Shown: piece by piece, positions 1 through 36,940 of the stretch
How the letters are laid out: every line of letters starts with the position of its first letter
Numbering within the stretch: the first letter of the stretch is position 1
From: a virus
Reading direction: 5' to 3' (one strand)
DNA: 36,940 nt
IMG/VR virus record: IMGVR_UViG_3300037087_000031
Span: 1-36,940 of that record
The notes under the pieces: model-generated
Told to the model about the DNA's origin: nothing
What the model saw: the letters and a program-made list of their open reading frames with translations, nothing else
Database searches by the model: none
Program-made: the position numbers and the translations under genes

Positions 1-127
1 AGTTAATGCTTATCCATTGAATGTCAAAGTTACATATGTAAGGACAGCCTAAATGATAATTCTCTATGCGAGGGCAGGATAAATGGCAATTAGTATTAAT
101 GACACTAAAACATATTCTGGCACAAGC
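1..127. repeat. Terminal direct repeat, left copy (circle join)
   Basis: Bases 1-127 are identical to 36814-36940. The repeat holds the end of the tail protein gene that stops at 36865, a short spacer, and the start of the gene at 83. Genes run cleanly across the join, so the molecule is circular or circularly permuted. A length of exactly 127 is also a common k-mer size in short-read assembly, so the overlap is probably an assembly artefact and not a biological terminal repeat. Confidence 0.95.
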
Positions 128-784
128 AACGGAGAAACTTTAACTCCAACCTTTGGAAATTCTAATACAGGTTGCATAGTTGGTATATCGGTAAGTAGTA
201 CAACAGGCGGTATAACTGCACCAACAATAACTTGTGATAGCCACAATATGACACTGGCTGCTGATGCAACAAACACAGCAGGCTCAAATTGGAATTACAC
301 ATGGATATATTATTATATAGGATCATTATTGGGGGCGAAAAATGTGGTAATAGGATATAGCGTGAGCATACTACATTGTAGTTTTGCTTTAGCTGTCAGA
401 GAAATTCATCAGACAACTCCATTAGCGGATCACTGTTCTTCTATCACTACCAATCCATCATTTACAGCTGCTGATATCTCAGGAATAATTCTGACTTGTG
501 TGGCTAACTCGAATCATACCACTCCTACAAATGGAGTAAATTATACGTCTATTATCACGGCTACATACTGCGATACAGCAAAAAGAACATCTGGAATTTC
601 AAAGACAGAGACATTAGTATGGGGGTCTTTAGATGTGCCCACTATTGTGGGAGCAAGTTTTTCACCGGCACCCTCTGGCGGTCAATCAGTAGCCATTAGT
701 CCATTCTTGATATTTATGAATCGTATCTTGTGGGATAAGAAAAATTGTTTATGGCAACCGAAAGGATTATTGAATGGGATATAA
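83..784 (+). CDS. Putative tail-tip / receptor-binding-type protein
   Basis: A 233-residue protein rich in Thr, Ser, Gly and Asn with the beta-rich look of phage tail appendage proteins. It opens with a Thr-Ser-Gly rich stretch and continues with repeated short beta segments. The style resembles the product of 35479-36129, which suggests two related tail-tip proteins. A GAGGG-type ribosome site lies just upstream of the ATG. The last 4 codons overlap the start of the lysozyme gene. It sits at the end of the tail module directly before lysis, where receptor-binding or fibre proteins are common. The role is inferred from position and composition; no catalytic motif was seen. Confidence 0.6.
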   Translation: MAISINDTKTYSGTSNGETLTPTFGNSNTGCIVGISVSSTTGGITAPTITCDSHNMTLAADATNTAGSNWNYTWIYYYIGSLLGAKNVVIGYSVSILHCSFALAVREIHQTTPLADHCSSITTNPSFTAADISGIILTCVANSNHTTPTNGVNYTSIITATYCDTAKRTSGISKTETLVWGSLDVPTIVGASFSPAPSGGQSVAISPFLIFMNRILWDKKNCLWQPKGLLNGI

Positions 785-1424
785 CTTGACGGGTCTCGAT
801 GTTAGTCACTACCAAATGAAATTAGATTGGGCGAAGGTTAAAGCGGCCAACGTTCAATTTATGTTTGCTAAATGCACCGAAGGCACAGCATATAAAGATG
901 ATATGTATGTCCGTAATATCCAACAAGCGAAAGCACAGGGAATCATTACGGGCAGCTATCACTTCTTTCATCCAAAACAAAGCCCTGGACTTCAGGCACT
1001 TTGGTATTATGAATGCGCGAAATTCGCACTTCCTGACCTGCCCCCAGTCATTGATATTGAAGTAGATGACAACGTTGCGCCTAATATAGTTCATGCCAAT
1101 GCAACTATATTTCTATATAAGGTTAATGAATTATTTGGCAAGATTCCAATAGTCTATACTACTGCCGGTTTGGCTCATAAGTGGGGATTCGACAAAGAGC
1201 TTGAAGTTGCATATCCTTTCTGGGTTGCAGCTTACAGCAACACCGAGCCAACAGTAAAACATACCTTCTGGCAGTTCACAGATAAGTATGAGATTGCAGG
1301 GATAGGTAAAGTTGACGGTGATTATTATAAAGGCACGATAGATGACCTGAATAAACTTGCACAGAAACAACCCATACAGCACCCAGTCTATTCAAATGGA
1401 ATAGTCGTAGGATATTCAGAATGA
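774..1424 (+). CDS. GH25 family endolysin (lysozyme)
   Basis: A 216-residue glycoside hydrolase family 25 (Cellosyl/Lyc type) muramidase that cuts the MurNAc-GlcNAc bond of peptidoglycan to release progeny. Seen: the GLDVSHYQ motif with catalytic-site Asp9, a TEG motif near residue 35, SYHFF near 61-65, and PPVIDIE with the acidic pair Asp94 and Glu96. The domain occupies almost the whole protein, leaving only about 15 residues at the C-terminus and no separate wall-binding domain. No signal peptide is present, so export must depend on a holin. It heads a lysis cluster with three membrane-protein genes downstream, the first overlapping by ATGA. A near copy of the dispersed palindrome lies inside the gene at 1016-1028. 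Confidence 0.93.
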   Translation: MGYNLTGLDVSHYQMKLDWAKVKAANVQFMFAKCTEGTAYKDDMYVRNIQQAKAQGIITGSYHFFHPKQSPGLQALWYYECAKFALPDLPPVIDIEVDDNVAPNIVHANATIFLYKVNELFGKIPIVYTTAGLAHKWGFDKELEVAYPFWVAAYSNTEPTVKHTFWQFTDKYEIAGIGKVDGDYYKGTIDDLNKLAQKQPIQHPVYSNGIVVGYSE

Positions 1425-1720
1425 TTACATCAACAGACTTTACACCCATTCAAGGCGCAATTTTAATTCTCTCTATCGTGGCGTTGATAGTAGAGTTAAT
1501 AATAGTTCGTGATAGATATAAAGGGTTGTTAGAAATACCCTGCATTATCATTCTGATTGATTACGTTGCTTTTTATAGCTGGTTATTAGTTACCAGCCCT
1601 TATGATAGAAATGTTAGCTTTTTGTGGTCGCAACTTCTACGCTTGCATACAATCATAACAGTTTTAATTCTTGCATCATACAGAATTATGGACATCATAA
1701 GGAAACGCAACAATGGATAG
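1421..1720 (+). CDS. Small membrane protein, putative holin or lysis accessory
   Basis: A 99-residue protein with about three hydrophobic segments (roughly residues 10-28, 37-57 and 68-88) and a basic C-terminal end (Arg-Lys-Arg). Its ATG overlaps the lysozyme stop codon by ATGA, so translation is likely coupled. Position directly after the endolysin suggests a lysis role such as holin or antiholin. Two other membrane proteins follow, so which one is the true holin cannot be decided from sequence alone. Confidence 0.6.
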   Translation: MITSTDFTPIQGAILILSIVALIVELIIVRDRYKGLLEIPCIIILIDYVAFYSWLLVTSPYDRNVSFLWSQLLRLHTIITVLILASYRIMDIIRKRNNG

Positions 1721-2054
1721 CCAGGCGTGGTTGACTGTTATTCTTGCCATTATCGCCGCAAGTCCAGGCATCTATGCGGTGTGGAAACAAACCAGAAAAG
1801 ATAAAGCCGCAGCATTAAAGGATTCGTCAGATGCCAGCGAAGCCATAACCGATTCAGCCCTAAAGTTGGTAAATCCATTGAAAAAGAGAATTGACGAACT
1901 TGAAAAGCAGGTATCAGAATTTGAAACACGCATTAATCATTTGGAAGATGTTATCCATAAATATGCCACAGGAACTAAAAAACTGACTAAACAGTTGACA
2001 GACAATAAACTTAATCCCTGTTGGAGTCCAGCGTTTTTAGAACAAAAAAGGTGA
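1713..2054 (+). CDS. Membrane-anchored coiled-coil protein of the lysis cluster
   Basis: A 113-residue protein with one N-terminal membrane segment (about residues 7-24), then a charged helical region with heptad-like spacing (about 55-90, Leu/Ile at a and d positions). This architecture occurs in haemolysin-XhlA-type lysis proteins and Rz-like spanins. There is no lipobox and no clear spanin pairing. The start overlaps the end of the gene before it by 8 bp. Function is inferred from location. Confidence 0.55.
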   Translation: MDSQAWLTVILAIIAASPGIYAVWKQTRKDKAAALKDSSDASEAITDSALKLVNPLKKRIDELEKQVSEFETRINHLEDVIHKYATGTKKLTKQLTDNKLNPCWSPAFLEQKR

Positions 2055-2060
2055 TATAAT
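2052..2060 (+). promoter_or_regulatory. Extended -10 promoter before the holin-like gene
   Basis: TGATATAAT: a perfect TATAAT at 2055-2060 with a TG one base upstream. No convincing -35 lies 17 bases before it. It belongs to a family of look-alike elements (15422, 15918, 16223, 25083). Transcription would start near 2067, some 26 bases before the gene at 2093. Confidence 0.5.
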
Positions 2061-2092
2061 AGTAGGCACATAATAGAAAAGGAGATTATTAT

Positions 2093-2389
2093 ATGTTACT
2101 TGATCTGATTCAGAAAGGGCTTGCATTCTTACAAGCCAATGTAGTGTTAGTGGGCAGTGTAATAGCCATTACTCAATGGATAAAGGTGGGCGTTAAGAAT
2201 CTTAACCTGCCGCGGGTAAAGAGTTGGATGTTCACCATCATTGCCTTCATCGTGTCTGCCCTGTGCATTATCCCGTTTAAACCAGTATTCGATCTGGATT
2301 TAGTTGTTCAGGTTATCGCAGTAGGCGGAGTAGCAACTGGTCTATTCAAGGTTGTAAATGATGCAGGTGTGCCAGTCATAAAAGCGTAG
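2093..2389 (+). CDS. Putative holin
   Basis: A 98-residue hydrophobic protein with about three membrane segments (residues 15-32, 43-62 and 70-88). A strong ribosome site (AAAAGGAG) lies before the ATG and its own promoter-like element starts at 2052. Size, topology and place at the end of the lysis cluster fit a class I holin, which forms pores that let the GH25 enzyme reach the wall. The gene is followed by a strong hairpin that ends the late arm. Confidence 0.65.
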   Translation: MLLDLIQKGLAFLQANVVLVGSVIAITQWIKVGVKNLNLPRVKSWMFTIIAFIVSALCIIPFKPVFDLDLVVQVIAVGGVATGLFKVVNDAGVPVIKA

Positions 2390-2392
2390 ATA

Positions 2393-2438
2393 CATTGTAG
2401 ATACAATGAGAACAGCCCCAGATTTCTGGGGCTGTTCT
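2393..2438. terminator. Bidirectional hairpin between converging arms
   Basis: A 13-bp perfect stem (2409-2421 with 2426-2438) and an ATTT loop, GC-rich in the middle, sits just after the last plus-strand gene and before the end of the minus-strand operon. A smaller palindrome, CATTGTA-GA-TACAATG (2393-2408), precedes it. T-runs are poor on both sides, so it may act as an RNA stabiliser or block as much as a classical terminator. Confidence 0.75.
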
Positions 2439-2465
2439 GCTTAAAGGAGGATAAAATGATACCTT

Positions 2466-2476
2466 ATTATATCATA
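2466..2476 (-). promoter_or_regulatory. Extended -10-like element at the end of the early operon
   Basis: On the minus strand TATGATATAAT, matching the phage's other extended -10 elements. A transcript from here would run into the 2409-2438 hairpin and then antisense to the putative holin gene. No protein gene follows it. AT-rich chance occurrence is possible. Confidence 0.3.
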
Positions 2477-2611
2477 TTATCCAAACAGTACAGATGCTAC
2501 TACTGCTGCAAAGCCGAGATTAGTCAGGTCAAGTCCTGCGATATTTACATTGAAGCCTTTTAGCAGAAAGCACACTAACGCCACTCCCAACAAGATAACT
2601 TTTACGCTCAT
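2477..2611 (-). CDS. Small membrane protein
   Basis: A 44-residue protein read from an ATG preceded by an excellent AAGGAGGTGATATAG ribosome site. It has a hydrophobic N-terminal segment (about residues 3-17) and a second hydrophobic stretch near the C-terminus (about 31-43). It is the last gene of the early operon and starts directly after the stop of the gene at 2613. Small two-segment proteins like this are common in phages. Function unknown. Confidence 0.65.
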   Translation of the reverse strand: MSVKVILLGVALVCFLLKGFNVNIAGLDLTNLGFAAVVASVLFG

Positions 2612-2612
2612 T

Positions 2613-2999
2613 CTATATCACCTCCTTCCATTTAGGAATAATTCCAATAAACGATTTATATATATGACTGTATTTATATTTGCCAGATTTGATTTCTTGG
2701 GGCGAAGCAAAAACCCATCTTCCACATTTCTTGCATTTCCAGTATTTATTGTGGATGCCGCCTTTCACTGTCTTATAATCATGTTCGCATGTATTATATG
2801 TTTGCGTCTTTATAATCATATTCTTAACAGCTTCTTCACCTAAAACCACAAGAATACCCATGTCGCATCCACATTCGCCACTTGATACTTCGCCATTATT
2901 ATTATCAAGGATTTTCCAATGTAAGAAATGACTATAATATGCGTCAAGTTCTGGCATCTTTTTTACCTCAAGTTCAAGAAACTCAAATCTGTTTTTCAT
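2613..2999 (-). CDS. Hypothetical zinc-ribbon protein
   Basis: A 128-residue protein with a central CxxxxYKTVKGG segment and a Cys-pair CKKCGRW (about residues 93-99), which with Cys71/His73 could make one zinc site. A typical GAAAGGAG ribosome site precedes the ATG. It lies directly after the tRNA-like stretch. Family not recognised. Confidence 0.65.
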   Translation of the reverse strand: MKNRFEFLELEVKKMPELDAYYSHFLHWKILDNNNGEVSSGECGCDMGILVVLGEEAVKNMIIKTQTYNTCEHDYKTVKGGIHNKYWKCKKCGRWVFASPQEIKSGKYKYSHIYKSFIGIIPKWKEVI

Positions 3000-3013
3000 G
3001 TTCTCCTTTCAAT

Positions 3014-3085
3014 TTCAGTGGTCGGAGTCGAACCGATAAGACACCCATTCACGATTGTTTATGTGTCCCGCCACATCGCCACCGA
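3014..3085 (-). tRNA. tRNA-like element (degenerate, possible His GTG)
   Basis: The minus-strand RNA fills the gap between two genes almost exactly. Seen: a 7-bp acceptor stem TCGGTGG/CCACTGA with one G-T pair, a D-type stem ATGT/ACAT with loop GGCGGGAC, and a T-arm TCGG-TTCGACT-CCGA with the hallmark TTCGA. The anticodon arm is poor (two A-G mismatches, C at position 33) and would read GTG. No CCA is encoded. It is either a decayed tRNA or a tRNA mimic. Confidence 0.42.
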
Positions 3086-3090
3086 TATTA

Positions 3091-3297
3091 CTAATTTACA
3101 CTTTTAACTTCTTCAAGACGTTTCTCTGTAAACCACTCATCAACAGTATTGCCGTTTGTGCTAATATTTCTTCCCACTACAAGATAGGAATTATCACTAA
3201 ACAGATAGTTACAACGAGCAACAACTATTCCAGTAAAATTAGTAACTCTATCGGCAACTTCATCGCCCAAATCAAACACAAATAATTTATCTTCCAT
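3091..3297 (-). CDS. Conserved small phage protein, unknown function
   Basis: A 68-residue protein with the pattern LGDEVADRVTNFTGIV, typical of small conserved phage proteins with a short SH3-like beta fold. A strong AAAGGAGG ribosome site precedes the ATG. Its neighbours are other small early genes. No enzyme motif was seen. Confidence 0.72.
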   Translation of the reverse strand: MEDKLFVFDLGDEVADRVTNFTGIVVARCNYLFSDNSYLVVGRNISTNGNTVDEWFTEKRLEEVKSVN

Positions 3298-3355
3298 GTT
3301 TACCTCCTTTCTTATGATATTCTACGTCTGTCATTACAAATAAATCGTTTTTCAT
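3287..3355 (-). CDS. Possible 22-residue leader-like ORF
   Basis: A short reading frame with a GAGG ribosome site. It contains the ribosome site and the start of the next gene (3297) within its last codons, so its translation could control the next gene. Very short; may be chance. Confidence 0.3.
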   Translation of the reverse strand: MKNDLFVMTDVEYHKKGGKHGR

Positions 3356-3370
3356 TTAGTCCTCATCTGG

Positions 3371-3688
3371 TTAATACAGTCGCCCAATCTTCGTTATTTC
3401 TTCAAGCGTACATGATGTTTTGTCAAGTTGAATTATTGATACGGCTTTATCGTAAGCATCTAAGAATGATTCTGAGATTATATAAACCTCGTCCCCACCA
3501 CTTAAAGTTATTCTATAAATATATGAATATTTACCCATTTGTTCCTCCTCGTCTATTTGGTCAAGGTTTACACACAAATCTTTAGCGCGCTTTTTCAGAA
3601 ATTCTATTTCAGCGTACATAGATAGCCAATCTTCTACCCAAATATCTGCTATTCGTGGCGGAATAATAAGCTGGCTATTTGTTGCCAT
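3371..3688 (-). CDS. Hypothetical early protein
   Basis: A 105-residue acidic protein with no membrane segment. It has a charged helical stretch (about residues 24-50) followed by a beta-rich half. The family is not recognised. It belongs to the early operon by orientation and spacing. Confidence 0.6.
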   Translation of the reverse strand: MATNSQLIIPPRIADIWVEDWLSMYAEIEFLKKRAKDLCVNLDQIDEEEQMGKYSYIYRITLSGGDEVYIISESFLDAYDKAVSIIQLDKTSCTLEEITKIGRLY

Positions 3689-3749
3689 TACCTTTTCTTT
3701 AGTTAGATTAAGTTTTATTCATGCCTCCTATCCATTAGCTAAATAACTC

Positions 3750-4745
3750 TTATACCATTTTCTTGTACATACCCCAAGGGGTTGTATCTGTTAGCATGTA
3801 AGGAAATCCATCTCTAACTATTACTGCCCCGTGCTTATGTGGATTAGAAACCTGCCTTGACCTTTGGGCTTCGTATGCAAATAGCTTTTCATCTGCGCAC
3901 ATTCCCATGTGCCAAGCGTAGAATCTTCCAGATATATCATACTGTTGGTTTACAACGTGAGAATGAGCCATAAGGATATTACATAAGTGCATGGATGCAA
4001 GTTTCACGGCAGTGTTAGCAGAAAATGGTTTAGGGTGTTCTATCCTGAACTCTTTACCACCACTTGTTAGATGACAATAATAATATGGGGCTATACTCCA
4101 CCTTTCATTATCTACGCCCATTGAACGTAGTATCTCAATAGGGTCTATTGTCTGTTGCAATGTTCGTAATATTCTACCCTCGTGATTACCTAATACCCAT
4201 TGAACTTTGTCAAATACACTATCAAGGGTTTTTAGTAGGATACGGGCTTCTTGCATTTCCTCTGAATAGGTTATCTGCTTTTCTTCATCACTCATTTCCA
4301 TTAGAACATTCATACCTTCTTCTTGATACTTGCTCGGCAACCCTTGAATGAAGTCCATCAAGTTCTTCTCATTGTTGTCTGATAATCCTTTATCATCAGT
4401 TGCGAAATTCGCATCAAAACCTGTCAATGTTTCATTATGTAGAAAGTCACCTGCCAGTATCAAGTTCTTTATTCCCCACACATTAGCTAAATCTAATACA
4501 CGATTCAGAAAATCAAAGTCGTGGAATGGAGCTTCTACACAAGGCAGTACAAGCCAATCACCCTCTAATCTGGGCGGATCATCGTATCTTACAAACGGAC
4601 TTTCCTTGACATAGTTTTTGCCATCATAATATATTGTGGCAAGTGATCCCATTGGAATATTGGTTATCTTATGTATCTCTACAAAAGGTAGTCCCTTCTT
4701 GCGAAGGGACACAACCTTATCTCTAATCTCTTGGGGATATTTCAT
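3750..4745 (-). CDS. Metallophosphoesterase with N-terminal helix-turn-helix
   Basis: A 331-residue calcineurin-like phosphoesterase. Seen: GDFLHN (GD at 99-100), GNHEG (186-190) and AHSH (His261, His263), the metal-binding motifs II, III and V of the family. The usual first DxH motif is not canonical; EAPFHD near 71-76 stands in its place. Residues 1-40 look like a resolvase or transposase-type helix-turn-helix (KGLPFVEIHKITNIP), so the enzyme may be directed to DNA. Such phage enzymes act as phosphatases or nucleases; the substrate is unknown. A perfect copy of the dispersed palindrome lies inside at 4401-4413. The start codon abuts the stop of the gene at 4745. Confidence 0.85.
   Translation of the reverse strand: MKYPQEIRDKVVSLRKKGLPFVEIHKITNIPMGSLATIYYDGKNYVKESPFVRYDDPPRLEGDWLVLPCVEAPFHDFDFLNRVLDLANVWGIKNLILAGDFLHNETLTGFDANFATDDKGLSDNNEKNLMDFIQGLPSKYQEEGMNVLMEMSDEEKQITYSEEMQEARILLKTLDSVFDKVQWVLGNHEGRILRTLQQTIDPIEILRSMGVDNERWSIAPYYYCHLTSGGKEFRIEHPKPFSANTAVKLASMHLCNILMAHSHVVNQQYDISGRFYAWHMGMCADEKLFAYEAQRSRQVSNPHKHGAVIVRDGFPYMLTDTTPWGMYKKMV
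4401..4413. repeat. Dispersed palindrome, perfect copy
   Basis: TGCGAAATTCGCA: 6-bp arms around one base. This is one of nine perfect copies in the genome (others at 10275, 10352, 11100, 11938, 14276, 20316, 29871 and 36138). The chance expectation for the 12 fixed positions is far below one per genome. It is read as Ala-Asn-Phe-Ala in the phosphoesterase. Confidence 0.9.
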
Positions 4746-5515
4746 TATAACTTCCTCAACTCTTCTGCGGTGATTTCATAAATAACTTTAGCTTTCTTTC
4801 CATTATGTAATCTCCATGTAGTGCCATCAAAGCTTGGCACAATGCCACTTTCCCATAATTTTGTAGCAGAAATAAAATCATATTCATATTTGATGTTAAA
4901 GAATGAGCTTGTATATGCCCAGACCAAATCCACGACCGAAGCCCTGACCGAAGCCCAGACCGGATACCTGACCATATACCAGACCGAAGCCCTGATCGGA
5001 TCCCAGACCGGATCCCTGACCGAATCCCAGACCGAAGCCCCGACCGAATCCCTGACCGAATCCCAGACCGGATACCTGACCAAATCCCAGACCGGATCCC
5101 TGACCGAAGCCCAGACCGAAGCCCTGACCGAAGCCCTGACCGAAGCCCACTGTTTTAATAAGACAATCCGCTCATCAGTTACTTTCTTTACTTTTGAAAG
5201 TTCAAACGGGTTGATAATGGGTTTAATAATCAATGGCTCAATTATCTTTTTAAAGTCTAACTCACTAACCCATTTTTCCGCTTGAACAGAGTCGTTTATA
5301 TCACTTCTAATATTGTCAACTGTAAAATGTTTAATCAGTGGATTGTATTCGTAACCATTAACTTTTTCTGGATTAAGTTTGTAAAAGTCAGTAATGTGGT
5401 CATGTGAATCAACACCATCATCTTTCAGATGTTTTTTGCGATAATCCCAATCAAAGTAAAAACGTGTACCGCCATAATTTTCTGGGTCAGTTACAAAGCT
5501 AAAGAATTTGCACAT
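4745..5515 (-). CDS. Protein with tetrapeptide [A/D][S/P]V[R/W] repeats
   Basis: A 256-residue protein. Residues 1-120 are non-repetitive. Residues about 123-200 consist of four-residue units ending alternately in Val-Arg and Val-Trp (ASVR, ASVW, DPVW and similar). A non-repetitive C-terminus of about 50 residues follows. The repeat would give a regular amphipathic structure with stacked Trp and Arg. Similar SV(R/W) runs occur in uncharacterised phage and bacterial proteins; no function is established to my knowledge. An AAGGAGG ribosome site lies before the ATG, and the last bases overlap the phosphoesterase start. Confidence 0.75.
   Translation of the reverse strand: MCKFFSFVTDPENYGGTRFYFDWDYRKKHLKDDGVDSHDHITDFYKLNPEKVNGYEYNPLIKHFTVDNIRSDINDSVQAEKWVSELDFKKIIEPLIIKPIINPFELSKVKKVTDERIVLLKQWASVRASVRASVWASVRDPVWDLVRYPVWDSVRDSVGASVWDSVRDPVWDPIRASVWYMVRYPVWASVRASVVDLVWAYTSSFFNIKYEYDFISATKLWESGIVPSFDGTTWRLHNGKKAKVIYEITAEELRKL
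4919..5152. repeat. 12-bp tandem coding repeat
   Basis: About 19-20 diverged copies of a 12-base unit of the form GACCGAAGCCCT on the plus strand (variants GACCGGATCCCT, GACCATATACCA). They encode the tetrapeptide repeats on the minus strand. The period leaves all reading frames open, which creates false long frames on both strands. The array is liable to expand or contract by slippage. Confidence 0.9.
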
Positions 5516-5616
5516 TTATTCCTCCTTATAATTGCAAAACTGGATGTTCGGGAATCCTGCGCCAGTTCATCTGATCCCGATGGTATACAGCTGGACACAC
5601 CCAGTTATTGCCAATC

Positions 5617-6105
5617 CTACATAGCCCCTGCTGCGTCTATCATAGCCCGCAATTGTTTGCCAGCTTCAATTATGGCATCATCACCAGCATTCTGCTCGAT
5701 GATGAAGTCTGCACCAGGTTCAAGCCCTTTCTTCTTGGCTTGTTCAAATAACGCCTGATACTGCTTTACCAGCGTGGCATGGTCATAGACTGTTTTCTTG
5801 ACACGAATTGCAGCTACTACATCACCAAATGCGTCAACGTCAATAACTGTCAGGGTAATTTTCTTACCTATCCAGTTATTGGTATCATCTTCTTTGGTAA
5901 TATCTGCAATGGTCTTGAAATTGGTCTTGTTGACTAAAAGCCCCTTGTCAACTTCATCGAAGTACACTATCAACTTTTCGGATACTGTACCCTTTTCCTT
6001 GTCTTTAAATTCTTCCATTGCACACGACTTAATTGTCATGGTTTTGTCGCCGTCTAAATCCTCTGCCTTCAAAAACTTTGACGGGTAAATATCGTTTGCT
6101 TTCAT
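5617..6105 (-). CDS. Conserved phage early protein, possible nucleic-acid-binding
   Basis: A 162-residue protein beginning MKANDIYPSKFLKAEDL, a start pattern seen in a widespread phage family found near replication genes. The first 100 residues are beta-rich, with KGLLVNKTNFKTIA and NNWIGKKITL segments that could form an OB-like fold. The rest is a helical, Ala/Glu-rich tail. A role in ssDNA binding or recombination is plausible but not shown. About 100 bp without a clear gene separate it from the repeat protein downstream. Confidence 0.65.
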   Translation of the reverse strand: MKANDIYPSKFLKAEDLDGDKTMTIKSCAMEEFKDKEKGTVSEKLIVYFDEVDKGLLVNKTNFKTIADITKEDDTNNWIGKKITLTVIDVDAFGDVVAAIRVKKTVYDHATLVKQYQALFEQAKKKGLEPGADFIIEQNAGDDAIIEAGKQLRAMIDAAGAM

Positions 6106-6107
6106 AG

Positions 6108-6293
6108 TTATTTTGCTCCTTTTCGTTTCGGTTGCGTGTTTGATGTGATCACATCAAAACCTTCTATTATCATTCGTAGGGCCTCACTAAATCCAACGCC
6201 CCAGAACTCCGCCCATCGTTCCACCACTTGGGTACTATGTAAATCCGTAAAGAATTTTTTCTGCCAAACAAGTGATGGCTTTCTATCTTTCAT
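6108..6293 (-). CDS. Small putative ribbon-helix-helix-like regulator
   Basis: A 61-residue protein starting MKDRKPSLVW, chosen because AAGGAGGTG lies ideally before this ATG. The longer frame would put the start inside the promoter region. The sequence FFTDLHSTQVV...SEALRMIIEGFDVI resembles a short beta strand and two helices as in ribbon-helix-helix proteins. It is the first gene behind a consensus promoter, a fitting place for an autoregulator. Confidence 0.6.
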   Translation of the reverse strand: MKDRKPSLVWQKKFFTDLHSTQVVERWAEFWGVGFSEALRMIIEGFDVITSNTQPKRKGAK

Positions 6294-6321
6294 ATTCACC
6301 TCCTTATTCTTTATATATATA

Positions 6322-6350
6322 ATCATAGTACCTTTTGTGGCATTTGTCAA
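6322..6350 (-). promoter_or_regulatory. Consensus sigma-70-type promoter
   Basis: On the minus strand TTGACA (6350-6345), a 17-base spacer, and TATGAT (6327-6322). Transcription would start near 6315, about 22 bases before the ATG of the small regulator. It drives the left half of the early arm (6293 to 2477). Confidence 0.85.
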
Positions 6351-6700
6351 TCCCTTTTAGATAATTGGCTATTATTATAAGAAAAATGATAATAATTCAT
6401 ATTTCAATATTTTTTGCCTGATAATTATATCCATCAATATTTCTATAATAAATCGAAAAATCGGCATGTTTTCAGGCGTAAAAATTGATACCAATGTATC
6501 ATTGCCGTCCCACAAATGATATTGTGAGGCAGTCAAGTATCATTTAAGGGTCTCAAATAGACAAAACTTGTACTGGATCCTGAACGCAGGTGCTTTTATT
6601 GATTACTAAATAAGCAGGGATAATACCTCCGATGAGGTATTAAGTACATACAAAAGATATGTATAAATCATGCGTGTAAAATGTTACCTTTTAATTGACA
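6351..6700. other. Structured AT-rich intergenic stretch, no gene
   Basis: No convincing gene on either strand. It holds several perfect hairpins: TGATAC-CAAT-GTATCA (6486-6501), CACAA...TTGTG (6512-6527), a 9-bp stem TAATACCTC with tetraloop CGAT (6621-6642), and TACATA...TATGTA just after. These could be operators, part of an RNA, or replication structures. Confidence 0.5.
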
Positions 6701-6708
6701 TTCTACTC

Positions 6709-6930
6709 ACAAAACAAAGCCACCTGGTTCTTTAGTCTCTCGACTAAAGGGGTTGCAGGTGGCTTGTCGATAGCCTCCGGTCGTCTTATTGCTCTAAAAG
6801 CACGCAAACCATCATCGGCCATCCAGCGGGCATTAAGCCCTTGCCGTTATTCGTACTATCACGTCGAACGTGATTTCGGAATCGGCCAAGCAGGTTCTAC
6901 ATCCGCCACTAAAGACGGGTTCGAACCTGC
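6709..6930 (-). ncRNA. Candidate stand-alone structured RNA, about 220 nt
   Basis: A perfect TATAAT on the minus strand (6942-6937) sets a start near 6930. The RNA begins with an 8-bp stem GCAGGTTC (6930-6923) with GAACCTGC (6897-6890). It continues with a hairpin ATCACG/CGTGAT (6874-6858) and a GGGC/GCCC hairpin near 6840-6828, and ends in a two-part terminator stem with a GAGA tetraloop. No start codon with a ribosome site and no long frame on this strand. It lies between two early genes read in the same direction. It matches no RNA family I recognise; tmRNA, 6S and RNase P hallmarks are absent. Confidence 0.6.
6711..6765 (-). terminator. Rho-independent terminator of the RNA
   Basis: A 10-bp stem AAGCCACCTG (6765-6756) with CAGGTGGCTT (6726-6717) encloses an 8-bp stem CTTTAGTC-GAGA-GACTAAAG (6749-6730). 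TGTTTT follows on the minus strand. Confidence 0.75.
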
Positions 6931-6936
6931 ATAACT

Positions 6937-6965
6937 ATTATAACCTATTTTCACGGTTTCAAAAC
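6937..6965 (-). promoter_or_regulatory. Promoter of the candidate RNA
   Basis: A consensus TATAAT at 6942-6937. The best -35 is a weak TTTTGA-like hexamer 16 bases upstream, inside the 3' end of the gene that stops at 6951. Confidence 0.55.
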
Positions 6966-7589
6966 ATACCCATTAAGCAATGTATCTGCTAATTGCTCAA
7001 TCGGTTCAGGTTGCAGAATTGCATTATCTATCTGTGAATTGTGAACGGCTATGATTGATGCTGATTGCAGGCACATGGCTTTTAATTGGGCAGTACTGGA
7101 TACAATAGTAGTGCCTGTTGTTGGCGTAGGTTCAGTTGGTGTTGTGGTTGCCTGCGGAACAGGACATGGCACACAATACTGATTCAGATTATCGCCATTC
7201 CACGCTGTATAGACTGTCTTGTCAGGCTCAATGATAAAGCCTATCATGTCCCAGCCTTCGGGCATTTTGATTGTGCTTAAATCAGTTACCTTTTCGGTTA
7301 GGTAAAGCGCAAGGAATGATTTAGAGATGATCGCCTGACACAACTTTTTACCTGCATCGCTCATTTCGTAGAGTTTATTCCAATTCGCCCCAACTACTCC
7401 AATGCAACAGAATCGAGTAGCAACGCCAATAGATTCATTCATGGCATCTACACCCTTATTCAGCTTGTCGGGGTCGTTACCAAAATTCTGTGGAAATACC
7501 TGATTGAGCTTCCATGCCATACCTAAACCATCGTCTACGTAAATATCATTGTTCACCAACTTACCTGAATACTTATATATACTACTCAT
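6951..7589 (-). CDS. Hypothetical protein with Pro/Thr linker
   Basis: A 212-residue protein. Residues 1-140 look like a folded domain, and a Pro/Thr-rich linker (about 143-160) joins a helical C-terminal part of about 50 residues. No catalytic motif and no membrane segment. The ATG overlaps the stop region of the gene at 7582. Family not recognised; its place before the RNA gene and after the nuclease cluster gives no firm clue. Confidence 0.65.
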   Translation of the reverse strand: MSSIYKYSGKLVNNDIYVDDGLGMAWKLNQVFPQNFGNDPDKLNKGVDAMNESIGVATRFCCIGVVGANWNKLYEMSDAGKKLCQAIISKSFLALYLTEKVTDLSTIKMPEGWDMIGFIIEPDKTVYTAWNGDNLNQYCVPCPVPQATTTPTEPTPTTGTTIVSSTAQLKAMCLQSASIIAVHNSQIDNAILQPEPIEQLADTLLNGYVLKP

Positions 7590-7803
7590 TTATAATCTCC
7601 TTTTCATTATTTTCTAGTTCTTCTACATCTATAACTCTTTTATGTATAAACTCTAACAAAGCTGCAATCCAACTCATCATTTTATCTGGTTCCATTCTAC
7701 TAAAGAAGTCTAAAAGCTCCTCTTGGGTTAACTCGGCAATATCTAAACTTAACCATTTGTTATTCCTTTCTATTCTAACATAATACCCTGTTTTTTTGCT
7801 CAT
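7582..7803 (-). CDS. Hypothetical early protein
   Basis: A 73-residue acidic protein starting MSKKTGYYV. This start is preferred over an upstream ATG because GGAGGTGG lies just before it and it overlaps the previous stop as ATGA. It has a short beta N-terminus and a helical acidic C-terminus. Confidence 0.62.
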   Translation of the reverse strand: MSKKTGYYVRIERNNKWLSLDIAELTQEELLDFFSRMEPDKMMSWIAALLEFIHKRVIDVEELENNEKEIINE

Positions 7804-8390
7804 TCCACCTCCATTTCTACATCTTTTGTTAACCAATACTTATTCAGCTTCGGGTCGTGTATGCCTTCTATAATATCTGATAGCATACACTTGACCGTCT
7901 TGATCGCCTCTAACTCGCCACCTGCGTCTATCAGTTCTTGTAGCAGGGATTCTAACATAATCATTAATCGTTCTTGCAGTGGTCGTTCTATCTTTGCGAA
8001 GTTCACAATAAGTGAATCCACTGTGGCAGGGTGTCCAGCATTGTCGGTCTGTGATATAGCCCATTTCAGTATTATTTCAGGCTCAATGCTATACTTCTTT
8101 GATAGACGCCTTGCCCTGCGAAAATGGTCAAAGTTAAGTTCTTTATACTTATCCTGAATATCCTGCGAAAAGTATTGTGCCACTTCTGCGTAATCCCTGA
8201 CTGTGCCTAATGGTTTTCCAACGCCTTCTGCTACTGCTGAATATACCCAGTTGCGTGTTTTGCCTTCAAGGGTATAAACATCTATCAGTACATTGGTGAT
8301 TCTGGCAAGTCGCCAGATGTCAGTTGAAAGGCTATCACCAATAGCCATAATTATATTCTGGTAAGCATCAGGCAATTCATTAAATTTCAT
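7800..8390 (-). CDS. ParB/KorB-like helix-turn-helix DNA-binding protein
   Basis: A 196-residue protein. Residues about 50-100 (VAEGVGKPLGTVRDYAEVA then HFRRARRL) resemble the HTH domain of ParB/KorB-type proteins, where a recognition helix is followed by a helical bundle. No ParB N-terminal nucleotide domain (GxRR motif) is visible, so it is not a full partition protein. It may be a site-specific DNA-binding protein for replication or regulation. Its own gene carries a near copy of the palindrome (7995-8007). It overlaps both neighbours by 4 bp. Confidence 0.55.
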   Translation of the reverse strand: MKFNELPDAYQNIIMAIGDSLSTDIWRLARITNVLIDVYTLEGKTRNWVYSAVAEGVGKPLGTVRDYAEVAQYFSQDIQDKYKELNFDHFRRARRLSKKYSIEPEIILKWAISQTDNAGHPATVDSLIVNFAKIERPLQERLMIMLESLLQELIDAGGELEAIKTVKCMLSDIIEGIHDPKLNKYWLTKDVEMEVE

Positions 8391-8674
8391 AAGCCCTCCA
8401 TTATCTTTTCTTCTATGTGTTTTATTATATCTTCTGTGTTATAAGCAATTATAACGTCACCACGCCAGTTCTTGTGCCACGCTTCCTCATCTGGGGTTAG
8501 TTTACCGCCATCGTTCTTTATTTCAACAAGGTACGTTACACCACCCCAACCAACCATAATGTCAGGGCAACCCTTGCCGATCTGGTGTATATGGCATACT
8601 GAATAACCAAGCTTCTTCAAGTCCTTAACAATCTCTGGTTGGTTAGTGTCTACCCGACTAATGCGCGTACTCAT
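8387..8674 (-). CDS. VRR-NUC domain nuclease
   Basis: A 95-residue PD-(D/E)XK nuclease of the VRR-NUC type. Seen: GKGCPDIMVG with the catalytic Asp, then YLVEIKND with the Glu-x-Lys pair, and a C-terminal helix. Such small stand-alone enzymes are frequent in phage replication modules and are thought to cut branched DNA or act in DNA processing. The start overlaps the gene at 8671 by ATGA. Confidence 0.82.
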   Translation of the reverse strand: MSTRISRVDTNQPEIVKDLKKLGYSVCHIHQIGKGCPDIMVGWGGVTYLVEIKNDGGKLTPDEEAWHKNWRGDVIIAYNTEDIIKHIEEKIMEGL

Positions 8675-8796
8675 CTGTTCTCATCCTCGTCATCTTTATT
8701 AGAGGATTCATTGAGATAAAAGAATAGCGCTATTGCAAAGATAATTATAACAAACAATAAGCCACAACAGAATATCATAAATCCTAATATATTCAT
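8671..8796 (-). CDS. Small membrane protein
   Basis: A 41-residue protein: one hydrophobic segment (about residues 4-28) and an acidic tail (KDDEDENR). The ATG and stop overlap both neighbours by 4 bp, which supports real coding in a coupled chain (9429 to 8387). Confidence 0.6.
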   Translation of the reverse strand: MNILGFMIFCCGLLFVIIIFAIALFFYLNESSNKDDEDENR

Positions 8797-8930
8797 TTCC
8801 ACCACCTCTTATATTTTCCTAACTCGTAAACTCCATAAATTATATAACCAGTAATTACTATGGCAGTTAAACATAATGCTACAATCTGACCAATAGCCCA
8901 AAGTTCTGCGCCTAATAATATTATATTCAT
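8793..8930 (-). CDS. Small membrane protein
   Basis: A 45-residue protein with a hydrophobic segment (about residues 10-34) and a basic, Trp-containing tail (KYKRWWK). It overlaps both neighbours by ATGA. Function unknown. Confidence 0.6.
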   Translation of the reverse strand: MNIILLGAELWAIGQIVALCLTAIVITGYIIYGVYELGKYKRWWK

Positions 8931-9241
8931 TTATTCTTCTCCCTCCAATCTTCATAGGCTTTTTCCGCTTCTACTTGGTCGGGGTAAACCACGCCTCCAT
9001 CGCCAGCCGAATCCAGCGCATCTCCCAACTGAATAATGAGTTTGGCTTGCGTTTCTTCGATAGGGCGAGTATTCCAGTCGTCAACCGCCCCCTTATAATC
9101 TTTTCTGCTTCGAGTTCTAATGCCACACGATGAACAATGAGTAAAATAATTTAGATGGTTCGCAACGCCAGCTATGAAATAATCATTTATTTCAGGCTTT
9201 CCCCCATCAGGACAAAACGGACACGCTTTTAGCTCACTCAC
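8927..9241 (-). CDS. Lar-like restriction alleviation protein
   Basis: A 104-residue protein with the Lar-family layout: LKACPFC near the N-terminus (Cys7, Cys10), a second pair HCSSCG (about 36-40), then a helix ending DDWNTRP. Members of this family relieve type I restriction in the host. The C-terminal 40 residues are a charged extension. It is co-transcribed with small membrane proteins and the nuclease. Confidence 0.7.
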   Translation of the reverse strand: MSELKACPFCPDGGKPEINDYFIAGVANHLNYFTHCSSCGIRTRSRKDYKGAVDDWNTRPIEETQAKLIIQLGDALDSAGDGGVVYPDQVEAEKAYEDWREKNK

Positions 9242-9429
9242 TTCATATTCTCCGAGAGAAACATGCCAAGTTTTCCAAGCATCTCTATCTTATGAATATC
9301 TGGAAGTGGTTTAGTTCTATTATCGTTTAGTTTGCGTGCCGTGAACAGTAGTTTATTCTGCTCAACTTCTGGCAGTTTATAGAACGCCGTTAATACACAA
9401 TCTGTTTTTTCGTCTGTTGTTAGTTGCAT
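9238..9429 (-). CDS. Hypothetical early protein
   Basis: A 63-residue protein starting MQLTTDEKTD, chosen for the AAAGGAG ribosome site ahead of it. An upstream ATG in frame lacks one and would overlap the helicase gene. Mostly helical and charged. Confidence 0.58.
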   Translation of the reverse strand: MQLTTDEKTDCVLTAFYKLPEVEQNKLLFTARKLNDNRTKPLPDIHKIEMLGKLGMFLSENMK

Positions 9430-9442
9430 ATTTATTTCTCCT

Positions 9443-10696
9443 TTATTGAATTGTATGAATGTATTCTCCAAACGCAGGGAATCCCTGCAACTTCACTATC
9501 TTCATTTTACCACCACTTTCACCATTTCGTACCTTATCCCAGCGCAACTGTAATACATTCTGTTGGTCGGTCTTATCTAAAAAGCATATCTGGTCAGCGT
9601 CAAATGCAATACTACCTGAACCTGACAAGTGCTGTTTTAGTGCTGTACCTGCCATGCCCTCTTTGTTGATTGAATGTACTATTAATCCCGCAAGGTCTAA
9701 ATCCTTGCAGATATTATGAATCTGCCTGCTTATAAATGCAGACTTTTCGTTACCGTCTTTGCCTACTGTATCATTAAGTAATGCCATGTAGTCCAGCATG
9801 AACCATTCTATCTTGTACTGTTCTTTCAATCGTGCAAGATCAGCCCTCAAACTTGTGGTAGTCCATGCGGTTGAATCGGAAATATGTATCTGCATCTTTG
9901 CCATGATTGATAGTGTCTTTGTAAAGACTTCCCATTCGTTAGCCGTCATTCTGCCTGTGTCAATATTCTTTGTGGGTATTTTGCCTTGTCCTGATACAAG
10001 CCTTTCTACTACTGACTGGCTGTCCATTTCCATTTCGTACACTGCGCCTGGTGCGTGTTTCTGCATACCAGCGCATAACTGCATAGCAAATAAACTTTTG
10101 CCTATGCCTGGCTCACCCGCAATTATAACAACTGTCTTTCGTTGCATACCGCCTGTGATATTATCCCAATCTGTAAATCCTGTCGGAATGCCATAATACT
10201 GGCGTGGGTTATTGTGCATATCAAGGGCATGGTCATATAGTCTACTTACACTACTGCCTATCTGCTCTGCCCCTTGCGAAATTCGCATTGTAATAACCAT
10301 ATCGCTAACGCTTCTTGCCACGCCTTCATCAAGATTGATTAATGGGTCGTTTGCGAAATTCGCAATCTCATTAGCTATGCTCATAATCTTTCTGCGTCTT
10401 GCATAGTCTTTGATTATCTGGGCATATTTATCAGCGTGTAATGATGTAGGGGTCTTACTTACTAACCCTACGATGTAATCCTGCTTTACATCTGGATGTG
10501 CTTTGCTTATCTCTTGCGCCAACGTGAATATGTCATAGTCTTTTAGCTGTCGGGCAGTTTCAAATAGCCACTGGTTCTTAATGATATAAAAGTCTAACGG
10601 CTCTACATCTAACTTATTAATTATTACAGGATCAATAAGAATAGACCCCAAAAGGTTTTCTTCTGCTTCAATGGAATAAAGCTCTTGTATTATCAT
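9443..10696 (-). CDS. dnaB: DnaB-like replicative helicase
   Basis: A 417-residue hexameric helicase that unwinds the fork during phage DNA replication. Seen: a DnaB N-terminal domain (AEENLLGSIL, about residues 11-100), a linker, and a RecA-like ATPase with Walker A GEPGIGKS (194-201), Walker B-type WFMLDYMALL (about 294-303) and the QLRWDKVRNG arginine-finger/H4-like region near 380-390. It is slightly shorter than the usual 440-470 residues. Two perfect palindromes lie in the gene, 77 bp apart. Its ATG overlaps the stop of the methyltransferase remnant. No primase or polymerase was recognised, so the phage probably recruits host replication enzymes. Confidence 0.93.
   Translation of the reverse strand: MIIQELYSIEAEENLLGSILIDPVIINKLDVEPLDFYIIKNQWLFETARQLKDYDIFTLAQEISKAHPDVKQDYIVGLVSKTPTSLHADKYAQIIKDYARRRKIMSIANEIANFANDPLINLDEGVARSVSDMVITMRISQGAEQIGSSVSRLYDHALDMHNNPRQYYGIPTGFTDWDNITGGMQRKTVVIIAGEPGIGKSLFAMQLCAGMQKHAPGAVYEMEMDSQSVVERLVSGQGKIPTKNIDTGRMTANEWEVFTKTLSIMAKMQIHISDSTAWTTTSLRADLARLKEQYKIEWFMLDYMALLNDTVGKDGNEKSAFISRQIHNICKDLDLAGLIVHSINKEGMAGTALKQHLSGSGSIAFDADQICFLDKTDQQNVLQLRWDKVRNGESGGKMKIVKLQGFPAFGEYIHTIQ
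10275..10287. repeat. Dispersed palindrome, perfect copy in dnaB
   Basis: TGCGAAATTCGCA, read here in the frame Arg-Ile-Ser-Gln. Confidence 0.9.
10352..10364. repeat. Dispersed palindrome, second copy in dnaB
   Basis: TGCGAAATTCGCA, read as Ala-Asn-Phe-Ala, a different frame from the copy 77 bp away. This shows that the DNA and not the peptide is conserved. Confidence 0.9.
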
Positions 10697-10827
10697 AATT
10701 CCAGCCTCCTTTGCTGTTTGACTTTCACTATTCGTTTTTCACTCATTGCGATATAGTCCGGGTTCAGCTCAATTCCGATATATTGCCTTTCATGTTTAGT
10801 TGCCACATCACCTTCTCTGCTACTGCT
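10693..10827 (-). pseudogene. C-terminal remnant of a DNA methyltransferase
   Basis: On the minus strand the frame that ends at 10693 reads KHERQYIGIELNPDYIAMS and then EKRI. This is the characteristic C-terminal end of phage N6-adenine/N4-cytosine DNA methyltransferases (pattern YIGIELNPEY...KRI). The catalytic DPPY and FxGxG parts are absent; a stop codon lies a few codons upstream (about 10828-10830). It has no start with a ribosome site. The remnant overlaps the 33-residue frame at 10764 in another frame and ends at the helicase start. Confidence 0.75.
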
Positions 10828-10865
10828 CTATCAAGTTCATCATTAGCCGTAGTTTCATAGTTCAT
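10764..10865 (-). CDS. Short ORF with phage 'LDRAVAEKVM' motif
   Basis: A 33-residue frame starting at an ATGA overlap with the gene before it. ELDRAVAEKVM is a motif seen at the N-terminus of small phage proteins. After it the frame runs into the methyltransferase remnant and stops. It may be a truncated gene joined to the remnant by recombination. Confidence 0.42.
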   Translation of the reverse strand: MNYETTANDELDRAVAEKVMWQLNMKGNISELS

Positions 10866-11041
10866 AATTTATCTCCTTCGCCAAATAGTTTAACATATCT
10901 TTTGATTATATCTATTGCTAACCATAAACCATCAACTCGACCATCCCAATAACTATCTCTATTATTAAGTTTACCATATTGCTTTGCAAATTTCAGCTCT
11001 GACTTTAATCTCTTTAGTGCTAACCTACGAGTATTTGGCAT
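10862..11041 (-). CDS. Small hypothetical protein
   Basis: A 59-residue basic helical protein with a strong AGGAGGTAAATA ribosome site. It lies between the replisome organiser and the helicase. Function unknown; a helicase-loader adapter role would be a guess. Confidence 0.62.
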   Translation of the reverse strand: MPNTRRLALKRLKSELKFAKQYGKLNNRDSYWDGRVDGLWLAIDIIKRYVKLFGEGDKL

Positions 11042-11051
11042 TATTTACCTC

Positions 11052-11783
11052 CTAATCATCATAATTATCTTGCTGTTGTTCTATTCGCAACTGACTGACT
11101 GCGAAATTCGCAAGCTTTACCAGACTGGCGGGGCTTGCTATCGTAAGTCTGCTGCCCCCATTCTGCCAGTTAAAATGCACCCTGCGAAGTACATCCACAT
11201 AATCAAGCTCTTTACACACTTTTAGTAGATCGTGAATACCTTTGCGCCAGAAACGATGATTTTCGCTAATGCCAGGAACTGATAATTGCCAATACTTTAG
11301 GATTTCTTTAATCACCTCCTTTTCCTGTTGAGTATAAATTGATAATGGGTCTAAATCCACACATGGTGTAGTATTCTCTGGAGTATTCTCTGCAGTTCTA
11401 TTTAACGAATGCGGAGATACGGCTTTCCCCATCGTGGGGTTGCGGTGTTCGGGAACAGGGGTTTCCCACGCTGCATTAAGTTTATCAAGGTCAACCTTGA
11501 AATAAATAAGATGCTCTAACCGCTTATATTTCTCTTGAATAATCCCGTTTTCAATCAGTTTCTTTCGGGCTGTTTTCTGCTCATCGTAAGACAATCCAGT
11601 TTCTTCTTCTATTTCTTCTGCTGTTTTATAAACCCACCCATCTGATTTTTCGTCTTCCTTGCCTATCCAGTAAATAAGCTGACATAGAAAAATAGTTGCA
11701 TTTGTAGAACCAGTGATCCTTCGTAGTTTAGGATAATATGCTACTGATTTACCAACTCCAATGAGATATTCTGATAGTTTCAT
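11052..11783 (-). CDS. Replisome organiser / DnaD-like replication initiator
   Basis: A 243-residue protein. The N-terminal half (about residues 15-100) has a winged-helix pattern: TNATIFLCQLIYWIGKEDEK...VYKTAEEIEEETGLS and DEQKTARKKLIENGIIQ, as in phage replication initiation proteins. A linker of low complexity (about 118-140) leads to a helical C-terminal part. Proteins of this kind bind the origin and load the helicase, whose gene lies just downstream. A perfect palindrome (11100-11112) lies near its 3' end. Confidence 0.78.
   Translation of the reverse strand: MKLSEYLIGVGKSVAYYPKLRRITGSTNATIFLCQLIYWIGKEDEKSDGWVYKTAEEIEEETGLSYDEQKTARKKLIENGIIQEKYKRLEHLIYFKVDLDKLNAAWETPVPEHRNPTMGKAVSPHSLNRTAENTPENTTPCVDLDPLSIYTQQEKEVIKEILKYWQLSVPGISENHRFWRKGIHDLLKVCKELDYVDVLRRVHFNWQNGGSRLTIASPASLVKLANFAVSQLRIEQQQDNYDD
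11100..11112. repeat. Dispersed palindrome, perfect copy
   Basis: TGCGAAATTCGCA in the C-terminal codons of the replisome organiser. Confidence 0.9.
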
Positions 11784-11968
11784 TCTTTACTCCTATAAAC
11801 AAATACACCCTTTGATGGGCTCACCTGCGCTGGAGAGTACACTCGGCTAAGTGTTACAGGTAAGCCCACTAAAAGGTGCTTGTAAATTAAAATTAGCCGA
11901 TACATATACTCTCCATAATCACAATTATACCACTTAATGCGAAATTCGCAATTAACGTTCATGCACAT
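11780..11968 (-). CDS. Doubtful small ORF over a structured element
   Basis: A 62-residue frame that overlaps both neighbours (ATGA with the replisome gene). Its second half is read from a strong inverted-repeat structure and looks unlike a normal protein. It could be a leader peptide, or the frame may be fortuitous. Confidence 0.3.
   Translation of the reverse strand: MCMNVNCEFRIKWYNCDYGEYMYRLILIYKHLLVGLPVTLSRVYSPAQVSPSKGVFVYRSKE
11816..11868 (-). promoter_or_regulatory. Cis-acting RNA structure before the replisome gene
   Basis: Nested stems: TGGGCT/AGCCCA (11816-11821 with 11863-11868), ACCTG/CAGGT (11823-11827 with 11857-11861), and an inner ACACT/AGTGT hairpin (11839-11843 with 11850-11854). 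It ends about 33 bases before the ATG at 11783, a fitting place for translational or transcriptional control. Confidence 0.5.
11938..11950. repeat. Dispersed palindrome, perfect copy
   Basis: TGCGAAATTCGCA just downstream of the HNH-like gene, read as Cys-Glu-Phe-Arg in the doubtful frame. Confidence 0.9.
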
Positions 11969-12242
11969 TTTCCTTATACCATTGGTCGAAATTAGGGTAT
12001 CTTGCCTGCTGAATCTTCTTGAAACAATCCTTATTCCACTTTGTAATATCTATTCGTTGATCTCTACACACTGCACAAATGGCCGATAGGTTCTCTTCGT
12101 CAAGACAATGCTTATTCTTATGCTTCCCGTTATACCTATCACTGCCAATAAATATGTGCGCTATTTCAACAGAAGGTCTTTTGTGGCAACATTCACAAAT
12201 AGGGCTACGATGTAACAGGAATTCTCGAAGTTGTTCATCCAT
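11952..12242 (-). CDS. HNH-like zinc-binding nuclease candidate
   Basis: A 96-residue protein with CECCHKRPSVEIAHIF (Cys17, Cys20 and the His of the HNH core) and a second pair CAVC (about 56-59). This is the layout of small HNH proteins with a structural zinc and a beta-beta-alpha metal core. Free-standing HNH proteins in replication modules may act in packaging, recombination or as mobile endonucleases. The second half lacks a clear H-x3-H, so activity is uncertain. Confidence 0.6.
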   Translation of the reverse strand: MDEQLREFLLHRSPICECCHKRPSVEIAHIFIGSDRYNGKHKNKHCLDEENLSAICAVCRDQRIDITKWNKDCFKKIQQARYPNFDQWYKENVHER

Positions 12243-12405
12243 TATGTTTCTCCATGTCTTTTACTTTGTATTCAAGGCGTACTATTCTTTCAACAAGTTT
12301 AGTAATAACATCGTCTAATGGTTTTCCATCATTGTCCCATCTAAAATTGCCTGTTATCTTATTTACATAATCTTCCCTTTTCTTAACTGTGTTAAGTTTA
12401 TCCAT
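12235..12405 (-). CDS. Small helical protein
   Basis: A 56-residue charged protein with a likely coiled-coil C-terminus (DVITKLVERIVRLEYKVKD). It overlaps both neighbours by 8 bp. Function unknown. Confidence 0.58.
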   Translation of the reverse strand: MDKLNTVKKREDYVNKITGNFRWDNDGKPLDDVITKLVERIVRLEYKVKDMEKHNG

Positions 12406-12742
12406 GTTGTTTTGCCTTTGCTAAAATGTATCGCTTGAATGGCAAGGAATCTTTTATCTGCACCTGTTTAATTGAATGAGGTATCCAATATTCCTCTAAT
12501 ATCGCTATCATATTATAAGCGCAGAGTTCACATACCTCAAGGGAATAGTTGATGCTTGCCTGTTTAGCTTTACTATTTGATATTTTGCCTTCATAGTCCT
12601 CGTCTTTAGGGCTACTACCAAACACAAATGTGAATAGCCCTTGTCCGCTTTCTGCCCCACTTTGGGAAATATTAATATTAATCTTTTTATTATTAACTTC
12701 TTTTATTGCGCCACACTTATCACATTTCCAGATATTACTCAT
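12398..12742 (-). CDS. Zinc-ribbon hypothetical protein
   Basis: A 114-residue protein starting MSNIWKCDKCG. This start is chosen because GAGG precedes it at the right distance. It has Cys pairs at the N-terminus (CDKCG) and near residue 72 (CELCAYN), which would form one zinc ribbon split by a long loop. Confidence 0.62.
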   Translation of the reverse strand: MSNIWKCDKCGAIKEVNNKKININISQSGAESGQGLFTFVFGSSPKDEDYEGKISNSKAKQASINYSLEVCELCAYNMIAILEEYWIPHSIKQVQIKDSLPFKRYILAKAKQHG

Positions 12743-12932
12743 TCTTAACCTCATCAATCAATGCAAGTGCTTTCTTTAGATGATAAGCTACGCTGGGAAA
12801 TGACGCATTATTGGTTATAGCAATTCCCCATAATGCGCTCTCATAACAATACTCTAATATATCTTTTGCCATATCAATTTCATTTCTTAATTGTCCATAG
12901 TTAACTTTGCGAATTTCGTTATTGTTATTCAT
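12735..12932 (-). CDS. Hypothetical early protein
   Basis: A 65-residue helical protein with an AAGGAG ribosome site and overlaps at both ends. A near copy of the palindrome (12908-12920, two mismatches) falls in its first codons. Confidence 0.58.
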   Translation of the reverse strand: MNNNNEIRKVNYGQLRNEIDMAKDILEYCYESALWGIAITNNASFPSVAYHLKKALALIDEVKNE

Positions 12933-13101
12933 CTTTACTCCTTTGATCCCACACCTTACCGCATTTCGTGCAGGAATATGTTTTGACTGTTATATTATCG
13001 CCATAATAAGTATGTAGTGTTTCACGATCAATCTCTCGCTTTTCGGGTGAGCCACAATTAGGGCAATACAAGTGGCTATCGGCATAGTTTGTGTTAATCA
13101 T
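12925..13101 (-). CDS. Small zinc-ribbon protein
   Basis: A 58-residue protein starting MINTNYADS, with CPNCG and CTKCGKVW pairs 24 residues apart, a rubredoxin or TFIIS-like knuckle pair. This start, behind GGGAAATAAA, is preferred over the upstream ATG that lies in the previous gene. Confidence 0.62.
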   Translation of the reverse strand: MINTNYADSHLYCPNCGSPEKREIDRETLHTYYGDNITVKTYSCTKCGKVWDQRSKDE

Positions 13102-13102
13102 T

Positions 13103-13738
13103 TTATTTCCCTGTTTCTGGATCAACTATTCTTATCAGCTCCAACCGTCCACATCTTGCTTTCCCGTCAGTGTTGTACGGAACGGTTACATCGGGCAAAT
13201 CTTCCCAACGAATACGGCATAGCCATAGATCGGCGTCTGTGTAATTCGCTTTGCACCAGTCTAGGGTCCCAAAATTAACCCCGCAAGCACAATCAACAGT
13301 AGGTAATTGATTGACAACTTCTTCGAGAAATGCACCTTTTTCAATCTTCCAGTATTCAGGAGGATTGGAACTCGTTCTACCAGCCCCAATTCTTTTATAG
13401 ACAAGGAAACCGAGCTTATCTTTCTTAAAATTGCCCATAAATTCACGAGCGGTATTTAAATTTTTGGCACCGCTCAAATTGGCATAGCTCAAATTGGCAC
13501 CGCTCAAATTGGAACAGTTCAAATTGGCATAGCTCAAATCGGCATCGCTCAAATCGGCACCTCTCAAATCGGCACCTCTCAAATTGGCATAGCTCAAATT
13601 GGCACTTCTCAAATCGGCACCTCTCAAATTGGCACAGTTCAAATAAGGTAAATTTATCCTTACCCCGTCCGAATTATCTTTTAACCATTTCAAATGGTTT
13701 TCTAACATCTCGCTAATTTGTTTCTTTGTGTAATCCAT
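13103..13738 (-). CDS. Pentapeptide-repeat protein
   Basis: A 211-residue protein. Residues about 32-90 consist of A(D/N)LxxA-type pentapeptide repeats (GADLRSANLSYANL...), which fold into a right-handed beta helix. The rest (about 95-211) is a separate domain with Cys-Gly and Trp-rich segments. Some pentapeptide proteins mimic DNA and inhibit gyrase, but most are uncharacterised. The DNA of the repeat is a 15-base tandem array. Confidence 0.85.
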   Translation of the reverse strand: MDYTKKQISEMLENHLKWLKDNSDGVRINLPYLNCANLRGADLRSANLSYANLRGADLRGADLSDADLSYANLNCSNLSGANLSYANLSGAKNLNTAREFMGNFKKDKLGFLVYKRIGAGRTSSNPPEYWKIEKGAFLEEVVNQLPTVDCACGVNFGTLDWCKANYTDADLWLCRIRWEDLPDVTVPYNTDGKARCGRLELIRIVDPETGK

Positions 13739-13750
13739 TTTATTACTCCT

Positions 13751-14110
13751 TTAATCTTTTGGGTCAATTTTATCAACACCAGTTACATAATCATTATACC
13801 CTTCATCGTCAGGGTATTTGCTTTGTTTCTTTAGCTCTTTGCGTTGCTCATTAAGCAATTCCCAATCATGCTCGTTCATGTCGCTATTATCATATTCTCC
13901 ACATACGCCACAGATATAACCATCATCGCTATTATCATTTCCGCCTGATATTGTATGCCGAATTAATACATCCTGGCGCTGTTCTAACGGGTGATCGCAT
14001 TTAACCTCACCCGTGCCATTACAATCAGGGCAAGGTTCTTTGACGTACATATCGCTAAATCTACATTGCACCAGAATATAACCACTGCCATAACATGTTT
14101 TACATTTCAT
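13751..14110 (-). CDS. DnaJ-type zinc-finger-like protein
   Basis: A 119-residue protein starting MKCKTCYGSGY, behind AAAGGAGC and overlapping the previous stop as ATGA. It carries two CxxCxGxG motifs (Cys3-Cys6 and CPDCNGTGE near 28), as in the cysteine-rich DnaJ domain, and a further pair CGVCG near 70. No J domain is present. It may bind unfolded protein or nucleic acid. Confidence 0.66.
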   Translation of the reverse strand: MKCKTCYGSGYILVQCRFSDMYVKEPCPDCNGTGEVKCDHPLEQRQDVLIRHTISGGNDNSDDGYICGVCGEYDNSDMNEHDWELLNEQRKELKKQSKYPDDEGYNDYVTGVDKIDPKD

Positions 14111-14490
14111 TTTAGCTCCTTTGGTGTCCAGAATTTGCAGTAAAAATCGCTCCACGCCATAATCTGTAATTCAGTCATGCCTTTCATAATGGCATTATTG
14201 CATCTTCCATATCCCAATAATCCCTTAATCCACCACTCGCAATTATCACATTGCATAACATATTTAGGGTCGCTTTGCGAATTTCGCAAAAGGTCGCTAT
14301 TAAGTTCTTTTATCTCGCTCTCGCTTAACGCTTTATCTGAAATATGCACATTCGTTATAGTTCCGTCAAGCTGTTTTAGGTCGCTTTCAAGTCGCTCTAA
14401 ATCTGTTAGGTCGCTGGGTGGTACGGTGAAGAACCCGTCAAAATCCTGTCTGGAAATCTCATCGTTAAGGTCGTTATTGATTGATTTCAT
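14107..14490 (-). CDS. Hypothetical protein with Cys-rich C-terminus
   Basis: A 127-residue acidic protein. Residues 27-75 are helical and charged. The C-terminus has QCDNCEWW, RCNNA and a further Cys near 120 that could bind one zinc. A perfect palindrome lies inside (14276-14288). Confidence 0.6.
   Translation of the reverse strand: MKSINNDLNDEISRQDFDGFFTVPPSDLTDLERLESDLKQLDGTITNVHISDKALSESEIKELNSDLLRNSQSDPKYVMQCDNCEWWIKGLLGYGRCNNAIMKGMTELQIMAWSDFYCKFWTPKELK
14276..14288. repeat. Dispersed palindrome, perfect copy
   Basis: TGCGAATTTCGCA, read as Leu-Arg-Asn-Ser-Gln, again in another frame. Confidence 0.9.
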
Positions 14491-14714
14491 TTTGATTGCT
14501 CCTCTTTGGTTTCAATTACATAATCACTTTTATGTACGCCAATACATAATTGGGCATAATGCCGTTCTATATTTATCAACTCATATAGATTTGTAAGACT
14601 TCCAGATATTCTATACCCCTTTCTTGTCCCGTAACTTGAAGTCTTTTTATATGGTTTAACCCATAGATTTAATCTCTTCGCATCGCTTATAATCATTTTT
14701 GTTTCAGCGCTCAT
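14487..14714 (-). CDS. Hypothetical early protein
   Basis: A 75-residue basic protein overlapping the next gene by ATGA. No motif recognised. Confidence 0.58.
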   Translation of the reverse strand: MSAETKMIISDAKRLNLWVKPYKKTSSYGTRKGYRISGSLTNLYELINIERHYAQLCIGVHKSDYVIETKEEQSK

Positions 14715-14715
14715 C

Positions 14716-14850
14716 TCATGCCGCCTTTTTACTCATCTTATAAATTCTACCACCACACCGGCAAGCCAAGATTAACCGCTGTCCTACTGCTCGCCATTGC
14801 GCTTTACGGATTGACCGCCCGCACCTGTTACAAATCGCATTATGTTTCAT
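14716..14850 (-). CDS. Small zinc-ribbon protein
   Basis: A 44-residue very basic protein with CNRCGRS and ACRCGG, a compact four-cysteine zinc ribbon. An AAGGAGC ribosome site precedes the ATG. It fills the gap between its neighbours exactly. Confidence 0.65.
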   Translation of the reverse strand: MKHNAICNRCGRSIRKAQWRAVGQRLILACRCGGRIYKMSKKAA

Positions 14851-14851
14851 T

Positions 14852-14953
14852 TTATAGCTCCTTAAAATCTATTAGTTTTTTGCCATCAAGTTTGGCATTA
14901 TAAAAATCACGGTATAAAACCTCTGTAATACTGTCTTGCTGTGTACTCGTCAT
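14852..14953 (-). CDS. Very small ORF in the early operon
   Basis: A 33-residue frame ending one base before the zinc-ribbon start, so coupling is possible. It has no good ribosome site. A hairpin ACGCC-GCGA-GGCGT with a GNRA loop lies just upstream (about 14965-14978). Confidence 0.4.
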   Translation of the reverse strand: MTSTQQDSITEVLYRDFYNAKLDGKKLIDFKEL

Positions 14954-14991
14954 TCATGCTGGTTGACGCCTCGCGGCGTTTCGTTCAAGGC

Positions 14992-15171
14992 TTACGCTTC
15001 AAGATAGATATTTATACACTTGCGTAGCCAGGGAATATTTATATCGAGGTTGCGCGATAATACTTTTAATCCCTTCTCAGTGGGTTTAAACGCATAGCCG
15101 TTAAGTGTAATGTACTGATACCAGAACGATCTACCTTCATAAAATAGTCTATTCTTATCCGTGTTATTCAT
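14992..15171 (-). CDS. Hypothetical early protein
   Basis: A 59-residue basic protein starting MNNTDKN. This start is chosen because GAAAGGAAA lies before it; an upstream ATG overlaps the previous gene. It has a C-terminal helical stretch. Unknown function. Confidence 0.58.
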   Translation of the reverse strand: MNNTDKNRLFYEGRSFWYQYITLNGYAFKPTEKGLKVLSRNLDINIPWLRKCINIYLEA

Positions 15172-15175
15172 GTTA

Positions 15176-15304
15176 TTATTTCCTTTCAAATGTAATAGTA
15201 ATTGGTGATGTAATTATGATTGTCCATCCGCACATCTTTAGAAGTTCTGCATATCTTAACCCCTTTAGTGTAGTGATGTCAACTGTTTTATATTCGTGTT
15301 TCAT
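15176..15304 (-). CDS. First gene of the early operon, small protein
   Basis: A 42-residue protein: a short charged helix, then a hydrophobic beta-like end (WTIIITSPITITFE). A GGAG ribosome site lies before the ATG. It stands first behind the early promoter at 15326-15354. Confidence 0.58.
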   Translation of the reverse strand: MKHEYKTVDITTLKGLRYAELLKMCGWTIIITSPITITFERK

Positions 15305-15325
15305 TTCGTTTCACTCCTTGTATAT

Positions 15326-15354
15326 AATGTAGCACGATACAACCACCATTACAA
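15326..15354 (-). promoter_or_regulatory. Early promoter of the minus-strand arm
   Basis: On the minus strand TTGTAA (15354-15349), a 17-base spacer, and TACATT (15331-15326) with an upstream TG, an extended -10. The start would be near 15319, about 15 bases before the first gene. Confidence 0.55.
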
Positions 15355-15388
15355 GATAATTTAAGGTAAGCGTAGGGTAATCTAAACA

Positions 15389-15402
15389 CGAACAAGAGTT
15401 CT
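15389..15402. promoter_or_regulatory. LexA-like (SOS) box
   Basis: CGAACAAGAGTTCT matches the Gram-positive LexA consensus CGAAC-N4-GTTCG at 9 of 10 fixed positions. It touches a TATAAT (15402-15407) on the plus strand and lies about 35 bases upstream of the -35 of the early promoter. Confidence 0.45.
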
Positions 15403-15421
15403 ATAATATCTTGCAATATAT

Positions 15422-15429
15422 GATATAAT
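15422..15429 (+). promoter_or_regulatory. Extended -10 promoter in the control region
   Basis: TGATATAAT-type element: TATAAT at 15424-15429 with TG two bases before. Transcription to the right would cover the direct repeats and hairpins. No protein gene follows for 500 bases. Confidence 0.4.
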
Positions 15430-15503
15430 GTACTCATAGCTAATATATGAGCTTATGGGATAGCATCATGCACTTGAAATATAGCCACAGATAAGCGCCC
15501 AGA

Positions 15504-15580
15504 CTCTCTACCCGTAACACTGGCAGGTTAACCCCCTCTCTAACCGTAACACTGGCAGGTTAACCCCTTGTTGCGGGTAG
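15504..15580. repeat. Iteron-like 32-bp direct repeats inside an inverted repeat
   Basis: Two copies of CCGTAACACTGGCAGG followed by TTAACCCC, starting at 15512 and 15544, exactly 32 bp apart (three helical turns), each preceded by CTCTCTA. Both lie between CTACCCGTAAC (15508-15518) and GTTGCGGGTAG (15570-15580), an 11-bp inverted repeat with one mismatch. An AT-rich stretch (15380-15450) lies next to them. The layout fits a replication origin or an operator array, or a strong RNA hairpin. Confidence 0.65.
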
Positions 15581-15917
15581 ATTGTTATTAGCTGATTGTC
15601 CCTCCCGTGTAGGCGATAGCCGAAACGCAGTGAATGCCATCTATATATAGGATACTGTACTATCCTTGTCTATTATGTGCGCAATATGTATACTTTATGT
15701 GTACCTTTTACACATATAACCGCACTACTTCATTAGAGACAGCCAGATCAACCCCGTTATACTCATGCCGGTATACACTGGTAGGCCCCGCATTACCGCC
15801 CGCAATCGCACCGATCACACCCCACCCCCAGTCTACACTTGCTCACTACATGCACTAACAGCCCACAATCACGCCTTATGCGATATCATATCATTATTAT
15901 CATAACTATAATAAGTA
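15581..15917. other. Non-coding control region with hairpin and C-rich, G-poor stretch
   Basis: No gene is supported. It contains an 8-bp hairpin TATGTGTA-CCTTT-TACACATA (15696-15716). From about 15740 the plus strand becomes markedly rich in C and poor in G. It lies between divergent arms, so an origin or strand-switch role is possible. Confidence 0.55.
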
Positions 15918-15926
15918 TGATATAAT
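15918..15926 (+). promoter_or_regulatory. Extended -10 promoter directly before an ATG
   Basis: TGATATAAT with TATAAT at 15921-15926. The expected start point (about 15933) falls on the ATG at 15934, so the transcript would be leaderless. Confidence 0.5.
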
Positions 15927-15933
15927 ATAGGGT

Positions 15934-16155
15934 ATGTCATTACAACGCCTTATTATTATGTTAGATGATGATGACCTTATACACAGACTTGCCAGTACAA
16001 TGGATGCGTTACAGATTGCCTATTCATTAGAGAATGTTACTACACTACATACTACTACACTGGCTACCCCTCACCCTCCCAATATAGGTACACGCATGCC
16101 ACGTCCCGGCCGGCGCCACAGCCCCCCGCCCCCCCCCACACACACTAAAGGATAA
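15934..16155 (+). CDS. Possible leaderless small protein
   Basis: A 73-residue frame. The first 35 residues (MSLQRLIIMLDDDDLIHRL...) look like a normal short helical protein. The rest is Thr/Pro/Arg-rich and derives from C-rich DNA, ending in a run of prolines. There is no ribosome site; the promoter lies 7 bases upstream. It may be a real small gene, or an unselected frame. Confidence 0.35.
   Translation: MSLQRLIIMLDDDDLIHRLASTMDALQIAYSLENVTTLHTTTLATPHPPNIGTRMPRPGRRHSPPPPPTHTKG
16122..16137. repeat. Poly-C tract
   Basis: Six C, one G, nine C, followed by CACACACA. It is the extreme point of a C-rich stretch and a site where replication slippage or sequencing error is likely. Confidence 0.9.
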
Positions 16156-16198
16156 TCAGAACGTATGTGTTATGCCGACCATTCTATCCCTCCGCAGA

Positions 16199-16259
16199 TT
16201 CTGAAATGTTTTGACCTCTTGTGGTATAATATAAAAAGTGCGCTATGAGCATTTCAGAA
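16199..16259. promoter_or_regulatory. Late promoter flanked by a 10-bp inverted repeat
   Basis: TGGTATAAT with TATAAT at 16225-16230. Perfect arms TTCTGAAATG (16199-16208) and CATTTCAGAA (16250-16259) lie on either side, 51 bp between centres (close to five helical turns). The layout suggests paired operator half-sites or a looped repressor complex controlling the late arm. No good -35 is present, so an activator may be needed. Confidence 0.6.
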
Positions 16260-16267
16260 AGGCATAA

Positions 16268-16456
16268 ATGAATAAACGATGTAAATATGAGATAGCTATA
16301 CCAGCAGATATATTCGGTTCTAACTCAACTAAACAATGTGACAAAAATGAAGGACATTTGGGTTCACATAGTTGTTCTGGACAGATAATACAGATTATAA
16401 ATATTAATAAATTTGTTACTGAATATACAATCACATGGAAAACCCGAAAGGAATAA
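16268..16456 (+). CDS. First late-arm gene, small Cys-containing protein
   Basis: A 62-residue protein with spaced Cys and His residues (CKYE, QCDKNEGHLGSH, CSGQ) that could bind one zinc. An AGAAAGG ribosome site precedes the ATG. It stands behind the late promoter. Confidence 0.6.
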   Translation: MNKRCKYEIAIPADIFGSNSTKQCDKNEGHLGSHSCSGQIIQIININKFVTEYTITWKTRKE

Positions 16457-16458
16457 AC

Positions 16459-16755
16459 ATGCACACATTCAAGATAACCAAATCTGACGGCATGAATGAC
16501 TTTGTGAAAGCAGATAAGTTTGAGATATTCAAGAACGGGGTATTGAGTTTCAGCAAAATAATCTCGCATGACAATTATTACTATCAATGCGCTTACAGTC
16601 CTAATTCGTGGCTGTATGTTGGCTTTGACGATGAACACGTTGACACTCAAACTTACAAGCCTGATTGGTGGAAGAAACCTATTACTGTAACCAAGCGGGG
16701 TAACAAGTTCAAGTATGAACCATACAACCTTACAGAAGAGCATAATGTTGATTAG
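16459..16755 (+). CDS. Hypothetical protein
   Basis: A 98-residue protein starting MHTFKITKSD behind AAAGGAATAAAC. An earlier in-frame ATG lies inside the previous gene. Beta-rich and basic, rich in Tyr, Trp and Phe. Unknown function. Confidence 0.62.
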   Translation: MHTFKITKSDGMNDFVKADKFEIFKNGVLSFSKIISHDNYYYQCAYSPNSWLYVGFDDEHVDTQTYKPDWWKKPITVTKRGNKFKYEPYNLTEEHNVD

Positions 16756-16788
16756 AGCTATTTTGGGCAAAATTTTTAAAGGGCTGAC

Positions 16789-16893
16789 GTGAACGAGTTA
16801 TGCGCTGTTATCATCTGGTGCGTAATAGCCTTTATAGCAAGTGGAGCAATCATATATATATGCCTGATGATAGATGAATGGAGAAAAAGATAA
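16789..16893 (+). CDS. Small membrane protein (GTG start)
   Basis: A 34-residue protein with a single hydrophobic segment (about residues 4-27) and a basic tail (DEWRKR). It begins with GTG behind AAAGGG. Confidence 0.5.
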   Translation: MNELCAVIIWCVIAFIASGAIIYICLMIDEWRKR

Positions 16894-16896
16894 AAC

Positions 16897-17067
16897 ATGA
16901 AATACATAGTTTATTACAATGAACTGAAAAGGCGTTCTATGAAGATAGAGGCAGATGGCGAGCAGGATGCCTGGGATACAGCATTGGAAACTCTTGATGA
17001 GAAGTACGCTGAAATAGAAGACGCCGAGTATGAGTTGAAAGAAGTATGTAATGGATACAGCGAATAG
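16897..17067 (+). CDS. Small acidic protein
   Basis: A 56-residue protein with a beta start (MKYIVYYNE) and an acidic helical part. It has the look of short conserved phage proteins. The gene lies 3 bases after the previous stop. Confidence 0.6.
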   Translation: MKYIVYYNELKRRSMKIEADGEQDAWDTALETLDEKYAEIEDAEYELKEVCNGYSE

Positions 17068-17156
17068 TGGAAGATTACAATTTACGGTTAAGTCTATATC
17101 TACCCCTTCTGTTCGTTTAGCTTGCATTTATTCCGTTCTTTTGGAACATTACGATC

Positions 17157-17237
17157 ATGGGCGGAAATGATGGCGAAGGTAGTGGCGGTTTTATTATCTC
17201 GTTTCTATTTTTACATTTAACAGTATTATATGGCTAA
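17157..17237 (+). CDS. Possible 26-residue membrane peptide
   Basis: A Gly-rich start followed by a hydrophobic stretch. Its stop overlaps the small terminase ATG by 8 bp, so it may only serve translational coupling, since the terminase lacks a ribosome site of its own. The 17068-17156 stretch holds nothing else clear. Confidence 0.35.
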   Translation: MGGNDGEGSGGFIISFLFLHLTVLYG

Positions 17238-17688
17238 TGAATTAGATGTCTTTGACAAAGTGGCACAAGGGCTACTTCCTAATAAGATAAACAATATTTT
17301 TGACAATAACAAGGTCGGGCAAGCTTTAATTGATACAGGTGGACATATTGCCAAAACAGCCCAAGTTGTAGGCACTACCACTGAAACTATCTGGAGAAAG
17401 ATTAACTCCATTCCAGAATTGAAAGAACTGTTAGAAACCCTACGAGCCAATAAAGGTATGAAGTTAGCTGAATTGGCAGTTGACAACCTTGAAGAAGACT
17501 TAATCAACAAAGAGCCATGGGCGACTGTGCAAGTTCTGAATAAGTCAAGATGGGGCAGGGAGTTGGGATTTGGAGAACATCTTGATATTCAGACATCTTT
17601 GAAACCGCCTGAAGTAATCGAGATAGTCAGGGGCGAGTACAAAGAATTACCAGAAGAACCAAAACAGTTAGATGCCCCAAATAGTTGA
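17230..17688 (+). CDS. terS: Small terminase subunit
   Basis: A 152-residue protein. A helix-turn-helix region lies at about residues 33-62 (ALIDTGGHIAKTAQVVGTTTETIWRKI), as expected for the DNA-recognition domain of small terminases. A helical oligomerisation part follows (about 70-110). The C-terminal tail (about 115-152) probably contacts the large subunit. It precedes the large terminase and overlaps it by 17 bp. It recognises the packaging site and regulates the motor. Confidence 0.82.
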   Translation: MANELDVFDKVAQGLLPNKINNIFDNNKVGQALIDTGGHIAKTAQVVGTTTETIWRKINSIPELKELLETLRANKGMKLAELAVDNLEEDLINKEPWATVQVLNKSRWGRELGFGEHLDIQTSLKPPEVIEIVRGEYKELPEEPKQLDAPNS

Positions 17689-18937
17689 CACTCCAGTTAA
17701 AAAACAGGAGTTCATGGAGTATGACGGTAAGAAACTTCGTATCCACATGCACCCTGGCCAACTTCAAGCGTGGGATAGTAAAGCAAGATACCCAGTTGTA
17801 TTAGCTGGCACTCAATCAGGAAAGACCTCATGGGGCAGTATTTGGTTGAATCGTGAAATAGATACTTGTGGTGATGGAGATTATCTGGCAGTAACAGCCA
17901 CTTATGACCTTTACAAACTAAAAATGCTCCCAGAACTAAAGAATTGGTTTTGTGATATTCAGAAGTCATGGGACTGGCAGGCAAGTGATAGACTACTTGT
18001 CAGTAAGAACGGAAAGAAACGAATCATACTTCGTGCAGCAAGTTCAGAGGAAGGGTTGGAAGCTGCTACTGCTAATGCGTGCTGGTTTGACGAAGCAGGG
18101 CAGGATGGGGTAAGAGTAGGCGCATGGGAAGCTATCCAACGTAGGTTGAGTTTAAGTCAGGGTAGATGTTTGCTTTCCACCACTCCTTATAACATGGGAT
18201 GGCTGAAAACGCAGGTGTATGACCGTTGGGCTGCTGGTGATAAGGACTTTGACATAATCCAGTTCAAAAGCATAATGAACCCGTCTTTTCCCATAGATGA
18301 GTATTATCGTATGAGAGCAAAGATGCCAGCATGGAAGTTTGCCATGATGTATGATGGTGAGTTCAAGAAACCTGCTGGCATGATTTATGAGGACTTTGAT
18401 CCTGCAAAGCATGTTATCAACCAAATTCCAATTCCTAAAGAATGGGAAGTAACGACTGGAATTGACTTTGGCGCAGTTCATACAGCAGGAGTATGGGTTG
18501 CCCGTGATCCAGAGAAAGGTTGTTATTATCTCTTTCAGGAATACCTCGAGGGAAATCGCACCACAGAAGAGCATGTCAGGGAGTTCAAGGTAGTTGAGCA
18601 GGAACATAACACGATAAAGAGAATTGGTGGCGCAAGGGCAGAAAAGCAGCAGAGATGGGATTGGTCAGCATTTGACTATCCAGTCTATGAAAGCCCTGTA
18701 ATTGACGTGGAAGCAGGTATTGACCGAGTAACAGCACTTATCAAGCAGAATAAATTATTTATCTTCAATACCTGTATTCACCTGATAGATGAGTTTGGAA
18801 CTTATGCACGAGAACTTGACGATAACCGACAACCTACTGAAAAGATTAAAGATAAGGAAACTTACCACTTACTTGATTCGTTGCGATATTGTGCGTCTGG
18901 GCTTTCAGATGGCGATTTGGTGCTTTTCACCGTGTAG
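17672..18937 (+). CDS. terL: Large terminase subunit
   Basis: A 421-residue DNA-packaging motor with ATPase and nuclease domains. Seen: Walker A AGTQSGKTS (45-53), Walker B ACWFDEAG (136-143, Asp140-Glu141), coupling motif LLSTTPYN (168-174), then the RNase H-like nuclease with TGIDFGAVHT (Asp265) and a C-terminal HLLDSLRY acidic residue. Complete and of normal length. It translocates DNA into the prohead through the portal. The gene order terS-terL-portal is broken only by the cargo cassette downstream. Confidence 0.95.
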   Translation: MPQIVDTPVKKQEFMEYDGKKLRIHMHPGQLQAWDSKARYPVVLAGTQSGKTSWGSIWLNREIDTCGDGDYLAVTATYDLYKLKMLPELKNWFCDIQKSWDWQASDRLLVSKNGKKRIILRAASSEEGLEAATANACWFDEAGQDGVRVGAWEAIQRRLSLSQGRCLLSTTPYNMGWLKTQVYDRWAAGDKDFDIIQFKSIMNPSFPIDEYYRMRAKMPAWKFAMMYDGEFKKPAGMIYEDFDPAKHVINQIPIPKEWEVTTGIDFGAVHTAGVWVARDPEKGCYYLFQEYLEGNRTTEEHVREFKVVEQEHNTIKRIGGARAEKQQRWDWSAFDYPVYESPVIDVEAGIDRVTALIKQNKLFIFNTCIHLIDEFGTYARELDDNRQPTEKIKDKETYHLLDSLRYCASGLSDGDLVLFTV

Positions 18938-18945
18938 AGTATAAT
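18917..18945 (+). promoter_or_regulatory. Promoter of the HNH endonuclease gene
   Basis: TTGGTG (18917-18922), a 17-base spacer, and TATAAT (18940-18945), inside and just after the terL 3' end. The expected start falls at about 18952, exactly the ATG, so the message would be leaderless. Confidence 0.5.
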
Positions 18946-18951
18946 TTATAT

Positions 18952-19608
18952 ATGCAAGAATCTAAAATATGTTCGCACTGTAAAGAGATAAAAAACTCTT
19001 TAGAATTTTATATTAGAAAAGATAATGGTAGATGTTCTTCGTGGTGTAAATCATGCCAGAAGAAAAGAAACCAATCAAAAGATTATAAGGATAGCATGAA
19101 AGAATACATGCGCTTATATCACAAAGAATATAAAAATACAGATCAGTATAAAGAATACCAGACGAAATACAGAAAATCAGGTAAATCAAAGGAGTGGTTT
19201 ATAAACTATAGGAAAAGTGATTATGGCAAACAATATCATTCTAACTATATAAAAGATTGGTATAAGACACCACAAGGAAAGGCGCTTGCCGCAAGATGTA
19301 ACCATAAACGAAGGATGATGACAAAAAATAGTGTTTGTGATTTAACTGCCGAACAATGGGAGGAAATAAAAGCTGGGCAGAATTATAGATGCGTTATGTG
19401 CGGAGAAGAAAAGAAATTAACACGAGATCATATTATTCCGTTAAGTAAGGGCGGAGAATTAACAAAGTCTAATGTTCAGGGGTTGTGTCAAAGCTGTAAT
19501 TCTAAAAAACATACGAGGATACTGCGGTTAAAGCAGGGAGTTACAAATTGGGCAATAACCCTTCGCAGGCGCATGGACACAAAAATAGAAAATATGGAAG
19601 GAATATAA
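18952..19608 (+). CDS. HNH homing-type endonuclease
   Basis: A 218-residue protein starting MQESKICSHC. N-terminal zinc knuckle with CSHC and WCKSCQ (residues 7-36), a long basic, Tyr-rich linker of repeated YKEY/YRKS units (about 40-120), and a C-terminal HNH core CVMCGEEKKLTRDHIIPLSKGG...N...CQSCNSKKH (about 148-196) with its two zinc Cys pairs and catalytic His. This is the layout of free-standing phage HNH endonucleases. The start is set by the promoter spacing. It marks the left edge of the cargo cassette and may have brought it in or protected it. Confidence 0.88.
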   Translation: MQESKICSHCKEIKNSLEFYIRKDNGRCSSWCKSCQKKRNQSKDYKDSMKEYMRLYHKEYKNTDQYKEYQTKYRKSGKSKEWFINYRKSDYGKQYHSNYIKDWYKTPQGKALAARCNHKRRMMTKNSVCDLTAEQWEEIKAGQNYRCVMCGEEKKLTRDHIIPLSKGGELTKSNVQGLCQSCNSKKHTRILRLKQGVTNWAITLRRRMDTKIENMEGI

Positions 19609-19726
19609 AAGGATCTTCGCATATCAGATATAATAATATTCACAGGTATATCTCTGGCTCTAATAAAAAAGCAACTCATCATCGAACACCATTAGAAATT
19701 TACCATAGTTCAGGAATAAAGGGTAT

Positions 19727-20338
19727 ATGTCTAACAACGCAGTCCTGATTCAACATACATTTGCAGGTAGCGACCATAATCAATTACTATCGCTTACCGT
19801 TCAACACCATTTAGACTATTGCAAGAAATATAATTTTGATTATAGATTTGAATCTTCTACTATCAATGCCCTTATGGGCGATTGGGATAAGGTAGATATA
19901 ATAGCTGGTGCCCTGAAAAGTTACAAGTATGTAGTCTGGTTAGATGTTGACACCATGATAGTAGACATAAATACTGATTTACGAGAAGCGATGATTAGAC
20001 CTATCAACGTTGTGGAATATCCTGATCCGTGTCCACATTATCATGTTGGGGTTTTATATTTTGAAGAAACCCCACTTTTACAAAGGTTCATGTATGACTG
20101 GAAAAACAGTTCAAAGGATAAGCCGTTCTGGGCAGAGCAGGGGGTCTTTAATCATCTCGCAAAAGGAAAGTATAAATGGATGGTAAAGAAGTTGGGCAAT
20201 GAATGGAATTGCAGTAGATATTACAATCCGTGTGAATACCCTGTTGTAAGGGGTTGGCATGGTTATACAGACATGAACCAGCGGATAAACAGTATGAAGA
20301 AACAACTAAAGAAAGTGCGAAGTTCGCAATATGATTGA
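19727..20338 (+). CDS. Glycosyltransferase, GT-A fold (GT34/GMA12-like)
   Basis: A 203-residue protein. Seen: an N-terminal beta-alpha start (AVLIQHTF), DWDKVDIIAGALKSYKYVVWLDVDTMI with a DxD motif (Asp73-Asp75) that binds the metal and nucleotide sugar, a HVGVLYF segment, and a WAEQGVFN acceptor-site-like segment. The motif order matches the galactosyl/mannosyl transferases of the GMA12/MNN10 type. Shorter than the family average and without membrane segment, so soluble. It is a homologue of the gene at 20486. A TATAAT (19629-19634) upstream could drive the cassette. A perfect palindrome lies at its end. Confidence 0.8.
   Translation: MSNNAVLIQHTFAGSDHNQLLSLTVQHHLDYCKKYNFDYRFESSTINALMGDWDKVDIIAGALKSYKYVVWLDVDTMIVDINTDLREAMIRPINVVEYPDPCPHYHVGVLYFEETPLLQRFMYDWKNSSKDKPFWAEQGVFNHLAKGKYKWMVKKLGNEWNCSRYYNPCEYPVVRGWHGYTDMNQRINSMKKQLKKVRSSQYD
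20316..20328. repeat. Dispersed palindrome, perfect copy
   Basis: TGCGAAGTTCGCA, in the last codons of the first glycosyltransferase and just before the ATG at 20331. Confidence 0.9.
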
Positions 20339-20489
20339 TGTTAAAACCCTAACCGTAATAAATAAAGTTATCAATAAGTTCAATGCTACGGATTATCCTG
20401 CTATTGACCAAGTTGAATTAGACAAGGATTTAATACAGGCAATTATTTTTATCCTTCTCTGGATAAAGAAACAAGAGAATATAACTTGA
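20331..20489 (+). CDS. Small protein between the two glycosyltransferases
   Basis: A 52-residue protein with a helical N-terminal part and a hydrophobic segment near the end (IQAIIFILLWIKK), possibly a membrane anchor. It overlaps both neighbours, by 8 and 4 bp. Unknown function. Confidence 0.55.
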   Translation: MIDVKTLTVINKVINKFNATDYPAIDQVELDKDLIQAIIFILLWIKKQENIT

Positions 20490-21079
20490 ATAATGCCATA
20501 ATAATCCAGCACACATTTGAGAATGGGGCATTTGACAATCTTGCCCGATTCACATTTCCCATTCACCTGTCTTACTGCGAACAACACGCAGTAGATTATC
20601 GTTATGAGTTCAGAACATTTACTGGAGTTGGGGATTGGGATGCTGTCTATATGATACAGAACGCAATCTATGACTATAAGTATGTTTGTTACATGGATGT
20701 TGATGCAGTAATCTTTAATCAGAAAGCAGATATTCGGGATGCGTGTATCAAACCAGTCAACGCAGTCCATTACGACAAGCCATTCAATCATTTCAATACC
20801 GGGGTTCTATTCTTTCAGGGACAGTGCGATGAAACAAAGAACTTTATCAAGGGGTGGCTAAAAAGATTTCCGGGCGATAAGACTTGGGCTGAACAGGGCG
20901 AGTTTAATAATATGTGTCAGGATAACCCCGACATAGTACATACTCTTGGTGATGAATGGAATAGTAGCAAACTGCAAGATGTATCTTCCACGCCTGTCAT
21001 AGTTGCGTTTCATGGAGATATGGGAGCAGATACACGACTACACGATATGAAAATAGCTGTTACGGGGAATGACTATTGA
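20486..21079 (+). CDS. Glycosyltransferase, GT-A fold, paralogue
   Basis: A 197-residue protein with the same order of motifs as the gene at 19727: AIIIQHTF, GDWDAVYMIQNAIYDYKYVCYMDVDAV (DxD at Asp71-Asp73), HFNTGVLFF and WAEQGEFN, so the two arose by duplication. It begins with TTG, whose TTGA overlaps the stop of the small gene before it. The two enzymes may add successive sugars or form a pair with different acceptors. Confidence 0.8.
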   Translation: MNNAIIIQHTFENGAFDNLARFTFPIHLSYCEQHAVDYRYEFRTFTGVGDWDAVYMIQNAIYDYKYVCYMDVDAVIFNQKADIRDACIKPVNAVHYDKPFNHFNTGVLFFQGQCDETKNFIKGWLKRFPGDKTWAEQGEFNNMCQDNPDIVHTLGDEWNSSKLQDVSSTPVIVAFHGDMGADTRLHDMKIAVTGNDY

Positions 21080-22095
21080 GAAATATATGCCCGGTTTGTG
21101 GTAATGGTGCAGTAGATGACTATGAGATGGACTTTGAAGTCCCTGATAGATGGCCGTTACCTAAAGAGAACTGGTGGAATCTATGCCGATGTGGTTTTGT
21201 CTGGTTATGCAATAATGCCACAGAAGATAACTATAACGAATATTACAAGAAATTCTACGTTGGAGCAACTTACCATAGCGATAGTCCACACCTTGAAAGG
21301 CTAAAAGCATTAGCACAGTTTATAAGTTATAGGTTTCCAAGAAACACCTCTATCATTGATTATGGTGGTGGGCTTGGTCAGTTAGGAATATATCTAAGAG
21401 ATTATGGTTTCAATAACTATTCTGTATGTGATGTAGGTCAGCAACTAAGAACATGTGATCTGATAGTAGCATCCCACGTTATCGAACATATCTACAATCT
21501 AAACGCCATGATGATGCAGTTTAGAACATGGACAGACCAAGTGTTAGTAGAACTTCCCGAATCATTAGGATATTCTTACAAGACATTTCCGCCTTTACTT
21601 GATTATCAGACACAGCACATTAATCACTTTGGCATAAGCCAGTTAGATATGTTGTTCTCTAATTATGACTTTTCATGCGAGTATCGGGAATCATTAGAAT
21701 TTCATATGCTAAATATGCCTACTTATCGGGCAATTTATAAAAACAATGGTCATCATAATATGTTTGACAGGATAAAACATTCAATAGATACATCAAAGAT
21801 AACCCTTGAAGAAAAGATGATACCCATTAGACAGTTGTATGGTGGTGTACCGTTTATCATTTATGGACTTGGTGATTACGCCATGTGGTTTTTAGCAACA
21901 GTGAAAAATCTACCGTCTATTGCAGGCTTTGTAGATAAGAATCCAATCTATAAAGGCATGACATTAATGGGTATGCCTATCCTTGACCACGTTGAAGGCG
22001 ACTACCCGATACTGGTTATTGCAAGGGGTAAACAGCAAGATATAGTTGATGATATAAAAAGTCTTGGAATAAAGAATAGGGTAATCGTTCTGTGA
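21076..22095 (+). CDS. C-methyltransferase, NovU/TylC3-like
   Basis: A 339-residue three-part protein. N-terminal zinc-binding part CPVCG...CRCGF (Cys5, Cys8, Cys37, Cys39); a SAM-binding Rossmann domain with IIDYGGGLG (93-101) and the SHVIEHI segment (about 128-134); a C-terminal Rossmann-like domain (about 253-339) with FIIYGLGDYA and GFVDKNP. This architecture belongs to sugar C-methyltransferases (NovU, TylC3), which methylate NDP-4-keto sugars. The SAM domain is shorter than usual. TTG start overlapping the previous stop. Confidence 0.78.
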   Translation: MRNICPVCGNGAVDDYEMDFEVPDRWPLPKENWWNLCRCGFVWLCNNATEDNYNEYYKKFYVGATYHSDSPHLERLKALAQFISYRFPRNTSIIDYGGGLGQLGIYLRDYGFNNYSVCDVGQQLRTCDLIVASHVIEHIYNLNAMMMQFRTWTDQVLVELPESLGYSYKTFPPLLDYQTQHINHFGISQLDMLFSNYDFSCEYRESLEFHMLNMPTYRAIYKNNGHHNMFDRIKHSIDTSKITLEEKMIPIRQLYGGVPFIIYGLGDYAMWFLATVKNLPSIAGFVDKNPIYKGMTLMGMPILDHVEGDYPILVIARGKQQDIVDDIKSLGIKNRVIVL

Positions 22096-22610
22096 TCCTC
22101 AGCGACTGGATATTCAAATATTTAGAGGAACAAGGTGTGCATCACGTTTTCACTCTTTGCGGTGGATTCTCGATGTACCTTAATAACAGTCTTGCCAACT
22201 CCAAAATAATGCCAGTCTATCTTTTGCATGAACAAAGTTGTGCATTTGCAGCAGAAGCGTACTCACAATTAACTGGACTTGGTGTTTGTCTTGTAACATC
22301 AGGGCCAGGTGCAACAAATGCGGTTACGGGTTGTGCGGCGGCATGGAATAACTACTCGCCTGTCCTGTTTATTTCAGGTCAGGTAAAGACCAACGATCTG
22401 AAACAATGGGGACAAAGATTCAACGGGGCGCAGGAAGTGGATATTATCTCAATGGTAAAACACATCACGAAGTATGCCGAGATGATAACAAAACCTGCTA
22501 TGGCAAAAGCTATGGTTGTAAGGGCTATAAGTGAAGCTACACACGGGGAGAAAGCCCCAGTATGGTTAGACATCCCTTTAAACATACAAAGTGCAGAAAT
22601 CCCTCTATGA
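22092..22610 (+). CDS. Thiamine-diphosphate enzyme, Pyr-domain chain
   Basis: A 172-residue protein that equals the N-terminal Pyr domain of acetolactate-synthase-like enzymes. Seen: VFTLCGGFSMYL, HEQSCAFAAEAYSQLTG (catalytic Glu47), CLVTSGPGATNAVTG and the SPVLFISGQV segment, all conserved. It ends after the domain at DIPLNIQ, where full enzymes continue into the M domain. GTG start overlapping the methyltransferase stop. With the PP chain it should make a heterodimeric enzyme with active sites at the interface, as in sulfopyruvate decarboxylase ComDE. Substrate unknown. Confidence 0.85.
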   Translation: MILSDWIFKYLEEQGVHHVFTLCGGFSMYLNNSLANSKIMPVYLLHEQSCAFAAEAYSQLTGLGVCLVTSGPGATNAVTGCAAAWNNYSPVLFISGQVKTNDLKQWGQRFNGAQEVDIISMVKHITKYAEMITKPAMAKAMVVRAISEATHGEKAPVWLDIPLNIQSAEIPL

Positions 22611-23221
22611 TTGATTTGTACGCACTAAATCAAAAGCTGAATCAACTTTCTACGCCAAATGACGTATTATGCCCTTCTGCTGCTGGATTTCAAGGAAACA
22701 TAGTATGGCAGGAATGGAAAGCCAAAGGTGATGTTATCAATAGAATCAATCTTGGGCAGATGGGATTCGGACTACCTTCTGCAATCGGGGCTTATTACGC
22801 CACTGGTAAAAGGGTTATTCTATTAGAAGGTGATGGTGGTTTTCAGTTGAATATGCGTGAACTGCAAATAGTATCGCAACACAACCTGCCCATCTGCATA
22901 TTTATAATCAATAACGATGGGTATGCGTCAATCAGGAACACACAGAATAAGTATTTTGGCAAGTTGAATGGGGCAGATAGTTCAAGTGGAATGACCCTAC
23001 CCAATTTAGAGAATATAGCAAAATGTTATTACTTGCCTTATTGGAAGTTATATGATTTACAGTATTTTGATGAGATGTTTGAATTAGAACCACCTTATAT
23101 TTGTGAAGTGTTTGCTAACCCAAATCAACAGTACAAGTACAAGGCGAATTATCGTTTAGAGAATGGAGTAGTCCAAGTACAACCCGTTACAAAGGAAAAT
23201 AAACTATGTCCAACGAAATGA
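22607..23221 (+). CDS. Thiamine-diphosphate enzyme, PP-domain chain
   Basis: A 204-residue protein starting MIDLYALNQK at an ATGA overlap with the Pyr chain. Seen: GQMGFGLPSAIGAYYA and the cofactor motif GDGG (75-78) followed 24 residues later by NN (102-103), then DGYASIRNTQ. These are the signatures of the diphosphate-binding domain. DGYASIRNTQ is typical of acetolactate-synthase-like proteins in surface-polysaccharide clusters. The M domain of about 130 residues, which sits between Pyr and PP in those proteins, is missing. The two chains together reach 376 residues, compared with about 560 in acetolactate synthase. Confidence 0.85.
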   Translation: MIDLYALNQKLNQLSTPNDVLCPSAAGFQGNIVWQEWKAKGDVINRINLGQMGFGLPSAIGAYYATGKRVILLEGDGGFQLNMRELQIVSQHNLPICIFIINNDGYASIRNTQNKYFGKLNGADSSSGMTLPNLENIAKCYYLPYWKLYDLQYFDEMFELEPPYICEVFANPNQQYKYKANYRLENGVVQVQPVTKENKLCPTK

Positions 23222-24567
23222 AAATGGTTTGGAATACTCCCGACTGGATGAGTAGCCTTGCAAATAGCGACAAGTTACAAGGGCCGTGGGACGCCTACAA
23301 TAATGTTCCCATTGTCCATCGTTGCGTGAAGATGAACGCTAATGCAGTTGCACAGATTCCATTCAAGCTGTATAAAGGCAACCAGTTACTTGATTGGGAC
23401 AAGGTATTCAAACCCCCATTAAGACCTCTAATCAGGCAGACAGTTACCGATTTATTAGTAGGTGGCGATGCGTTCTGGTTGAAGCTGATGAAAGGTAATA
23501 GGTTGCTTGGGGTACAGCGAATGAATCCCCTGAAAATGACTAAATCAGCCAAAACTATTGACACGCTTGCAACCGGCGAGAAAGTTCCTCACATGCTTTA
23601 TACGTGGGTATATTATTCCTCAACAGGAATATATGATGAAACACAAGTTGTAAGGTTTAAGGAATATCACCCTCAAGATGACCTGATAAGGTCTATTGCT
23701 GACGTGGATGCAATATATCAGGCTGCTCAAATTATGTATTATCTTGACAGGTTTGCATGGCATTACTTTGAAGGTGGCGCAATGCCCGTAACACTTATAT
23801 CCATTGAGGGCGGGGCGAGCAAAGAAGAATTGAGTAGGGTGCAACAGTTCTTTCAGAATCTATGGGGTGGAATATCTAACATGGGCAGAACTATTGCCAT
23901 GTCAAAAGAAACCAAAGTACAAACTATAACTCCCCCGTTGAATGAGTTAGCAATGCAAGAACTTACCGATAAGTGCTTTTCGGCTATCTCTAATGGTTTT
24001 GGTATTCCAAAGTCAATGTTATCTGAACACGCTAATCGAGCCACAGCCATAGCAGATCGTAGGGGTTATTATGATGAAGAAGTCTTGCCACTGGCGAATA
24101 TATTAGCTGATGTAATAAACGAAAGTCTTTTGAAAGATGCAAAGATGCGAATAGTCCCTGATGTATCTGACATGGATATGTACCAAGCAGATATTGTAGG
24201 ACAGTCAGCGGCATACTTTAACCTGATTGAAACTGGTGTACCACCTGAAATAGCAGTTAGATTAGTTGGATTCAGATTACCAGAAGGAATCACCGTAGCA
24301 GACTTCAAACACACTCAACCTACCCCGCAACAGGACGCAGGAACTTACCCGTACTCAATCATTGGTGGACACCCACGCACCCAGAAGAACGTAGAAGAAG
24401 AACTAAAGCGGTGGGAGAAGTTTAGCATCAAGCGATTGGACAACAAGGCAAGACGACCCTTCACGTCAACCGTGATACCTGCCGAACTATTTGCAGATGT
24501 AAATGATAAGTTAGCAGAAGTAACCACAGAGGAAGAAGTTAAAAAGGTATTTGAGGAAATCGAATGA
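23206..24567 (+). CDS. Portal protein, HK97 family
   Basis: A 453-residue protein that forms the dodecameric ring through which DNA enters the head. Seen: NNVPIVHRCVKMNANAVAQIPFKLY, LVGGDAFWLKL, and DKCFSAISNGFGIPKSMLS near 260-275, all typical of HK97-type portals. A good AAAGGAAAA ribosome site lies before the ATG, and the gene overlaps the PP chain by 16 bp. Confidence 0.92.
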   Translation: MSNEMKMVWNTPDWMSSLANSDKLQGPWDAYNNVPIVHRCVKMNANAVAQIPFKLYKGNQLLDWDKVFKPPLRPLIRQTVTDLLVGGDAFWLKLMKGNRLLGVQRMNPLKMTKSAKTIDTLATGEKVPHMLYTWVYYSSTGIYDETQVVRFKEYHPQDDLIRSIADVDAIYQAAQIMYYLDRFAWHYFEGGAMPVTLISIEGGASKEELSRVQQFFQNLWGGISNMGRTIAMSKETKVQTITPPLNELAMQELTDKCFSAISNGFGIPKSMLSEHANRATAIADRRGYYDEEVLPLANILADVINESLLKDAKMRIVPDVSDMDMYQADIVGQSAAYFNLIETGVPPEIAVRLVGFRLPEGITVADFKHTQPTPQQDAGTYPYSIIGGHPRTQKNVEEELKRWEKFSIKRLDNKARRPFTSTVIPAELFADVNDKLAEVTTEEEVKKVFEEIE

Positions 24568-24947
24568 TTTTAGAGATAAAACTTGAAGGGTTGGAAGATG
24601 TAATATCCAGAATAAATAAGGATATTGAACCCGTACTTGATAATTCAATCTACACAGGCGCAACAGAATATATCCAACCACCCGTATCATTGTATCCCCC
24701 TGACTTTCCGGGCAACACCTACCAGCGCACATTCAACTTGCAACAGGGTTGGAATACACATCATACTGGAACACTACAAACTACTGTCAGTAATCAGGTA
24801 GATTATGGCCCTTACGTGCAGGGTGATGAGCAATGGGCATTACATGCAAGTCATGGTTGGCAAAAATATGATGTAGTTGCAGAAGGACAATTCCCTGCAT
24901 TAGCTGATTATGTATTTGAAAGAATCAAAGCACTATATGGAGTTTAA
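24564..24947 (+). CDS. HK97 gp10-like tail-completion protein
   Basis: A 127-residue protein with LYPPDFPGNTYQRTFNLQQGW, YGPYVQGDEQ and HASHGWQKY segments, the pattern of gp10-like head-tail/tail-completion proteins. In HK97-type phages it usually lies after the capsid gene; here it is directly after the portal and overlaps it by ATGA. Confidence 0.7.
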   Translation: MILEIKLEGLEDVISRINKDIEPVLDNSIYTGATEYIQPPVSLYPPDFPGNTYQRTFNLQQGWNTHHTGTLQTTVSNQVDYGPYVQGDEQWALHASHGWQKYDVVAEGQFPALADYVFERIKALYGV

Positions 24948-24949
24948 AT

Positions 24950-25075
24950 ATGGATAAAGAACTATGGATGGGACTGCGTCAGGCCCTCTTGATGATGATT
25001 GACTCGATAGAAAGATTTTTACATATCACACCAAGAACTGCTGAACTTCGCAAGGAAGAAAAGAGCAAGTTGTAG
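24950..25075 (+). CDS. Small hypothetical protein
   Basis: A 41-residue helical, amphipathic protein that starts 2 bases after the previous stop. Poor ribosome site. Unknown function. Confidence 0.45.
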   Translation: MDKELWMGLRQALLMMIDSIERFLHITPRTAELRKEEKSKL

Positions 25076-25082
25076 AATTATG

Positions 25083-25091
25083 TGGTATAAT
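25083..25091 (+). promoter_or_regulatory. Extended -10 promoter before the capsid leader
   Basis: TGGTATAAT; the surrounding TGTGGTATAATAT is identical to the late promoter at 16221-16233. Predicted start near 25098. Confidence 0.6.
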
Positions 25092-25286
25092 ATGTATTGT
25101 ATCTCTCCTCTTGTATTGACAAGATAGCTCGATACCCGCTACTTATAATCTGCATGAGGCACAAGAAGTGTGGCGATCTGAATAAGTAACGGTAATATAC
25201 CGGTAGCCAGTTGGGTAAACTGGGTTTGGTACAAGGGATTTCATAGTCGTAAACGTGAACTCATCACCTACTGGCCAAAAATGGCC

Positions 25287-25299
25287 TGCAAAATTTGCA
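25287..25299. repeat. Symmetric variant of the dispersed palindrome
   Basis: TGCAAAATTTGCA differs from the standard TGCGAAATTCGCA at two positions that are mirror images, so the symmetry is kept. Confidence 0.55.
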
Positions 25300-25319
25300 G
25301 ATACAGGAAGTCTTTCGAG

Positions 25320-25349
25320 AACTCCGCTTAAGAACAGCGGAGTTTTTGT
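25320..25349 (+). terminator. Terminator/attenuator just upstream of the capsid gene
   Basis: A 9-bp stem AACTCCGCT/AGCGGAGTT with a 7-base loop, followed by TTTGTTTG. It lies 20 bases before the capsid start, and the ribosome site (TTGGAGG) is just beyond. Confidence 0.82.
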
Positions 25350-25368
25350 TTGTTAACTTGGAGGCACT

Positions 25369-27558
25369 ATGCCAGAAGAATTTGAAGGTATCACGATTGA
25401 CAAAGATATAAAAGTGGATATTGAGAAGGGTGATGAAACTAAACGCCATTTTCAACCGAATGTAGGCGGTGGTGTTGATAGGGATAAGCTAAAGGATTCA
25501 GACTTTGTATTCTCTGATGAAAGAAAGTTCCCTATCGTTACTGCCAAAGATGTAAAAGACGCAGTTCATTCATGGGGCAGATATAAGGGTAGTCATTCCT
25601 TCGAGGAATTTAAACGCAGACTTACTTCTCTTGCAAAACGCAAGGGGTTTGAAAGTTCCCTGCCTGACAAGTGGCCTGAAGGCAAATCATTATCTTTCAG
25701 CGTTGGTCAATATAACATAACTATTGACGATGAAGATAAATCACTTGATGATGAAGAACCAGAAGATGACGAGGAAGAAGAAGTTGACAAACCTGATGAA
25801 GATGAAGTGATTGACGAACCAGTAAAAGCATTTGACCTTAACGAAACTGTTGTAGCTTACGGTGGCGAAGTCAAGTCTTTATCTAATGGCAATATCGGTG
25901 GTTATCTTGTTAGATTTTCAACCGAGAATGACCCTGACCTTGTGGGCGATTTCTTCACTACTGACACAGACTTTGGCGATCATAAGACAATCCCAGTTTA
26001 TTACAATCACGGATTAGATGGCAAGATTGGTATAAAGAAGATCGGTAAAGGATTACTGTCTAAAGACGAGATTGGTGTCTGGGTGGAAATGCAAGCCAAC
26101 AAGCACGATGAATATATTAAAGAGTATGTGAAAGGCATTGAACAAAAACTAATACCAGAAGGCAAGTTGGGTTGGTCAAGCGGTACAGCTGCTCATTTAG
26201 TACGCCGAGAAGTTATTGGTAATGCAAATAAGATTTTATCATGGCCTTTGGGTGATGACGCAAGTCTAACCCCAACGCCTGCTGAGCCACGCAATGTGGC
26301 TGTTTCCCTTAAGTCATTAGTCGTTCCAACAGAGGATACTCAAGAGGTGTTAGAGAATAACACGGGTGTCGTTGTGAATGATAGTGAAAATTTAGAAATA
26401 AAGAAAGATATTCAAGAAGAGGTTTTTAAGATGGACGAAGAAACCAAGAAATTTATTACAGATGCTCTTGAAGAAAATAAAAAGAGCATTGCAGAGGCAG
26501 TGAAAGCTGCTATACCTGAACCTGCTGGTGCTGAAGTTGTAAAAACTGCCCCAGTAGTGCTAAAAGACCAGTTAGGTGATAGTGGCATTAAATCAATGGA
26601 AGCGTATATCCGCAGTGGTGGGCGCAATGTTGACCATAACCTGAAGTCTGAAGACCAATGGGCAGATAAAAGCGCATTGAAAGTCAATGACTATCAGGAA
26701 GATTCCAATGCCAACGGTTTAATTACCGTGCCGCCTGATTACTGGAATAAAATCGTAGAGTTCCGTGATGAGAAATCAATCATCCGACAAGCTCCTGCTG
26801 CTAATATTGTCAGAACTTCAAGCAATCGTGTGGAAGTTCCCGTGCAGTATGGCAAGGAAACAAAATTAGCACAGACTACCGAGTATTCAGGTGCTGCTGA
26901 CCAGACTACCACAATTCCGTTTGCGGCTGTTGAGGTGAACATCTATACTTGGACACGCTATTTCCCGATTTCAAATCAACTGCTCCATGATAATAAGTTC
27001 GATGTAATGGGGCATATTGCCCGCAGAGCTGGACATGCTTCAGCCCGCACCGAGAACGCCAATATCCTTGTAGGCGATGGTTCAGGCCATCCGCAGGGTG
27101 TAATGGTTGGCGGAACTGCTGGCGCAACTTCTGCTGCCGGTGCTTCTGTTGCTGCTGCTGATATTTGGAATCTGTCAGGCGCACTTCCCGCATGGTATTG
27201 GGATGAGGCTTGCTGGGTAGGCAGATGGGCAACCTTTAATAAGATTTACCAGATTCAGACCACCGCAGGAATCTACGGATTCTTGCCGATTGGTGGCCCT
27301 GGTGAGTTTGCTAAAGACCTGTTAGGAAAACCGGTGTTCTTCACTGATGAAATTGCAGCCGTTGCTATCAATGCAAAAGAGTTGCTGCTTGGTAACTTCG
27401 AATATCTGGCATTTGCAGAGAACGAAGGATTCCAGATGACCGTGAACCCGTATGATGACATGGTTCACAATAACACCAATATTTACTGTGTCCAACGCTT
27501 TGGATGCAAAGTAGCTTTAGCGGAAGCCTTCCAGTATCTAACTGGCGCAACTGCGTAG
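25369..27558 (+). CDS. Prohead protease-major capsid protein fusion (HK97 type)
   Basis: A 729-residue polyprotein. Residues 1-105 form a small domain of a kind found before phage proteases (RKFPIVTAKDVKDAV...). A very acidic stretch (119-150) precedes the protease (about 160-318), which has YYNHGLDG (His214) and GWSSGT (Ser270/271), as in HK97-type prohead proteases. A linker with a coiled segment (about 340-385), like the delta scaffold domain, leads to the HK97-fold capsid protein (about 400-729) with GLITVPPDYW and GDGSGHPQG. The internal ATG at 26431 has AAGAGG before it and could make the capsid part alone. Maturation should cut the linker. Confidence 0.9.
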   Translation: MPEEFEGITIDKDIKVDIEKGDETKRHFQPNVGGGVDRDKLKDSDFVFSDERKFPIVTAKDVKDAVHSWGRYKGSHSFEEFKRRLTSLAKRKGFESSLPDKWPEGKSLSFSVGQYNITIDDEDKSLDDEEPEDDEEEEVDKPDEDEVIDEPVKAFDLNETVVAYGGEVKSLSNGNIGGYLVRFSTENDPDLVGDFFTTDTDFGDHKTIPVYYNHGLDGKIGIKKIGKGLLSKDEIGVWVEMQANKHDEYIKEYVKGIEQKLIPEGKLGWSSGTAAHLVRREVIGNANKILSWPLGDDASLTPTPAEPRNVAVSLKSLVVPTEDTQEVLENNTGVVVNDSENLEIKKDIQEEVFKMDEETKKFITDALEENKKSIAEAVKAAIPEPAGAEVVKTAPVVLKDQLGDSGIKSMEAYIRSGGRNVDHNLKSEDQWADKSALKVNDYQEDSNANGLITVPPDYWNKIVEFRDEKSIIRQAPAANIVRTSSNRVEVPVQYGKETKLAQTTEYSGAADQTTTIPFAAVEVNIYTWTRYFPISNQLLHDNKFDVMGHIARRAGHASARTENANILVGDGSGHPQGVMVGGTAGATSAAGASVAAADIWNLSGALPAWYWDEACWVGRWATFNKIYQIQTTAGIYGFLPIGGPGEFAKDLLGKPVFFTDEIAAVAINAKELLLGNFEYLAFAENEGFQMTVNPYDDMVHNNTNIYCVQRFGCKVALAEAFQYLTGATA

Positions 27559-28398
27559 GTGAAGATTTTAGTATGGTGTCCTGTACCGAGTGGGGATCAA
27601 CCCCACTCGGAAACAGAACAGGCGATAAATGATTTAGATATACACTACGGGTGGCTTGATATTGTCATAGCCAGACATAACGATTATCCTGGCTATAACA
27701 AACAAAACTGGTTATCGCAGGAACGGGCCGCTTGGAAACAGACCATTGATGGGGGGTATGACTATCTTCTTCATGTAGATAGCGACATGATTCCCCCCAG
27801 AAATGGATTGCAATTATTAGTTGATACAGATAGTCCCGTTGCGTATGGAAATTATTGCTTCAGGCATGGTGATTATCCTTACATGAATCTGGTAGTCCCT
27901 CCTGTGAATGGTGTATATGGCACTTTGTATGACGAGATTACAAATCATAAGCAATTATTAGAACGTTTTCAGGGCAAGGTAACAGAAGTATCAGGAGTGG
28001 GATTTGGGTTTGTGCTTATCAGGCGAGAAGTATTAGAGCAGATACCAGTACATGACCTGAATGGAAGCCCCGATGTAGACAGTATCTTTGCTATAGACTG
28101 TTGTAAAGCAGGAATAAAGCAGGTAGGTCATTGGGGCGTAATGTGCGGACACATTGGCGAGAATGAAACCTACTGGCCGTGGCAGAACTGCTACATGGCT
28201 GAATGTGAAGTGAATGACACCATCAATTACAGGCAGTTTGGCGAAACGATACATATTACCAAAGGAACTAATGCACATATTTACCTATTACAAGCCAAAG
28301 AACTTGAACGGGCTGGATATGTGAAGATTATCAGGAAGTTCAAAGACGAGAATTTAGAGATAGATTGGAGTCTTTATCCCAAAGAGGTAAATAAATGA
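27559..28398 (+). CDS. Glycosyltransferase (GT2-like) next to the capsid gene
   Basis: A 279-residue protein with a GT-A type DSD motif (LLHVDSDMIPP, 74-76), an ETEQAIN N-terminal segment and VSGVGFGFVLIRREVLEQ, a typical acceptor-side segment of GT2-like enzymes. The C-terminal third has Cys, His and Trp residues. GTG start directly after the capsid stop. It differs from the pair in the cassette. In several actinophages glycosyltransferases beside capsid genes glycosylate the virion, which is the favoured reading here. Confidence 0.78.
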   Translation: MKILVWCPVPSGDQPHSETEQAINDLDIHYGWLDIVIARHNDYPGYNKQNWLSQERAAWKQTIDGGYDYLLHVDSDMIPPRNGLQLLVDTDSPVAYGNYCFRHGDYPYMNLVVPPVNGVYGTLYDEITNHKQLLERFQGKVTEVSGVGFGFVLIRREVLEQIPVHDLNGSPDVDSIFAIDCCKAGIKQVGHWGVMCGHIGENETYWPWQNCYMAECEVNDTINYRQFGETIHITKGTNAHIYLLQAKELERAGYVKIIRKFKDENLEIDWSLYPKEVNK

Positions 28399-29267
28399 TA
28401 TTTGTATCTTGGATTTATAACCTTGTGATAGTTGGTTCAAGCACCCCCATAGCAGATGCAACCGTATGGGCGACAAGTGATTCTGCTGGTCTAAACACTT
28501 TAGCAAGTGGGTTGACTGACACTTATGGGAATGTAACCCTGTCGTTAGATGCAGGAACTGTCTATTTATGGACACATAAGTCTGGATATAACTTCACCAA
28601 CCCAGCAACCAAAGTAATCTCTATTGGGGGTAGTGGTTCAGGCACAGGTACAGTTGCAACAGCAGGATTAGTAAATGCTTATTGTTCCCTTGAAGATTTG
28701 AAAACAATATGGCACGACACTACTTCTACAAATGACCAGCAATATATAGATGCAATCAACGCAGCGTCAAGGCTTATTGACCAGTATTGTATGCGTCAAT
28801 TCTACAAGACTTCTGGTGGCACAAAATACTTTGCAACCGATAGGTCAGATCAAGTGTTTATAGAAGATTTACTTGCAATTACTTCCCTTGCCACAGATGA
28901 CGCTTATGACAAGTCTTATTCACAAGCGTGGACAACTGCCGATTACTGGTTAGAACCTGTAAACGGTGGGGTTGATGGACTTCCATTTACACGAATTACA
29001 GCCACATTTCTCAATGGATTATATTTCCCAAATAGTAATAGGTGGGCAAGTTCATTTAGAGTAAAAGTTATAGGTGATTGGGGATTCAGTTCTTCTACAC
29101 CTTCAGTTGTTTCTACTGCATGTCGCATTCAAGCATCCAGATATTTTGACCGCAAGAACATTATCTTTGAGCAGGGTGGTGGAATGGGTGCAACCTTCAA
29201 GAAGTTAGGTACAGGTATTGACCCTGATGTTCAGACCTTATTAGCACAAGTAAAGAGATATATATAA
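28395..29267 (+). CDS. Head-tail connector gp6-like with added N-terminal beta domain
   Basis: A 290-residue protein. The C-terminal part (about 91-290) has the gp6-like connector pattern: YCSLEDLKTIW, DAINAASRLIDQYC and a helical end. The N-terminal part (about 10-80) has PIADATVWATSDSAG...GLTDTYGNVTLSLDAGTVYLWTHKSGY, which matches the carboxypeptidase-regulatory-like/Ig-like beta sandwich often found as surface decoration. A Gly/Ser linker (SIGGSGSGTGT) joins them. The domain fusion is unusual for a connector. Confidence 0.72.
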   Translation: MIFVSWIYNLVIVGSSTPIADATVWATSDSAGLNTLASGLTDTYGNVTLSLDAGTVYLWTHKSGYNFTNPATKVISIGGSGSGTGTVATAGLVNAYCSLEDLKTIWHDTTSTNDQQYIDAINAASRLIDQYCMRQFYKTSGGTKYFATDRSDQVFIEDLLAITSLATDDAYDKSYSQAWTTADYWLEPVNGGVDGLPFTRITATFLNGLYFPNSNRWASSFRVKVIGDWGFSSSTPSVVSTACRIQASRYFDRKNIIFEQGGGMGATFKKLGTGIDPDVQTLLAQVKRYI

Positions 29268-29701
29268 TGTCGCAAAGTCTATCTGCTGCAATCACAACTT
29301 TACAATCAGATATAGCTGCCCTGACGGGAATAGCAGGCGCACCTGCCACTCCTCCTGCACAGGCAGGCAACTTCCCAATGACCATAGCTTATGAAGGACA
29401 GGGAATTTGGGAGTTCAAGGAAATGGGTGCAGCACATTGGGGAAAATTATCTATCATAGTAGAGATTCATTTCCCGATAAACCTATGGGATGCAGCATTT
29501 GCTATTCTATATCAGTATAACGAACTCATCCCGAAGACTATTGCAAAGGCAATGTATAACAACAGTATTGGGGGCAACATTAACAACTACCAAGACATTA
29601 GAACCACTGGCGTTGTTCCTATGAAGATGGGCGATGTATCTACTATCGGTCAACGTTGGATGGTTGAAGGAATAGTTATCAAACAGGATTTGAATATATA
29701 G
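29267..29701 (+). CDS. Tail terminator/head-tail joining-like protein
   Basis: A 144-residue protein in the position of a neck or tail-terminator protein. It has an N-terminal helix, then a mixed alpha-beta part (GIWEFKEMGAAHWGKLSIIVEIHFP) like small tail-terminator proteins. The ATG lies next to the connector stop. Confidence 0.58.
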   Translation: MSQSLSAAITTLQSDIAALTGIAGAPATPPAQAGNFPMTIAYEGQGIWEFKEMGAAHWGKLSIIVEIHFPINLWDAAFAILYQYNELIPKTIAKAMYNNSIGGNINNYQDIRTTGVVPMKMGDVSTIGQRWMVEGIVIKQDLNI

Positions 29702-29709
29702 GAGTTTGT

Positions 29710-29892
29710 ATGCTTATTTATAAAGGCAAAGGTAATTTCTGGGCTGGTATTCCAGCCAGAGATTTGGATGATGAAGAAGTGAAAGCGTTAGGGGGTGAAG
29801 AGAAAATACTATTAACGGGTGATTACATTCGCCCTAAATCAAAAGATGAACCAGCACCAAAAGATAAAAGTGCGAAGTTCGCAAAGGAGTAA
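29710..29892 (+). CDS. Small hypothetical tail-region protein
   Basis: A 60-residue protein with a beta-rich start and a Lys/Pro/Asp-rich tail. An AGGAG ribosome site is present. The last codons contain a perfect palindrome and read Ala-Lys-Phe-Ala. Confidence 0.6.
   Translation: MLIYKGKGNFWAGIPARDLDDEEVKALGGEEKILLTGDYIRPKSKDEPAPKDKSAKFAKE
29871..29883. repeat. Dispersed palindrome, perfect copy
   Basis: TGCGAAGTTCGCA, just before the tail tube gene. Confidence 0.9.
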
Positions 29893-29896
29893 TTAG

Positions 29897-30901
29897 ATGG
29901 GTGTAAAACTTTTACGTAAATTACAGTTGGGGTTAGAATCCCCTGCTGGCACGCCTAACCTGACCTCAACAGTACAGATGAGAATGGAAAATGGCGTTAT
30001 AGATGACCAACGCACACTAAACTTTGTTCCCGAAGATGTGGGCTACTTATCCTCAGTTGACCGCACCGTAACACCAAAGTTGCTTGCAGCCGTAAATCTG
30101 GATGGGGCAGCCACTTATGAACAACTACCCTACTTGTTTGAGATGGGTGTAAAACATGCCACTCCAGCCAAAGACGGCACAGGCTCACAAACTGGATATA
30201 TTCGTGACTATTCCCTACCAACAACCGCACCTAATACATTAAGCACCTACACCGTAAAAGGTGGTAACGACACACAGGCAGAGTACATGGAATATGCCTT
30301 CTGCGACAACCTTGAACTATCAGGGAAGTCAGGCGAAACCATGCAAATGAAAGCACAGTTGTTTGGCAGACAGGTTACTAAAGGAACGTTCACGTCGTTA
30401 GCCAACCAGTCAGTCAGCGATATTCTATTCCAGAATGGAAAGTTGTATATTGACCTTATTGGGTCAACATTAGGCACGACACAAGTTTCAAACACATTGT
30501 TAGGGATGGATTTGAAACTAAAATCAGGCTGGATTCCACGCTTCACAGCGGATGGAAATAAGTATTTCAGCTTCGTTGAATGTCCAGGCCCAATCGCATT
30601 AAGCGTTGACTTCACATTCGAGCATACTTCTGGTGTGGTAGCTTATAAAGACGCATGGATAGCTGAAACCGCCAAGAACATTCAGATAGCGTTTTCCGGC
30701 CCAGCAGTGGCAGTAGCAGGTGTAGTTTATACCTACAAGTCCCTGATTATAAACATGGCAGGTAAATTCAGTAAGTTTGCACCACTCGGCAATGATTCGG
30801 GTGTAGATACTTATGTAGCCACGTTTGAAGCCAAGTATGACCCGACTTCAGCTACATTTGCAAACTTTATTGTAGTGAATGAATTAGCTGCATTAGCATA
30901 A
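29897..30901 (+). CDS. Major tail tube protein
   Basis: A 334-residue beta-rich protein (LGLESPAGTPN at the start; two similar halves with LSVDFTFEHTSG and NLELSGKSGE segments) in the standard tail-tube place, before the chaperone pair and tape measure. The size fits tube proteins with an extra surface domain. A good ribosome site precedes the ATG. Confidence 0.8.
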   Translation: MGVKLLRKLQLGLESPAGTPNLTSTVQMRMENGVIDDQRTLNFVPEDVGYLSSVDRTVTPKLLAAVNLDGAATYEQLPYLFEMGVKHATPAKDGTGSQTGYIRDYSLPTTAPNTLSTYTVKGGNDTQAEYMEYAFCDNLELSGKSGETMQMKAQLFGRQVTKGTFTSLANQSVSDILFQNGKLYIDLIGSTLGTTQVSNTLLGMDLKLKSGWIPRFTADGNKYFSFVECPGPIALSVDFTFEHTSGVVAYKDAWIAETAKNIQIAFSGPAVAVAGVVYTYKSLIINMAGKFSKFAPLGNDSGVDTYVATFEAKYDPTSATFANFIVVNELAALA

Positions 30902-30911
30902 GGAGATTAGA

Positions 30912-31187
30912 TTGAAGATAACCAGCAAGAAATATGGCGAGTTAGAATTTCCCGAATCCCTATCACAAGACCAATTAGAAAAATACTACCAAACAATCCA
31001 CGACATTACAGAAGCAGAAAAGAAAGACTGGCGCAGTTCAGCCGAGTTCCGCAGGGTTGTGTGCATGGCAGCTGTAAAAATGGGTTGGATAAAAGGGCCT
31101 GATTGGAATGATGCCAGAAGTGTTACTTGGACAGGCAACAGCATTATCACGTATGTTAGTGGATTTGAAGTAGTCAGCCCAAACTAA
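30912..31187 (+). CDS. Tail assembly chaperone, short (gpG-like) form
   Basis: A 91-residue acidic helical protein that starts with TTG behind AAGGAG. It ends with UAA straight after the slippery CCCAAAC. It corresponds to phage lambda gpG, which coats the tape measure with its frameshifted partner. Confidence 0.8.
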   Translation: MKITSKKYGELEFPESLSQDQLEKYYQTIHDITEAEKKDWRSSAEFRRVVCMAAVKMGWIKGPDWNDARSVTWTGNSIITYVSGFEVVSPN

Positions 31188-31501
31188 TACTGGCAGCCGC
31201 AGACCACGCAGAGTGGGACAGCAAGAAAAAGCACAAGGAAGAAGATACTCCCCCACAACGGCTGCCTGATCTTGAACTTGCGAGAAATTGTGAATACTGG
31301 AAGTGCCTGCCCCGACAGGGAGGTTTATTAGACCAACCAGCAGGATTGATGACAAGGTTACGAATCGTAATGAATGTCTATAACTCCATAGTCTTATACC
31401 ATAGAACGCCGTCTGATAAAGTCGGCGATTTTATGATTAACTACCCAAATGAATATGCCACATTCAAATATATCCAGAAGTTAAGGAAATCCAATGTCTG
31501 A
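30912..31501 (+). CDS. Tail assembly chaperone, -1 frameshift (gpGT-like) form
   Basis: If the ribosome slips back one base on CCCAAAC (31178-31184), it bypasses the UAA at 31185 and reads the -1 frame to the TGA at 31499-31501. That adds about 105 residues and gives a product of about 196. The extension has Trp/Cys-rich and helical segments and no independent start with a ribosome site. It fills an otherwise unexplained 300-bp gap before the tape measure gene. Confidence 0.82.
31178..31184 (+). promoter_or_regulatory. Programmed -1 ribosomal frameshift site
   Basis: C CCA AAC in the zero frame, the classic X-XXY-YYZ heptamer, directly before UAA. The -1 frame is open on both sides of the site. 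Confidence 0.85.
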
Positions 31502-33314
31502 TGTAGAGATGCGTATTGTCATTAATGGGGTTGATAATGCTTCGCCTGTAATAAAGCAGATTACAGATGCACTAAATGGCATGAACGCATCCCAGACAAG
31601 CTCTGCCAACCAAACCAATTCTATTGCAACGGCAACTCGGTCAGCCTCAGATGATGCAACCTTGTCATTAAAAGGGTTAATGGGAGAGTTTGCTCAGGTT
31701 GGCGCCGTAGTAACAGCAATAGCTATGGCAGCAAAAAAGACGTTTGACTTCGCCGAAGAAGGGGCGCAGATTACAGAGTTAGAGAACGAAACAACTAATC
31801 TCGCCCGTCTTACTGGTTCATCTTCTCAAGCAATGACCGATGCAGTTAAATCAGCAACTCTAAATACTGTATCAGATTATGAAGCCGCAGGCATGGCTAA
31901 TAAAATAATGGCTGCCGATATGGGATTATCTGTTACACAAGTAGGAGATTTAGCAACAGTTGCAATGTTTAAGTCACGAGAGTATGGTGTAGCTGTTACG
32001 GATGTAATGGGCAATCTTACGAAGGCTATGATAGCCCTATCTCCTCGTATGTTAGCTGCGTATGGAATTATTGTTGACCAAGCAGATGCGGAGAAAGCAT
32101 ACGCTGATTCGTTAGGCGTTAGTACAACTTCCCTTACTCGTTTGCAAAAAGTACAAGCAGAAGAAACAGCTATTGTTTCTCAAACAAACGAACAGATAGC
32201 AAAGACAGGCCCATTAGTGGCAACACAGGCAACAGTTCTTGAACAGTTTGCTGCAAGTCAGAAAACCCAATGGGATCAGGCAAAACAATCAGTTGCGGAT
32301 TTTATAGAGCCACTTATAGAAACACAAAATGTAGAGGCTTTATTAGTTAAATTACACAAAGAAGGTCAAGTTTCTGATTCAGATTATTGGTACACATTAT
32401 CTCGCCTACAATGGGGAATTGCGGACACAAAGAAAACGTACAATGATTTGATGGTAAAAGAAAACCAATTAGAAACAAACCATAATGAAATAATGCAAGC
32501 TGGATTAGTGGCCGGAGTTGGACAATTAGAAACAATAAAATCTGCCGTAAATGAACTTCAAGCATGGCCAGATATTTCTGGCACAATAACATATTCAGTT
32601 AAGGTTGTTGGGTTAGACCCAAATATAGTAACAGATGCAATTAAGAATATTCAAACATTAAATACGCAAATAGTATTAACGGGTGAGGGCGCAAACGAAG
32701 TTAAGCCATTAAATGCTATTCTTTCTGCAATATCAAAAACATCTGCTGATACGGCAAATTCCTTAGGCAAAGAAGCAGCCCCAGCTCTTTATAATATGGC
32801 TATTGCTGCTGGTCAAATGACACAGGCAGGCGCAGTTAAGGGGTTAGAGGATTTGGGTTTTTCTTCTAAGGGCGCAACGGCAGCACTAAAGAACACAAAG
32901 GATGCAGCGGGATCACTTAATGGCGTTTTAGCAGAGGGAGATATTTATATTATCACACATCATATTGATGTATATGGAACTGGAACGTATGCAATTCCTG
33001 GATATGAAAGTCAATCTGGCGGTGGTTATGGTGGTCGTGGTGGCCAACCACAAATATTAGGGCCACAAGGTGCAAACGGGCTTGATATGGATGTTGGTAG
33101 TGGGTATCCCAATGATAGATTTCCATTTTTAGCACAATCTGGTGAGCATGTCAAGATAACCCCTGCTGGAGAGAATAGTAACGGAGCAACTAATATCAGC
33201 TTAACATTTCCTAACATGACTTTATATGGCGATCAGAAAACAATAGAGTGGACACTAAAACCAGCCATTAAGAATGTACTGCGTGAAGCATTGCCTAATC
33301 ATAGGATTGTCTAA
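31494..33314 (+). CDS. Tail tape measure protein
   Basis: A 606-residue protein, helical and Ala/Gln/Thr-rich, with a hydrophobic segment near 65-85 and a Gly-rich C-terminal part (about 500-530). It lies between the chaperone pair and the distal tail proteins. Tape measure length sets tail length; about 600 residues would give a tail of roughly 90 nm. An AAGGAAAT ribosome site precedes the ATG. Confidence 0.85.
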   Translation: MSDVEMRIVINGVDNASPVIKQITDALNGMNASQTSSANQTNSIATATRSASDDATLSLKGLMGEFAQVGAVVTAIAMAAKKTFDFAEEGAQITELENETTNLARLTGSSSQAMTDAVKSATLNTVSDYEAAGMANKIMAADMGLSVTQVGDLATVAMFKSREYGVAVTDVMGNLTKAMIALSPRMLAAYGIIVDQADAEKAYADSLGVSTTSLTRLQKVQAEETAIVSQTNEQIAKTGPLVATQATVLEQFAASQKTQWDQAKQSVADFIEPLIETQNVEALLVKLHKEGQVSDSDYWYTLSRLQWGIADTKKTYNDLMVKENQLETNHNEIMQAGLVAGVGQLETIKSAVNELQAWPDISGTITYSVKVVGLDPNIVTDAIKNIQTLNTQIVLTGEGANEVKPLNAILSAISKTSADTANSLGKEAAPALYNMAIAAGQMTQAGAVKGLEDLGFSSKGATAALKNTKDAAGSLNGVLAEGDIYIITHHIDVYGTGTYAIPGYESQSGGGYGGRGGQPQILGPQGANGLDMDVGSGYPNDRFPFLAQSGEHVKITPAGENSNGATNISLTFPNMTLYGDQKTIEWTLKPAIKNVLREALPNHRIV

Positions 33315-35453
33315 TTGGCTCGTTACGGGACTGCACTTTATAATACCTTTTTGTATGGCGTTACTCCATACACGCCTAACAACCTATGGTACATAACAGT
33401 TGACTGGAATAATGACGGTGCTTATGACGGGTACAACGAAGGTATGCGGTGCATTGACCTTGAAGTACGCAAGGGTAGAAAAATTCCTGTCATGTCAACT
33501 GGCAGTGGGTTTGAGAGAAACGAAGTTGGCGAAGTTCGCATTGTATTAGATAATTATGACGGCAGGTATGATGCTTATAATACGAACTCAATCTATTATC
33601 CCAATGTAGCGCAGGGTAGGTTTGTTCAGATAGGGGTCAAGGTTGGCTCAGCAGGAACACCAAAGCCATTATTTACAGGCAAGATTTACGACATTGACAC
33701 GACTGGATATGGCACTCCAAATCGTACTTGTACCTTAACAATTAGAGATGGGTGGGATTTCTTACAGAATAAGAAAGTAGATATTGCAGTAGGCACTACT
33801 TACACGACTGGCACAGCTATCAGCGCAGTATTGACTGCTGCGGGGTGGCCATCTATCTGGGGGTCAAGCATAGCCACTGGTGCAGATTCAATGCCTTACT
33901 TCTGGTGTAATGATAAAACAGCTTCAGATGCAATCAACGAAATCAACGAAAGTGAATTTGGGATAGTCTATATTGCAGGCAACGGACAATTTACTTTTAT
34001 TGGGCGTGGCAGCGTGCCTTCTCCCACATTGTCAGTAACCCAATCAAGTCTATTAAAGTTGATAGATGTTCCTCAACCCTCAAAGGTTGTCAGAAACTAT
34101 ATGACTGTAAATATCTATCCGAGAATATTACAGTCAACAGTCTTGATGTATACTCTCGGCGATAAGCCGTTGATTCCTGCCAACTCATCCATTACGATAA
34201 TGGGCGACTTGACTTATTCAGGCAGGTCAGTAGCTTCTAACAGCGTTACAACTCCAGTTGCACAGAATATCTACCAGAACATTAAGACAATTTCGTTCAC
34301 GTCTGCCACAAAAACAATAGCTGATTCTGCCAATGGACTGGCAGGTTTTACAGCAGGAATGAAAATCTTTGTAACCAATGCAAAGACACCTTCCAATAAT
34401 GGCACATTTACAGTATCCACAAGCGCAGCAGGTTCATTAGTTGTATCAGAGGCATTAGTAGATGAAACAGCAGGTGCAAGTGTAACCATTGAGCAAGCGG
34501 TGTCATGTTATAAAGCCAATGCTTTAGCGGATGGCTCAAGTACAGACCTGACTTCTGGAATCAGTATAGTGGCAACCCCACTCGGTACAAAGATTAAGAA
34601 TGTAATAACCAACTCTGGTGTAGCAGCATACTTAACACTTTGCAAAGTAGTTGGAAATGCCATAGATTGCCCGTCTGAATCTAATGCAATATATGACGGT
34701 TCTGGTGGCGGTGAGATATTATCGTTCCTGTTAGATACGCCGTGGATGTATAATTCTACTTATGCTAATAACTATGCAGTATTCCTAAATAGTTACCTGA
34801 ACACTAAACAACCTTATCCTATCGTGCAGTGTCAGGACAGGGCAGATATTCAATATATACCAGAACTATTTGACACAATCAATGTTGACATACAGAAGTT
34901 AGGAATAACATCTGTTCAATATAGAATGTGTTATGTGGATTACAAATGGTCATCTGAAAATGGTCAGTCAGTAGTAACCACATGGAATACTGAGAAACTT
35001 CCTACTGTCAACGTAGTTAATACTAATAATCTTGTTACCAATGCTGGGTTTGAATCTAATAACTTCACTGGTTGGACAAAAACCACAGAAACAAATGGCG
35101 CATGGAGTATAGTTACATCGCCAGTTTTAGTAGAAACTTATGCCCTAAAGTGGACACCAACCGTGTGGCAAAATCTTGGGGTTATCACAAGTGATAGAAT
35201 TACAATATTAGATTCCAGACAATATATTATCAGTGGTTATCTTTATAACGCTTCTATTAATAATGTAGAATATATAAAGATAGAAGCTAAATGGTATAAC
35301 GATCCAACCGCAGGAACTCTATTGAGAACTGACCAGATTGGATATATGGATGATAATGTTACGTCTGGGTGGCTTGGTTATTCAGGAGTTTTTACTCCTC
35401 CAACTGGAGCAATAAGAGTGGCTATTGTAATTACGGCTTGGGATGTGCAATGA
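33315..35453 (+). CDS. Distal tail/hub protein with carbohydrate-binding C-terminus
   Basis: A 712-residue protein with TTG start directly after the tape measure stop. The N-terminal 200 residues (NLWYITVDWNNDGAYDG...EVGEVRIVLDNYDGRYDAYN) are typical of distal tail or hub proteins that read the tape measure end. The middle is a multi-domain beta region. Residues about 575-710 (NAGFESNNFTGWT...) look like a carbohydrate-binding-module type jelly roll (CBM4/9-like), which may bind host wall sugars. A near copy of the palindrome lies at 33528-33540. Confidence 0.75.
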   Translation: MARYGTALYNTFLYGVTPYTPNNLWYITVDWNNDGAYDGYNEGMRCIDLEVRKGRKIPVMSTGSGFERNEVGEVRIVLDNYDGRYDAYNTNSIYYPNVAQGRFVQIGVKVGSAGTPKPLFTGKIYDIDTTGYGTPNRTCTLTIRDGWDFLQNKKVDIAVGTTYTTGTAISAVLTAAGWPSIWGSSIATGADSMPYFWCNDKTASDAINEINESEFGIVYIAGNGQFTFIGRGSVPSPTLSVTQSSLLKLIDVPQPSKVVRNYMTVNIYPRILQSTVLMYTLGDKPLIPANSSITIMGDLTYSGRSVASNSVTTPVAQNIYQNIKTISFTSATKTIADSANGLAGFTAGMKIFVTNAKTPSNNGTFTVSTSAAGSLVVSEALVDETAGASVTIEQAVSCYKANALADGSSTDLTSGISIVATPLGTKIKNVITNSGVAAYLTLCKVVGNAIDCPSESNAIYDGSGGGEILSFLLDTPWMYNSTYANNYAVFLNSYLNTKQPYPIVQCQDRADIQYIPELFDTINVDIQKLGITSVQYRMCYVDYKWSSENGQSVVTTWNTEKLPTVNVVNTNNLVTNAGFESNNFTGWTKTTETNGAWSIVTSPVLVETYALKWTPTVWQNLGVITSDRITILDSRQYIISGYLYNASINNVEYIKIEAKWYNDPTAGTLLRTDQIGYMDDNVTSGWLGYSGVFTPPTGAIRVAIVITAWDVQ

Positions 35454-35478
35454 AATTTTATATGTTAGGAAAAAATAG

Positions 35479-36129
35479 ATGAGTGATATACAATCTAATC
35501 TTGCAGGTGCTACTAATCTTGGGTATAACATAACTTCATTTTCTGGAACTGTTGCATCCAGCGGAGTTAACAGAATAGCAGTGGTTATATCAATAGGTCA
35601 ATACGCCAATGCAGATATGTTCTATGTAAATGGCGTTTCAATGAGTATTTCTGCTTCGCAAATCAGGTGGAATGGTCAATACTATGATTATCAATTTGAG
35701 CAAGTTTGGACACTTATAGCACCACCAGTTGGAACTCTCACAATAACAGGAACAGCAAATAGTGCTATTTCTTGTGGAGCAGGAGTGATGGTTTTTAATA
35801 ACATAAATCAGGTTTCCCCAGTAAAAGAAGTACAATCACATAGTTATATAAGTCATGTAACATTTTCAGCAGCAGACACCTCTGGTGCAATGGTAGCTCT
35901 TGGTGGAAGTGGTGGTTTACCATCTGGATTTACTCAGATAATGATAGAGAGTAACTTCTCGCAGGGTGTATATAAATTATTACCAACAGCAACACAATAT
36001 GTAGATTTCAATAGTGGCGCAAACAATTCTACGCTTGCAGTTAGTTTTAGGTATGTAACTCCAATCGTTCCTAATGGCAATACGATTGATTGTATTTCAG
36101 TAGTACAAACAACAACGGGGGTTTACTAA
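35479..36129 (+). CDS. Tail-tip protein, similar in style to the gene at 83
   Basis: A 216-residue beta-rich protein, Gly/Ser/Thr/Asn-rich, with GTVASSGVNRIAVVISIG and GVMVFNNINQVSP. This pattern is common in repeated appendage domains of phage tails. It has a ribosome site TTAGGAAA. It may bind the receptor. Followed by a palindrome and a terminator. Confidence 0.62.
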   Translation: MSDIQSNLAGATNLGYNITSFSGTVASSGVNRIAVVISIGQYANADMFYVNGVSMSISASQIRWNGQYYDYQFEQVWTLIAPPVGTLTITGTANSAISCGAGVMVFNNINQVSPVKEVQSHSYISHVTFSAADTSGAMVALGGSGGLPSGFTQIMIESNFSQGVYKLLPTATQYVDFNSGANNSTLAVSFRYVTPIVPNGNTIDCISVVQTTTGVY

Positions 36130-36137
36130 TGTAAGTT

Positions 36138-36150
36138 TGCGAAATTCGCA
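36138..36150. repeat. Dispersed palindrome, intergenic copy
   Basis: TGCGAAATTCGCA, the only perfect copy outside any gene. It lies 8 bases after a stop codon and 20 bases before a terminator. Confidence 0.92.
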
Positions 36151-36169
36151 AATCAGGCAGTTCGTTCAG

Positions 36170-36199
36170 AAACGCCTCTCTAACCAAGAGGCGTTTTTT
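36170..36199 (+). terminator. Rho-independent terminator in the tail-tip region
   Basis: A 9-bp stem AAACGCCTC/GAGGCGTTT with a 9-base loop and a following T-run. The next gene starts 19 bases later, so it is likely a partial terminator that lowers downstream expression. Confidence 0.85.
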
Positions 36200-36217
36200 A
36201 TTATATAGAGGTAATTT

Positions 36218-36865
36218 ATGTCCTACCCAGCAAGTTTAGATTCGTTCAGCGCCCGTACCGACAATTCCGATACCGTAATGGCGGCGGATGTTAACGGCTT
36301 ACAAGTAGCCGTAGTAGCATTAGAAACCCATATTGGCACAACTACTGCGCCAAAAATAATGGCTGGCTGGTTCTATATGATGTCAGGTGGTAATCCGGCA
36401 GTTACCAATGGTTGTACTTCGCCTGCCAATCTGGAACTGCCTACTTATAAAGCTACATTGAAACCACCTGCATTTGATAAAGATACTGAGCAGTATATGG
36501 ATTTTATTCATCCCCTACCAGATGATTACAACGCCGGAACAGTTACAGCGATAGTTTACTGGACACACCCAGCTACGACCACAAACTTCAAGGTAGCGTG
36601 GGCTGTCAAGATGGTGGCGATTGCAGATTCCGCAACGCTTGATGCAGCTTTTGGCATAGCACAACAGACTAATGATACTGGTGGAAACACTAACTATCTT
36701 TATATATCCCCTGCCACTGCTGCTATTACTATTGGCGGTGCACCCGTAGCAGGTAATATGTTAATAGCAAGAGTTTATCGGGTAGCCGCAGACGGTACAA
36801 ATGATACTCTTGCAGTTAATGCTTATCCATTGAATGTCAAAGTTACATATGTAAGGACAGCCTAA
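36218..36865 (+). CDS. Tail fibre/baseplate-like protein
   Basis: A 215-residue protein with N-terminal DSFSARTDNSDTVMAADVNGLQVAVVALE, a pattern widespread in phage tail fibres, where the first helices bind the tail tip and help trimerisation. The rest (about 50-215) is a beta-rich domain. An AGAGG ribosome site precedes the ATG. The product ends in the terminal repeat. Confidence 0.72.
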   Translation: MSYPASLDSFSARTDNSDTVMAADVNGLQVAVVALETHIGTTTAPKIMAGWFYMMSGGNPAVTNGCTSPANLELPTYKATLKPPAFDKDTEQYMDFIHPLPDDYNAGTVTAIVYWTHPATTTNFKVAWAVKMVAIADSATLDAAFGIAQQTNDTGGNTNYLYISPATAAITIGGAPVAGNMLIARVYRVAADGTNDTLAVNAYPLNVKVTYVRTA

Positions 36866-36940
36866 ATGATAATTCTCTATGCGAGGGCAGGATAAATGGC
36901 AATTAGTATTAATGACACTAAAACATATTCTGGCACAAGC
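36814..36940. repeat. Terminal direct repeat, right copy
   Basis: Identical to bases 1-127. It carries the first 15 codons of the gene that is complete at 83. Confidence 0.95.

Follow-up and report, generated by a model that had tools for sequence, protein, structure and literature searches.

A predicted orphan structured RNA at the end of the leftward operon of an uncultured phage

Introduction

The packaging RNA of phage phi29 is a structured phage RNA. The RNA described here, which lies on the minus strand at 6942-6709 of a 36,940-nucleotide phage genome (the whole stretch of DNA that was analysed, referred to below as the window), is likewise structured and in the same size range (about 170-220 nt), but for packaging the window phage encodes a phrog_2-type terminase large subunit and not a phi29-type packaging motor. 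The regulatory sRNAs described from phages, including OOP and PreS of lambda, sar of P22, c4 of P1/P7 and VpdS of VP882, are antisense or Hfq-dependent (review PMC12197685). With these the window RNA shares the arrangement of a short RNA gene between protein genes, although unlike them it has no antisense partner. Other sRNAs, of which MicX of Vibrio cholerae is an example, are located in 3' UTRs, are expressed from an ORF-internal promoter or one of their own, and act by short seeds (review PMC9438474). The window RNA is similar to this type in its position at an mRNA end, its shared terminator, its probable own start and its length of about 200 nt. It differs in being almost wholly paired, and no target was found for it.

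Two further systems can be compared in structure. The AbiF ncRNA RCd22 and the antitoxin RNAs of type III toxin-antitoxin systems (PMC12373285) resemble the window RNA in being structured phage ncRNAs followed by a terminator. In contrast to these, the window RNA has no tandem pseudoknot repeats, no neighbour of the Abi_2 or ToxN type and no match in Rfam: the neighbours tested include neither a toxin nor an Abi_2 family member, and the RNA consists of five hairpins in series and not of a repeat array. The put RNA of HK022, also structured and also from the early region of a phage, suppresses termination (PMC9378689), whereas the window RNA is itself closed by the strongest terminator of its genome.

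Results

The window comprises a phage genome of 36.9 kb that has a 127-bp direct repeat at its termini. On the leftward arm are genes for a DnaB helicase and an O-like replication initiator, together with many small genes; the rightward arm encodes terminase, portal, capsid and tape measure. The closest records in the terminase comparison are 52-60% identical, and one relative (51%) was found in a Caldilineae (Chloroflexota) assembly, which suggests that the phage may have a Chloroflexota host. We also noted, elsewhere in the window, two adjoining plus-strand ORFs at 22092-23221 which on reading look like halves of a thiamine-diphosphate enzyme of the acetolactate-synthase type, with homologues in a relative (G004) and with ORFs nearby that read as glycosyltransferase-like. 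The gene at 4745-5515 contains a 12-bp tandem repeat array (4894-5181, minus strand) encoding ASVRDSVWDSV-type repeats, and has counterparts in L058, L059 and L062 with arrays of differing length.

The leftward genes are tightly packed as far as 6951, where the last of them, encoding a 212-aa protein (6951-7589, minus strand; stop codon 6953-6951) for which no family match was found, ends 8 nt upstream of a TATAAT hexamer. The next transcription unit after 6709 has its own promoter, TTGACA-17-TATGAT (6322-6350, minus strand), an 11/12 match, and a small gene (6293-6108, minus strand) preceded by GGAGG. The terminator at 6709 is therefore an operon boundary. The 6709-6942 RNA begins just past the stop codon that closes the packed leftward operon, and so may also be operon 3' UTR; whatever else it is, it forms at a minimum the 3' UTR of those upstream genes. 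This arrangement, with the following unit under its own promoter, is as would be expected for the main rival explanation, a mere operon end whose 3' UTR is embellished, in which an unusually strong terminator is accompanied by exonuclease-stalling hairpins, TATAAT occurs by chance and there is no separate RNA. We consider this rival somewhat unlikely on the evidence of fold and spacing given below.

Position, strand, fold and terminator strength were all obtained by computation. The elements named in an earlier sequence-only reading of the window (a -10, stems, hairpins and a terminator) are all present, and lie on the minus strand, which that reading had not given. The 5' end of the RNA is presumed to be at about 6930, at the start of hairpin P1 (6930-6890; -20.8 kcal/mol). 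The 8-bp closing stem of P1, in which GCAGGUUC (6930-6923) pairs with GAACCUGC (6897-6890), is followed by an internal loop, GAAC/AUGUA, and an inner stem. Three hairpins occupy the middle of the RNA: P2 (6887-6843), in which GCCGAUUC/GAAUaaCGGC and AUCACGU/ACGUGAU flank the internal loop CGAA/AGUAC; P3 (6840-6828), a small hairpin GGGC-UUAAU-GCCC; and P4 (6824-6768), a long irregular hairpin GAUGGCC...GGCUAUC (-21.5 kcal/mol). The terminator hairpin P5 (6765-6717; -26.0 kcal/mol) has the two-storey form AAGCCACCUG..CUUUAGUC-GAGA-GACUAAAG..CAGGUGGCUU, with a 10-bp base, an 8-bp top and a GAGA loop, and runs into the U-rich tail UGUUUUGU (6716-6709), the predicted transcript end. Unpaired nucleotides are found in five runs of 5-6 nt (UUUAGU, AUGUA, AGUAC, UUAAU and CAACCC), and nearly all of the remainder is paired. 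In the internal loop of P2 CGAA faces AGUAC, and in that of P1 GAA faces GUA. The bulged-G (loop E) motif has the consensus GAA/AGUA, and the P2 loop is a putative match to an internal loop of this kind.

The locus had been described as having no reading frame, which is nearly right, in that two open frames cross it: a 79-codon TTG frame (plus strand, 6695-6934) and a 39-codon ATG frame (minus strand, 6822-6703). As both are open, either could in principle be a small protein gene in which the stems are incidental. However, neither frame has a Pfam match or, by eye, a ribosome-binding site, and both cross the terminator, and this is the least probable of the explanations that we considered.

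The transcript with its terminator (6940-6700) has a minimum free energy z of -6.4 against dinucleotide-shuffled controls, and its centroid structure is identical to the minimum free energy structure. When 640 segments of 230 nt were scanned over the whole genome, the locus was within the top four by significance, but three other segments, coding regions included, had a similar z, so that a high z alone is not unique to this locus. The terminator is the best hairpin with a U-tail in the whole genome, at -25.4 kcal/mol compared with -17.6 kcal/mol for the runner-up, and the 6709 region is very probably a transcript 3' end. The Rho-independent terminator looked for in an independent sRNA gene is thus present. 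Together with the z values, this supports the claim of a structured RNA with a strong terminator of its own. The GC content of the locus, 0.51, exceeds that of its flanks (0.30 and 0.42), which also speaks for an RNA gene. The biggest part of the fold significance comes from the terminator (P5 alone, z -7.9), as would be expected of a plain operon end, but the body without the terminator still has a z of -4.6 and P1 alone one of -4.9 (P4, -3.5; P2, only -1.8), and these 170 nt of extra structure are not needed by a terminator.

On the complementary strand the body reaches a z of only -2.9, and there is no U-run. This argues against an element acting at the DNA level, such as a replication or packaging site whose inverted repeats form DNA hairpins, although the large intergenic gap and the AT-rich neighbouring sequence (GC 0.30) would suit one. 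The GC-skew extremes of the genome are at 16193 and 2458, away from the locus, and for this reason a replication origin was dropped from consideration; a DNA-level element in general is highly improbable.

The hexamer TATAAT (6942-6937, minus strand) is a perfect match to the -10 consensus and ends 6 nt upstream of the first stem. The best -35 candidate is poor (TTTTGA, 6964-6959; 16-nt spacer, 3/6), and TATAAT occurs in the genome at chance frequency (60 observed, 52.8 expected), such that the -10 counts as evidence by position only; both facts would also fit a plain operon end. The position is nevertheless exactly one start-site distance ahead of the first stem, with a probability of about 0.016 of finding TATAAT at the right place in a shuffled upstream region, and the corresponding distance is 4-14 nt in further cassettes of promoter, RNA and terminator that the window phage and its relatives carry. 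As there is no -35, and as the last gene of a packed operon stops 8 nt ahead of the -10, the description of the RNA as stand-alone is plausible but weaker than was first proposed, and we infer by a slight preference that the RNA has its own promoter.

The 5' domain of the RNA resembles its terminator domain, the two having AACCC..CUUUAGU..AGAACC in common (p about 0.0015 against mononucleotide shuffles), a likeness that would in principle allow invasion of the terminator by the 5' end. Two alternative stems made up entirely of Watson-Crick pairs can be drawn, between UGCAGGU (3-9) and ACCUGCA (174-180) and between UCUUUAGU (19-26) and ACUAAAGA (198-205), and other cassettes of this phage group lie 14-22 nt ahead of start codons. 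These features would be consistent with an RNA that acts as leader or attenuator towards the genes that follow (6293-3371), and in which the 5' half opens the terminator in response to some signal. Set against this, P1 and P5 together are stronger than the alternative stems (-16.1 and -12.8), P1 folds first, and crossing stems of such size are near chance level in 229 nt. The next gene, moreover, is about 420 nt away behind its own 11/12 promoter. An attenuator is therefore improbable, and a switch based on a duplicated terminator was dropped on the same comparison with P1 and P5.

Covariance models of the 4227 families of Rfam 15 gave no match at the gathering threshold, and when matches to E<=10 were considered the best sub-threshold scores (14.7, 13.9 and 9.3 bits) were all attributable to chance. 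As far as Rfam 15 extends, this bears out the earlier statement that no known class fits, and RNAs of the 6S, tmRNA, OLE, GOLLD and ROOL types were set aside on this basis. A tRNA remnant was also rejected, as GGUUCGAACC is T-arm-like but ARAGORN finds no tRNA. No homologue was found by blastn against phages and plasmids, nor in 57 terminase-related records, in eight scans of IMG/VR, in a 22-mer search of GTDB (0 matches) or in Chloroflexota genomes (about 400 by DNA and 301 by covariance model). Three blastn matches (L029, L030 and L051) look like coding DNA and were rejected. Searching IMG/VR by the neighbouring proteins (of the 212-aa gene, DnaB and the 5617-6105 gene) likewise gave no relative. 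Scans of IMG/VR with RNA motifs (a 17-mer, and the P1 and P2 loop patterns) gave 14 matches that we judged to be chance, none being similar to the window RNA by sequence or by R1, a single-sequence covariance model of that RNA. R1 was itself run on 82 sources and the 301 Chloroflexota genomes and gave four weak matches (L120-L123), all rejected: L121 and L122 are inside ORFs of 404 and 325 codons, L120 is beside a tRNA gene and reaches into an ORF, and L123 is weak, at 16 bits. As the RNA is known from a single sequence, conservation of its structure is not provable.

A separate RNA architecture was observed in the same phage group. Here a promoter precedes the strands A (B) C (B') A' C', the last of which leads into a U-run, and the whole forms a pseudoknot that has a terminator as its second stem. 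The example in the window (minus strand, 11917-11806, also delimited as 11806-11930) lies upstream of the gene for the O-like replication initiator, with 22 nt between its end and the start codon. Look-alikes are found on the plus strand at L031:4411-4523, L047:1536-1632 and 2651-2752, L062:793-892 and 3383-3470, and L088:563-674, and on the minus strand at L034:1726-1818 and L035:17027-17112, and several of these leaders lie 14-22 nt before replication-initiator-like or HNH genes. A stricter scan gave 8 matches scoring at least 46 compared with 0, 0 and 0 in shuffles, and a looser scan 13 compared with 1-5, and as such only matches with a -10 in place were trusted. Those tested against Rfam (from the window, L031 and L062) had no match, and these leaders are possibly an undescribed attenuator class. 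The 6709-6942 RNA did not match in the scan and is not of this type, in which the order A C A' C' leads into the U-run.

One copy of the palindrome TTGCGAAATTCGCAA lies next to the -10 of the pseudoknot RNA at 11.9 kb; in all, about 13 copies occur in the window (1015, 4400, 7994, 10274, 10351, 11099, 11937, 12907, 14275, 20315, 29870, 33527 and 36137). With 27 strand matches compared with 1.3 expected, these palindromes look like a dispersed repressor operator or stoperator. The copy at 36137 opens a short plus-strand cassette (36137-36205), in which the palindrome is followed by a perfect hairpin and its U-run, with the gene at 36218 beginning about 20 nt further on. Upstream of the major capsid gene, at a distance of 19 nt, is a moderately structured leader of about 270 nt (25080-25356, plus strand; z -2.9), bounded by TGGTATAAT and a terminator.

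Discussion

Our analysis indicates that the RNA at the end of the leftward operon is a real, well-delimited structured RNA, and an orphan. We propose, with a probability of roughly 0.5, that it is an orphan phage ncRNA gene embedded in the 3' UTR of that operon. RNA polymerase would start about 6 nt past TATAAT, near 6930, and polymerase reading in from the upstream genes would be a second source of the RNA. Transcription by both routes would end at the very strong terminator near 6709, giving a product of roughly 220 nt made up of four body hairpins and the terminator hairpin. As stems close this RNA at both ends, it would probably be stable.

It is somewhat more likely than not, in our judgement, that the RNA has a function beyond termination. 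The sequence-only reading had suggested the control of early genes or host functions, a suggestion that gained nothing here, as complementarity to phage gene starts is at chance level (best duplex -35.9, shuffled mean -36.5). That nearly all of the RNA is paired, and that no antisense target stands out, favours a structured RNA that binds protein over an antisense seed RNA, and we tentatively suggest a phage or host protein as its partner. It is a doubtful further step to see in it an undescribed class of structured RNA in Chloroflexota phages, of 220 nt, with tertiary-type internal loops, binding a phage or host protein and being one of several promoter-RNA-terminator cassettes in these genomes.

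Orphan structured RNAs have no matches, and in uncultured phages they seldom attract notice for this reason. The present RNA, being well delimited at its 3' end and located at an operon boundary, is a clean object for testing. A second kind of cassette also occurs in the window phage and its relatives, which suggests wide use of structured RNA in this phage group. Were the 6709-6942 RNA to be transcribed independently, the repertoire of phages would gain an RNA that is structural and not antisense.
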